From Rhizophagus irregularis (Eukaryota > Glomeromycota > Glomeromycetes > Glomerales > Glomeraceae): a stretch of DNA of 64,000 bases. The translations under genes were made by a program, and so were the position numbers. Shown here piece by piece: positions 1 to 64,000 of the stretch. Within the stretch, counting starts at the first letter, position 1, and the number at the start of each line of letters is the position of its first letter. Location of the stretch: positions 2,914,001 to 2,978,000 of the forward strand of contig NC_089441.1 in NCBI RefSeq assembly GCF_026210795.1, read 5' to 3'. The notes under the pieces are model-generated. The model did not search any database and had not been told where the DNA came from. It saw only the letters and a list, made by a program, of their open reading frames with translations.

Positions 1-570
1 TGTCACGTTATTCTAAGAGGTGGCGCCCAAGGACCAAATTATTCAGCTGAGCACGTCCAAAATGTGGTTCAAAAATTAGAGTCAGAAAAATTACCTGCTC
101 GCATAATGATTGATTGCAGTCATGGAAACAGTTCAAAAGTATTCAGTCGTCAAGTTGATGTGGCTAAAGACATCGTAAGTTCAACTTTGCCACTTGGGAA
201 TCGTAATATTTAAGGAATTTGAGGCATTAAGTTAATCTGACAATTTCTTTACTTAACAGGCCGAACAATTAAAATCATCTCCAACAGGACATAATATTGT
301 TGGTGTAATGATTGAAAGCCATTTAAAAGAAGGTAATGAATGCAAAATTTTCAAAATCTTTGCTTCAATTCCAATCTCACACATATTTTATTAGGTCGTC
401 AAGATCTTCCAGTAGAAGGACCATCCAATCTCGTTTATGGTCAGTCTATTACAGATGCATGTATTAGTTGGGAAACTACAATTCAAGTTTTGGATCTTTT
501 ACGTGAAGGTGTTCGTGCAAGAAGAGCACGTAACAATAATAAAAATGGATATAATGCTTTTAACGAATAA
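1..570 (+). CDS. 3-deoxy-7-phosphoheptulonate (DAHP) synthase, C-terminal part (5' end outside window)
   Basis: Type I DAHP synthase joins phosphoenolpyruvate and erythrose 4-phosphate, the first step of the shikimate pathway to aromatic amino acids. Only the last three exons are in the window: 1-174, 260-332 and 395-570, joined by GT/AG introns in consistent phase. The spliced protein reads HVILRGGAQGPNY..., then MIDCSHGNSSK, VMIESHLKEG and YGQSITDACISWE. These are hallmark blocks of the AroF/G/H and Aro3/Aro4 family. The C-terminus is a basic, Asn-rich tail. The feedback-sensing N-terminal part, which would tell a Tyr- from a Phe-inhibited isozyme, lies outside the window, so no isozyme name is given. 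Confidence 0.93.
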
Positions 571-675
571 AAAAATAATTTTATTTTTCTTTGTAACAAA
601 AAAAAAATTAATAAAATTATGATCATATTTATATTTTACTTTCGCACGATGCACGTGATACAAGTATTTTAAAAA

Positions 676-2005
676 ATGTATGATACACAAACAAATATAG
701 TAAATTGGTTTTTCGAAAAAATGAAATTTTCCGAAATAATAAAAGAACTTTTACATGATAAAGCACAGGAGAATTCGGATAATCTCGTATCGTGGCCATC
801 ACTGTGTAAAGAATTGTTGCGAGAAGAAAATCAAGTATAACTTATTTTTATCAAAATCCTTGTTAGTTTATGCTTTTGTACTTAAATTACTAAATTTATT
901 TTATCCAGAATGAACAGCAATTTGACGAAATTACAACACATTTATTTGATTGTATAAATATTCCACAACGAAATCAGAATTCAAGATTTAAAAATGGAAT
1001 CATTGAAAGACCATTTTATTTAGCATTTATAGAATTGCTTTACAAATGTTTTGAAAATGGTAAATTTCCAGTGGAATTTAAAACAAGTCAGTTATCTATG
1101 TTAGAAAATAAAAATTTATCAAGGTAAATTTTTTTTAAATTTTCTGAACTCTTTAATAAAACGTATATGTTGAACGGAAATTAATCGTATAAAAAAAAAC
1201 ATTTTCGATTAATCAAAGTCTAGATTGGAACAAATAGAAGATGAAATTAAACGTATAACAAATGAATTACCTCAAATTTCAACTTCACTATTTAATGAAT
1301 CGCATAAAGAGATACTTCAAGAATTTCTATTTACGTTTTTAGATCCTAAAGATTTAAATACATTTTTAGGATTACGTACTACAGCAGGATCATCTAATCA
1401 ATTACCTCCTTCATTGAATGATTGTATAAAATCTTTTACAAAGCGTTATAATAAAAAGAATGCCAAGCCACGAATTAAAGGTTCGGCTGCAAATAATTTT
1501 CTTACCGTAGGTGCTAAAGCTTTTTCTAAACATTTTCATAGAGATCTTTCAAATTCTTTTTGGGGAACTTGTAGTGGAAGTAAGTTATATTTGCTTTATA
1601 AGGATAAATCATATTTAAAATTGATTCAATTTTTAATTTTAATTTTAGCTGAAAAACAAAAAAATGAGCAAGCTAACCGAATTTTGGCAAAAATTATAAT
1701 GGATGCCGCATGGATAAATTTGCATTCAATGGTGGTAAGTTGAGCAAAAATTCATTTAACATTTCATAATTTCACTAAAATTACCAAGTATTCGATTATA
1801 GCATGATACACGCGTTTTTGAAATTCGTAATTCGGAAGGTTATGGTGCTCGTTGGGAAATTCAAGATTCTAATACACAACCGTCATCTCAATCTTTGCAA
1901 GGTACAATATCATCTTACGCGAGTGATGACAAACCAATAATAATTTTTCGCGGATTTCTAGAACCTCAAATGAAAGATGGCCATATTAAAGGATGGATTC
2001 ATTAA
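676..2005 (+). CDS. conserved fungal protein of unknown function, 339 aa
   Basis: Five exons (676-834, 909-1123, 1224-1579, 1649-1734, 1802-2005) join in phase into a 339-residue soluble protein with no signal peptide or membrane segment. The start is the first ATG after the upstream stop codons; a second in-frame ATG lies 15 codons on. The C-terminal third has the most conserved look: FWGTCSGTEKQ, then VFEIRNSEGYGARWEI, ending in FRGFLEPQMKDGHIKGWIH. I recall similar FRGFLEPQ...GW.H tails in uncharacterised fungal proteins but cannot name a domain or a function. The gene converges on EF-2, whose stop codon lies 270 bp downstream. Confidence 0.8.
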
Positions 2006-2275
2006 ATATATCAAGGATGTAAATCATATTAATAATTAATAGTGTAGTAGATTTTTTATTCAAGAAGATTTTACACTTTTTTTGTTAATTCACGCCCCTT
2101 TTGTATTTTAGAATTTTAAATATTTTCACGAGGTAAAAAAATAAAAATGAAATTTCGCAAATACATTTATTAAAAGGAAATTTTTTTTTTTAAATAAAAT
2201 GTTTATAATTATTAATATTTATTTAACCCACTATTACATTTTTAAATTTGGGCACAAAATGATTGGATCACGTGT

Positions 2276-5200
2276 TTATAACTTATCAAGGTATTTATCC
2301 AAGCTAGGAATCTATAAATTTTAATTATTAATTTGAATATGATCACGTAAATGAAAAAAACATAAACATTCGACATAATGAAATGTAATACATACTTCTT
2401 CGCTGAGTCCTTTTCTCTTTCTTATTCCCCTTACAATATCTGCTACTTTACCGGCTTCTAATGGATTTCCATTCATAAGTTGCCAATGAGAGAATACACA
2501 TTGAGGGAAAGCTTGTCCTCCTGTGTTTGAACGAAGATCTGCGGTGAAACCGAAGGATTCATTTACCTACAGCATAAACATTTTAAAAAATTAGATTAAA
2601 TTAAAAATTACAAATACACATTTATATAAACAAATTACTACAATAAAACTTGCACTTACGGGTAAGTAAGCTTTTACGTTGTACAATGGAGTACCAGGAC
2701 GCTGTTCTTCAGTAAAAACGTGGCCACGACGTCTATTCAAGACTCCATAGATACCGCCCATAGCAGTTTCTGGGCATTGTATTTCTGCAAGAAAAACAGG
2801 TTCCAAGAGACCAGGAATAGCTGTTAAAGCTGCTGCATATATAACACGACGACAAGTAGGGATGATTTGGCCACCACCACGATGGATAGCATCAGCGTGT
2901 AACACAACGTCAAGAATATTGAACCGGCAAGAGCGCATGTTTTCTTCAGCGCAAACGCCCTCCTTTGTAGCCCATTGGAAGGCAGCAATACAAGAGTCCT
3001 TAATTTCATTAAGATATTGGACTCCCTTAGTCACATCGACCAACAAGTTTGCACCAATAGTTTCAGGACCAAAACACCAAATCTTACGAGCATCAGTAAC
3101 TTCCCAACCGAATTCTTCAGCAAGAAGACGTGCACGTGCCTTCAATTCATCACGTGGAGTAATTTTTCCGTTTTCAATAGCATTAGAAAGTTCCTCCTGC
3201 ATTGGTAGAGCTTTCATAAATATACGATTATGTTTATTTGGCGACTTAGACAAAGCTGTTATTGATGATTCAGCTTGGACAGTCTCTCTATAAGATACCA
3301 CTGGTTCACCAGTTTTGATTGGGACTTGAGCATGATCTTCTTCTAAATCCTTTAAGCAAATTTCCAAATGTAATTCTCCTGCGCCGGCTACGATATGTTC
3401 ACCGGATTCAGAAGTACTAACTTGAACACAAGGATCTGATTTAGAAAGTCGTTTTAATCCTTCAACTAATTTAGGTAAATCGTTTGCATTCTTCACTTCA
3501 ACAGCAATTTTGACGACAGGTGATACTGAAAATTTCATAACTTTCAAATTATGAGCAGCTTCCGAGGTGGTGATAGTACCGGATTTAAGTAAATATTGAT
3601 CGACACCAACGAGACCAATGATGTTGCCAGCTGGACAATCTTCGATAGGTTCAACAGAACGGCCCATCATAAGAATTGTACGTTGAATAGATTTAACGAA
3701 CAAATCGTCTTTTTTACCAGGTTGATAATTTGGACCTTGGATACGAACTTTAAGACCAGATTTAACGGTTCCCGAGAATACACGTCCAAAGGCATAGAAG
3801 CGACCCTTATCAGATGTCGGTACCATTTTAGATACATACAACATAAGAGGTGCATTAGGATCGCAATCACGTATACCTATGGCACACTCGTCATCAGCAG
3901 GACCTTCGTACAACATTTCAGCACGATATTTTTGAGCAGCTACAGGCGATGGAAGATGAATTACTATCATTTCTAGTAAAGCTTCTGCGGCAGGCAAGAA
4001 TTTTTTCATTACGAGCTTAAGAAGGGGTTTCCCTTCTAACTCTTTTTCTTCACTTTTTAGGGTAATTTCCAACTTTTCGAGCATTTTTGTAGCTTCCTCC
4101 TTCTTAAAGTTCATAATAGCATCAAATAATTTAAAGATAGGATCCAAAACGAATGTACAGAAAGCACGTTCAGATAAATCGCCTTTATCATTTACAGCCG
4201 TTGGTTGTTTGGTCCATTTCTTTGTTTTAGTATTAAAATAGTTTTCACCCCATAGTTTTTGCATCATCTTTTCTTTGTCAACACCGAATTTTTTAGAATA
4301 ACGTTGGGCAAATTGGCGAAGAGTGAAACCCCAACCATGAAGACCGGATCCAAAAGCAACAGTACCCTTTTCAGGGTAAACTTGAATATCACCAAGAGCC
4401 TTATCGAAGTAAGTTGAAATGATGACGTTTACTGATTCGATTGTACGTTGGAAAGACTAAATACAAATTGATATATATAATTAAATATATATGTATTCGT
4501 ATTAAAGAACTACAGGAAAAAAATTTTAACTTCATATACAAACAGTATATAAATCTTCTTTTGTAAGCTGTAATTCCAACAAGGCACGATCAACTTTGTT
4601 AATAATTACTACGGGCTTGATTCGTTCGGTAAGAGCTTGACGCAAGACGGTCTCAGTCTGTACACATACACCCTCAACACAATCAACAACCACTAGGGCG
4701 CCGTCAGTAACTCGAAGGGCAGCTGTTACTTCAGATGAAAAGTCTACGTGTCCGGGAGAATCGATCAAATTGATTAAGAATTCATTACCTGATCAAATAA
4801 AGATAACAAAAATATTATTAGTAATTCTAAGTTAGCATTTAATCTCAAATTTAAGGAAATTGATGATACCATCAGTCTTTTGTTTTACATCTGCTAAGTC
4901 ATCCTTTTGCAATTCAAAATACATTGAAATTGCCGTAGATTTAATAGTGATACAACGTTCTTGCTCATCTGCACGAGTATCTGTGAAACGTGCTTCACCA
5001 GCTTTCTGCGCAGAAATAATACCGGCCTTAGATACCAAGGAATCGGTAAGCGTAGACTTTCCGTGGTCAACGTGTGCGATGACAGACATATTGCGCACGT
5101 TGGTAGCCCGATCCATCTAATTCATTTGAATTCAATGATACTCAGACGATTAATTTTTTTTTTTATAATAATTTGCTCTTTTTAATATTTTATATTTTAT

Positions 5201-5442
5201 TGAATGCAAAAAAGACTTTTTTTAATTTATACATACAAGACCGCGAATTTGGTCGACTGTAAAGTTCACCTAATAAACATTTTTATCAAACAAAAAAATT
5301 AAGAGAAAATAGTCAGTGTGATGAAATAGTCTATTTCTTTTTATATGATATTAAGAAATGAAGAGTACATTTTCCGCACAAAAAATTAAATTGTAAATAA
5401 TATTATAATGAAAAAGAAAACTCGAGTGTGATATCTTACCAT
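2276..5442 (-). CDS. EFT1/EF2: translation elongation factor 2 (eEF2), 843 aa
   Basis: This GTPase drives ribosomal translocation in the cytosol. Seven coding exons on the minus strand: 5440-5442, 5237-5269, 4870-5116, 4544-4788, 2660-4456, 2396-2566, 2276-2311. They total 843 codons plus stop; the yeast protein has 842 residues. Visible are the N-terminal [11 protein letters not shown], the P-loop AHVDHGKST, switch region [22 protein letters not shown], the domain IV loop [11 protein letters not shown] with the histidine that becomes diphthamide, and the end YLDKL. The first coding exon is only the ATG, followed directly by GTAAGA. The fourth exon ends at an unusual donor (ACT|GTTTGT); this junction is the least certain. 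The sequence just upstream of the ATG is pyrimidine-rich on the coding strand. Confidence 0.97.
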
Positions 5443-5882
5443 TATAATCAACAGATAAATTAGCCAAAGAGATAAAAAGAGGATGGATGGGACCAAGTGA
5501 AAGGTACTGTTCGTATGAGTATTGTACGATCCACCTTTTTATATCAAATACGAAATCTTCCGCAGTATTAAAAAATTTTTTGTCATAAAATTGTTCTAAT
5601 ATCATATTCTCCGAAAATAAGCAACCCCAAAACAAGTAATCACAGCTGGAATTTGACGATAAATTCTGCCAGAATTATTTATTGCTTATTTAAGAGGAAT
5701 ACCTATAAATCACGTGGATAATTGCGCACTCAATAAAAAATTGAATATAACCGCTGCGGATTTAACTGCGGATGCTTACTGCGGTATTTATTATACTTCA
5801 TTAATTTGTAATCTATTATTATTTTAATAATATAACAATTGTCTTATACAAATTACAATCTGTTTGATTAATAATTAATAGT
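5443..5882. other. intergenic: EF-2 5' flank and ArgRS 3' flank
   Basis: 440 bp without a convincing gene. On the minus strand, the 45 bp before the EF-2 ATG is rich in C and T, as is common near transcription starts of highly expressed fungal genes. No TATA box or known operator was recognised. A 94-codon open frame here overlaps the EF-2 start and is not considered coding. Confidence 0.5.
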
Positions 5883-8249
5883 TCACATTCTCTCTAATGG
5901 TTTTAACCCTAATAACTTAAGGGCATTCCCGAGCGTTATCCGACTAGCCCAGTACATTAATAGTCTAGCCTCTGCTACTTTATGTTCTTTTTGTCCAACG
6001 ACCCATAAAGTCTCTAAAGCAACAGATATGGTATGACTTAACTTCATTGCATATGTTACAATCGTACAAGGTTCTAAAGTATTCAATGCACCTTTGACAA
6101 AATCAGGATATTGTGCAACCATGTCGATAAGATCTAATGCCGATTTTTCTGAAAGAAGACTAATATCAATATTAGGATTAATTCCAAATCCGCAGTTTCG
6201 CTCTATTGAACAAAGACGAGCGTGAGCATATTGAAGATACGGCCCAGTGTCCCCTATAATAAATTTTAATATATTAGTATGAGCTTATAAGGAAAAAACA
6301 CTAAGTCGTGCGTACCTACCTTCAAAGGAAAACATTCGATTCCAATTAAATGCATAATTACGAATTCTAAATAAAGATATTTTTAAATATATAATTATCA
6401 AGTGAATATAACTTATTAATTACGATCATTACCTTTTAGCGGCCATATCCTGAATCATTACCGCAGAAATACCAATTATATCCGCTACTTTATCAGGATT
6501 CTCAACTTGTGAATACTTTTTTTCGTTCTGCTTCATTACTTCATGCATAGACTCCTTAGTTTGTTCTAAAATGTCATCCAAAAAAACTGCAGTTCCTTTA
6601 CGAGTGCTCATCCCACTAACCATACCAAAATTAATATGTTTACATCGTCCTACCCACTCAATGCCCATTAATTCTAATATCTTAAAAAGCTGCTTTAAAT
6701 GTAAATCTTGTTGTGAAGCAACAAGATAATACATTGCATCAAACTTATATTTTTCATATCTTTCTATAGCAGCTCCAATATCTCTAGTAATATATAATGT
6801 AGTACCATCCTTCTTTTGTACAACGGCAACATCCAGTTTATACTGATTCAAATCAATAATTAATGCACCATCTGATTCTTGTAACATTTTTTTCTCTTTT
6901 AATATCTCCAAAGCACGATTAATGCTTTCATTGCTCACTTGAGATTCGCCAGAATAAATATCAAAATTAATATTGAGGCGGGCATATGTATCCTTATATT
7001 TTTCAATGCTGAGATTTCTAAACTTTTTCCATAAAGAAAGTGCCGCCTCGTCACCTGAAAATATATCAAAAAAAATATTAATAATTATTTCTAAAAAAAA
7101 TAAATTTTAATTCAACATACCTTCTTCCATTTTTTTAAAATAAGCACGAGCTTGATCATTTATTGTTTCATTCTTATCAGCATCTTCCTATAATTTATAA
7201 ATAAATTAGATCTCACAATTATATTAAAACTAATAAAATTTCAATAAGAAAACCTACATTAATTTTCACATATACATCATATAAATGCTTAATAGGATTA
7301 TTAAGTAAATCTTCCTCAGATCCATATTTTTCAAACCCAACAGCCAAAAGACCTTAAATCGGTAAATAATATACGTATTATATGTTAAAAAAACATGTAA
7401 TGTTCAAAAACGCGAACACAAAGAATATTCATTAAATAAGTTTACCATATTGTTTACCCCAGTCTCCAAGATAATTTAAACCAATTGTTTCCCAGCCATT
7501 TGCATCATGTACATTTTTAACAAAGTTGCCGATAATAGTACTACGCAAATGACCGGCATGAAATGGTTTCGCGATGTTTGGACTACTAAATTCTACAAGA
7601 GCTTTTTTACCAGCTCCTGACTGATTTGTTCCATACTTTTCTTTTCGTTTATATATATCATCAAGAAGAATATTAGCAAGGAGTAATTTATTGATCTTAA
7701 AATTTAAGTAATGTCCTGTTGCAGTACATGAAGTAATATATTCATTAGGAGAAAACTATAAAAAAAGAAATATATTAACAAATAATAAATCACAAAAAAA
7801 ATATATAAGCAATCAATAAATGTTACCTTTTCTACCCATTGTTGGGCTATTTGTGCTGGATTTCCTTGTACACGCAATCTAGGAACTGCAATGGCAATAT
7901 CCCCATGTTCAGGATTTCTCGGGACTTCTAATATTGCTAAAATATTATCAGCTGATATCCCAGAAAACTCAGCAACTATTGATGCTACAAAGCTACGAAA
8001 CGAATCTAATTTATTATTCTCTAAATCTGCTCCCTTAACTTGAGGAACAGGTGTCACCGGGTTAAAACTCATTAATAATGGTTTATTCGCGTTCACCGAA
8101 TAATTATAACCGCGTTCTTTTATACTTTTAGAAGCTAAAGAACTTATAATGCTCGACGTAAGGTTTACTGTATTCAAATTTAGCAGATCTCGAGCATATA
8201 CGAACCGCGACGCAACTTTTTTTAGTGACCCGTAGAGTCGCCCGACCAT
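5883..8249 (-). CDS. arginyl-tRNA synthetase, 644 aa
   Basis: Class I synthetase that charges tRNA-Arg. Seven exons (7827-8249, 7446-7755, 7258-7352, 7121-7187, 6433-7054, 6320-6366, 5883-6253) join in phase to 644 residues; yeast Rrs1 has 607. Residues 198-210 hold the HIGH-type signature as SSPNIAKPFHAGH. Further on come GLNYLGDWGKQYG, the MSTRKG segment that stands in for KMSKS in this enzyme, and the DALR-type anticodon-binding end with DTGPYLQYAHAR and ALETLWVVG. The first 45 residues are rich in Arg, Lys, Ser and hydrophobics and lack acidic residues apart from one Asp, which would suit a mitochondrial presequence. The gene may therefore serve mitochondria as well as, or instead of, the cytosol. 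Confidence 0.95.
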
Positions 8250-8448
8250 TTCTGGGAATATTTATATTATTGATTTTTAATATGAATAATTATGACTCAT
8301 AAATTATAAGCCATAGTCCAATCGAATTATTATAAAAAAAAAATTTCATTAACTGCGGCGTGATAAAATTTTTTCATAATTAATGCAACAATTTTGATAA
8401 TTTATTTATATAACATTGAAAATTAAGAATATCGAAGTAAAATTAAGA

Positions 8449-9231
8449 TTAACCTACAGAAAAAATAGATAAGTAATTTAATTAATGTATTTACGAAACA
8501 GGAATATAGTAAATTTAATATATTTACGGTAGGATTTTTGATAGCTATTTAAATATTTAAATTAAAAAAAAAAAAAAGAAAATATTGTAAATAAAATAAA
8601 TATATCAAATAAATAATAATAATTGCAATAAATAAACATTATATACCGTGCACGAGCACCTGGACCTCCAAACTTCTTTGGTTCACAACGACGAGGATCA
8701 GCAACTAATAAACTTCTGTCATAATGGATAAGGGTATCCTTGATTTCCTTTTTCTGAGCTTCATCTACATACTTTTGATAGAAGGCAACGATTGCTTTTG
8801 CAATCGCCTGGCGGATAGCATAAACTTGGGAGGTATGGCCACCGCCCTTTACTCGAACTCTGATATCTACACCAGCGAATTTTTCTTGTCCCAAGATTAA
8901 AATAGGTTCGTAAACCTTGAACCTTAAAATTTCTGGCTCAACTAGATGAATTGGAGACCCATTAATCTTAATAAGGCCTTTACCACGTTTACAATGTGCA
9001 ACAGCGGTCGCAGTTTTCTATATAATAAATTAATGAAATTAATTATACGAAAATAAAAGTAGGATTGATCTTGATCATTCTCATTATAAATCAATTAAAT
9101 ATCTAACATGATAAATTTAATCATAACCATGATGTTCTTATTTTATATGAAGTTATAAAGAAATGTAGAAATGTGGAAATGGAATTAATACTAACTTTAC
9201 GACCATAAGTCTGTACAGATTCCGTCGTCAT
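8449..9231 (-). CDS. RPS16: 40S ribosomal protein S16 (uS9), 142 aa
   Basis: Small-subunit protein whose C-terminal tail reaches the P site. Four exons: 9196-9231 ([12 protein letters not shown]), 8647-9017, 8528-8544 (17 nt) and 8449-8453 (GT plus the TAA stop). The join gives the universal ending [14 protein letters not shown] and a length of 142, matching the family (yeast 143). The main exon shows [27 protein letters not shown] and [10 protein letters not shown]. The last coding exon contributes only two bases of the final Arg codon plus the stop. Without that last splice the frame runs 15 codons further into AT-rich DNA, which would alter a tail that is invariant in this family. The divergent neighbour starts 292 bp away. 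Confidence 0.95.
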
Positions 9232-9523
9232 TCTCGCAACTCTTAATAAACAAAAATAAACTGTTCTATATTCAATAGAATAAACAAAGTCGTAAAAGTA
9301 AAAAAAATCTGCTGAACGATGATGAATTTGCCCGGGATGGATTATTACAAATCACACTAACCTTCAGTTTTTGCGATATTTGAAAGAGGAGAAAACTTTT
9401 TTTCTCGATATAAAAAAATAGAATATGTTAATCGAAAAAAAAAGGGTCCTAAAAATTTGGGGTGATGATAGATTTGATTGGCAGATTGGTCACCGATAGA
9501 CAATAGTTTTTTTTCTTTACAAA

Positions 9524-10347
9524 ATGTTGACTCCACCTGAACAATTTGGAATTATTGAAAAGGGCGTATATCGCTCGGATATGTTACACCCCTCTCATTT
9601 TTCTTTTATTAAAGCACTTCAACTGAAAACAGCTCTTGTATTATCTCCCGAAGTTCCTACTCGTGCTGTTTTGAACTTCTTGGAGGAAAACAATATTAAA
9701 TTGGTAATTTTTTACCAATTCTTTTTTTTGCATTCTTTTTATTACTTAATATTACGTTATAAAGGTTCATTTAGGCCTAAGTATTTGGAAACCGAATCTC
9801 GGATGGCGACCTGTTAGTGAAGAATTAATAAAGGATGGGTTGGAAATGGCATTGGATGTTGGAAATCATCCAATACTTGTTCTGTGCACGTAATATTTAT
9901 ACAAAACTTGTTTTCATTTGTTATTTTCTTTATTGAATTATGAAGTTTGAAATATAAATGCATGTAAAGGTCAGGTATCCACGAAACTGGAACATTTGTT
10001 GGATGTTTGCGTAAATTACAAAATTGGAATTTTAGCTCAATTGTTGCTGAGGTAAAAATTGTTATATTAGGCAATTCAATTATTTTTGCAAATTATAAAA
10101 AATGATCTGTTATTTTATTTAATAAAGTATCGAAGTTACGCAGGAAATAAAGTTCGTTACGTAAATGAACAATTCATCGAGTTATTTGATATGGATTTAA
10201 TCACTTTGCCTCATAATTTGCCTTCCTGGTTTATAGAACAACAACAACTATTGGTAATTATATTTCATAAAATTTGCAACGTAATTAATATGTACGTTAT
10301 TAAATTATAATTTAATTTAGCAACAAGAAGAAGGAAAGGAATCATAA
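9524..10347 (+). CDS. Oca/Siw14-type protein tyrosine phosphatase-fold protein, probably inactive, 179 aa
   Basis: Five exons (9524-9703, 9765-9889, 9970-10051, 10128-10253, 10321-10347) join in phase. The start MLTPPEQFGIIEKGVYRS, the middle LSIWKPNLGWRP and the end YVNEQFIELFD are typical of the fungal Oca/Siw14 family, which is linked to oxidant-induced cell-cycle arrest and, for Siw14, to inositol pyrophosphate hydrolysis. The phosphatase loop reads CTSGIHETG at residues 101-109. The nucleophile Cys101 is present, but the CX5R arginine is replaced by Glu107. Several yeast Oca paralogues are also thought to be non-catalytic. Inference: a regulatory or scaffold subunit rather than an enzyme. 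It is a small cytosolic protein with no membrane segment. Confidence 0.88.
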
Positions 10348-10772
10348 ATCTTTAATGTCTGTCTGTTAAAATCTTATTATTATCCTGCATTCTTGAGTTT
10401 CTTTTTTTTAACAAGTATTCATTAATAGAAAAGATGTAGTCTGTATGGTTCAAATTAAATGATTGTAGACTAGATAAATATAAACTATGTACAAAAGTTT
10501 GTAGCATCACGAGGACGAATCACTCAATTTGGTTTTGTACTTGTGAAAATGAGATGCCATATTTATGTTCATTCAGTGCAACTATACGTTCAATATAATA
10601 TGTTCCATTGTCTTGAAAAGTAATTTTAACTCATTTTTTCGAGGACGCGTATTTTTTATTTGAAGAATTGTAGGCTTCTATTATTAAATTGAAAACTTAA
10701 ACTTCTTAGCAAATACGACGATTTATATATTATTTATTATTCACATTACTTCACGCGAAATATTCAATACGA
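10348..10772. other. intergenic spacer, promoter of the NTF2-like gene
   Basis: 425 bp, AT-rich. A short run of alternating A/T just before 10772 may be the core promoter of the downstream gene. No RNA gene, repeat or known binding site was recognised. Confidence 0.4.
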
Positions 10773-12341
10773 ATGGCTATTAGAGAAGTTTGGGAACAAT
10801 ACAAAAAGCAACGTGATGGTGATCATTTCACTGACAATGCTTCATTTGTTTTCGTACCAACTGCTTCTGGTGCAAGAGGTTATGATGCTGTTAGGCAGTT
10901 TCTTTCTACAGCATATGACTCTCGCATAATTAGTGTAAAAGAAAAAGTGATTATCCAAACTATTGGAGAAAACTCTGTTGTTGAAGAATCGGAAACTACG
11001 ATTAATTTTATTAGTGGCGATGGTGCTTGGCTCGTACCAGGCGTTGATAGTCGATATACGATTGAAAATCAAGTTGTAATTCCTACCGTAAGTTCTATGT
11101 TAAGATTATTGTTTTTTATGTAGTACATATTAGCTGACCGTGATATTAATTTATTTTTCATATCGTAGATTACTTCTGCATCATTTGAAGGTGATAGAAT
11201 ATCTTCCATAGTATGTGATTATCTCGTAACATGATATTTTAATTATTTTATGATCTTTGTGACTTATGTAAAATTCTCATTTATCTTATTAATCATAATT
11301 TATTTTATTTATCATAATTAAAAGCGTGTATATTGGGATCAAGCATCTGCTTTGAAACAACTTAGATTGTAAATATTTGAATTATCACGCAGCAAAATAT
11401 AATATGTCACTATAATTAACTATTCAATATATCATACAGAATTTCCGATAAGAACTCTTGGCCTATTGTTAGTGATAGACAAGTTGATGCAATACGCGAT
11501 ATATCATCTGCTCATCTCAATCCATTTGGTAAAACTGATCATTTGTCTGCTGGTATTGGGAAAATGAACCTTAACCGTAAGTTTGGTAAATCATTTTTTT
11601 TTTAAGAAAAGAAAAAAATAAATTATATAATTTAATATGAAACAATAAATATAGAACCGGCTGGTCGTCGACCTGTTCATACGTCTAGTCGCGTCAATCA
11701 ACCCGGCGGTACTGGCGGTAAATCTACTATTTTCGATGATATGAGAAGTGATGCCCATGAGGATAGTAAGTAAATACATCATTTAATCATTATATAATTT
11801 AAGTTTGATCATTAAATACTTTTTAAAAATTTCAGTTGTTCAACGTGGCAAGCGTCATACTAGTCGCGTCAATCAACCTGGAGGCACTGGTGGTAAAACA
11901 TCTTCGCTTTTTGGTGATAGTGATACCACTTCCGAAGATAGTAAGTAAATATGTTAATATTTTATTAACTTAGTAATTTAAGTTTGATATTAACAAGCAA
12001 ATTTTTTTTTTTTTAGATACTAACCGCAGGTTCAATTCAAATAAGAATGTTTCTCAGTTCTCTATTGGAGGCGATGATGATTCGCAACATGATACTTCTT
12101 CCATAACAGGATCTTCAAGAAGACGAGGAAAATCTCAGATCGAATCATCCGTTGAATTGGGTGACGATGGAGGTAATCCACCACCGCAACGTTCTTCTGT
12201 TAAACCTTCAAGTCGGTGAGTAGAGAGTTATGTCGTTTTGATGATAACGTTAATTTATGTTAATCAAATATTAATCCAAACTTTGTTATTAGTATTTTGA
12301 GACCTCCCGGTGGTGGTGGTTCTCAATTTACTTTTGGATAA
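10773..12341 (+). CDS. NTF2-like domain protein with three Jupiter/HN1-like PPGG repeats, 333 aa
   Basis: Eight exons (10773-11087, 11169-11210, 11325-11368, 11440-11576, 11655-11765, 11836-11940, 12017-12215, 12293-12341) join in phase. Residues 1 to about 150 look like an NTF2/SnoaL-type fold: VWEQYKKQRDGDHFTDNA, a central EESETTINFI strand, and a late RVYWDQASALKQL strand. The rest is disordered and polar. It carries two near-identical motifs, SSRVNQPGGTGGKS and TSRVNQPGGTGGKT, and a C-terminal ILRPPGGGGSQFTFG. These resemble the R-x-x-x-PPGG-x-S motif of the animal Jupiter/HN1 proteins, which bind microtubules or act in signalling. The fold call rests on my reading only; the tail match is short. 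Confidence 0.75.
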
Positions 12342-12471
12342 ATGAACTCCTTTATTTTCATTTCATCCTTTAAAAACAATTTTATTTAAAAGAAAATTTC
12401 TATGAAATAATAAAATAATAGACTTATCAATGAATAAACTAGAAGTGATTACTACTGTATATAAATTTAGT
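12342..12471. other. 3' flank between the NTF2-like gene and the MITE
   Basis: AT-rich 3' flank with an AATAAA-like signal near 12408. Nothing else seen. Confidence 0.3.
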
Positions 12472-12992
12472 TACAGTGCTGGCAAAAAATGCAAAAAAAT
12501 GCGATAAACGAGAAACCAATGATTAAATTGCTTCAAATTTTGTAGATTTGTTGCCAAATGTATCACTATTACGTATATAAATTATCAGCCTTTTATCTTA
12601 TTTATTTGTCTCACAATTGATTTTTTAATTCAAAAAAAAATTGTAAAATATTTAGTCTGAAATTCTGATTTAAAATATATGAAAAATATCAATTAAAACA
12701 AGTGTAATATATCTAAAATCTTTATTTTAATGATTTTTGAGTCAACTTTAATGTCAATTTATAGAAAAACTAACTAATTAAGTAACAACCAAATTTTTTT
12801 AATAAATCAATATTTTTATGTTTATAATTTTTTATTATAATTATATTTTATTAAATTTTTACCTTGCTTAAAACTTTTAATGGGTTGTTTTGAAAAAAAA
12901 AAAAATCGATTATGAGACAAAGAAATAAGATAAAATTTTATACAATTAGTTCATTTGGCAAATTTCCGATTACTTTTTTGCCGCATATAGTA
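12472..12992. mobile_element. non-autonomous Tc1/mariner-like element (MITE), about 520 bp
   Basis: The two ends are imperfect inverted repeats of about 200 bp. The left end starts TACAGTGCTGGCAAAAAA and the inverted right end starts TACTATATGCGGCAAAAAA. Deeper inside, ATCTTATTTATTTGTCTCA near 12597 matches the inverted copy near 12912-12935. The element is flanked by TA on both sides and the CAGTGCTGGCAAAA end is typical of fungal Tc1-like elements. No transposase frame remains. The mismatches between the arms suggest an old insertion. Confidence 0.75.
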
Positions 12993-13063
12993 GCAAAAAC
13001 TAATCAACTAAATTGCGCGAAAAATTTTACTTAAAATATCCTTATCATAATGCATCCGCGTGA

Positions 13064-14046
13064 TTATTGATTTTTCTTTACTTTTCCTTTACCCAAAATT
13101 TTTCTACGTTGACCAATCATATGATTATACATTGTATAAAATCCTGGTACATAAATTAATAATAATATAACCAATATCCAATAAAAAGATTGACTAATCC
13201 TTATAGCGAACCGTAATGATTCAAATACTAAAATTGATTCACTACCTGCCCCAACAGGATATAATATAAAAAAAAATGTATACCTTTACGAAAGGACAGA
13301 TTTAATTAATAATTTATCAAAGGCAATTAAAAAAAAAAGGATAAATTACCTGCACCATAACAACCAGCCTGGTTGGTTTCCTATAAGATTTAAACCATAA
13401 AATGCATACCGAATACATTCAGTTATACTCCATGCAATTGTCATGCTTGTAAATGCCCAATGAGATCTTACCTAAAAAGAATTAATAATTTTAATAATCT
13501 TGGTCTAAATTTTAAGTAGGAATGTATTTTACCTCTGGAAATTTATTCACAATTAACCAAACGAGAGTTAGACGTGAACTAACTTGAATCACTGTAGTTA
13601 TGAAAGGAGATCTTACAAGTCCTATTAATATTAAAATAAGATCAATGAATAGATTCATCTTGATATATATATATATATATATATATCGATTCGAGATTTA
13701 TTTGAATTCAAAATTTACCTAAAAGAACATGAAATATCTGTAGTATTGTATAGCGAAATCAAAAATTGGTTATTTCATAAAAGCTTAATGTACAACAATC
13801 ATTTGAAAATACCTCCAAGATAGCAGCAGTTTGTACTAGTGTTAATGTCCACCCAATTCTATCATATAATTTTGTAACGTCCCCTCCATTTTTAAATAAC
13901 TCCAACACAGATACTGTAAGAACGTAAGTCCAACCAGCCCAGGAAGCTGCATTATAAAGTAATAAATAACTATTTAAATTTCCTTTAGCTTTTCCGTTAA
14001 TTTTATTGCTACCGCTTGAAGTTTCTGCTTTAGTTTCTGAAGACAT
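13064..14046 (-). CDS. PHS1: very-long-chain (3R)-3-hydroxyacyl-CoA dehydratase, Phs1/HACD family, 227 aa
   Basis: Third step of the very-long-chain fatty acid elongation cycle in the ER membrane, feeding sphingolipid synthesis. Exons: 13813-14046, 13719-13737 (19 nt), 13533-13621, 13350-13471, 13064-13283, all in phase. The protein is highly hydrophobic with about six membrane segments after a polar 30-residue N-terminus. Family blocks are YLLLYNAASWAGWTYVL, QTAAILE, WSITECIRYAFYGLNL and YTFFFILYPVGAGSE. The catalytic pair of yeast Phs1 (Tyr149, Glu156) corresponds to Tyr163 and Glu170 here, with the same spacing, so the enzyme looks active. The C-terminus is lysine-rich (KGKVKKNQ), consistent with ER retention. 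Length matches yeast (217). Confidence 0.95.
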
Positions 14047-14329
14047 TATGGAACAAAATTTTTTTGCAGCGATACAACAAAATTGAATCGTAACATCATT
14101 TTTAAAGATACGAATTAAACGAATTAAATAAAGAAATGATTTACATTTGGCAACGCGCTGCCGCGTTTTTAAAAGTTTCGGCCCGAACGGCCCGAACTAT
14201 ATTATTAACAAATAGGAATCACGTGAAATAAACTTTATTTATTTAAATTTAGCCGTTTCAAAATTTTTTTTGTAAAAAAATTATAAATATGTATAATGCT
14301 ACGCAATCCATAAATTACCTTTTAATCTC

Positions 14330-17032
14330 TCATTGTCCTTCACGTTTCCTATATAGTATATTGTTTCGTTAATAATTAAATTAAGATGTATTTACGAAAT
14401 AAAATTTATCGTACCTTGGCGCACATCGAATAATATCATCTACGCGTAAAATCATTTCTGCAGCCTCTGATGCACTAATTAAAATTTGTTGCTTAAGCTT
14501 AAATGATTCAGTGACCCCTTTTTCACGCACATCTCCAATATTGTTATTTTCCATATCTAAAAAAAAAGAGTAAGCATTAACATATAAACACATAAATAAA
14601 ATATATTACTATAAAATTGCTAACCTAAGCCGTACGTCGACTTTCCCTCGTTATGAGCAGCACGCAGTCTAGAAACTAGATCTGCACTATCATAACCAGC
14701 ATTATCAGCCAAAATAGTAGGAATCTAATTTGAAATGATAAAATTATATATTATGATGAACTTTCATTAAAAGAACATTATAACCGTACTTACTTGTCTT
14801 AAAGCCTTTGCAAAAGATTCAATCGCAATAGCTTTCTTACCAGCAGTTTTTGCTGCCATTTCATCAACTGCTTTAGACATTAACATTTCTGAACAACCTC
14901 CGCCTAGCACTGTACGTGTTTCCTTTACAGTTTGTGATAACACACTCAATGCATCATGCAACGATCGTTCAGCTTCATCTAACAATTGATTTGTAGCTCC
15001 ACGTAGTACAATCGTACAAGCTTCGCCGGCGGCTACTCCGGAAAATTTTATCAACTATAATTGTAAAACTAATTAGAAAAGTATAGGAAATATACGATGA
15101 AATTGAAGGATAAAAACCTTGTCTTCTCCAATAATAGTTTCTTCAATAAGATCACAATGACCAAGTTTTACAAGTTCGGGATGATCAAATGTTGATGCAA
15201 TTTCACCGCCTAATTAAGTATATATAACATTATAATGGAGATCTAAGAATACTCCGAACGTTTATGTCCTATAAACTTACCGGTAACTAAAGCTAATCTT
15301 TCAACACCATCAAAGTCCGCATGCTCAATTGACACGATACTAGAATCAGCAAATAGTTGCTCGGGCCAATTATAGATTAATTGACGATTGACAAAACAAT
15401 TTATGCCATGCGACTTGATCTTTTCAACTTTTTCCTTCATTTTGTCCTGTCAATTTTTTTAAAAAATAAAGGTTATTTATTAAACCCTATTACATAAATT
15501 GTATAAATAATTTCAATAGAGACATACACGTTCAGCCCTTTCCAATTCTGCTAATTTGCCAGTAGCATCAACGCGAACACGCGCACCAAAGATTTTAATC
15601 TTGTCGGTATCCATCGCTAATTATATTTTATCGTAAATAGCTAAGCATTTTATGAAGTAATTTTTATTCAGTCAAATAAATAACACAAACGTGTATTTGC
15701 AATCAAAATTTTTGCGTTTTCAATCCTCTTTGGCTGGTTTACACCGATTTTTTTGTCCAGAATAAATCCTATAAAATAGGAAATAATTGAGTACTTTGTT
15801 CATAAAATGAAATAAAAATATAATAATGTACCGACCTTCATCAAGATAGGAATCAATAAGTCTACCACCAACCTTTTTGATGATTTGAATGTGTTCAAGA
15901 TTTGTACTGCCCTATGTAAATTTATCACATTATATGTAAACCATTTTGATAATTTAAATATATGTAACATTAATATACTTTAAACGTAGAAGTTAAATTT
16001 TTACTTTGAGCCTTAAAACAGCGTCAACAGCAAGATTAGCAAAATAATCTTTATCTTGCGATAAAACTTTAGAGCTCAAAGTAGTTCGAGCAATGTTAAT
16101 TAAATCCCTGCGAAAAATTTCCGGATTCGCTCTAAAAACAAACGTTAGAGCTGACAAAAACACTAATATAATGAGTACAAAATAATTATCCAGGAATTAC
16201 CCGTTATCAACAGCGGATGCCTCTAAGGCCTTAAATGCTGCAGCATTAGCAATACGATAACCTTCAATAATAGTTTGAGGGTGGATTTTTTGGTTTACGA
16301 GCCTTTCAGCTTCGCGCAATAACTCCGCTGCAAGAACGCAAACAGATGTTGTTCCGTCGCCAACCTCATCATCTTGAACTTTAGATATATCTAAAATTAA
16401 AAGTTAAGGAGTTTACGAGTAAAAATGAATCTCCATCGTAATAGTAATTAATAGTAATTATAATTCTGTGATGCATCTGAATCTCCAGGACTATTTGTAC
16501 TATGTAAGTCATTTTAGACGATATAAAGATTTATTCATAAATCGCATAGATTCATGTCAAGGATACTAACTAAAACCTTAGCAGCTGCGTTATCAAGAGC
16601 GATATTTTTGAGTATTGTGGCACCATCATTCGTTACCATTATATCGCCTTGAGTCACCGATTGTAAGATCTTATCCTACAAAAAGAAAATTATTTACTAC
16701 AAAATAAATATTGGACATAAACTCATGCGATAGCGCCAACCTGTTCAGTTGATTTCTTCATACCATTCCCTTTGGTCCCAATGTACTCTTTACCAGGTCA
16801 CCAATAGCGATCGCCCCAATGAAAGAAGACTTAAGTAAAAAAAAAATTTTAGAGTTGTTGGATTTTGATTATATAAAAAAGCGATGATAACTTACCAAAC
16901 GCGCGTTCTCAGCGCGTTCCTCCGTTGCTTCATCCTTAAAAATTTGTACTGGTGCTAAAGACTGTAATTGTAAACTATTAAGATCTCGAATAAAGAGGAT
17001 AAAAAAAATTTTTTTCGCTAGGCACTAACCAT
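14330..17032 (-). CDS. CCT2: T-complex protein 1 subunit beta (CCT2), 527 aa
   Basis: Subunit of the cytosolic chaperonin TRiC, which folds actin and tubulin. Fifteen coding exons: 17030-17032, 16896-16961, 16764-16829, 16567-16675, 16201-16390, 16005-16131, 15836-15911, 15691-15768, 15528-15616, 15281-15446, 15118-15209, 14794-15054, 14625-14724, 14415-14556, 14330-14348. They give 527 residues, the same as yeast Cct2. Visible blocks are [79 protein letters not shown] and [17 protein letters not shown]. The first coding exon is only ATG (ATG|GTTAGT). Donors GTCGGT and GTTTTT at the ends of exons 7 and 11 are weak, but they keep the frame and the conserved protein. Confidence 0.96.
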
Positions 17033-17288
17033 GATATAAAGAAAAGTGAAAAGATCTAATGTTGTTAGATTAGAGGTTACTTCAGTGCATCAGAATTGGT
17101 CAATTGTGACATTGTGAATCACGTGATATAATAATTTTTCTTTCATCGAAGTTTCCTGAATTAGCTAGAAAAACTCGCGCGTGATAATATTACAAATAGT
17201 GATAAATCTCTTTCTAGCAATTTCTAGTTGATGATTTTTATGTACATATAAATAACCTGAACTCTAGAAAAAAAAATCTCAATCGAAA

Positions 17289-17325
<37 letters not shown>

Positions 17326-17386
17326 CAGATCAAAAAAAAAAATTTAATCAAAAACAAAAAAAGATTAAACGTCGTATTTTATCAAA
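17033..17386. promoter_or_regulatory. shared divergent promoter of CCT2 and HSP20 with heat-shock-element-like sites
   Basis: 354 bp between the two start codons. TTTCCTGAA at 17152-17160 contains TTCnnGAA, followed seven bases later by another GAA within CTAGAAA. A second cluster near 17212-17226 has TTTCTAG twice. TCTAGAA lies at 17263-17269, next to GAA at 17259-17261. These fit alternating nGAAn units bound by heat shock factor. ATATAAATAA near 17247 is a possible TATA box for HSP20, and an (AT)n run follows at about 17295. A CACGTGA near 17120 is a palindromic E-box-like site. Binding is inferred from pattern only. Confidence 0.6.
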
Positions 17387-17959
17387 ATGTCTCTTATTAA
17401 TCGCGTTCTCCCATCACTCGCCAATGATATTGGTCGAGCATTTTCATTATTAGACGAACCACTGTTTAATGTTGCTCGTCGCTTCCCTGCTTCTTTTCCT
17501 ACCTTATCTGATCAACAAAGCTTCTTTCGCCCTTCTGTTGACGTTTTAGAAAATGATAAAAACTATGTCATTGAAGCTGAAGTACCTGGCATGAAAAAGG
17601 AGGATTTATCCGTAGAATTCTTAGATGATGGCACACTAATTATGAAAGGTAAAATTGAGCAAGGAACTGCGCCCTCTACTGAGGGAATGCGAACTGTTGA
17701 TACTGGTGGTACCACAACAGAATCCACCGGAACTGACACTTCTAGTGACGTAGTTGCAGCAGATACTAGTGGTATTGTTAGTACTGGAACCAAACCAACT
17801 TTTTGGACTTCCGAAAGAGTAAGAGGTCATTTTCAACGTTCATTCCAATTTCCTGGCAGAATCGATCCAGAAAACGTAAAAGCTTCTTATAAAGATGGCC
17901 TTTTGTCGATCGTTGTTCCCAAAGTTGAGAAAAGTGGAAAACAAATTACAATTGAATAA
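17387..17959 (+). CDS. small heat-shock protein, HSP20/alpha-crystallin family, 190 aa
   Basis: ATP-independent holdase that keeps unfolding proteins soluble under stress. Single exon, unlike nearly every neighbour, as is common for heat-shock genes. Residues 48-92 hold the first part of the alpha-crystallin domain (RPSVDVLENDKNYVIEAEVP, then KKEDLSVEFLDDGTLIMKGK). Residues 93-140 are a Gly/Thr/Ser-rich linker, and residues 141-180 complete the domain (FQRSFQFPGRIDPENVKASY, then KDGLLSIVVPK). The loop insertion inside the domain is much longer than in plant or animal members but is a known trait of fungal Hsp20s. Divergent from CCT2, with heat-shock-like sites between them. Confidence 0.96.
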   Translation: MSLINRVLPSLANDIGRAFSLLDEPLFNVARRFPASFPTLSDQQSFFRPSVDVLENDKNYVIEAEVPGMKKEDLSVEFLDDGTLIMKGKIEQGTAPSTEGMRTVDTGGTTTESTGTDTSSDVVAADTSGIVSTGTKPTFWTSERVRGHFQRSFQFPGRIDPENVKASYKDGLLSIVVPKVEKSGKQITIE

Positions 17960-18472
17960 TTGAACAAAAAATTGCGTAAATTAACTTCCAATTCGTATAT
18001 ATCAAAATTTATACAGTAATTGTAATTCAAACTCTGGTGGGATAGCTAGAATGGCAATGGAATTAGAATAGCTTTTTTTTTTCATTTATAAATATTCTTT
18101 TTCTTCAAAAAAAATTATAGTTACGTAAATTTTGTAATAAATTATAATTAAAAATTCACGCAAATAAATTTTTTTACGATCTATTTTTTATATCGTAATG
18201 ATAAAAAAAAATAAAATAAAGTTGTACTTTTATATTTTTTATTAAGTATTTAAAAGACATCATGAACGATTCCCCAACAGGATATTTGCAGACCAGAGTT
18301 GGTGATCAAGTGGCCGGCGGGAAAATGTCCTGTCGTGAAACGATTTTTGATAATGATTGTTTATAAAATATAAAATTAACGGATTGACGTTAAAGTTTAT
18401 TTCGAAAAAAATCTTTTTTTTTGATTCAGTGGCGAACCTTAATATTAGTTATTAGGCAACGCGCCATTACTT
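17960..18472. other. HSP20 3' flank and spacer
   Basis: 513 bp, mostly AT-rich. A 35-codon ATG frame at 18262-18369 has no recognisable family and is better read as a leader or chance frame. The relatively GC-rich stretch 18260-18350 is otherwise unexplained. Confidence 0.35.
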
Positions 18473-18903
18473 ATGCACGCGTACCTTCTGGGTACCATAG
18501 CCTCTTTTGGAGTCGGTTATATTGCTTGTCACAATAACTTGGTGAATAAGTTATACGAAACATTCAACGACATTCCGTCAACTACACATAAGGTATTTAT
18601 ATTTCTGTATCGTAGTATCAGTTAGACCCGCCTTAAATTGGTATTTCAATATTTATTATTTATTTATTACTCTAGCGTCACCTTCTTTACGTACTGATTG
18701 GACTTAGTTTACTATTCCTTCTTATACTTATTCCTCTTTACAGAATTGCAGATTACGAGTCAAAAAGAGTAAGCACTGATTTTATGGTTTAATTGTTTAG
18801 TAGATATGGTCAAGTTTTTTCATTTTTTTTTTTTTAAAAGAATAACGGTTACCCATATAGAACTTCAGCACGTGAACATCTTCAAAGAAGGGGAAGTTTC
18901 TGA
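18473..18903 (+). CDS. small two-TM membrane protein of unknown function, 91 aa
   Basis: Three exons (18473-18592, 18676-18768, 18841-18903) with GT/AG borders, all in phase 0. The protein starts MHAYLLGTIASFGVGYIAC, a first hydrophobic helix of about 18 residues. A polar hinge follows (NNLVNKLYETFNDIPSTTHK), then a second helix (HLLYVLIGLSLLFLLILIPL) and a basic tail (YESKRNNGYPYRTSAREHLQ). The conserved splice structure and hydrophobic pattern support a real gene. I recognise no family. Its size and two-helix layout would fit an organelle or ER membrane subunit, but that is only a guess. Confidence 0.6.
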
Positions 18904-19037
18904 CAGAAAGAACTATTGAACTTTTTTGCACAACTATTTTGGGGTTAGTTACAAAGATAGTGTAAACGCTATTATATATTATATTAATAATTCTTTTATT
19001 TTCTTAGGTTTATATGTAAATTTAGAAACAGTAATAA

Positions 19038-22000
19038 ATGAACACGCCGGGAGCTGTATCAAAAATATTTTGGCCGGCGCATGTATGCACTCCTCGAACT
19101 AAAGCAGGATTCTTGGTCGGTTGGAACATTCGTAGTTTTACCACTTGTATTGCTGCTGTAATCTCGGATGTGAAAGTAAGCAATATTGACAATTTAATAA
19201 AGGTTTAATTAATGTTAATATAATTTACTTATTATATTCCGAAATTGATTTAAGCTTAATGACCTGGAATCCACATTATCTGCTTTATCAACAGATACTA
19301 GTTCATCTTTTGTATATATGGGCAAGGTGTGTGGTGCACCCCCAATAGTTTTGGGTGTTTTGACTACTTTATATGATACTAATGGAGAAGGAGGAAGTAT
19401 ACTCAATGCAGAAGGTAAATAAGTTTTATTATAATTATTTTAGGTTAATTTATTGATTTCCTTAGTGGATCATCTATTTATATAGGCGTTGCAGATAAAA
19501 GGAAAACAGCGAATTTATGGATGACAATACAACTGCAAAGTAATAACATGCCTTTCTTAAGGTAAGAGTAATATTTTTTACGCCAAAACTTGACAATTTA
19601 TTAAAATTTTTTTAATAAAATTATCAAGATCAATTTACTGTTGTGGATATCGTTATTCAGATGTCAGTTCGGAAATCATTTTCTATAAACAACCAAATCC
19701 AACTAGACTTCAATACATCTCACTTGAACCGTTAGTATTAGATATTCAACAGAATAGCGGTCACAAAGTTGGTCAAGATTCATTTACTATGAAAAACATG
19801 AAAAAAATAATTAACACTCGTTTACGTTCGGGGAAGCAGCGAACGCAAATAAATGACATGAGACTTATTTTAAATCAGGTTAGTGACAAAAATTTCATCG
19901 TAAGTTGCATTTAATTTGAGCTTAATTTGTAAAATTATTGTTTCTCTTGGTTTAGATAAATTCTTCTTTTGAGACTGAATCAGCCATCGTCACTAGATGC
20001 CGTTTTTTCACCAATAGACGTAATTGCAATAGCATTAGTGTTTCTGAGACAATATTGCAATCAGCGATTTTTATTAAAAAGGGAGTTCTTTATCCCATAA
20101 AATATATGCTGCCCTTTATTCGACCGATTCTAGTACAACCCATAATTGTCTTTCTCATGTTAGTGAGAATATTTGCCGAGATGGTTTTATGGATTTTGAA
20201 TTTGCGATTTCCCCATTCTATGTTTAATGGAATGGCATTAAAAGATTTATCCGCGACATGTAAAGCAAAGTTGTTAATTTTTGCGACTCTATTATTAAAA
20301 CATGTTAAATTAATTAAAAATTTTATTATTAATAAAAAAATTTATAATATTTTAATATAGCACAACAAATTGATTTACGACTTCAACAGGCATGCTTTTG
20401 GCCTTGGCAATATATGCTACTCAGGAGAAGGGATTGGACAAATACTGCAACAACACGAGCACAATATATTAGGTGAGAAGCCAAAATGAAATGCATTAAA
20501 TATTTGTTTGTTTATTTATTTATTTTATTTTATTTTATTTTTTTAAAAAAAAATACTCATTATTTTTAATTTATAGCTTTTATAACAGCATGTGGCTTGT
20601 GGCCAATGATATTATTATCGGACTTACGATCGGTTCTTTTCTTGTCAATAATAGTGAGTACGTGGCTAACATCATTTTGAGGGACTATCTTGATGTAAGA
20701 AATGTCCTTATTAGTTCAATTCAAGTTTTAATTTAAAATTAATTTGATTAACTTATATTAATACTTTAGCGCTATACGATAGAAAAATTAGTGTCGATGA
20801 TAGATTGGCTAATGGGTTGGCCGGCTGGATTGAAATTAAATAGTGAATTGGACAGTTTTTTGGGGGAACTTTTCCTTCGGCTGATTGAACTTTGGAAAGG
20901 TATTTCTTTTATTAAGATACGTGACTAAATTTTACGATGAGCTAATAATTTTTTCTATATAAATAGACTGTGCGGGAATTATAGGACCGTTGACACCATC
21001 TATTATCGGGATTATTGGATTATCTGGAATATTTGGTGGATCAATGGTTTTGTCATTACTTTCAGACTTTTTGTCATTCATGACAATTCACATTTACTTG
21101 TTTTATATGGTTGCTGCAAAAATTTTTAATTGGCAACTTACTATACTTTATTCTTTATTTAATTTATTTCAAGGTATTAATTTTAACTTAGTTTTAAAAT
21201 TTAAAAATGATAAATTATCTAAATTGTTTCTTCCTGTATTTTTTAGGCAAAAAATGGAACACTTTACGTAATCGTATTGATTCCTGTGATTACGACTTGG
21301 ATCAATTGCTTTTAGGCACTATATTATTTACATTATTAACATTTTTGTTTCCTACGGTTGTAGTTTATTATGCTACATTTGCAACTGTAAGTAATTATGG
21401 ATATATTAACATATTATTACTTATTACTTATAAAATTTAATTTTTGTAGAGTCGTGTAGCCGTTATTTTTTTGCAGGCAGTTATGGAAACGTTATTGGCG
21501 TTCCTAAATCATTTTCCATTATTCGCTATTATGTTGCGATTCAAAGATCCAGATCGATTACCGGGTATAAATTGTAAATTGGATTTATTTGTTTCAAGAT
21601 GATAAAACATTTGCTCATTTATATATTTCTTTTATTAGGTGGATTAAAATTTATTATATGTGATCCAGATTATTTTGCAACTTATGGGGTTGCTAGAGTT
21701 ATTAGAAAGATAAAATCATTTTGGCCTTGGAATAGTCGATTACGTAAAATGTGTAATTCTTCCATCAACACTTCAACAATTATTAATAAAAGTGGAAAAT
21801 TAGCATCAAAGCCTGACCGAAACCCCCAAAACGAAGAGGAATCTGATCAAGTTATCAGGGTTAGAAAAAATCGAATAAAGGTTGATGTTAATAATTCAAA
21901 TTTTACATCATTGTCAACAATTCCTCCAACTTCTCCCATATCTATAAATCCTTCAATGTCAGCATCATGGCCACCAAGAGTGAGCTATTTGTTCATGCAG

Positions 22001-22446
22001 GTTTGAATTCGTTTTGTTTAATATGTGATGTGATACATGAAAATTTAATTAATTTGTAACGAATTTGTTTCGATTTGGGCTATTAGAATTTACCTATTCC
22101 GTTATCAGCAATATTCTTCCAATATTTGTTATTATGGAAACGATTAAGTTCGCACTATTTTTCTTTCTATGTATTACGATGCCTTGTTAGTGGCGAGACT
22201 ATAAAACCAATAGCCAGACTTCAATACCCTATGTTACCTGAAACTAGGTATAAGTCATAAAAGTCAAAAATGTCATCAGTCATCGTGTTTTATTTACATG
22301 TTCTAACGATATAATTTTTTATGCAGACCCAATTTAATGAACTTCTGGCTATTTCTTAAGGTTAGTTTCGCTGTACATGATGAGTAAAAATAATATTGTA
22401 AAATTCACCTATCCTTATATGGCAACTTTTTCAGAATTACTATTAA
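19038..22446 (+). CDS. GPI1: Gpi1/PIG-Q, subunit of GPI-GlcNAc transferase, about 772 aa
   Basis: Stabilising subunit of the ER complex that adds GlcNAc to phosphatidylinositol, the first step of GPI-anchor synthesis. Fifteen exons in consistent phase: 19038-19175, 19255-19414, 19486-19561, 19629-19878, 19956-20259, 20361-20472, 20577-20694, 20770-20899, 20967-21173, 21247-21386, 21450-21564, 21639-22000, 22087-22247, 22327-22360, 22435-22446. Diagnostic stretches are SATSQQIDLRLQQACFWPWQ, FYNSMWLVANDIIIGLTIGS, GLKLNSELDSFLGELFLRLI and LLLGTILFTLLTFLFPTVVV, with many membrane helices between. Residues around exon 12 form a polar, Ser/Asn-rich insert. The last exon (NYY-stop) is the least certain part. 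Confidence 0.9.
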
Positions 22447-23038
22447 TTCCGGCCAATAGATAATTAAATATTTTTTTGTCTATTTGAAAAAAATAAAATT
22501 TACATATCTCTGGATATTAATACCCTAGGTTAACAATAAAAGCTATACTAATAACGTCTTATTCGAAGTGTTTTAAAATTAACAATTTAATCGGAAATCG
22601 GTATTATTTATTACATTGATTCACAAAGGTTGTGCGTAACCGTACATATCCCGTTCTTGGCCGCTTTGGATGTATATTACATAATGATCAGAAATAGAAA
22701 ATAATGAACCTAAGTCTTAGTATCGCAAATGATAAACTAAAAACATTGTTATAGCCAAGCTTATATGATATCATAAATAATCATAAATAAAAATGTTTTT
22801 TTGGGGGTTCGTTGTACAGATGTACGTTTCACTTCATGTAAAAATTTTGTATAATAATGTATAAAAAGAGACTTCGCCTTACTGCTGCTGTCAAAGCCTT
22901 TGTATTATAGTCCCGTGTAGTGCCACTTTCCGTTTTTTTATTACGTTAAAAGTTACTTCTTCAAACAAAATTTTGGTAATTGAATTCAACGAAAGGTAAA
23001 AAGAAAGTACGTTTAAAATATATTTTACACGTCAAAAT
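22447..23038. other. intergenic spacer between GPI1 and the M50B gene
   Basis: 592 bp. Pyrimidine-rich stretches near 22905-22935 may mark the promoter of the downstream gene. No repeat, RNA gene or known site recognised. Confidence 0.4.
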
Positions 23039-24160
23039 ATGCCTGTTATACTTGAACCTAGAGCTGTTACAGGTCAAGACGTGGTAGATAGGTTAAGACC
23101 TACACCAGAACAAAGAATCACACTCATTATTATTGGAGCGTATGCACTAGCTATACTCATTCTATGGCACTTACCTGTATTAAAAATTATTTTATATCCG
23201 TTCAAGGTTTGATTTATTATAATTTCTTAATAATAACATTCGTAATCGATTATTAATTTAATTTAGCTATTTTATATTAGTTATTAACAGTTGCTTTACA
23301 TGAATTTTCGCATGCTGCGGCGGGATGTTGTACTGGAGCTAAAATTGAGTCAATTCAACTCGATCCCGATGAAGGAGGTGCAACAAGGATGGTAACTAAT
23401 CGCGATTGCATTTGAAAAGCTTTAGTATTAGAAAACGTTTACTAAATTAAATTATTTTAGAGAGGGGGAATGTCATGCTGTACTTTACCAGCTGGTATGT
23501 TAAGATTTAGTTCGCAAAGATCATTGCATGGCACTAAATTCTTTTACTTATTATTCCTAGGGTATCTTGGGTCATCTCTTATAGGAGCAATATTTATATT
23601 TTGCGGGTTTGATGATACTGACAATAGAATCGTATTAAAAGTTGCATCGATCGTTCTTGGCATAATATTAATTGCACTTTTATATTGGGCAAAAAATTGG
23701 TTATTAAGAGGGCTTACTATATTCTTTGTTGGTGTTATTGTGTTATTATGGTTTATTGATAAGGGTGCTGGATTAAAATATTTCGTGTTATTTGTTGGGT
23801 AAGTTTTAATTTTACTACATGTTTGCAGAATTAATAATTTTTATTTATTAACTTTTTATCTTTTCGAAAAGTGTAATGTCTTGTCTTTATTCTCTATGGG
23901 ATATTATGGATGACTTGGGTAAGTTTATTTCCTTATAACTACAACGTTTAGTGATTTTCAATATCTAAAAAAAAATAATTTTTTTGTTCTTAGTTTTCCG
24001 TAAAGTTAATGAATCAGATGCTAGTAAATTTGCTAAAGAATGTAAATGCTGTCCATCTCAAATATGGGGAATTATTTGGTTGATTATTAGTTTTTTATTT
24101 TTAGGGATTGGTGTTTTAGCTGGATTGGTTGTTTTCAAGCAACATAATGGACAAACATGA
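23039..24160 (+). CDS. M50B-like integral membrane zinc metalloprotease, 254 aa
   Basis: Six exons: 23039-23206, 23281-23391, 23461-23494, 23561-23798, 23872-23918, 23994-24160. The HExxH zinc motif is at residues 63-67 (LHEFSHAAAG), inside the second hydrophobic region. A GARPxxGG-type companion segment appears as DEGGATRMRGG, and PAGYLGSSLIGA follows. About seven hydrophobic helices are visible. This matches the M50B-like family of bacteria, plants and fungi, related to site-2 proteases, for which no substrate is established in fungi. The intron at 23495-23560 has no in-frame stop, so a retained form would add 22 residues before the YLGSS helix. Membrane location in the secretory system is inferred. 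Confidence 0.88.
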
Positions 24161-24582
24161 TTTTTTCAACTTAATTATAATCTCTTTATATTAATATATA
24201 TTGAATAATAATAATAATAAAATAAGAATCTAATAAATAAAGAAATCTGAAATTCTGGAATTTGAAATTGTAATTGATTTTGAAAGGTTGAAATTATTTG
24301 ACGGTTGAATTTAATGTGGATATTTTAATGATAAAGCAGTTATTTTTGGCTATTACATTTCCACTTCTTTTCGTGAACTAGATAACCATATAATACTACA
24401 ATATCATCAAAAACGAAAGTACATTATCATTAAAGATAATTAATAAATGCTATAATTAATATTTTCTTAAACGTAAAATATTCCCTTAAATATTATGAAT
24501 ATCCGCCTCCAAATCGAGTGTTGTTGAGAGTACCACGTGTACTTGAAAAATATTTGTATTGTATTCGGGTATTTAAATAGTG
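24161..24582. other. convergent 3' spacer
   Basis: 422 bp between the M50B stop and the stop of the minus-strand BORCS8-like gene, with AATAAA-like signals near 24227. No other feature recognised. Confidence 0.4.
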
Positions 24583-25370
24583 CTATACATTATCCTTATT
24601 TTTAGCTTCAACCATTTCTAAAGTACGCTTTAACATTTCATTAATATTATTAAAGCAAGGGATTGTTGGCATAGATTCTATTACTTCACAAGAATCTTTC
24701 ATATCTTCTAAAGTAACTTCAACATCTTTAGTTAAACTAGTTAATACTTTCTAATTAATTAAAAATTAAGGATATTAATTATAAATATTGCTAAAACCTA
24801 AATGATTTAAAAAGAAAGTTACCTTATCTTCCACGATTTGTGGCACTCTTTTACGAATATGTTCACTCATATGGTACAATCCGAGAGAAGAATCATTATA
24901 TAATTGACGACCATATATTTCTAAATCTATGTAAGCTGTTTAATTATTCAGAAATTAATTTTTTTTAACAAAAAAAAAAATTATTACATAATATGTACGA
25001 ATTCACAAACACCTTTCTTAACTTTTTCCTTCAAATTTGCATCTTGAATAACAGGATCCGGTGAATCAACATTGTTATTCCCGCCCGCCATACCAAGCCA
25101 GTTTAAGCTAGAACTGGACGTTTTTTTAGAGTTTAGAAAAAATTGATCAATAGAAGTCAGAGAACCAAAAGAAGAAGGAGCCCAATTGCTAACTAAAGAA
25201 GTTGAAGGTTTTTGATCTGCAAATACTGAAGAAAGCGCTGAAAAAGAAACAGCATTATCATATTTTTGTGAAGAATTAGGCCGTTTTATAGGAAGTGCTT
25301 GAACTGAAACAGTATTTGTATTAGAGGCTGAAAATGCCTGTTCGTTTGGCGAAGTGGCCGAAGTGTCCAT
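24583..25370 (-). CDS. BORCS8-like protein (BLOC-1-related complex subunit 8), 212 aa
   Basis: Three exons: 25013-25370, 24823-24935, 24583-24750. The first about 115 residues are Ser/Asn-rich and disordered (TSATSPNEQAFSASNTNTVS). The remaining C-terminal part is helical and aligns by eye with human BORCS8/MEF2BNB over about 80 residues: LYNDSSLGLYHMSEHIRKRV against its ALYRLQEHVRRSLPEL, with the same distance to the helix end. In animals BORC recruits Arl8 to lysosomes and controls their position. Here a similar role at the vacuole or endosome is inference. The Ser-rich N-terminal extension is not present in the animal protein. The gene is divergent from KRI1, with 119 bp between the starts. 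Confidence 0.65.
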
Positions 25371-25489
25371 TTTTATGAGATTATCAAGAACTGATGGATA
25401 TCAAATTCGTACGTAACATGGTACAGATCACCTGATCGTACAGATATACTAACTTATTAGTATCAATTAATTAATATTTGTTTAAAGTA

Positions 25490-28108
25490 ATGGATTCCGA
25501 AGAAGATCCACCGGTAAAATTAACCATAAATTCAGAATTTGCTAAAAAATATGAGGAGAGAAAAAGAGGCGAAGAACTTTCAAAACGTGAGCAGGTTTTA
25601 TAACTTAATTTCAGTGTTGTCGTAATACTCTATTTATAAATTGAACTGACATCACAGAACGGTGTATCCGACATTGACAAATAGTCAAAGAAAAGTATGG
25701 TGATGTCGCCAACTTCGATTCCGATGAGGCTGATGAATCTTCAACTTCTGAAGAAGAGGACGAGTTTGGAGAATTAGTTACTCCAGAGGTAGATGCGCAA
25801 ATTATGAAGACGATTATTGCGATAAAATCAAAAGATCCAAAAGTCTATGACTTTCAATCAAATTTTTTTGCAGGTAATTAATTTTTTTTTAATAATGTAA
25901 TTAGCGATTCTTTTGATATAAAATATTTAAAAATTTTCTAAAACTTAGAAGAAGAAATACAAAAAGCACGTGAGCAATGGTTGGATAAACAACGAGAAAA
26001 AAAGGTTAGAATTCTCGTGTGAACAAAAACAATGAACTGACAAATTTGTATACTGAAGTATCCATTATTTTATAGTTAGAAGCAAAACCTATGAATTTAA
26101 AGGATTACAATCGCAACATATTATTAGAAAATGGTGGTATAATAGATAATTCTAAAATCAAGGGGAATATTGAATTAGCACCTGTACAAGAAGAGCAAAA
26201 GTTGAAAGAAGAATTTAAGGCGGCTACTTCTAAATTCGATTTTTCTGATAATGATGACGATTTTTTGGTTCAACGACATAAATCGGCTGAAGAATTGAAA
26301 GCCGAAGAAGATGATTATCAAAAGTTTTTACTAGAAAGTATGGCGGATGCTAATGATGCGGAAACTCTTAAACAATGGCAAAATTATAAAAACAATCCAA
26401 ATGTAAATGAGGATGAAGCCTTTTTAATGAAGTGAGCTAATTTATATATTGTATGTAGGTTCCTTGTTTTAATATAGTAATCGTAAATTTTACCTTTTAG
26501 TTTTATCCTTAATCGTGGTTGGATTGACAAAGAATCTGATAAAATTCCGTCGTATGAAGAACTTATTGCAGAACATCACGATGAGGAAGATAGAAAATTT
26601 GAGGAAGCTGTCGACCAGTTCGAGAGCAAATATAATTTCCGTTTCGAGGAAGAGTAAGCAATTAATATGATACATATGGCTATTAAAAATTTTGTATCAT
26701 GAATGCATTAAAATCGATTTTCATTATTTTTAGTGGGAGTACTAAAGTAATTACATATTCTCGTAACCTTGAAGGATTAATGCGAAGGTTTGTTATTGAA
26801 GATTATTATTAAACTTACATACTCAATATATAGAGTAGTAACCATTGTTATTTAATTAAAAGAACTGATAATACGCGTAAACTTAAACGTCAAACGCGTT
26901 CAGATCGAAAAGAAGAAGAGAAAAAACGTAAGATAGAAGAATTAAAGAGACTCAAGAATCTCAAGAAGAAGGAGATTTTTGAAAAATTACGAAAAATAAA
27001 AGAAATAACAGGCAATGATAGTATGTATTATAATTTTGTAGATTATTTTGACTAAGCAGAAAATTGATGTCATTTTGATTATGGTTTAGCTGTTGGTTTT
27101 GATGATGTTGATCTTGAAGAAGATTTCGATCCTAATAAATATGATAAAAAAATGCGTAAAATATTTGATGATGATTATTATGCGGGAGAGGTCAGTTGCT
27201 TATGTTGCTCTTTCTAGAATAAACGATGTAATTTAAATAACAATCTTTATATTCACTAAAATTAGGCTGATAATGAAAAGCCAGAATGGAATGATGATAT
27301 CTGCATAGGTGATATCATAGATAGCAATAGCAACGATCAAAATATTAATTCTATAATAAATGTTGTTAAAGAATATAATAAATATGATGGTGACGATCAA
27401 GAATCTGAAGGCGTTATTGGAGACGATTTTAATATGGATGCAGATTATTTGCCAGGTGGAAAGAAATATGACGAGACCAAATCCCAAAAAAGTAAGTTAC
27501 TTCGTCGTCTATTTATTTATTAAATAAGACAAAACTAAAAGGTTTCTAAATATAGAGAAGAAAGCTAAAAAGAAATTTGATGAATATCTGGATGAATATT
27601 ATCAATTGGATTATGAAGATATTGTAAGTTTATATTTAGTTATCTGTGAAGAGAAATAAGTAAATAATCATATACTTTTTAAATATAGATTGGTGATACT
27701 CCCGTAAGATTCAAATATAGACAAACTAAACCGGTTTCATTTGGTTTAACCGCCGCCGAAATATTATTAGCGGACGAAAAAGATTTAAATGAATTTGTAT
27801 CACTAAAAAAATTAGCACCGTAAGTAAATAGTTTAATATTAATTTATAATTATTTAATTATTTTTATATTTATTAAATAAATAATTGATTGATTATTCAG
27901 ATATCGACCTGAGCCTGTTGTGGAGAATGATCTAAAAAAATATTCTAAAAAGAAAAGATTAAGGCAGTTTCGTAAAAAACTTGACCTTTCAGAAAAAAGT
28001 CCTCCAAAATACAAATCAAAAAATTCAAAATCAATTAAACGTAAAGTTAATGAAGAAAAAGGAAAACAATTGATTGGAATACAACAAAATAAGAGTAAAA
28101 AGGGTTAA
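25490..28108 (+). CDS. KRI1: Kri1, ribosome biogenesis protein, 598 aa
   Basis: Nucleolar factor needed for 40S maturation; in yeast it binds the snoRNP-associated Krr1. Twelve exons: 25490-25586, 25685-25873, 25949-26004, 26076-26431, 26501-26653, 26734-26787, 26863-27020, 27090-27190, 27266-27491, 27556-27623, 27689-27819, 27901-28108. The protein is very charged. Family blocks are FAKKYEERKRGEELSKLKEK at the start, NFILNRGWIDK mid-way, KLKRQTRSDRKEEEKKRK, DYYAGEADNEKPEW and the C-terminal RFKYRQTKPVSFGLTAAEIL and LKKLAPYRPE. The first donor is GTGAGC after codon 32, which restores SKLKEKYGD; the alternative downstream GTTTTA donor breaks the frame. Ends in a Lys-rich tail. Confidence 0.93.
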
Positions 28109-28271
28109 AATACATGATAACGATAGTAATATAAAAAAGAATAAGAAAAAAAATGGGTAAAGAATAAAACATTACATATTAATCCAAAAGATCTAAAGAA
28201 CATAATTATCCTACTTTTAATATTATTATTAAATTTGATTGCATATCGAATAAAATTCAACTTTTTTATTA

Positions 28272-28497
28272 ATGCCTCAATCTGTAAATGTTAGACAGTA
28301 TTCATACCTCAACGCTCAAGAAATCACAACAGATCATGACTCTCTTACGAATAAGGATGAATACATGAAATAACCGGCTATGAATTCACTTTAGAAGTTT
28401 GGCGGGAAACTCCTATAAACAACCGCAGTTTCATCATAATTACCAAAATCATTGAATATAGTTACGATGAACAAGTTTATGAGAATGACGACTTTTA
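28272..28497 (+). pseudogene. possible gene remnant, unidentified
   Basis: A 32-codon ATG frame (MPQSVNVRQYSYLNAQEITT...) runs straight into a second frame shifted by two bases. The second frame (YEFTLEVWRETPINNRSFII... to YENDDF) ends at 28497. The second frame has ordinary protein-like composition, unlike the AT-rich spacer around it. I recognise no family. It may be a broken copy of a host gene or an exon of something larger. Confidence is low. Confidence 0.25.
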
Positions 28498-28778
28498 AAA
28501 ATTATACATAATGATATATTCTCAACTTAGAACAAAGCACCTTATTCTTTGGTCCGGGAATTTCATTTGACTTTTTTATTATTATTACAAATTAGAAAAA
28601 CTCCACTTTCAGATCTGCTTTAGAAGTCAGACAGTGCGAACACTTAATAGACAACTGCAGCTTCTCCGATTTAACCAACTTTGGATGCTAGGTGGTGGTT
28701 GCGAATAGCAACCTGTTTAATTATTTTTAAATGAGCAAACGTGGTCATAAAACTCATTAAAAAGGTAGGCTACAAACT
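28498..28778. other. spacer with small hairpins
   Basis: Contains short inverted repeats, for example GGTTGCGAATAGCAACC near 28697-28713 and GGTAGG...CCTACC near 28763-28787. No gene seen. Confidence 0.35.
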
Positions 28779-28831
28779 GCAACCTACCTAACCCACGAAT
28801 GGGTCTAAGGGTTAGGGAATAAAATATACCC
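28779..28831 (+). repeat. dispersed repeat copy, family also found at the window end
   Basis: The stretch from GCAACCTACCTAAC through GGTCTAAGG to GGAATAAAATATACC is repeated in inverted orientation at 63939-63992 with few differences. The shared part is about 53 bp. The family is unidentified. Confidence 0.65.
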
Positions 28832-29442
28832 AAAGCACCTTTTGCATCTTTGGCATGAAGTAAATCTTACAAACTGTCGCGACTTCCAGAAAGAAGAAAA
28901 AGGTTATAAATACTATAAATACTCCTCGCGCCAGTATATCGTGTATTGCTTCTATTTTTGTTAGAAATGCAAACAGAATTTAACCTTAAAAGGTTATCGA
29001 GCATCTCAACGTTTTAGCGCGTTTTACGATATATCACGTGAATTTAGTATTAAAATACGCGATCATTAAAAAATAACTATTAGACACCACATTATTTATT
29101 ATTGGCAAAATACATGATGTGTATAAAATTACAAATTAAAAAGACAATTAGAATATTAGATATATCATTTCTCGTTTTTTTTCTTATAATAAATGCGTGA
29201 TGACCGTGACTGCACAAAAAAAAAAAAAAAAAAAAATTGCATAATTGATGCGTATATACATGATACTTTTAAAAGTAAAAGTTCAACCTGCAAACTTTTT
29301 ACCTCTAAATTAATATATTAACTACTCTAAATGCATTTCATGCTGAAATATCAAAGAATATATATATTGTCCCACTATCAAGGTGAAACTTCATATTCAT
29401 TTACGAATACACGGGCCAATTATATAATCTGACCAGATAATG
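28832..29442. other. intergenic, AT-rich, 3' flank of NGG1
   Basis: About 610 bp with a poly-A run at 29216-29236. No gene or known site seen. Confidence 0.4.
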
Positions 29443-31504
29443 CTACAATTTTGCAAGCGCCTCTTTGTCAAAAAGTAATTTACCAGGCGTGAAAGAATAT
29501 TCTTCCGGAGCAAAAGAAGCGCCAATACCTTCAACCAGCTTTTTACGTTGGTCAAGAAGTGACTCGACTTCTGAAAGTAACGGCGTCGGTTTTTTGTTTT
29601 TCTTGGTCTTTGTAATTTTTGATTTATCCTTTTCAGGCTAAAAAGTGTTGTATAGGGATAAGACTATAAGTCTATATACGTGTACATACATACGTAGTGA
29701 AAAGAAGTTACTCACAAATCTAGCCAAGTAAGCTTCCTCGATTTGTGTGTCAAGGGTCTCTAAATATGATTGGTACTGTTGCCAACCTATTTGGGCTTTT
29801 ACCTTTTCGATCAAGATCTGTTTACGATAATTGTTCCGTTTGCTTTGTTCACGGAGTTTTGCTTGCAATTCTCGCAATTTAATGCTTATTTCATCGTCTT
29901 CTCGTTCGTCCCATTGCACCTATATAATAATAGATTTATGTTAATTCATAAATAATTATAATAATTGATGACTATTACTAACATCGTTTTCATCCATTAA
30001 ATCCAATGCTTGAAGCTCTCTTTTGAGTCGATCGTCCATGGATTTATCTCGGTCCATTTCAACCCTTTCGTAATGTCCATTCTGACCATTTACTTGTGAC
30101 TCATCAGGTTGATTTATGAAATTTGAGGCTTCCGGATATTCAAGAAAAGCTGCTAATAAACGGTCGACTATGAAATTAGCAGATCGTTGTTCATCATCAC
30201 CATCATGGGACTTTGGAGGTCCATCGATATCCATATGATCATCTCGGCGCGATTCTAGTTCATCCGGTGTCTGAGGAAGAAGGTTACGTTCTTCTTCAGC
30301 CCAAACTTCTACGTAGTGTCTTCCAAGTTTCGGAATTTCGTAAGGCGTTATATCGTCTCCCTTCAAATTAAAAAATTTCTTATTAGACTAAAAAGACTAA
30401 ACAAAGTTATAATAAAATTTACCTTTGCTTCCAAGAATTGTACATCTTCATCTTTAAAATCTCTAACATAAGGTTCAACGTAGTCATAAAATGTCTTGAT
30501 CGCCACATTTGATTTGACAACGGGTGTATCATCCGTTGCCGCATTCGTAACTTCTGAAGTACTACGTTTTCTCTTTTTAAAGGACCCTGCATTTCCTGAC
30601 TTCTGTAAAAAAGATTCCCAATTTATTGAATAACAACAACTTGGTCATATAAAGCTTTATACTTTAAATAAAACAACTAACCAAAGTCTTATTTTGGGCA
30701 GTACGATTTGGTGTCGAAGTTCTTGAACCTTTCACTTTTTCGAAATCTGAGAAATCGCTATCATCTTCGCTTAGTGTGCTTCTTTTTAGTATCTTTTTCT
30801 TCCTATGTGTACCGCTATAAAAAAGTAAACCAAATTATTATCATCATATAAAGGATGTACAAACTATAAAGAAAAATATGTTTCTTACGAGCTAGTCTTT
30901 GAAGACTCTTTTCTCTGAGGTCTAGGATCATATAGGTCATCAAAATCTGTGCAAAATTGAATGATCATCAAAACCAACATCAAAGAGTATAAGCCAGATC
31001 AAATGATTATAAAAAAATAAATTTACCTGAATCTTCGGTTTTTACTTTAATACTAGCTCCTTTTTTCTTGGATCCTTTCTCTTTCGAATTTTTATGTACA
31101 TTCGGGCTCCCTATTCGATTATTATGTGGGCTTCCTACCTTAGGTATAGTGGGACTTGCACTTCTTTTTAAATTGGGGCTTCCTAGCCTTGCTACAACTC
31201 CACCAGCATGAATTACACTTCCAAATGAATTACTTATTGTACTACTACGTTCATCCAAATTTTCTATACATCTTTCAAATTCTTCTTTTCTATCTAATGC
31301 CTTATTTCCTATGGCTTTTAATTCTTTTTTAACATTCTGTAAATCAGATTTATCAACTCTGGTATTAGTAGATAATCCAAAAGAGGCAAAAGACGAAGAA
31401 GAATTGGTATGATTTGATACCGATGAATTTTTATGAAGTAGCTTTTTTAGATCTCGTTTTTTAATTGGACGGATAGTTGAAAATTTTTTTTGACCGTTGA
31501 TCAT
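29443..31504 (-). CDS. NGG1: Ngg1/Ada3, SAGA histone acetyltransferase complex subunit, 541 aa
   Basis: Ada3 links Gcn5 and Ada2 in the SAGA/ADA complexes and stimulates nucleosomal histone acetylation. Seven exons: 31027-31504, 30889-30946, 30682-30814, 30423-30602, 29983-30360, 29716-29919, 29443-29637, all in phase. The N-terminal half is basic and Ser-rich with three RLGSPN/KVGSPH/RIGSPN-type repeats. The C-terminal region carries the Ada3 signature: a helical segment WDEREDDEISIKLRELQAKL, then the NNYRK...GWQQYQSYLETLDTQIEEAYLAR type region, and a tail KKPTPLLSEVESLLDQRKKL. The assignment rests on that C-terminal region. The C-terminal LFDKEALAKL is a plausible last helix. Confidence 0.87.
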
Positions 31505-31838
31505 GGTTGTAGTTTATTACTTCGCGGCTTTGAACTAAATATAACTTTGCGATCAGTAAATTTTATTAGTTATAAACTGAGTTCATTACTATTAAAGTAT
31601 AAGAAAAAATGTAGATCTTGAAAATAAAGATAAAAAAAGTATAACACTAAATTAGCTTAATCTGTAAATTAAAAATGTTTTAAAACAAGAATTGAGAAAA
31701 TGTATCGGTTTTTGTGAATCGATTTCACTAAGTGAAAGTCAAGTATGTATACTGTATGACAAGTCAAATGACTATATATTATCAATCACCCAACCAGATC
31801 TTATAAAACATCCAATTTTTTTTTTTTTTTCACTGGTC
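31505..31838. other. divergent spacer between NGG1 and DLT1
   Basis: 334 bp, holding both promoters. A T-rich tract lies at 31817-31831, just before the DLT1 start. An open frame in phase with DLT1 reaches back to 31692, but the extension is Phe-run and low-complexity, so the ATG at 31839 is preferred. Confidence 0.4.
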
Positions 31839-32792
31839 ATGAAAAATAGTTTTGGTATAATATTATATACGAGCATAATAATATTTCTTATGCTTTTGAC
31901 CGTTGTTACTGTTGGTACTTCTGCGCTCGATATTATTATTCAAGCTGTAGCGGCAGATCCTACAAATAAAACGTTTGTCATAATTGCAGGAGGAAGTTAC
32001 TTTTTAACGGTAAAGTTTTATTTAACAAGACTTATTTTTTAAAGTTATTAATCAAAGCGTACTTTTTGAAATATATTTGATAGGGTATTGCTGCTTTTAT
32101 TTTGGGTCTTGGCCGCTTATTTAATGTAAAAAGAGCTTTAAATGATATACCAAAGTCTCACATCCCAAAAGACTCACCAAAGGTATAAGATGTTTAAATA
32201 ATAAAGCTTCATTAAGAATAAGATTTTAACTAAATATTAATTCCATTCTAGTCTGTGGATAATCTTATTGTTTCAGAATTAATACGCGTTTCTAGGATTG
32301 ATGTAAAACCGAGACCTGAGGACGGATGCCAACCAGGGTGGGGAATACCAGGTATTATCTTATTTTGGGAATTCTAAGATATCTGAGATATATATTATAT
32401 ATTGCGTGAATTTTTATTTCTGTTCAGGTTCTCCTTATGATAATATACATTTTAGATCTTCAATCATTGAAACATTCTCGGTATTAGGTAAGCGATTTCA
32501 CTAAGCTAATACATAAATTTGTTATTATTACTAAATTTATCAATAAATTATTAAAGAGAAACAAGTTGTAAAAAATTCGTCCTTCTTGACACGTCAGCCG
32601 TCGATGTCCGTTCAACGATATATTGATTTTTTGGTAGAACATGGAATCATTGATCGCGAATTGGGAAATGCTTACGTTGAAGGTTATGAGCGAGCACGTT
32701 TCAGTGATGAAGAAGTACCCGAAGAACAATACATCAAATTTATGAAACTTGTTATACAGTTGTTACGCCCATTGGGTTTCGATGGAAATTAA
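31839..32792 (+). CDS. DLT1: Dlt1-like protein (defect at low temperature 1), 221 aa
   Basis: Five exons: 31839-32009, 32084-32182, 32252-32351, 32428-32487, 32557-32792. Two membrane helices are visible at residues about 6-27 (GIILYTSIIIFLMLLTVVTV) and 44-68, followed by a cytosolic domain. That domain has SELIRVSRIDVKPRPED, GWGIPGSPYDNIHFRSSIIE, and a C-terminal helix pair (YIDFLVEHGIIDRELGNAYV and QYIKFMKLVIQLL). This arrangement matches fungal Dlt1, needed in yeast for growth at low temperature and high pressure; molecular function unknown. The name rests on motif memory, so the identity is likely rather than certain. Confidence 0.78.
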
Positions 32793-32928
32793 TTTTTCTT
32801 AATACATTGAACTTTTTTTTCGTATATTCATTTTTATTTAATTTAATATTTTAATTTTTTAATTTAATTTTTAATTCACTTTAAATTTTATCATAACTAT
32901 TTTATTCTGTCAACACTTTATTATTCTT

Positions 32929-33238
32929 TGACCTGAACGGAAAGCTTGTGTTAAGGGAAAACATACGGACAACGGATTTATTCCGCTGTCACTTTTTACC
33001 CTTGGGAAGGTCTGAGAAAAACTATAAAAGTCTCTAGCTGAGACACTCATGAGAGTGAGTGCGAACAACCAGAAACGGTACCCTCCTTGGTTTGTAAGTG
33101 TGAAGTCTTTATGACTGATTATTTTCTTACCAATGGAGTGTTGAAACGCGGTTCGCTGGTGGAAGTTCTATGAAGTGCAATACACAAGACATTACAATGT
33201 GATGTAACTCAATTCAGACTACTCTTTTGTTCGGGTCA
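32929..33238 (+). ncRNA. nuclear RNase P RNA, copy 1 (about 310 nt)
   Basis: RNA subunit of the ribozyme that cuts the 5' leader from pre-tRNAs. It contains CCCTTGGGAAGGTCTGAGA at 32998-33016 and CAATTCAGACTACTC at 33210-33224, which are word-for-word the conserved blocks CR-I and CR-V of human RPPH1 as I remember it. AGAAACGG near 33072 and TATGAAGTGCAATACAC near 33169 fit CR-II/III and CR-IV. The two ends pair (TGACCTGAACGGAAAG with CTTTTGTTCGGGTCA). Internal hairpins include CGGA-TTTAT-TCCG near 32969 and GTCTC-TAGCT-GAGAC near 33031. A T8 run follows six bases after the 3' end, as expected for RNA polymerase III. The 3' end of DLT1 is 137 bp upstream. Confidence 0.93.
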
Positions 33239-33243
33239 CATGA

Positions 33244-33251
33244 TTTTTTTT
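33244..33251 (+). terminator. RNA polymerase III terminator of RNase P RNA copy 1
   Basis: Run of eight T directly downstream of the paired 3' end of RNase P RNA copy 1. Confidence 0.75.
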
Positions 33252-33632
33252 ATTTACATTTTTGAGCATTTGATAGATTACACGATTCTTTTAGATATAT
33301 TAGATTCTAAATTCAAAAGACTTTATATTTATATATCTTTTTTTTCCTTTTTCCTTTTTACCCATAACCTTTCTATTAAGTTTGACCCATGGTAAAATTT
33401 TTTTATATTTTATTTTTTTTGATTTGATTTGACATGAGTGGAAAGATTTTATCAAGCATACGTTTCATTCGTAGCCCTTGAGATTTATTACGGTTTCATC
33501 AATATCTTTTTACTAAACAGATCTTGGCGAATTACGTAATTTTCCAGATATGTTGAATTCTATACAATTATTAATCACATTTTTTAATCAAGATCCTAAT
33601 CCTTTCTTTATGACAGCAAATTTAATTTAATT
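33252..33632. other. spacer between the two RNase P RNA genes
   Basis: 381 bp, AT-rich. No coding frame. It should hold the promoter of copy 2, but no A box/B box pair or clear TATA box was recognised. Confidence 0.4.
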
Positions 33633-33957
33633 TGACCTGAACGGAAAGCTTGTGTTAGGGGTAAACATACGGACAATGAAATATATTTCATTAGTCCTTT
33701 TAAATAACCCTTGGGAAGGTCTGAGAAAAACTAAAACTAATCAAGTCTCTAACTGGGACATTCATGAGAGTGAGTAATGAATAACCAGAAATGATATCCT
33801 CTTTGATTCAAAATATGAAGTTTTAAAAACTGATTTTAATTGGATCAATTGAGTATTTAAACATGATTCATTAGTGGAAGTTCTATGAAGCGCAATACAC
33901 AAGACATCACAATATTCGTGATATAACTCAATTCAGACTACTCTTCCGTTCGGGTCA
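33633..33957 (+). ncRNA. nuclear RNase P RNA, copy 2 (about 325 nt)
   Basis: Diverged direct repeat of copy 1, about 700 bp downstream. CR-I (TTGGGAAGGTCTGAGA at 33710-33725) and CR-V (CAATTCAGACTACTC at 33929-33943) are identical to copy 1, and the closing helix is kept (TGACCTGAACGGAAAG with CTTCCGTTCGGGTCA). Stems differ in sequence but still pair: the hairpin after ACGGACAA becomes ATGAAAT-AT-ATTTCAT, and the distal arm changes from CTCCTTGGT/ACCAATGGAG to CTCTTTGAT/ATCAATTGAG. Compensatory change argues that both copies have been under selection as RNA. No run of four or more T follows the 3' end within about 100 bp, so the terminator is missing or unusual. Confidence 0.88.
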
Positions 33958-34804
33958 TATAACCATATATATTTAATGCGGGATTGTTATCAGATAATTA
34001 CGATAAGACTCGTCAGGCGACCAGTAATAAAATTAAGGCTTTGTAAATGTTCCACGTCCTCCGAATGCTTTATGATTTATAGAAGAGAGATGAAAGCAAG
34101 GCAAGGATTGAGCTTTGTAAAGAACGGAAGTCGATATCTAGAAAGAAATCGATAAAAGCATCTCAGATTTCGATCGATCGACACCTTAATAGTGATATGC
34201 AATTGAAATATAATCATTAATTCTCATTAATAGTTTCCTCCGAAATAATTCAATCATTATGCTACGGACAATAATCCATGATCTTTGAGGCAATTCTTCC
34301 TCAAATTTCAGAAAAAAAAAAATTTTTTTTATAATGCGTTGAAATAGAATATATTACATTATTTTTAATTTATGAAACGAGTATTGTATATATTGTAAAA
34401 TTTAAACAATAGTAAATTTATTATATAATACGTAATAGAAAAAAAAAGTTTATTATTACATCATTATTTTAAAAAATTTTATTATGTAAATAATATTTTC
34501 CTTTTGAATTACAATATTAAATTGGCATAATAATATAATAAATAGAATGAAATAAAAAAATCAAATCACTATTTTAAAAAATTTTATTATAAATTATATA
34601 AGTATTTATGTTTGTATTGAAAAAAAAATATATTTTTTTTTCCCCAATTGACCTGTAATAAAAAAAAAATAAATAAATTGTAATGTAAATATAATAATTA
34701 ATATACTTCTACAAAAAAAAAAAAATACAGTGTATAAATATTTCTTTAAAAATTGTATAAAAGTAATAATAAAGAATAAAAATATATTATTTATTTTAAC
34801 TATT
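33958..34804. other. spacer, AT-rich, with an unexplained less AT-rich block
   Basis: Positions 33980-34200 are noticeably less AT-rich than the rest and include self-complementary GATCGATCGA near 34172-34181. It could hold a further small RNA, but I recognise no family. 34310-34804 is poly-A/T rich 3' flank of the septin gene. Confidence 0.35.
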
Positions 34805-36941
34805 TTAATTATTTTCTTGAGCTTGTGCCAATCTTGCCTCCAAATTTCTTAATGCCTCCTCTTTAGCCAAAAGTTCTTGTCTCTTTTCAGTAATTTCACG
34901 TTGAACTTTCAATTCAATTTCTCTCAACTAAGAAAATATTATAGAAAATAAATTAATTCATGTTATAAATAAACAAATTTACTACAACAAAAGTAATAAT
35001 TCAAAGTGTTTACCTTCTCTTCTTCACGTTTCAATTGTTCTTCCTTCAATCGTACACTTTGAGAAGCAAGATCTTCTGGCAAGATAGTAGAGTCCCTGCA
35101 AGTACAAATAAATAATAATATTAGATATATTCAATAAATAATATATTTCATACTTATGAAGATACTTACTCAACAGGGTTATCGGCACTTCTACTAAGTT
35201 TCTCAGTACGATAATTTTCGTACAAGAAATCGTGAGTAATTTCTTTCAAGTCTTGTAAATGAGAGCTAAAAACAATTTAAATAAGGTTTAAAATCACGCT
35301 ATATTGGTACAAGGCTAACATTAATAAAAAAAAAAGTGATTTTTTACCTTAATAGAGCTGATCTTAATCTTGCAAAATCCGAATGTTGCGGATTATCAAC
35401 TATCAATATAAATAAGTATATTATTAAATAGGAGATGAAAAGGTAAAAAAAGTTAATAATAATATAAAATAAAGTTACCTTCGACAACTCCCCATGGATA
35501 TTGACGTCCACGTACAGCTCTTCCATTTACCATAATTTCTTCTTCACTACCAATAATGGCAAAAGGTAAAAGTGCCTAAATAAATATAAAAATCATGGTA
35601 AATAAATAAACTTGTCAAATAACCAAAAAAAAAAACTGATTATACATACTCGCAATTCACTATTTTCTTCAACTGTCTCTTCATCATCCTCTTCTATATC
35701 GAATGGAAAATTGTAAATTGGGATATTATAATGATCAATGTCTTCCATGATCTATAAAAGTTGAATAAAGTATTAATATAATACAAAAAATAAAAGACTA
35801 TCTCAAATTAAAATCATTACATACCCTCTTTTTGAATTCAGTCAATTCAGTTGGTGTGCAGGTATCAGCTTTTCCAATAACGGGAATTACATTGACGCGT
35901 GGACTAAGACGCTTCATTAATTCAATGTCAATCTCACGAAGACTAAAAGTTATCAAAAATAAAATAAATAAAATATTAAAATTACACAACATATACTTTT
36001 TTTGAAATTATTAATAATATACGTACGAATGGCCTGTTGGGGTAATGAAGTAGAGAAGAGCGTGAACCCTATTGTCTCTGAATCTTGGGTTACGTTTAAT
36101 CCGTGATTCTTCGGCCAAGATATCATCATATTGTCTTTCAAGATATCCCATAATTTCTTGGAAACTTATTAAAAAAAAAAGATTAATTAATTATCATTAA
36201 TTACGTGACGTGATCTATAATAATAGAAAGTTTTTTTACCAAAATTCATTATCAATATTATCTCCAAATCCTGGAGTATCTACAATTGTTAAGGCAATTC
36301 TGACACCATCTTCTTCCAATTCTATATACATATATATATATATAAAATTAAAATATATATACAATAACCAAAATTTTTAATATTACATAATAAATAATTA
36401 CTTACCAACGGTGACAGGTTTAATACGGATGCCTTCCTCTACTTGTGCTTCATCAGGTTTATCGCATAATTTTTTGGATAAAACCTCACTTCCACAAAGC
36501 GTGTTGACAAAAGTAGTACGACCAGTACCTGACGCGCCTATATTTAAAAGATTTTAATTAAAGGTTAAAAATTAAAATAAAATACATTTTTTTTATTACT
36601 CTAGCTAAAAATAATGACTTGTTTTTTTAAAAAAAAGTCAAGAAAATTATGTCCAAGATTTCGTTTCAAGTATAAAGTACAAAGAGATTGTCATCTGTTA
36701 TGAGTTACGGTTCTTTTAAAGGTCAAAACCCAAGTATGCCTTAAAAACTTTTAGAAAGGATAAATAACTTACCGACAACCATAAGAGTGAATTGAAATCC
36801 CTTTTTAACATTTTTTCTACGACCACCCAATCTCTATAAAAAGAAAGAGAAAAAAAAAAATCAATTATTAAACGAATTTCTAAATAAAATGATAATTTTA
36901 ATATTGAAAACAACAGTTTACGGATTACTCACATGTGCCAT
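34805..36941 (-). CDS. CDC11: septin, Cdc11/AspA group, 363 aa
   Basis: GTP-binding filament protein of the septin ring, acting at septa, hyphal tips and branch points. Twelve exons: 36933-36941, 36773-36833, 36406-36537, 36240-36321, 36027-36164, 35825-35942, 35650-35751, 35479-35575, 35348-35399, 35170-35265, 35014-35095, 34805-34927. The P-loop is GASGTGRTT at residues 24-32, with Arg in place of the usual Lys, as in Cdc11-type septins. Next come VDTPGFGD, the septin block [28 protein letters not shown] and [13 protein letters not shown]. The C-terminus is a coiled coil beginning [20 protein letters not shown]. The N-terminus is very short. All splice phases agree and the length is typical. 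Confidence 0.96.
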
Positions 36942-37595
36942 GATAACCTTTCGATTTAAATAAGTTTTACGGTGTAGTAAATGAAATTAGATTTAAGCAA
37001 AACGAATTGAAAGTATTTTAAGAAGAGAAGCAGATCTAAAAGGAGCGAATGCGTTTTAATAAACGAATGTATGTATTAAACGCTAAGAAGCGACCCGGTT
37101 CAAGGAACGGCAAATTTAAGAGATGTGTTTGGTAATGATATCGAATAGCAAAAAAGCTGGCAGCAGCAGAAAAACAATCTCGACATTATGGGACGCATAA
37201 AAAAAAAATAAATTATTTCCAGTCACACACAGTTACTAGAATTAGTAGACTCGAACCTATCAATGGATAATTTTTTGTGTGCTTCAAAAAAAGTTGAGTA
37301 CCAATTTGTAAATCAATATTGAAATTTGTTGCATGGTATGTTATGTAACAAACATCTTTGGGCCTGAAAAGGTCAAATTAATTGCTAAAAGTATATCTGT
37401 ATTACCATGATTTAATTTAGTACAACTCAAAAAAAATGTTCCATTATCTTTGGAAGAAAAAGATGTCAAAGTAAAATAAATAAAATTTATTAAAAATAAG
37501 ATCACACACGATTTTCTGTAAATATTTATATACCCGTATATATATATATATATAGTATATACCAAGAATAAACTGAATTAACTATTCTAAATTAT
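36942..37595. other. spacer between the septin gene and the RS-like gene
   Basis: 654 bp. The part near the septin start is purine-rich. (TA)n occurs at 37538-37555. A minus-strand GGTTCGAGTC at about 37247-37256 resembles a tRNA B box, but no cloverleaf can be drawn around it. Confidence 0.4.
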
Positions 37596-38940
37596 CTATA
37601 TTGTTTTATCAGGATCCCAAGTACCAGATATTAATTTTGGTTTATCCCATTCACGAATAGATATAGGTTTCAGATCAATATCATCACTTTTTCTGTGTTT
37701 TTTTTGATCTTCTTCAGAATCAGATGATATTTCACTATCAGAATCTCTTTTCCGTTTTTTCTTAGATTTATTACTACTAGATTTATGTTTTTCCTTTTTA
37801 TGTTTAGATTTTTCCTTATGTTTTTTCTTTTTTTTCTTATTATCATCATCATCAAGGGATTGGGATTTTTCTGTTATAATTTGATCAAATACATTATAAT
37901 TAAACCAATTATTTTCACCAATAAATGGTTCTATGTCAAACATTGGATTATAGTCTTTTCTGAAATATTTATCCATTTTTGATCCATTACTAACTTCACC
38001 ACGACCTTTTTTAATAATATTTAGTTGCGACGTACTCTTATTATTTGATGAATTTGTTTGTTCTTTTCGTAATTCGTTACTAACTAATCTAGTTGACGTC
38101 TTGTCAAGATAATTTGATGATGATGATGATGAAATTGGACTAACGGAACGTCGAGATGATTTTGTCCTCGAAGATGATGATCTTATATCATCATGTTTTG
38201 GGTTTCGAGAAGAATATTTTCTCTCTTTATGACTTGACTTTCGATCCCTTTCATCCCTTTCACTAATAAATAATAAAAAAAATTAATATTAAAAAATAAT
38301 AATAATAATTATAATTATTATTATTTTTTTTTTTAAGAAGAAATTTAAAAATAAATTCGGCATACCTATCTGAATAAGTATCGTCATCACTATAATAACG
38401 ATCATAATCATCTGAAGTATTACTAGTTTTACGATCTTTCCTACGATAACGGTCACTATGCCTCCTTCTACTATATCTTCTTCTTTCATCATCCGAATCA
38501 TGCCTACGTGATCGATTTAAAGCTCGTCTACGAGCGGCTGCTTCTTCTTCTATCTTTCTAAGTAAAGCTTGATTATGACCATCCACATTTTTTACCACAT
38601 TAAATAAAAACCTTTTATTAGTTCTTGGAAGGGTACATGGCGGACTATTAAAATAAAAATTAGTGTTAAATGTTAACGTTCTACTAAATAAAGTGCTACA
38701 AATTTCAAAATATACTTACGTTCCAGTATGTGGTAAATATGCTCTAAGACCATCTTTATTATATTCTTTATTCTTTGTAGCAGCTTCTTTTAAAATCAAG
38801 TCCGCAACATACTTGTCCAGGCTCTCATCGGAGATTGTAGAAGGTACACCACCTACTGAGGCTCGAACGAGTTGATTAACCGCAACGTCCAAAGCTGATT
38901 TCGGTTTAGTCGTTTCATTTTTTGGAGGAATTTGCGACAT
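37596..38940 (-). CDS. basic RS/KE-rich probable nuclear protein, 388 aa
   Basis: Three exons: 38720-38940, 38366-38644, 37596-38262, in phase. The first 75 residues are ordinary (ALDVAVNQLVRASVGGVPST). Residues 80-110 have RFLFNVVKNVDGHNQALLRK, resembling the N-terminal block of animal NKAPD1 (C11orf57), LLRNVIRHTDAHNK. Long Arg/Ser, Asp/Tyr and Lys-rich tracts follow, as in splicing and nuclear-speckle proteins, and then a conserved-looking segment FRKDYNPMFDIEPFIGENNW. The C-terminus is DIDLKPISIREWDKPKLISG. No catalytic domain is visible. A nuclear, RNA-processing role is inferred from composition; the NKAPD1 relation is tentative. Confidence 0.7.
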
Positions 38941-40590
38941 TATTGAAAAAGTTTATGTTTTATGAGTAGTACTTTGTTTATTTATTTACTGTAAAAAAGT
39001 TGAAAGAACATTTTTTTCATTCATTAATTACTTTATATGTTATGCTCGCCATATGTCATGTGAAAAAAATAGTCAAATTTTATTGGTCGCCCGGAGTTTA
39101 ATTTCCAGCGCTAATGTCAAAACACGCGAATTAAAAAAGGTGATATAAATCTGACCGGGAAATACGAAATTTGTGTATGCTATTAAAATAAAAGAATTGA
39201 TTTGTCATTTATATACTATCTATCTTCTTAAAACATATCATCGCGAGATATCTTAAAATGCATCTCAATATATATCCCTACAAGATATATCAACCCAATA
39301 TATATCATTCATTTATGAAGAACCTTGCTTCCATTTTGTAAAAAAAAGCTATATATGAAGCAAAGGGGATTGATGTTGACGGTGGTGTATAATCAGGATA
39401 AATAATAACCGCGTAACCTCCGTCCATTGTTGCAACTGTATCGATGATTTTATCCCGTTCAACCCACTAATGATGTCTGTTATACATTCACATTATTACA
39501 CTCAATCTTATTCACATTATTACATCACAAAAAAAAAAAGCAAAAGCGAAAGATTTCTTTTTGTATTCAAAAAATTTCTTTATTCCAAAGCAGCCAAATA
39601 AAGAAAAAAAAATAACCATTACTTTAAAAGGAGACACCCTCTAAACAAAAGCAAATCTACTACTATAAATAACCAAATGTAATTTATAAAAGAAACAAAA
39701 ATCCTCAAATCAACCACTCTTAGTACTTATTCATAAAATATTGGAAATTAATCCAAAATAAAAATGCATAAAAAGTGCCAAAAAGAAAGCTACTAAATGT
39801 GTAAAATCAAATTGACGGTATACACTTCTATAAAAATAGCACTTTAAAGGATATCATAAAAAAAAAATATATATATATAACATGAAGTTAAGAAGATCAA
39901 AAACATGTCTCAACAGACTAATTTTTTTTTTCAGATCTCTTTTCCTACAATAATAACTAAAATATAAAACATAATCGAGTCTTTAAAAAAGGAACCAAAT
40001 ATAAAATAAAAATAAAATTACATTATATACTATTAAAACTTTTTACAAAAACTAATATAAAGATTTGTTTTTTTTTTATTTTTTAAAAAAAAATTTCAAA
40101 TTTTTTTTGAATTTTCTGGATTTTATGTATTTTTTTATATTTTTTTTAATATTTTCTCTATAATATAGAAAAGAAAGAAAAGAAAAAGGAAAATGAAACA
40201 ATATATAAGACTCGATTTGTACGTAAAGAAAGTAAAGTAGTTAAAAAGAAATGAAAAAAAAGGGGTTTTATTATATTTTGAAATGTGTAAAATGTAAAAT
40301 ATTATTTTTTTTTTTTTTTTTTTGACATTTATATGTATATAAAAAAATATGATTTTTTTTTGATTGAGATATAAATATATAACCAACTATAACTAACGAC
40401 TGACCGAACAACTTTTATTAACTTTATTATTATAAGTCAAAAATACCAACATCGAAAGCAACAAAATAAAAGTTCGTAATAAAAGAGATTGTTTGTTATG
40501 TCTTAATCATCAACAGCAGCAAATGAGTATTAAATGTAATGTGAATAATATATGATATAAAATTGCGGAATGTTTATAATATTTTTTGTT
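38941..40590. other. 1.65 kb intergenic region, 3' flank of the GATA factor gene
   Basis: AT-rich. 39225-39310 has several ATATATC/GATATAT repeats (ATATATCCC, GATATATC, ATATATCATT). 39487-39530 repeats CACATTATTACA. 40060-40340 is poly-T/poly-A. No gene was recognised. Confidence 0.4.
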
Positions 40591-42505
40591 TTAACGAGAT
40601 ACATCAGAGTTTGAAGGAGAAAGAGGTGGAAGAGTAACGTTCATGTAAGATTTTTGGCCCATACCAGCGTTAACAGGTGGAGAAGGTAACCCAGTGTAAG
40701 ATTTTTGCCCATTATAAAGAGAATTGTCGGGAGATGATCCAAAATTCATTGAAGGTAAAGCACCATTATCAATGTTACGAGCTGCAGCATTCGAAGCCAT
40801 AGCTTGATCCAAACCAACTAAGATGGCAGTTGTTCTATTGAGTAACATACTCAAATGTGATACTTCACGTTGTAATTCTTGTCTATGTGCTTGCAAAACT
40901 TGTTGAGTAATATTTGGATCAGTAACTGCAGCACTAGATAAAGGTGCAGTTTGTGGATGATTATTCAATGGAAGTGGCAGACCGAGATGAGATGAAGTAG
41001 TATTACCAACTGAAGGAGGAATAGAACTGATCGGTGGTAATTGTGGGGGAACAGTTGTTGGAGAGCTAGGGTTCAATAAAGCGGAAATGGAACTTGAAGA
41101 TTGACTTGGAGAAGTAGAACCATCATTATGGAAAACGGAAGGAAGAGGAACAGATGGAGTTCCCATAAGACGACCACCATTATAAGAACCAGTGTTATTT
41201 TGATGAATATGAACTTGTGGTAAATTAGAATTCAAAGAAGGTTCGACAGGAGTTAAACTGCGTCTGCGATCATCATCATAACTATTATTGGAATTCCACA
41301 TTCCTTCAACGTGATGAAAAGAGTTGCGTTTTGAGGAAATATAATCCTCAATAGGAGGGACTTGTCTACCATTTCCACAGCGACGTTTAGAATTAGCAGT
41401 AGAAATAATTCTACCATCATCATCCGAATCAGATTTTCTCTTTCTGCAAGTATTAATTTCTTCGACCGAACAAATATCATCATCAGATGAAATATATTCA
41501 CCGCGTTCAGAACCAGAGGTTGAAGCGGGAGTAGGAGGATGATTTACTCGGCCTTTTCTTGATTGATGTTCATTATCAGATCCACCGGACTGATTATGAG
41601 ATGGTGACGGAGAAGTTGCCAAGGCAACACGTTTACGGCGCTTGATTACAGATCTTTTCATTGTTACAGGACGATGTACGTTATGTAACTTAAAGTAAAG
41701 ACCTAAAAGAAAAAAAAAGACAGAGAAAGATAAATATCATATTTATATATATATAATATAACTTATAATAAAGTTTAAGTATTGATTTTTGATATTTACC
41801 ACAAGCATTACAGATTGTGTTACCAGCTTCATCTCGACGCCACAAAGGGGTAGTATTTGTTCCGCAATTCGCACAAAGCAAGGCTTGACGATTAACTTGA
41901 TGTTGGTTGTAAGCCGGACAACCATCACATGAACTGGATCCGCCTGTACCATCGCAATGACCATCACCTGGACAAGTACCACTGTTATTATTTTCGGGAG
42001 TCTCTGGAACAACAGGAGGAGCTTTCTTAATTGCATTGCGTTTCAACCATGGCGGACGAACTGTGTTTCGAGCCTTGAGATAAAGTCCTAAAAAATAAGG
42101 AAAAATTATAATTTAGTATAACTTGTATATAAAAGAACAAAAAAATCAAGAAAAAAAAATTTAATATTTATCCTCACCACAAGCGTTACAAATCGTTTCT
42201 CCACTTGGAGCTCTTCTCCACAATGGTGTCGTGGTAGTTCCGCAGTTTGCACAAACAGTAGCGGACACACCATGACCTTCCGTTTTACAAGAACGAGATT
42301 GAATGGAACCTGAAGAACCTTTACGGTTGAGCAAGTGTATGGGCTGTTGAATCATTTGCTGTTGCTGCTGATGAGATTGATGATGATGAGTGTGATGATG
42401 ACGAAATAATTGTTGATTACGCATAAGATTATCTGAAGTCTTTTGAGTATTTGGTGGCATATTTGCAGCTGTAATATGAAGGTTTGAAGTTGACTTAACC
42501 TCCAT
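40591..42505 (-). CDS. GATA-type transcription factor of the siderophore/iron repressor family (SreA/Fep1/Urbs1-like), 575 aa
   Basis: Three exons: 42178-42505, 41800-42087, 40591-41702. Two C-x2-C-x17-C-x2-C GATA fingers lie at residues 85-109 and 181-205, both with the invariant TPLWRR and ICNACG. Between them is a cysteine-rich block with Cys148, 154, 163 and 166 ([20 protein letters not shown]), spacing C-x5-C-x8-C-x2-C. That block is the mark of fungal iron-sensing repressors such as SREA, Fep1 and Urbs1, which shut down siderophore and iron-uptake genes when iron is plentiful. Both introns cut at the same place of each finger (just after NAC). The C-terminal half is Ser/Pro-rich with a predicted coiled coil ([16 protein letters not shown]). 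The ATG at 42505 is the first in frame. Confidence 0.95.
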
Positions 42506-43589
42506 TAACAAGTTCAAAGGTTTTTTTTTGGAAGGAACTTTTTTTTTAAAAAAAAAGTTGTTGGTATGTCTTTCTTTTTTAGTTAGTTGCTTAGTTAATT
42601 AATAATTATTTCTCACGTCCTTTTTCTTAAAAAAAACTGCGAAAACTTTTTTAAATGTTGGTTGAGTTGATTTGTAGTTGTTTTGTTGCGCGAACCAAAA
42701 AAAGCAGAATGTAGTATACTTCAAAAGAAGTATAAAGGAAATTATTTGCAGGGTGTAACTTGGAAAGTTACGGTTAAGATTTTTTCTTTCTCTGACTTTC
42801 TCCAGAAAAAGGATTTAAATAAAGATGGAAGTTGGACTTTCGATGTGGTATAAAGCGAGAGTACGGTCAGTAGTTGCTGGTCTAGAATACTTTGTAGCAG
42901 TCCACTTATGCATTGGACGAAAAAAAAGGATAGTACCGCTAACTAATTAGCGAAAAAGACCTTGTTTTTTTTAATAAAAACTTTAAAAAAACCTCAATAC
43001 AATAAAAAATATAAATTAATTAATTAAAAATAAAATAAAAGAAAATAATATTTTTTTATTTTTTTCTTTTCTTATCTACTAGAAAGATTATTGAAAGGTG
43101 TGTTTTTTAAATGCAAACGCAGTCAGTTTAAACTAACAAAAAAGCATGAATAATTTTCTTTGGTAAAAAAAAAAATTTTTAAGTTCCAAAGATGTAAAGT
43201 TCACGGAGCTTTTATATATTTTGATAGGAAAGAAAAAAAAAAAAAAAAAGGCGTTATATGATGAATGTTGTAATAGATGTTGTAGATAAAGATAATAAAA
43301 TAATATTTATATTACATTACTTTAAAAACTGATAAAAGAACCAAGGTTTGATTGTATGATTGTATAAATAAAATTTTTTTTTAAAATAAATAAAAGATGA
43401 TGATGAATTTGATGATAAACCAAGATTACAGTAAAATATGGCTAACTCCTTATTTCACATTACTTAACTTGCATAGATAAGAAATTTTAAGTATTATAAC
43501 ACAAAAGATAAGTAAATTTTTTTTTTGGATCAATCAAAAAAAAATGAGTTATACAAATGTTTATATATAGTATATCAAAAAAAAAAAAA

Positions 43590-43637
43590 TATGTATATAT
43601 ATATAATATATATATATTATATATATATATATATACA
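43590..43637. repeat. (AT)n microsatellite
   Basis: About 48 bp of nearly pure alternating AT. Confidence 0.8.
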
Positions 43638-46600
43638 ATATGATAAATGAATAACCCAAATAAATAATTATTTTATTCGGTTTTTTTTTGTCATTCAAAA
43701 GAATAATAAAGATGTTGTAATACCGACCAATGGATGTAAGAAGATTGAAAAATAGAATAAGTAAGGCCGTATAAAAAAAGAAGATCTTTTTTTTTTTAAT
43801 AAATAAATAAATAAAAAAAAAAAGAATTTATTTAAAATATATTATTTTTTTTTTTTGAATTTAAAATTCAAGTTTTTTTTTTTATTTTTAAAGTTTTTTT
43901 TTTTATATATAAAAAAGAATGCAATGATATGAATAGTGATGTACATGGCGAATACATGAGATAAAGAATTAAGATTAGATAGTAAATATTACTTCTTTAT
44001 TAAAAATAACGAAGACCGAACGTAACACAAGATAATGTGCGTGAATAAATTCCTTTAGGAAAAATATTACCTTTTAATGCGAAAATATGCCAAGAAAAGT
44101 TGTGAAAAAAGAAATTTGATCCATTAAAAAAGGGTTGATTCTTGATATATATAAAAATTTTTTTTTTTTTTTTTTACCTCGAGATTTACTACGGCGAGAA
44201 TCGTATCAAAGACTAATATCTGTAATGGGAGATAAGAAAAAAATTCATTACAGGGGATTACAGGTGATTTTCTTGACAAGGGTGAATACAAATAATTACA
44301 TGCATTTTCACACAATGATAAGTTTAATTCGTAATCTGATAAAAAAACTCGTATTTCTTCCTTTGTAACACGCCTTTATCAGAAAAATTACACAACTAAA
44401 AGTAAAAGGATTTGATAATTTTTTATTATGGCGAATTATAGCGCCATCATTTCTATAAAGGAACATTTAAAGTAATATTTCTTAATAGATTAAAGTGGAA
44501 AAGATAGACGGTTAATTGATTGTATGAGGATATGAGCCTCAACAAAACATGTGAGCTGTCAAATAACTGCGCATATAACAAACAAAAGCTGATATAAAGT
44601 GGCTTTGTTAAGAAAAAAAACTAGTTATTAAACGAGGTTATATTATCTTGCTTAAATTAAAAAAAAAAAGGGTTTTTTTGAATTTCCTTTAATGGTTACT
44701 GATGCGAGATAATGCAATGCTCATATGAATAACAACCAATTTTGACGTAATATATATATTATATATATTATATTATATTCTCTTGAATTCCGTTTTATCT
44801 TTTTACCGTTTTAAAATAAAAATTCTAAATTTAATAAACTTCGAGAAAAAAAAAGAAGATAAATAAAGAAGGTTCCAATAAAAAAGGCTTCCTTATCAAC
44901 TAGATAAATATCAAAGAAGAAAATCTCATATGAAATTATTAATTTTGACTGATTATTAGATGAATATTCACAAGAATTTCCTGATTATTATTATAAATAA
45001 TATGTCATTAATCAAAAAAGGATTATCTCTTGAAACACAATATAAAAAAATTAAAGAAAGAGGCTTTAAAAGAAATCCGAAAAAAGAAAGAATAAAAGTT
45101 AATCTTTAAAACTTGTCAAGTTACAGAAAAGAATTTTTAACTCTGAGAATATCGGGCGAAATTTTATATATATGGTGTTTGATAATGTATTGAAATTTTA
45201 ACTATTGCATATTTTGATGCATGCTCTGCATTTTTGATTATTTAATTTGATTACTAATTAAATGAACAACAAGTAATACTCGTTTTTTAATTATTACTTA
45301 TTATTATTATTTATTATTATTATTTTATCATCCTTTTTGCTTTTTTTTTGCTTATCTGCTTGTCTGCTTGTCTGCCACCCCACATTCTTATTATTTCCTT
45401 TTTCTTTTTTTGATAATCTGTAAAAATAAAATTTTTATAAAACAAAAGAATAACTTTTAAGTAAATAGGAAAATATGTATGGAAAATCTTTCTTCCATTT
45501 TTTTTTTTAAAAACGGTTCCGGCCGGTCCTATTTGGAACCCGAAAAATTATATATATATATTAGGATGAAAAATATATATATTTGGTTAATATATATATT
45601 TGGTTAATTTGAAAAAAAAAATATTCCCCTTATATGTTCATTAAAAAAGATAAAAAAATGATAAATCATTGGGTCGTGTGGTAAAATTGTTTGTTATTCG
45701 ATCAAAAATAAAAAATCGAGTTTTTTTTTTTAAAAATGGTTAAAAATAGATTTTCATTGGGACCCATTAATTAAGCTATACACTAACAAATATATAAAAT
45801 ATATAATAATAATTATGTCGGATACCACATTTTTTTCTTGGGAATCACCCCTTAAACAGGCATATCAATCAGATCATTATCTCATCACATCTTGTACATC
45901 TTGATTATCAATAATCACATTATTCCCAATTTTATTTTCATCATTCCTAATTCAGCTGATTTAGTATCATCGCGTGCCCTTTTTATATTTATATTTTAAT
46001 TTTAGATAACTTTGTTTTACAAAGGATATCATGTTCGGCATATTCGGGCCTACTAATTCTCATAACTAATATTCTTATATAAATATGTGCATTATTATTA
46101 AAAATTATTATCGTGAATTTCACTTTTATGGTTAATACATAATAATAATAATATATCTTTTTTAATTTTCACGCGATTTTAAATGCGCGTTACCCGTTTT
46201 TATTATGATGTAATTATTATTTTTAAAACAAAGGGGATAAAAAAACATTTTCTTCTAATAGATGAAAATTTAATCCATAATGAGAAATTTATATACGTAA
46301 TTGTTTAATTTATTGAGGCGCATGTCAATAGGTAAAATATGTAATGTTATGTTATGCCGGATTTCGAGCAATGATTTTAGGAAATGGCTTATACCGTTAC
46401 ACTCCCGTATCATTCCCATTTAAAATCATTAATTCCAGAATATTCCGTCAGAAGGAAAATCCGGAAATCTACCCCAAATTTTCTAAATGTTCCTTGCGTC
46501 ATTGATATAAATGTTACACCACTTTATCAGTTATTTTATTTTTTCCTTCTTATGGTCATTAAATTATGCGGAGTGTGAAAGAAACGCGGGATAAAATGTA

Positions 46601-47369
46601 TTGGTTGATTTTTTTTTTTTAAAAATAAATTCATTGAATGGCTTAAAAATAAACAATTGATAATGTGGTGTAAATATAATATAATATAATATATATTCGG
46701 AGAATTTATAATGATGTTTTAGTAAAGATAACCGGAATCAATAAAAAAGATAAGATTTTGTTGGGGAAGAATGGCATTAGCCGAAATCATTATTTTTCCT
46801 TATTTTTCCCTTTCAAAAAGTGAAAAAAGATCTTTTTTTTGTTTATTTACATTACAATATATTTGGTAATTCTTGAACGAAAGACTTAATAAGTAAGGAA
46901 TTGATTCACATATTGAAATGCACAAAAGTACACAAAGAAGTACAAAGTAATTTATTGGTTTGTAAATCTTTTTTGATACGTAATAAATTGTTTACATGGC
47001 ATATTCGTGGAATTCCCGTGTATTCCGAACTAAACTAAATATTGTATTTTTGATTGTTATTGAAAGTATTACAATTTATAATAACCAATAATATTAAAAG
47101 ATTCTTCACGAGTTAATTTAATTGGTAAATAAATATAAATATATATATATATATATATATAAATTGAAAATCGGTCATTGAAGTCCGTCAAAAAAAATTT
47201 AAGGATTATTGAAAATCATTTATACTAAAATAATTTTATAATCACCGAATAAAAAAAGTGGGCTGATCGATCAAAAAAAAAAAATTGGGTACTTTCCTAA
47301 TTTAAACCTTTTTTTCCTTATGAGAATTTTGATTTTTTAAGATTCAAGGCGTTTTTGTTGTGAATATGA

Positions 47370-47428
47370 ATTTTTGTGAATTTTTTGAATTTTGTGAATT
47401 TTGTGAATTTTATGAATTTTATGAATTT
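47370..47428. repeat. tandem 9-bp repeat (GTGAATTTT-like)
   Basis: About six copies of a 9-bp unit, GTGAATTTT then ATGAATTTT variants. Confidence 0.75.
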
Positions 47429-48628
47429 AAAATAAAAAAAAACGAAATTTCCGGCCGGCCTATTTTTAGCCTATTTTTTTTTTTAATACAGTATAAAGTA
47501 AAATAAGTAAAATTATTATATATTATATAAATTAAATAAATTATTATGTATTATATAAATCATATAAAATTATTCATATAAAAATTATTTAAATCATAAT
47601 TATTTAAATCATAATTATTTAAATCATACAGTATTCATATAAAATCATATAAAATCTAAATATATACCATAATAAATTTACTATTTATGATACGTTCATG
47701 AATACGGTAAAATCGGAACAAAAAATTATCCAAATTTTTACACTCTAAAACCAAAAAAAGAATATTTATTGTAGATCTAGAATATAATAGAAATTGTACA
47801 ACATCTTGAAACAAAAAATAAGAACTGATATTATTGAAAAATTCAAAACTTGATAAACTTTCATATCATAATATTGATTCTTTGTTATACAAAGAATCGA
47901 GATAGAAGAAACGATTAATCTATTAAGGTAATTGAATTAAAAATTTCTCGGACGTTTAAAAGAGAGAAACCTAATATGTTAATGATATATGTAATATACA
48001 ATACCCTTTATGGATATAATATTCGGATTATAGTTTATTCTTTAAATCATCTGATTCTTTAATCATAATTAACTAAATCACAATATTCTCTTTGAAATCA
48101 TGCATATTAGTGCTTATAATTAATAATTAAAGCATGATTTCATTAAAGACTTTATTACTTCTTTATTTGTAATTGATTAAAAACCTAGTAATTGTTCTCT
48201 TAATAAAATTTTATTGGCCAATATTGATTTGTAATAAGGAGAAAAAGAACCAATTTAGGTCTTTGATAGAAATGGTTCGAACAAATACAAGGTTTGGATC
48301 TAGTCCAATTGAAAAATTTTTGAAGATACCTGAATTATGGTTTGCGAAGATAAAAAAAATTGAATCAAGATGATCTATCCTCAAAAATATAATTACATAA
48401 CTTATCTCATAATATTTTTTTTGTGATACAAAGTACAAACCAATAAATTAAATTCCTTTTCTTTTTTTTTTGATTATTCCATAATAGGTAATCAATATGT
48501 AACGCCAAAAAAAAAAGATTTTAATAGATAAGGGTTTTTATTCTTTTATGGATGTTGATCCTCATAATAAGATTTTCCTAGTTTGGTTTATCTCTAAGAG
48601 ATTGTGAGTCGTTGTTTGAGACACAAAG

Positions 48629-48659
<31 letters not shown>

Positions 48660-49980
48660 ATCAGATCAGAGGGATCATCTTTTTATTCTTTGGATAAAAA
48701 CTTTTTAAAAGTTCTTATTGTGGAAACTAATAAGTGGGGGTGGCGTTTTTTTTTTTCGTTTTTTTCTATTGTCTCAGTTATTTTTTTGCATATTACTTTA
48801 AGGAGATTAGAATGAAAACATCCGTGAGATTTTTTTTTTTTTTTGGCAAAAATAAAAAGAGTCAGATGATTAGCTACAACATTTCATGAGAAAGCAGGTT
48901 ACCCCAAAAAACTCATGATCGATCAATCGGAACCGAGTCATTGAAAGTCATGAAACTAATATTAAAGATGAACCGTCTTATTCCGAATTAAAAAAAAAAA
49001 AGGGAATAGGGGAAATAGGGGAAGAGATTAATTTATTCAATTTAATTTTGATTGGATAAAATGATATTCAACTGCTGCGTACGGTTAATTATATGCGCAC
49101 TGACGTAACATAATGACTGCGTAATAATATGATATATTTATATAGTAAAATATATAATTGATATAATTGAATATAATTGAATATAAATGATATAATTGAT
49201 TTAATTGATGTAATTGACGTTTTTTTTGACATTATTTTAATTTATTTTATTTATTTGATTTCTTAAAAAGGAAACCAAAATTAATAAAGTATTGACATGT
49301 GGTTTCGGCAACGTTATATAAATATATTACTTTAACAGTTTAAATCACATGATATATAAGAATATACTGAATTGAATCACAATATCACAATATCACAATT
49401 ATAACAATTATAAGAAGGATATGTATTTAAAATTAGCTTTATTATGGGAAAAATGATAATCAACTGTGATCGCGCTATTATAATTCGTCATTTTGACACC
49501 ATAAGATGGTTGACGCGTTTTTTTTTTAGTAAGAAATCTAATTACAAACATTAAAACAAATCCACATGAAACAACAAATATTAAATGTATAGTATCACCG
49601 CATTGAACTTTTTTCTTTTAGGATCTTACCGAAATCGCCGATTATTAGACAAAAAAAAAAAAGATTTTTGACCTTTTATAAATGTTTTATTTACAAATAT
49701 GTTATAATTAGTCAAACAATTCCCCCATATTTTAATCTTTCTTATTTTGTATGTTTTTACCTCACATCTATTTTTACCCCAATAATGTTCTACTTCTAAA
49801 CCAGCCTTTTTTTATTATTTACTTATATTATTCTCATGTATGAATGAATGATATATATACACAAATATGTAATGCATGTAATAATGTAATAATTTGACTG
49901 TCATTCTTATTTAATCCTTATCAAAATAGTTATTATGACACCATCATACATTATTATTTATAAATACGATATAAGACCCA

Positions 49981-50058
49981 TTATAGTTTTATAGTTTTAT
50001 AGTTTTTATAGTTTTTATAATTTATGGTTTTATGGTTTTACGATTTTTATGGTTTTAA
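49981..50058. repeat. tandem TATAGTTTT-type repeat
   Basis: About eight degenerate copies of an 8-9 bp unit (TATAGTTTT, later TATGGTTTT). Confidence 0.7.
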
Positions 50059-50791
50059 TTGTGATCATGGGGTAATTAAAAATATGAACATATGAACAAC
50101 ATATTGTTAATATAATATTATAAAACCTTTTTTTTAAAATTTTCTTTATTCCGTTAAATTTTTTTTTTTAGGTTTTATAAATTCAGAAAATTTTTATATT
50201 GTGCGCCAGTGAAAAAATCTAGACGATCTAACAAACAAATCTTGTAAAATCGGGAAATCACCGAGTCATTCAATTAATTTCATTGAAGCAAATTTTTAGC
50301 CCGTTTATACCATTTTTGTTATAAAGGGAAATAAGATCAAAATGATAATGTACTAATATCAAACAAAGTTGGAAAAATCAATCAAGTTACGTCATGTTCT
50401 GACCATTTATATTTTTCTCATGTTTGTTTGTAAATTTTTTTTTTTTAATGAATATTCATTACAATAAATATTCAATAAATTATTATCTTACATTATCTTT
50501 TGATCATCTTGTAACTTTAGATAAGGCGTTTTTTGGTGACTCGTTTTTTTTTAGTATAGCCTCTAACATGAGTACATGTTAATTACTTTATTTGGTTATT
50601 TCATAATTTGATTATCTGTTGCCAATGATATTCATTTTTATAAGCCAATCAATTTCTAAATATTAACAACGTGATAATTAAAATTGAATTATTATTTAAT
50701 TATTAATTATTTATTGTTTAATTTATGTTGGTAATTAAAAATGCCGAGAAGAGAAATTATTGTCCTACTTTTTTTTTTATTTTTTCATAAA

Positions 50792-50862
50792 ACAACGACC
50801 TTCTTAACAACGTCCTTCTTAACAACGTCCTTAACAACGTCCTACTTACAACGACCTTTGAG
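50792..50862. repeat. tandem AACAACGTCCTTCTT-type repeat
   Basis: About four to five degenerate copies of an 11-15 bp unit. It is unusual here because it is less AT-rich than its surroundings. Confidence 0.7.
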
Positions 50863-51255
50863 AGATTAATATGATAATATGAATAAATTTTACTTTTTTT
50901 TTTTCCGGTTTATTAATTATTCTTGTTTAAACCGCTTTTTTTCTTTAACATACTTGTTTACCATATTTATATAAATTATATTATTTATTTATTTATTTCA
51001 AAGCCTTAAACAACAATAGTAACAATGTTTTTTTTTCTTGTTATTTAATATTTGTAATAACCTAATGTCCTTCTTATAACGGATTTACCGTCCGTGTTTT
51101 AATTTAATGTTTAATGTTTCGTATGTTTTCGTTATCGTTAAATCTTTTACAATTTTGAAAATTTTGAATGTAAATAATAATGTGCTTTTTTAAATTGAGT
51201 TTTAAAAAAAAAAAATTAAACAAATAATAAAATATTAAATATTAAAAATATTAAT

Positions 51256-51288
<33 letters not shown>
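51256..51288. repeat. (AAT)n microsatellite
   Basis: Run of about ten AAT/ATA triplets. Confidence 0.8.
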
Positions 51289-51289
<1 letters not shown>

Positions 51290-52748
51290 CAAACAAATAA
51301 ATAAATAAGATAAAATAGGTTAAATAAAACGAAGAGCCCTTTGGCCCTTTTTCTCTAAATTCTTTTAAATTTTATAAATTTCAATACAATTAGTTCAAAA
51401 AGGTTCAAAAGAATGATTAAAATGACCAATAAAATCGATTTATATCATTGTGATCACATGATATTCTGTACGAAATATCTATAATTCTTATAGTTCTATA
51501 GTCCAAAAAAAAAATTTTTTAAAGTTATTAACATTAATATTTCCTAATTGTTCTTTATATTAGTATATTTTGCATTAATGTAATTTAGAATCTCATTATT
51601 ACATTGGTTTATACCATAATAAAATCGATAATTTTGGTGTCAATGTGTCATATTCGTATTATACTATAATTCAACTCGGATATTTTACGATTGGAACATT
51701 GTAATATAAAGTATAACATATTGGAAATATTTGTAATATACACAATGATACAAATGTGTTCAAAACGTCATTTTATCATTGATTGATTGGTACAATTACA
51801 ATTAATTCCAATTTATAAATATTTGGTAAAGTTCAAAAAGGATTTCGGATCAGTTAAAAATTGTATATTTATTTTTATCATTGAAAGATAACTATTTCTA
51901 GTTAGTCTATTATACAAGTTCTATTATACAATAAATATCTTAAATTTTTAATTACTTTTTTTGGAAGATTTTTTTGACCTTTTAAAAAATATTATTATTC
52001 TCATTGTAATTGATTGATTTGATTGATATAGTATTTATATCAAAAAAAAATTCTATTTGAAGTATGGATTAACATATTTTTACTTCAAAATTAGAAAAAC
52101 TTATTTGGAATATGAATTGACACAAAAATATTATTATTTAAAATATATCAATATATTATATCAATTGATTTTTTATTTCTTTAAAAGAGTTATATATTTA
52201 AAGTATAGATTAATACTCATATTTTATATTAAATCAGAAAAACTTATTTGAAATATAAATTGATACAAAAGTATTATATTACTTAAAAAGAGTAATACTT
52301 CTTATTTAAAGGAAAAATTACAAGAATCAACCCTATAATAAATAATTTGCACCTTACCCACCAGCAATTATATTCCATAAATATATCAAATATCAATATA
52401 TTATATCAATTGATTTATTTTTTTTAAAAAAGAGTAATGTATTTGAAGTATAAATTAATATATATCAGAAAACTTATTTGAAATATAAATTGATACAAAA
52501 GTATTATATTATTATTATACTTAAAGAAGTGACTATACTTCTTATTTAAAGGAAAAATTACAAGAATCAAATTTATAATAAATAATTTGCACCTTACTAA
52601 ATATATTTCATAAATATATCAGATATCAATATATTATATCAATTGATTTATTTTTTTAAAAAAAAGTAATATATTTGAAGTATAAATTAATATATTTTAT
52701 ATTAAATTAGAAAACTTATTTGAAATATAAATTGATACAAAAGTATTA

Positions 52749-52913
52749 GGGCACTGTTAGATATTATCTAATATCACTTTAATATAAGAGCTTACCCCCC
52801 TCTTCTAGGTAAGATATGTTATAATTATAATTCCTTATATAGTATTATATGTAACCTAAGATCTTTAGTTATCTCCCTCCCCTTAAAATATTAGGTAATA
52901 TCTGACAGCATCC
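52749..52913. mobile_element. Harbinger-like MITE, 165 bp, inside the tandem array
   Basis: Terminal inverted repeats GGGCACTGTTAGATATTATC and, inverted from the right, GGATGCTGTCAGATATTACC. Flanked by TTA on both sides. Removing the element plus one TTA restores the array sequence exactly as in sister units, so the 3-bp duplication is well supported. No coding capacity. Confidence 0.85.
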
Positions 52914-53532
52914 TTATATTATTATTATACTTAAAAGGAATAATACTTCTTATTTAAAGGAAAAATTATAAAAATCAAATCTATAATAAATAATTTGCAC
53001 CTTACTTACTAGCAAATATATTTCATAAATATATCAGATATCAATATATTATATTATATCAATTAATTTATTTTTTTTAAAAAAGAGTAATGTATTTGAA
53101 GTATAAATTAATATATATCAGAAAACTTATTTGAAATATAAATTGATACAAAAGTATTATATTATTATTATATTTAAAAGAAGTGACTATACTTCTTATT
53201 TAAAGGAAAAATTACAAGAATCAAATCTATAATAAATAATTTGCATCTTACTAAATATATTTCATAAATATATCAGATATCAATATATTATATCAATTGA
53301 TTTATTTTTTTAAAAAAAAGTAATATATTTGAAGTATAAATTAATATATTTTATATTAAATTAGAAAACTTATTTGAAATATAAATTAATACAAAAGTAT
53401 TATATTATTATACTTAAAAGGAGTGATATTCCTTATTTAAAGAAAAAATTACAAGAATCAAATCTATAATAAATAATTTGTACCTTACTTACCAGCAAAT
53501 ATATTTCATAAATATATCAAATATCAATATAT

Positions 53533-55604
53533 ATCCTACAGCCAAATAGGATCATGCTTTTTTTATCATGCTGATATTTTTTTATTAAGCTATAAATAAA
53601 CTATGATAGTATACTAATTATTATTGATATTTTTTCAAATACTAAATACCATGTACTAAATATCATACTTAATATCATACTAAATATCATAAATATCATG
53701 TACTAAATATCATGTACTAAATATTATACTGCAAATATAGATACTATTTTAATTTATAATAAATTTGCTATGACAAATTAACCTTTCTTTTAAGCTTGAA
53801 AATTAAATCACAATTAAATAACTCTTTAAATTAATCAATATTCATTAAAATTTCTAATTGTTGATTTATGTCAGTTAAATTTAATGGCTTTTTTAGAGAA
53901 TTTTGTTGATTTTCGTAAAATACTAAAAAAATAAATTAGACAAATTAATAAGTTACAAAATAAAACATATTAATAAATAAAGAATTACCTTCTTTTGCAG
54001 TTTTAATATTATTGTTTTCTTTTCCAATTACTTGTTCATTATATGAAACTTAACCATTTAATATATCTGGTACTTTCGCCTTATCTAATAAATAAAAATC
54101 AGATATTTAATTATATATTTAGTTAAAATATTAAGTAATTATGATAATTGAATAAATTCTATATACCTAAAGTTGGTTTTCCATGAATTTTATCCATAAA
54201 TATTCCAATAATCTCGTTTTTTTTATCATCAGGAGATAAAGTGTATGATAATAATCCAGCATCAGAGCAGTGACAAGAAAGTAATTTTATTTCTTCTTTA
54301 GGAACGCCCATTTTTTCACAATTTTAGATAAGTGCACGTCACCCAGAATGGTTAGTGATTTTCCTACCACTAAAGTTAATGCCAGTAATTTTGCAAATTT
54401 CATTTAAAAATGAATTTAATCTTCTGAATCCTACGTGTTTTAGTTTATATCAAATTCCCATTTTCAAAGCTAAAATAATGAAGTGTATTAATTTTTATTA
54501 ATAAATATTTATAAATATTATTATTAAAATATATTACCAAATTCTTCTTCAACTTCTTGAAGGTAGAAATCAGGATCTGTATCATAGGGACATGATGATA
54601 AATATTTATCAAGAAATGGAGTAACTTCTGGATGATTTGCTAAAACCAATTTATCTGCCTTTCCTCGATTTTCAGTAAGACCACATTGGTTGTTTTTGGA
54701 ACAATAAATAAAAACATTGTATCCACCATCATTACATTTAACAAAATCAGTTCCATTAAGTAATGCATGTTCTCCTCCACGAAACCCAAGATATATTGCA
54801 TTGATAAAGAACACTCTTCTCAATAATCTTTCAGGTGTGGTACCATCTAATAATCTATGATTTAATATTTGGGTAATTTCATTAGCTTTTAGCGAATCTG
54901 TTCCTTTAGTTTCACCTTTCCTATTTTTAGATAAAAATCTAATTTTTCCATTAACAACTTCTTTTATAGCTTTAAAACAAGAATCATTATATAAATCAAT
55001 ATTTTTAATTCTTGATTTTTCTTGAAAAAAATGATTAACAGCTGCAAGAGAAACTCTAATAGAATTAACAGAATAGTCAGCACCATTTTTCTTCTTCATA
55101 TTAGCAAAAAAAGAGCATAATTGTTCAATTAAATCTTGTTCAGATTCCACTTCCTGAATCTTTCCTATATATAACTGTTCATCTCGAAACTTCTCTAGTA
55201 AGCCTATCCATATATCTGTTGCCTTAACTGTATTTTTTACTTTTGAAAATTCACAATAAAAGTCAACCTTGTCTTTTACTGGAGTAGTGGTCTCTTCTAA
55301 TTTTTCCTAAAAAAAGACAATACAAAATGTAATTATAAAGAAAGAAAAATAAAGCAATAATATTAATAAATGAATAATACCTTATTTTTTGAACCTAATC
55401 GTAGCATTTTATTTGAATATAAGTGAAAGAAATAAATGAAGAAAAAGAGAGGAAGTAGTTTAAAAAAGGTTAAAAAGACGCATTGTATTAAACTGGAAAT
55501 AGTTTAATATCGTATTTATAAGCAGAAATAGTTTAAAAAAGGCTAAAAGGATGCGTTAAACCAAAAATAGTTTAATATAGCATGATCATCAGTGGCTGCA
55601 GGAT
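53533..55604. mobile_element. Crypton-like tyrosine recombinase transposon with short inverted ends, about 2.07 kb, broken
   Basis: Contains a minus-strand tyrosine recombinase gene (listed separately). The left end begins ATCCTACAGCCA, five variable bases, then GATCATGCT (53533-53558). The right end read inward is ATCCTGCAGCCA, five different bases, then GATCATGCT (55604-55579). Subterminal repeats are present: TACTAAATATCATG on the left (53640-53730) and AATAGTTTAA on the right (55497-55576). It interrupts the tandem array. Classic Cryptons lack inverted ends, so the arrangement is unusual. The left boundary and any target duplication are not certain. Confidence 0.7.
53831..55407 (-). pseudogene. 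DUF3504/Crypton-type tyrosine recombinase, broken
   Basis: Exons by splice signals: 55381-55407 (MLRLGSKNK), 54538-55306, one beginning at 54469, and shorter ones ending at 53831. The large exon is intact and shows the catalytic-Arg region NAIYLGFRGGEHALLNGTDF. The next exon carries the rest of the catalytic set (NHSG..., SCHCSDAGLLSY) but has three in-frame stops, and a fourth lies in the following exon. All four stops could come from C-to-T change (TGA from CGA, TAA from CAA). These recombinases cut and join DNA through a Tyr nucleophile. The element is a plain DNA transposon, now inactive by itself. Confidence 0.8.
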
Positions 55605-55609
55605 AACAC

Positions 55610-55690
55610 AGTTATTTGATAGGGAGTTAAAATATCATCTGAACTGCTTCGCAGTTCGGTGATATTCTAACCCCCCTATCAAATAACTAA
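55610..55690. repeat. palindromic foldback repeat, about 80 bp
   Basis: Nearly perfect hairpin: outer arms AGTTATTTGATAGGG and CCCCTATCAAATAACT, inner arms around AATATCA and TGATATT, tip GAACTGCTTCGCAGTTC. It lies just outside the right end of the Crypton-like element, where the array resumes. It is either an independent foldback MITE or part of that element. Confidence 0.8.
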
Positions 55691-56448
55691 TATTTAATTG
55701 ATTTATTTTTTTTAAAAAAAAAGTAATGTATTTGAAGTATAAATTAATATATTTATATTAAATCAGAAAACTATAAATTGATATAAAGTATTATATTATT
55801 ATTATACTTAAAAGGAGTAATACCCCTTATTTAAAGGAAAAATTACAAAAATTAAATAAATTAATATATTTTATATCAAATTAAAAAAACTTATTTGAAA
55901 TATAAATTGATACAAAAGTATTATATTATTATATTTAAAAGGAGTGATACTCCTTATTTAAAGGAAAAATTACAAAAATCAAATAAATTAATATATTTTA
56001 TATTAAATTAGAAAACTTATTTGAAATATAAATTGATACAAAAGTATTATATTACTTAAAAAGAGTAATACTTCTTATTTAAAGGAAAAATTACAAAAAT
56101 CAAATAAATTAATATATTTTATATTAAATTAGAAAACTTATTTGAAATATAAATTGATACAAAAGTATTATATTACTTAAAAAGAGTAATACTTCTTATT
56201 TAAAGGAAAAATTACAAGAATCAACCCTATAATAAATAATTTGCACTTTACCCACCAGCAATTATATTCCATAAATATATCAAATATCAATATATTATAT
56301 CAATTGATTTATTTTTTTAAAAAAAAAAGTAATGTATTTGAAGTATAAATTAATATATTTTATATTAAATCAGAAACTTATTTGAAATATAAATTGATAG
56401 CAAAAGTATTATATTATTATTATACTTAAAAGGAGTAATACTTTTTAT

Positions 56449-57112
56449 AGGACCCCGGACATCACATATATAACTCATAACTGATCTGCATGAATTTAAA
56501 TACTTTTTGCTCCTGCTAAAATAGACCTAATTTGCTAAAAATCAAATTATCACATTTCAAATCTATACTAATTTGCTAAAACTCAAAATATGAGTTAATA
56601 ATCTTTTTTTTTATTATCAATAAAAAAATAAATGATTAATATAAATTAAACTGCCAATTTTTATAATTAAAATATGTAGATTATAGATAAAATAATAATT
56701 AATAAAAATAATAAATTAAATAAATAATTATTAAAAAATAAAATATTGCGAAACTAAACGGACGGTTTTTGGCCCGCATTATGCTTAATTTTGGCCGGAA
56801 TTATACTTAATTTTGGCCGGAATTATACTTAATTTTGGCCAAAATATGACCCGGACCCCGAAACTAATATTTTTAAAAATATTATTTATAAAGTTAAAAA
56901 CAAAGGATAAGTTAAATTTAAAAAAAAAGTACCAATTTGCTCAAATATAAAATATGACTTTGTAAAATCAATACAATTTGCTAAAACTCATAATTATGAC
57001 TATTAATTAATTTTCAATCAATTTGCTCTTTCTAAAATTATGAGTTTAACCTAATTTTGATTGAATTTGCTAAAACTCAAATGTGAGTTATATATATGAT
57101 GTCCGGGGTCCT
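56449..57112. mobile_element. hAT-like MITE, 664 bp, with 8-bp target duplication
   Basis: Inverted ends of about 28 bp, AGGACCCCGGACATCA at the left and its complement at the right. Flanked by CTTTTTAT on both sides (56441-56448 and 57113-57120). The middle holds three to four tandem copies of about 22 bp built on TTTTGGCCGGAATTATACTT (56765-56845). No transposase frame. Sits inside the tandem array. Confidence 0.88.
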
Positions 57113-57780
57113 CTTTTTATTTAAAAAAAAAATTACAAAAATCAAATAAATTAATATATTTTATATTAAATCAGAAAACTTATTTGAAATATAAATTAAT
57201 ACAAAAGTATTATATTATTATACTTAAAAGGAGTGATATTCCTTATTTAAAGAAAAAATTACAAGAATCAAATCTATAATAAATAATTTGCACCTTACCT
57301 ACCAGCAAATATATTTCATAAATATATCAAATATCAATATATTATATTAATTGATTTATTTTTTTTAAAAAAAAAGTAATGTATTTGAAGTATAAATTAA
57401 TATATTTTATATTAAATCAGAAAACTATAAATTGATATAAAAGTATTATATTATTATTATACTTAAAAGGAGTAATACTCCTTATTTAAAGAAAAAATTA
57501 CAAAAACCAAATCTATAATAAATAATTTGCACCTTACCCACCAGCAATTATATTCTATAAATATATTAAATATCAATATATTATATCAATTGATTTATTT
57601 TTTTTAAAAAAAGTAATATATTTGAAGTATAAATTAACATATTTTATATTAAATCAGAAAATTTATTTGAAATATAAATTGATACAAAAGTATTATATTA
57701 TTATTATACTTAAAAGGGAATAATACTTCTTATTTAAAGGAAAAATTACAAAAATCAACCCTATAATAAATAATTTGCAC

Positions 57781-58006
57781 AGGACCCTGCTTACTTATAA
57801 TAAAGGTTACCGTAAAAAATTGGTCTTTTACTAATAGTTTTTACCTTACTTTTTTCTTAAATTCTATTGGTTAATTAGCTAAAAAGGAAAAAAATCATAA
57901 CAATGTAACATAAAATTTCCTTTTATAGTAGGATCTGCAAAGAATTTTATATATGATTTTTACTTTAGGCCTGGGGGTAACCTATCTTATAAGTAAGCAG
58001 AATCCT
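57781..58006. mobile_element. hAT-like MITE, 226 bp, with 8-bp target duplication
   Basis: Ends AGGACCCTGCTTACTTATAA and, inverted, AGGATTCTGCTTACTTATAA. Flanked by ATTTGCAC on both sides (57773-57780 and 58007-58014), which splits a unit of the array. Starts with AGGACCC like the 664-bp element, but the interior is different. Confidence 0.88.
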
Positions 58007-58386
58007 ATTTGCACCCTACTTATCAGCAAATATATTCTATAAATATATCAAATATCAATATATTACATCAATTGATTTATTTTTTTTAAAAAAAGTAATG
58101 TATTTGAAATATAAATTAATACAAAAGTATTATATTATTATTATACTTAAAATAAGTGACTATACTTCTTATTTAAAGAAAAAATTACAAAAATCAAATA
58201 AATTAATATATTTTATATTAAATCAAAAAACTTATTTGAAATATAAATTAATATAAAAGTATATATTATTATACTTAAAAGGAGTGATATTTCTTATTTA
58301 AAGAAAAAATTACAAGAATCAAATTTATAATAAATAATTTGCATCTTACTTACCAGCAAATATATTTCATAAATATATTAAATATT

Positions 58387-59421
58387 AACAATCACCGGAC
58401 AAATCCAGTTATACCAATTTATTAATTGTTATAATTTTGTATAATATTAATCTTTAAAACTTCGTTCAAAGATAACTTATTTAAACATAATATAACGTCA
58501 TGATTTTATTACAGAAAATCAATTCTCAACTTCCATTTTAGATATTAAATTCCCTTCTTTTGAACATTAATTAATTAAAATAGAAATTCAAAATATTTGA
58601 ATTTTTTTTCATTATTTTAGTCTTTTTCTCAAAATCCTTTTTAATTTCAAATCGTTAAATATTAACAATAGCTGAAATATATGTAAAAAGATATGCTAGT
58701 TATATTTACTTTAATTTATGAAGTTAGTTTATACACTAAATTTTTTTAAATAAGTAAAAACATTTTTTCGTAATAAAAATGCATTTTTTTAATATTACAA
58801 ATCAATTTTATTGCCCTTAAATTATTTGAAAAAAAAGATATTACTTATTATTTATTTTTCTTTTTATGTCTAATATTATTATTCCAATACCTTTTAATGC
58901 ACTGAATATTCCATTCTTATGGCAGTTTACTTAAAACTTCATTAATTTCAGCTTCTAGAATGTTATTTCTTTTTATAACAAGCAACTTAAGATTTGTTTT
59001 TCTTCTTCAGTTTAAGGATGTAATATGTAATTAATTATTACTACTTTGTGTTAAAGTAGTAAAGGTTGCAACCTATTACTACCTTAAGTCTAAAAAGTAT
59101 TATATTAAGGTAGTAATATTACGGCTATAAAAGTAATAATATTACGGCTATAAAAGTAATAATATTACAGTTATAAAAAAAAGGTAGTAATATTATAGCT
59201 ATAAGGTAGTATTGTAATACTATTATAATATATTAATTTTCTGATCTATACTGTATATATTTAAATATAAAAATATGCACTAATTTACTATATTATTACA
59301 CATTATGCATTTCTTTTTTTACTTGTTTTACATCATTTTACTTGTTTTATTTGTTAAGTGCTACTTTAAAGTTTAAACTAATGGAAGAACCCTCTTTAAT
59401 AGCTACAAGATGATATAGTAA
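58387..59421. other. spacer with a short tandem repeat
   Basis: AT-rich, no gene. At about 59105-59215 a 20-22 bp unit (GTAATATTACGGCTATAAAA) is repeated four times with variation. Confidence 0.5.
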
Positions 59422-59924
59422 CACAGGTCAAAAAGTGAAAAATCAGGCATCAATCAGTCACCAATCGGTGACTGATTGGCATTTTCGCCAAATACCGACA
59501 CCAATTAGGCAGTTTGCTAACTTTTGATCTAGTGATCAGAAAAAAATGAAATATAGCTCATTGGAATCGTCTCAACATGACGAATGTAATGGTAGTAGAA
59601 TCAAATTTTTAGAATTAATAGTTAATAAAAAATTAAATAAAATATAAATGATACATTTTTATTTTTATATTTTACTTAATTTCTCATCAAGTATTAATCA
59701 TAGACATGCGATTTTACTACCATTAGATTCGCCTTGTTGAGACGATTCCAATGAGCTATATTTTATTCTTTTCTGATCACTGGATCAAAAGTTAGCAAAC
59801 TGCCTGATTGGTGACGGTATTTGACAAAAATGCTAATCAGTCACCAATCAGGCACCAATCAGATACCTGATTGGTGCCCGATTGGTGACTGATTGATGCC
59901 TAATTTTTCACTTTTCGACCTGTG
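59422..59924. mobile_element. foldback MITE with long inverted repeats, 503 bp, TAA target duplication
   Basis: Ends CACAGGTC...GACCTGTG flanked by TAA on both sides. The arms are about 185 bp each (left to about 59606, right from about 59709), almost complementary, with a loop of about 100 bp. Subterminal blocks repeat ATCAGTCACCAATC and its complement several times. The 3-bp TAA duplication suggests the Harbinger group. No coding frame. Confidence 0.82.
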
Positions 59925-60254
59925 TAATTTTTAGTGATAATGAAGTAAATGACCCAAAGGAAAAAAATTCTGGATGTCCTTTTACAGATATTTGGCAATA
60001 TATAAAGAAAAGTAAAAGCTGTGGTAATGTCATTATGAAGTAACATATATGGGCCGATCCTTGGAATCTAATTTTTTTACACAAAAATAATTTTATTAAA
60101 GCAAATATAAATTATCATTTATATAAGAATAATAAATTTATACTAGATAATGCAAAAAAAACTAATTAATTATATAATTTTTAATTTTTTTTTAATATAA
60201 GATATCATTAAAATTTAAAAGATCAAATATAACTCTCATGACAAAATCATTGAT

Positions 60255-60845
60255 AATTCTTCGTAGAAATAAGCTATACAAATAAATTTACATTCATTTG
60301 AAAGAGAAAATCGAGATCTATCTAATGAATCTAAAATCAAGTGAATTGAATCACTAGTTGTTCAGTAATCACGTTCAGTATATTATTGAATTTTATCTAA
60401 ATTTAATCATTAATTACTTCACATGTAGTGATTCAATTTGAATGATCTTTGCTCCCTAAGGTGATGCCAACTTTTATCTTTAAAATAAATTTAAAATAAT
60501 TCGTTTAATATATGTAGATGTTTAGGAATTATCAATTATATTATTAATATAAAATTTTATAAGTTTGATAAAATCTGATATAAAAAAATTTATTAAATAC
60601 CTGTAGATGCAAGCTACACGAATGAAATTATATTTATTTGAAAGAGAAAATTGAGGTCTATCTAATAAGCCTAAAATCGAATGAATTGAATTACTGGATT
60701 GTGAATAATTACGTCTAATATATTTATTTTTAATTTTTAAATTTGATTTGACTTTGATCGTTAATTACGCCTTATCCAGTGATCCAATTTTCCTGATCTT
60801 TGATTCTTACGATAGAGCAAATTCTCAGCTTTCAAATGAATGTAA
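60255..60845 (+). repeat. two diverged direct repeats, about 340 bp apart
   Basis: GAAAGAGAAAATCGAGATCT near 60300 recurs as GAAAGAGAAAATTGAGGTCT near 60641. The following 140 bp stay similar (CTAATGAATC/CTAATAAGCC, TGAATTGAATCACT/TGAATTGAATTACT, ATCATTAATTAC/ATCGTTAATTAC). Family unknown; non-coding. Confidence 0.65.
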
Positions 60846-61603
60846 AATGATGACGTTAGCATATCTCCAGGAATAATAATGCACGATTTTGTCACCTGCA
60901 TAAAGTCTGATCTGAAAATTTTATTTCTTACCAAAAAATGCTTTCATAAGAGAATCCCAAATTCTTTTACTTTATTTAAAAGATTTTATTTGCCATTTAA
61001 GGATTTTAGTAGAATAAATCTAATAAAATAATTTTAAAAGATAAAAAACAAATATATAATTAGTTATTTTGAAAAAAAAAGAATATCTTATTATTCATTT
61101 TACAACTATTTTACATCATAATTATTTTTTATTTGCATGTATTTTTTACAAAGAAAAAACAATAAATTAAAGCTAAAAATTATGAAAAAATATGTCTTAT
61201 CTATGTATATAAAATATTAAGTTTTTTCTTTTACTTACCACTTAAAAATAACTGCTATATTTTTTATAAACTTTTTTGTCATATTTAATAAAAGTGAATA
61301 GAAAAATGATGGAAAAGTGATGGGCAGTGATGGGGAAAAAGAAGTGGTTATTACCATTATTTTTAAATATTGATTAAAAAAATTTTTTTTTATTTTTTAT
61401 TAAATCTGAATTACGTAAATATGTAACACATATTTAATTTAAATTTGTGTAATGTTAATCTTACTAAAATATTAAATTTTTATAAAAATCTTAATTTAAA
61501 CTAATTCCAAAAATCGGCATATATGATGTAGTTTTATAATAAAAAATGGAGTAGAGGAAAACCAGCTAGTCTTAGAACACATATTGCAAATCATTGTACT
61601 TAA
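60846..61603. other. AT-rich spacer
   Basis: No gene, RNA or repeat boundary recognised. Confidence 0.4.
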
Positions 61604-61841
61604 GGTTGCTTGCTGAAACCTAGGGGTTTAGGCAAGATGGCGTTTTACCGAAAAGCGAAATTCTGCCAAAACTATATTAAAGTTATATTAAAAAACTGGC
61701 GAAACTTTGGAGAAAGGTGAAACTGCCAAAACTTATTATAAATGCCGAAACTGCCGAAACTCTGCCAAAACTATAATAAATCTATAGTAAAATTTTGATG
61801 AAACTAATCGTAGGATTTTGAAGAGGTTTAGACAAGCAATC
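61604..61841. mobile_element. piggyBac-like MITE candidate, 238 bp, TTAA-flanked
   Basis: Ends GGTTGCTTGCTGAAACCT and, inverted, GATTGCTTGTCTAAACCT. TTAA lies on both sides (61600-61603 and 61842-61845). The interior is a run of GCCGAAACT/GCCAAAACT motifs. The TTAA target is typical of piggyBac elements, but the ends match no named family I know. Confidence 0.6.
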
Positions 61842-61899
61842 TTAATTGTACTGCTACAAATATATCAGTTGATATATGATCATATTTTATCTGAATTGT

Positions 61900-62890
61900 A
61901 GCAAATGAAAATGAAAACAAAAGAGAATATTATTCATTTGATAATGAAGCTGAAAGTTATTAAAATGCATTTAAAAAACAAAAAATAACAAAAAATGGAA
62001 AAAATAAAGCTTTTGCTTGTTCTGCTAAAATTAACAATCACTTTCAGAAAAAGGAAAAATTAAATAGTAATTGGATTAATAAAATTGATTGTGAACTTAT
62101 ATGAGCATTCATCTGCTGCGGTATTCCATTTTGGATCATAAAAATCCCTTGATAATTAACTTATTGAAAAGTTTAAGTGCAAATTATGATCTACCATCTT
62201 GTATATATTTAATGGAAACTCTTTTGGAAATTGAAGTTGCTAAAGTAAATGCTAGAATTGATCAAATTATTGAAAGAAATGAAAATTTTACTATAGATAA
62301 GTATTTTATAACGAATATTATATATATATTAATTAAATAAGGGGAGTTACACATATCACGTAATATTCATTTTATTATAAACCTTACCCCCCCCCCCTGT
62401 TAGATTTTATAACCAATCAAATTATAATATTTATAAATCATATGATTTAAATAAGTGTAACGTAAAATTTTAACTACCCCCCTCCCCCCCTATAATAATT
62501 ACATAATATGTGTAAGCTCCCTAATTATCTTATTTATTTAAACAATTATTTTTTAGCAATCGATGAGTAGACTGACCTTAAATAACAATCTATTTGGAGT
62601 TTTATATTAATAACACCATCACACGAAGAATATTTATATTCTTTGCAAAATTTCAGTTCAAAACATTATACAACTAAATTTTTAACAAATAAAATTGATA
62701 AAATGATCCAAAAATTGGACCAAAAAAAATTGAGCAATTGTTTCAGATAATGCTACCAATATTTTAGCAGTTAGAAAAGCAATTTTTTTGAAATATCCCA
62801 ATATTATGAATTTAAGGTGTATTGCGCATTGCCGCATTGTTTTAATTTTATTTCTTAAGATATTATTAAAATTCTTTTTGCCGAAAAATT
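61900..62890 (+). pseudogene. decayed hAT-type transposase
   Basis: Scattered frames hold typical hAT blocks: HFQKKEK and WINKIDCEL before 62100, then NPLIINLLKSLSANYDLPSC and VAKVNARIDQIIERNENFTI at 62101-62310. After an inserted MITE come AIVSDNATNILAVRKAIFLK and NLRCIAHC at about 62735-62830. Reading frame changes and stops show it is dead. No clear ends could be placed. It is a plain DNA transposon and may once have mobilised hAT-like MITEs such as those in the array. Confidence 0.75.
62341..62521. mobile_element. Harbinger-like MITE, 181 bp, inside the hAT relic
   Basis: Ends GGGGAGTTACACATATCA and, inverted, GGGAGCTTACACATATTA, with TAA on each side (62338-62340 and 62522-62524). Contains two C-rich runs (CCCCCCCCC near 62389 and near 62482). 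The stop of the upstream transposase fragment comes from the duplicated TAA. Confidence 0.8.
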
Positions 62891-62912
62891 ACTTTGTTGC
62901 TGCAATATAGTT

Positions 62913-63163
62913 CACAGGTCAAAAAACGATCTATCTCACACATATCAGGTACCTATATATCGGTGACTAATTAGGTACATATCGGGCATTTTTACATATT
63001 AACAACATATCGGGTACCCGATTTGTCACATAATGCGCAAATTTCGAATATGGTTAAAAAAATGTAAATTACCAAGTGTCCAATATCCAAACTATTAGTC
63101 ACCGATCCGTTATCTAATATATATCGGTCACCGATATTTGTACGATCTTTAAAAAATTTGTGT
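62913..63163. mobile_element. possible decayed relative of the CACAGGTC foldback element
   Basis: Starts CACAGGTCAAAAAACGATCT, the same end as the element at 59422. It then has repeated ATATCGG/CCGATAT and ATATCGGTGACTAA/ATCGGTCACCGAT motifs. A degenerate inverted end near 63146-63163 (ACGATCT...TGTGTG) may close it. No clear target duplication. Confidence 0.4.
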
Positions 63164-63938
63164 GTTTATTTAATATTATCGTAGTGCGACCAGATAATAC
63201 CTAAACTTCAAACCTGTTATCAAAAGCATATACAAATTATTCAAATTACCGCGATTTTCTGAAATCCACTTATTGTAATTAAATTTCTCATGGCAAAAAA
63301 ATAAATACGTTCCCCTTTTTTTCTTTGTAAACTATTACACTGAATTTGCAAAATGGCGTATAAGGTGTATTGTACTATTACCATATTAGGAATCTTTCCA
63401 TATAGCCAGGATACCTGAAAAAAATAAATTTTAAGGAGATATTTTTTTTACCCAAATCGTAATAAAATTGTAATACAAACTAATTCCATATAAATGACGG
63501 ATTTTATTTCTCCAACATCTTTAGTTCAATCATTACTAATAAGAGTGATTATTGGTATCTTTGATTCTAGCGATCACTTCTGATGGAAGTTTGATAACCG
63601 AAGGCGATCGATTCAGTCATATTGAATTTGGATCCTATCTTTCAATTTAATTAATCTTTAAAGAAATACGTAAGCCAAAATGCCTGCGCTGATCCCTGTC
63701 CTTTTGGAGTTTATAGGGTGACGATAAAGATCGGCTATTGCCCAAGTATACTCTTTATTGATTAATTTCTTTGAGAGACGTTTTCGTCGATGTGCTTTGT
63801 ACGATAACAATGTTGCCTCTATAATTCTGGGCTGGATTAGAGGAAAAAGTCCTGATTGCACCTCACCCATTTTGTCGTCAGGCATAGTCTGAAACTTCCG
63901 TTTGTAAACTTTTATTTCTATACCAACTGCGTGGGTTT
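63164..63938. other. spacer with no supported gene
   Basis: A 75-codon minus-strand frame at 63658-63885 has mixed composition and no recognisable family; it could be part of a larger repeat that continues past the window. Confidence 0.35.
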
Positions 63939-63992
63939 AGGGTATATTTTATTCCCTATCCCTTAGACCTACTTGTTAGGTTAGGTAGGTTG
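63939..63992 (-). repeat. dispersed repeat copy, inverted relative to 28779-28831
   Basis: On the minus strand it reads GCAACCTACCTAAC, GGTCTAAGG, GGAATAAAATATACC, matching the copy at 28.8 kb. The repeat probably continues beyond the window. Confidence 0.65.
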
Positions 63993-64000
63993 CATTGCAC

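Follow-up and report, generated by a model that had tools for sequence, protein, structure and literature searches.

RNase P is the enzyme that trims tRNAs, and its RNA is an essential ribozyme that is usually encoded by a single nuclear gene. In the stretch of Rhizophagus irregularis DNA analysed here (64 kb in all, hereafter the window), one intergenic region was predicted from its letters alone to hold two such genes, with stems that differ in sequence while still pairing. The locus therefore raises the question of whether one fungal nucleus has long maintained two functional RNase P RNAs, or whether the second copy is a fresh duplicate, a pseudogene or an artefact of the assembly.

Two nuclear RNase P RNA genes in tandem

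Covariance model searching bears out the original prediction of two genes: the RNaseP_nuc search of the window gave two full-length matches, and two complete nuclear RNase P RNA genes lie in tandem on the + strand within 32929-33957. Copy 1 matches RF00009 at 32934-33233 with 127.5 bits (cmscan, E 2.6e-36), and copy 2 matches at 33638-33952 with 99.6 bits (E 2.2e-27), in each case over model positions 1-301. Both exceed the gathering score of RF00009 (RNaseP_nuc), which is 28 bits, and copy 2 scores 28 bits below copy 1. No third RNase P copy was found in the 64 kb at E <= 1, RNase P making up two of the five Rfam matches listed. With the bounds of each copy taken as the first to the last base of the closing helix P1, the two genes and their conserved regions (CR) are as follows.

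32929-33238, + strand: RNase P RNA gene copy 1, from P1 to P1; RF00009 full length; folding z -4.5
33633-33957, + strand: RNase P RNA gene copy 2, from P1 to P1; RF00009 full length; folding z -4.7
33004-33017, + strand: CR-I of copy 1, GGGAAGGTCTGAGA; position counted by eye, Rfam match
33713-33726, + strand: CR-I of copy 2, GGGAAGGTCTGAGA; position counted by eye, Rfam match
33210-33224, + strand: CR-V of copy 1, CAATTCAGACTACTC; position counted by eye, Rfam match
33929-33943, + strand: CR-V of copy 2, CAATTCAGACTACTC; position counted by eye, Rfam match
33856-33861, + strand: CR-III of copy 2, TTTAAA; copy 1 has TTGAAA at 33141-33146
33889-33897, + strand: CR-IV of copy 2, AGC; copy 1 has AGT at 33174-33176

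The copies had been said to carry the same CR-I, CR-V and closing helix, and they do: P1 is paired over 14 bp in each, and CR-I and CR-V, which together form a P4 of 6 bp, are identical between them. CR-II, ACCAGAAA, is likewise common to both, and CR-II and CR-III sit between P10 and P12. Copy 2 departs from copy 1 at two conserved places. In CR-III, TTG becomes TTT at 33858, which takes copy 2 off one more upper-case Rfam consensus position than copy 1, and in CR-IV, AGT becomes AGC at 33891, off an upper-case consensus position with which copy 1 agrees. The outer part of P1 (32929-32942 with 33229-33238 in copy 1; 33633-33646 with 33948-33957 in copy 2) is identical in sequence between the copies, whereas elsewhere stems have changed in paired fashion; P1 may thus be bound or read for its sequence.

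Other members of the wider RNA family were considered. RNase MRP RNA lacks the specificity module of CR-II and CR-III; it is ruled out here by the presence of both blocks in both copies and by a best match to RNaseP_nuc. A bacterial-type or mitochondrial rnpB is ruled out as well, since RNaseP_nuc is the best match in its clan for both copies (the Rfam clan comparison yielded one further same-clan match, which scored below RNaseP_nuc). The pair thus shares with the known nuclear RNase P RNAs (RF00009; H1/RPPH1, RPR1) the same main helices, CR-I to CR-V and a full-length match. It differs from them in that two copies, tandem and diverged, share an intergenic region, and in the CR-III and CR-IV departures and the missing nearby T-run of copy 2.

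The gene before the pair, on the + strand, belongs to the NICE-3 family (Pfam PF07406, E 4.7e-9, with exons joined by eye) and has its stop near 32792; after the pair, a - strand reading frame ends at 34805. Between and after the copies no other structured RNA was found, the lowest folding z for 120 bases being -2.1 (33600-33719, which overlaps copy 2) with no C box, and by eye we saw no convincing reading frame for a coding exon there. The window has a GC content of 27.8%, and its genes seem, by eye, to be rich in introns. Elsewhere in the window, an EF-2 exon compared with yeast eEF2 reaches 1033.8 bits, with a few chains scoring higher (up to 1074) and the next EF-2 block at 926-946; taken with the composition and the introns, this makes a fungal host likely. 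On the - strand, 54524-55306 is an open frame of 260 residues with a weak match to a QRICH1 domain (23.5 bits, cut-off 30.8) and a sequence suggestive of a Crypton-like tyrosine recombinase, and 41690-42598 holds, by eye, two GATA-type zinc-finger stretches in neighbouring open frames that are perhaps exons of one regulator.

Age of the duplication and pair-preserving change in the stems

Over 309 aligned bases the copies are identical at 255 (82.5%), with small indels; by BLAST, with gaps counted, identity is 78.9% over 331 columns. Beyond the RNAs the likeness soon ends. The 40 bases upstream show 16 ungapped agreements where random placements give 15.1, the downstream flanks agree at 11 of 25 bases, and ungapped repeats run past P1 for about 12 bases upstream and 18 downstream, at lower likeness. 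Similarity that fades near the ends of the RNA fits an old duplication after which nothing but the RNA was preserved, and is at odds with an assembly duplicate. A fresh duplicate, which had been argued against from the outset, is rejected on the 82.5% identity and on upstream flanks at chance similarity. The same two observations bear on an assembly or haplotype artefact, named beforehand as something that could overturn the pair: in a survey of RNase P RNA predictions at least 16 of 36 multiple predictions were ascribed to assembly errors, the extra copies there being highly similar (PMC2996960), whereas the divergence and unlike flanks seen here are unlike collapsed or duplicated reads and make such an artefact extremely unlikely.

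The statement that nuclear RNase P RNA usually comes from one gene holds with exceptions. A single copy per genome is what PMC4133162 expects, and the same source describes apparently two identical copies in Rhizopus oryzae, ascribed to whole-genome duplication, as well as exceptional sequence variation with kept structure in the RNase P RNA of Lichtheimia. Rhizopus oryzae thus resembles the present case in having two copies in a fungal genome, while the copies here are tandem and 82.5% identical (PMC4133162). Some insects and crustaceans also have multiple copies, in tandem in Tribolium (PMC4287351); those copies lie within Pol II recipient genes, whereas the present pair lies between two reading frames, with a run of eight T (T8) after copy 1. 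Bcheck reported 20 metazoan genomes with duplications and gave predictions in 51 of 70 fungal genomes, fungal duplicates going unmentioned in the available part of that account (PMC2996960).

The central claim of the original prediction was that several stems differ and still pair. We tested pairing on four structures, namely that of Rfam, a set of hand-drawn helices, and the minimum-energy folds of copy 1 and of copy 2, against a null in which the same substitutions were permuted over paired sites (for the Rfam structure 20,000 permutations, with a floor of P 5e-5). On the Rfam structure (55 pairs), standard pairs number 51 in copy 1 and 52 in copy 2: 37 pairs are unchanged, 7 are kept through a single change and 5 through a double change, 3 are gained, 2 are lost and 1 is unpaired in both. 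Under the null, 44 pairs and 1.6-1.9 doubles would be expected (P 5e-5 for pairs, 0.004-0.010 for doubles), on an alignment that was fitted to the model and hence leans to it. In the hand-drawn set, whose helices were chosen with both sequences in view, 56 of 73 pairs are unchanged, 7 are kept by double and 7 by single changes, and 3 are lost; the 7 doubles compare with about 2 expected (P 5e-5 for pairs, 2e-4 to 5e-4 for doubles). All three lost pairs in this set are lost in copy 2, a bias that is absent on the Rfam structure. The minimum-energy fold of copy 1 has 92 of its 101 pairs kept in copy 2, 10 of them through double changes (P 5e-5 and 1e-4), and that of copy 2, with 92 pairs in all, has 82 of 91 alignable pairs kept, 6 of them double (P 0.002-0.003). 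That the stems differ while still pairing is therefore confirmed as real and beyond chance. Decay of CpG was considered as a cause of the paired changes and rejected: the CpG observed/expected ratio of the window is 1.11, and keeping CpG context fixed in the permutations left the outcome unchanged. The stems concerned are these.

33061-33066, + strand: 5' arm of P10 in copy 1, GCGAAC, with GTTCGC at 33151-33156
33777-33782 with 33866-33871, + strand: P10 in copy 2, ATGAAT/ATTCAT
32973-32985, + strand: distal part of P3 in copy 1, CGGA/TCCG; copy 2 has TGAA/TTCA at 33677-33690; two double compensatory changes
33083-33138, + strand: P12 in copy 1, with 33799-33853 in copy 2; two double compensatory changes kept and one pair lost

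P10 is the clearest, with three double compensatory changes in six pairs.

Folding stability tells the same way. Against 100 dinucleotide shuffles each, the folding z is -4.5 for copy 1 and -4.7 for copy 2. When drift was simulated from copy 1 with the observed substitutions placed randomly, the mean energy was -61.8 as compared with -84.2 for copy 2, and none of 400 runs reached the folding energy of copy 2; the count was again 0 of 400 with identical runs of at least 12 columns barred from change. Reverse drift, starting from copy 2, gave 4 of 400, and 1 of 400 in the barred version.

Constraint also differs by region. Over 261 model positions with letters in both copies, upper-case consensus positions show 10 differences in 113 and the others 38 in 148 (Fisher P 6e-4); 4 of those 10 fall in P7, whose register in the Rfam alignment is uncertain. 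By domain, 18 of 170 aligned bases differ in the catalytic part, as compared with 36 of 139 in the specificity domain, which spans 33021-33160 of copy 1 (P 5e-4). Copy 1 agrees with the upper-case consensus at 89 of 113 positions and copy 2 at 86 of 113, figures too close to mark copy 2 clearly as the one in decay.

A pseudogene dating back to the divergence is rejected on the kept pairs, the conserved blocks, the folding z, the permutations and the drift simulations. To this extent the original argument against a pseudogene stands; a recent silencing of copy 2 fits the data still. As only two sequences are compared, the pairing test covers the whole path joining them, and late silencing of one copy would leave the same result. 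On this comparison, a neutral branch of a length comparable to the path between the copies appears unlikely, and the paired changes indicate that, for most of the time since the copies separated, folding has constrained both.

Transcription signals and the state of copy 2

A Pol III terminator after a nuclear RNase P RNA gene is typical, though not universal. The two copies differ in what follows them.

33244-33251, + strand: T8 run, a putative Pol III-type terminator, five bases past P1 of copy 1
33958-34322 (365 bases), + strand: stretch 3' of copy 2 without a run of four T; the first run is a T8 at 34323

Of 5816 14-base stretches sampled from the window, 199 contain a run of six or more T. 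Copy 1 also has an internal T5 at 32993, from which it would follow that five T cannot fully stop Pol III, if Pol III makes copy 1. TTTT is absent from 14 of 1720 sampled 365-base stretches of the window (a sample that includes 33958-34322), and the + strand has seven such places. The idea that T-runs are selected against downstream of copy 2 was considered and rejected: 7-12% of shuffles of the 365-base stretch are without TTTT (P 0.07-0.12), so the absence is not significant for the local composition and we make no claim of selection. A shared promoter was not found, the 40 bases upstream of the copies being at chance similarity and a scan with a bacterial consensus giving nothing usable, and ARAGORN found no tRNA genes in the window for a comparison of Pol III promoters. 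With a T-run missing nearby, copy 2 may be part of a longer precursor, a Pol II product, or not made now. The G+C content per 60 bases is 0.22-0.40 at 33420-34319, around copy 2, and 0.07-0.15 over 34320-34799; such a profile would be expected of a transcribed unit that extends beyond copy 2, or of an inserted piece.

The last of these options for copy 2 could mean that it was long a working gene and was recently silenced, having lost its terminator and perhaps its promoter, with CR-III and CR-IV decaying while the stems are still paired. Such a history would account for the lack of TTTT in the 365 bases after copy 2, as against a T8 five bases after copy 1, for upstream flanks that are alike only at chance level, and for the changes at conserved positions of CR-III and CR-IV; it would also resemble the 20 metazoan genomes with duplicates, in each of which a promoter-like upstream region was reported for one copy only (PMC2996960). 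Those metazoan pseudogenes are likewise second loci without a matching upstream region, but copy 2 here keeps its pairing and folding stability (PMC2996960). The direction of change can be read in the same light or otherwise: of the 54 substitutions, 32 are transitions that put A or T in copy 2 where copy 1 has G or C, in the direction of the AT-rich background, and 7 are transitions the other way. Seen from two sequences, this bias may mean a relaxation of constraint in copy 2 or a gain of GC in copy 1.

Several observations nevertheless make recent silencing doubtful. Copy 2 still scores 99.6 bits with z -4.7, and on the Rfam structure its standard pairs match or exceed those of copy 1 (52 as against 51). 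The missing TTTT is, as given above, not significant for composition. Insect and crustacean RNase P RNA genes are reported without Pol III signals, the Drosophila gene among them works, and the authors warn against dismissing RNase P RNA genes for missing such signals (PMC4287351); copy 2, for which these signals are doubtful, is comparable in this respect. In Lichtheimia a search reportedly found none of the usual Pol III promoter motifs (PMC4133162), so in early-diverging fungi little can be concluded from promoters that do not look alike. We regard a recent silencing of copy 2 as rather unlikely.

The explanation that we favour, with moderate confidence, is an old local duplication of a nuclear RNase P RNA gene that gave rise to a tandem pair of paralogues, each still yielding, or yielding until very recently, a folded catalytic RNA. 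That both copies still work is more likely than not. Weighing against this explanation are the lower model score of copy 2, its missing T-run, the unlike upstream flanks, its departures in CR-III and CR-IV, the three hand-drawn pairs lost in it and the bias in the transitions. As the comparison of the copies shows, the specificity domain has drifted largely by changes that preserve pairing, and the catalytic domain differs less. Both RNAs would bind one common set of Pop/Rpp proteins and cut the 5' leaders off pre-tRNAs. Copy 1 would be a Pol III gene ending at its T8, and copy 2 would be trimmed either from a longer precursor with its end close to the T8 at 34323 or from a Pol II transcript. 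The pair would most likely act as a redundant set that shares dosage, with little specialisation. Of the two long-maintained functional forms first proposed, what is upheld is the long constraint on pairing; that both are transcribed, or that they differ in function, would go beyond the pairing test, which speaks only for the path joining the copies, and copy 2 is without a T-run.

Possible specialisation, a possible mitochondrial role and the meaning of the pair

A further reading of the pair is that of two specialised RNAs, in which copy 2 differs in the parts that read the substrate and serves only some substrates, stages or compartments. The concentration of differences in the specificity domain is consistent with this, as are the one CR-III and the one CR-IV base change of copy 2, which fall in substrate-contacting regions: stacking on the tRNA elbow is described for CR-II and CR-III, and contact with the 5' leader for CR-IV (PMC6565675, PMC8509007). 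Nevertheless, greater change in the specificity domain may be an ordinary pattern of the family, and two base changes are few, and we consider specialisation improbable.

Another possibility concerns the mitochondrion. The gene rnpB is missing from a listing of the mitochondrial DNA of two Glomus species and Gigaspora rosea, and also of Allomyces (Table 1 of PMC3630166), and protein-only RNase P is reported to be absent from fungi (PMC4919922); taken together, these raise the question of where the mitochondria of these fungi obtain their RNase P. A second nuclear RNA, changed at regions that contact tRNA, could conceivably be imported to serve mitochondria, although we think this very improbable.

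The pair has a partial likeness in the same species. The heterogeneous rDNA of Rhizophagus irregularis also consists of diverged copies of a structural RNA in one genome, though of a different RNA, and its copies are all reported to be transcribed (PMC6123716). An unusual setting for an RNase P RNA gene has been reported in Auricularia and Inocybe, where it lies in the rDNA operon (PMC9849065). Compensatory divergence, as described here, is absent from the account of insect and crustacean copies as far as that is available (PMC4287351). A search for relatives by patterns of the conserved blocks, in collections without eukaryotes, gave no stretches in viral contigs and two in genome contigs, neither of which matched RF00009 at gathering score. 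Diverged nuclear RNase P RNA copies that keep their pairs were not found reported for any fungus in a literature search that covered the minority of subscription papers. As far as these searches reach, what is new here is that a fungus has tandem copies whose divergence has been measured and preserves pairing.

The sequences of copy 1 and copy 2 are distinct enough for RNA-seq reads to separate. The pair offers a natural test of which bases of an RNase P RNA are free to change, and it bears on whether one nucleus can hold two kinds of RNase P and on whether an RNA enzyme can be subdivided in the way that protein enzymes are.
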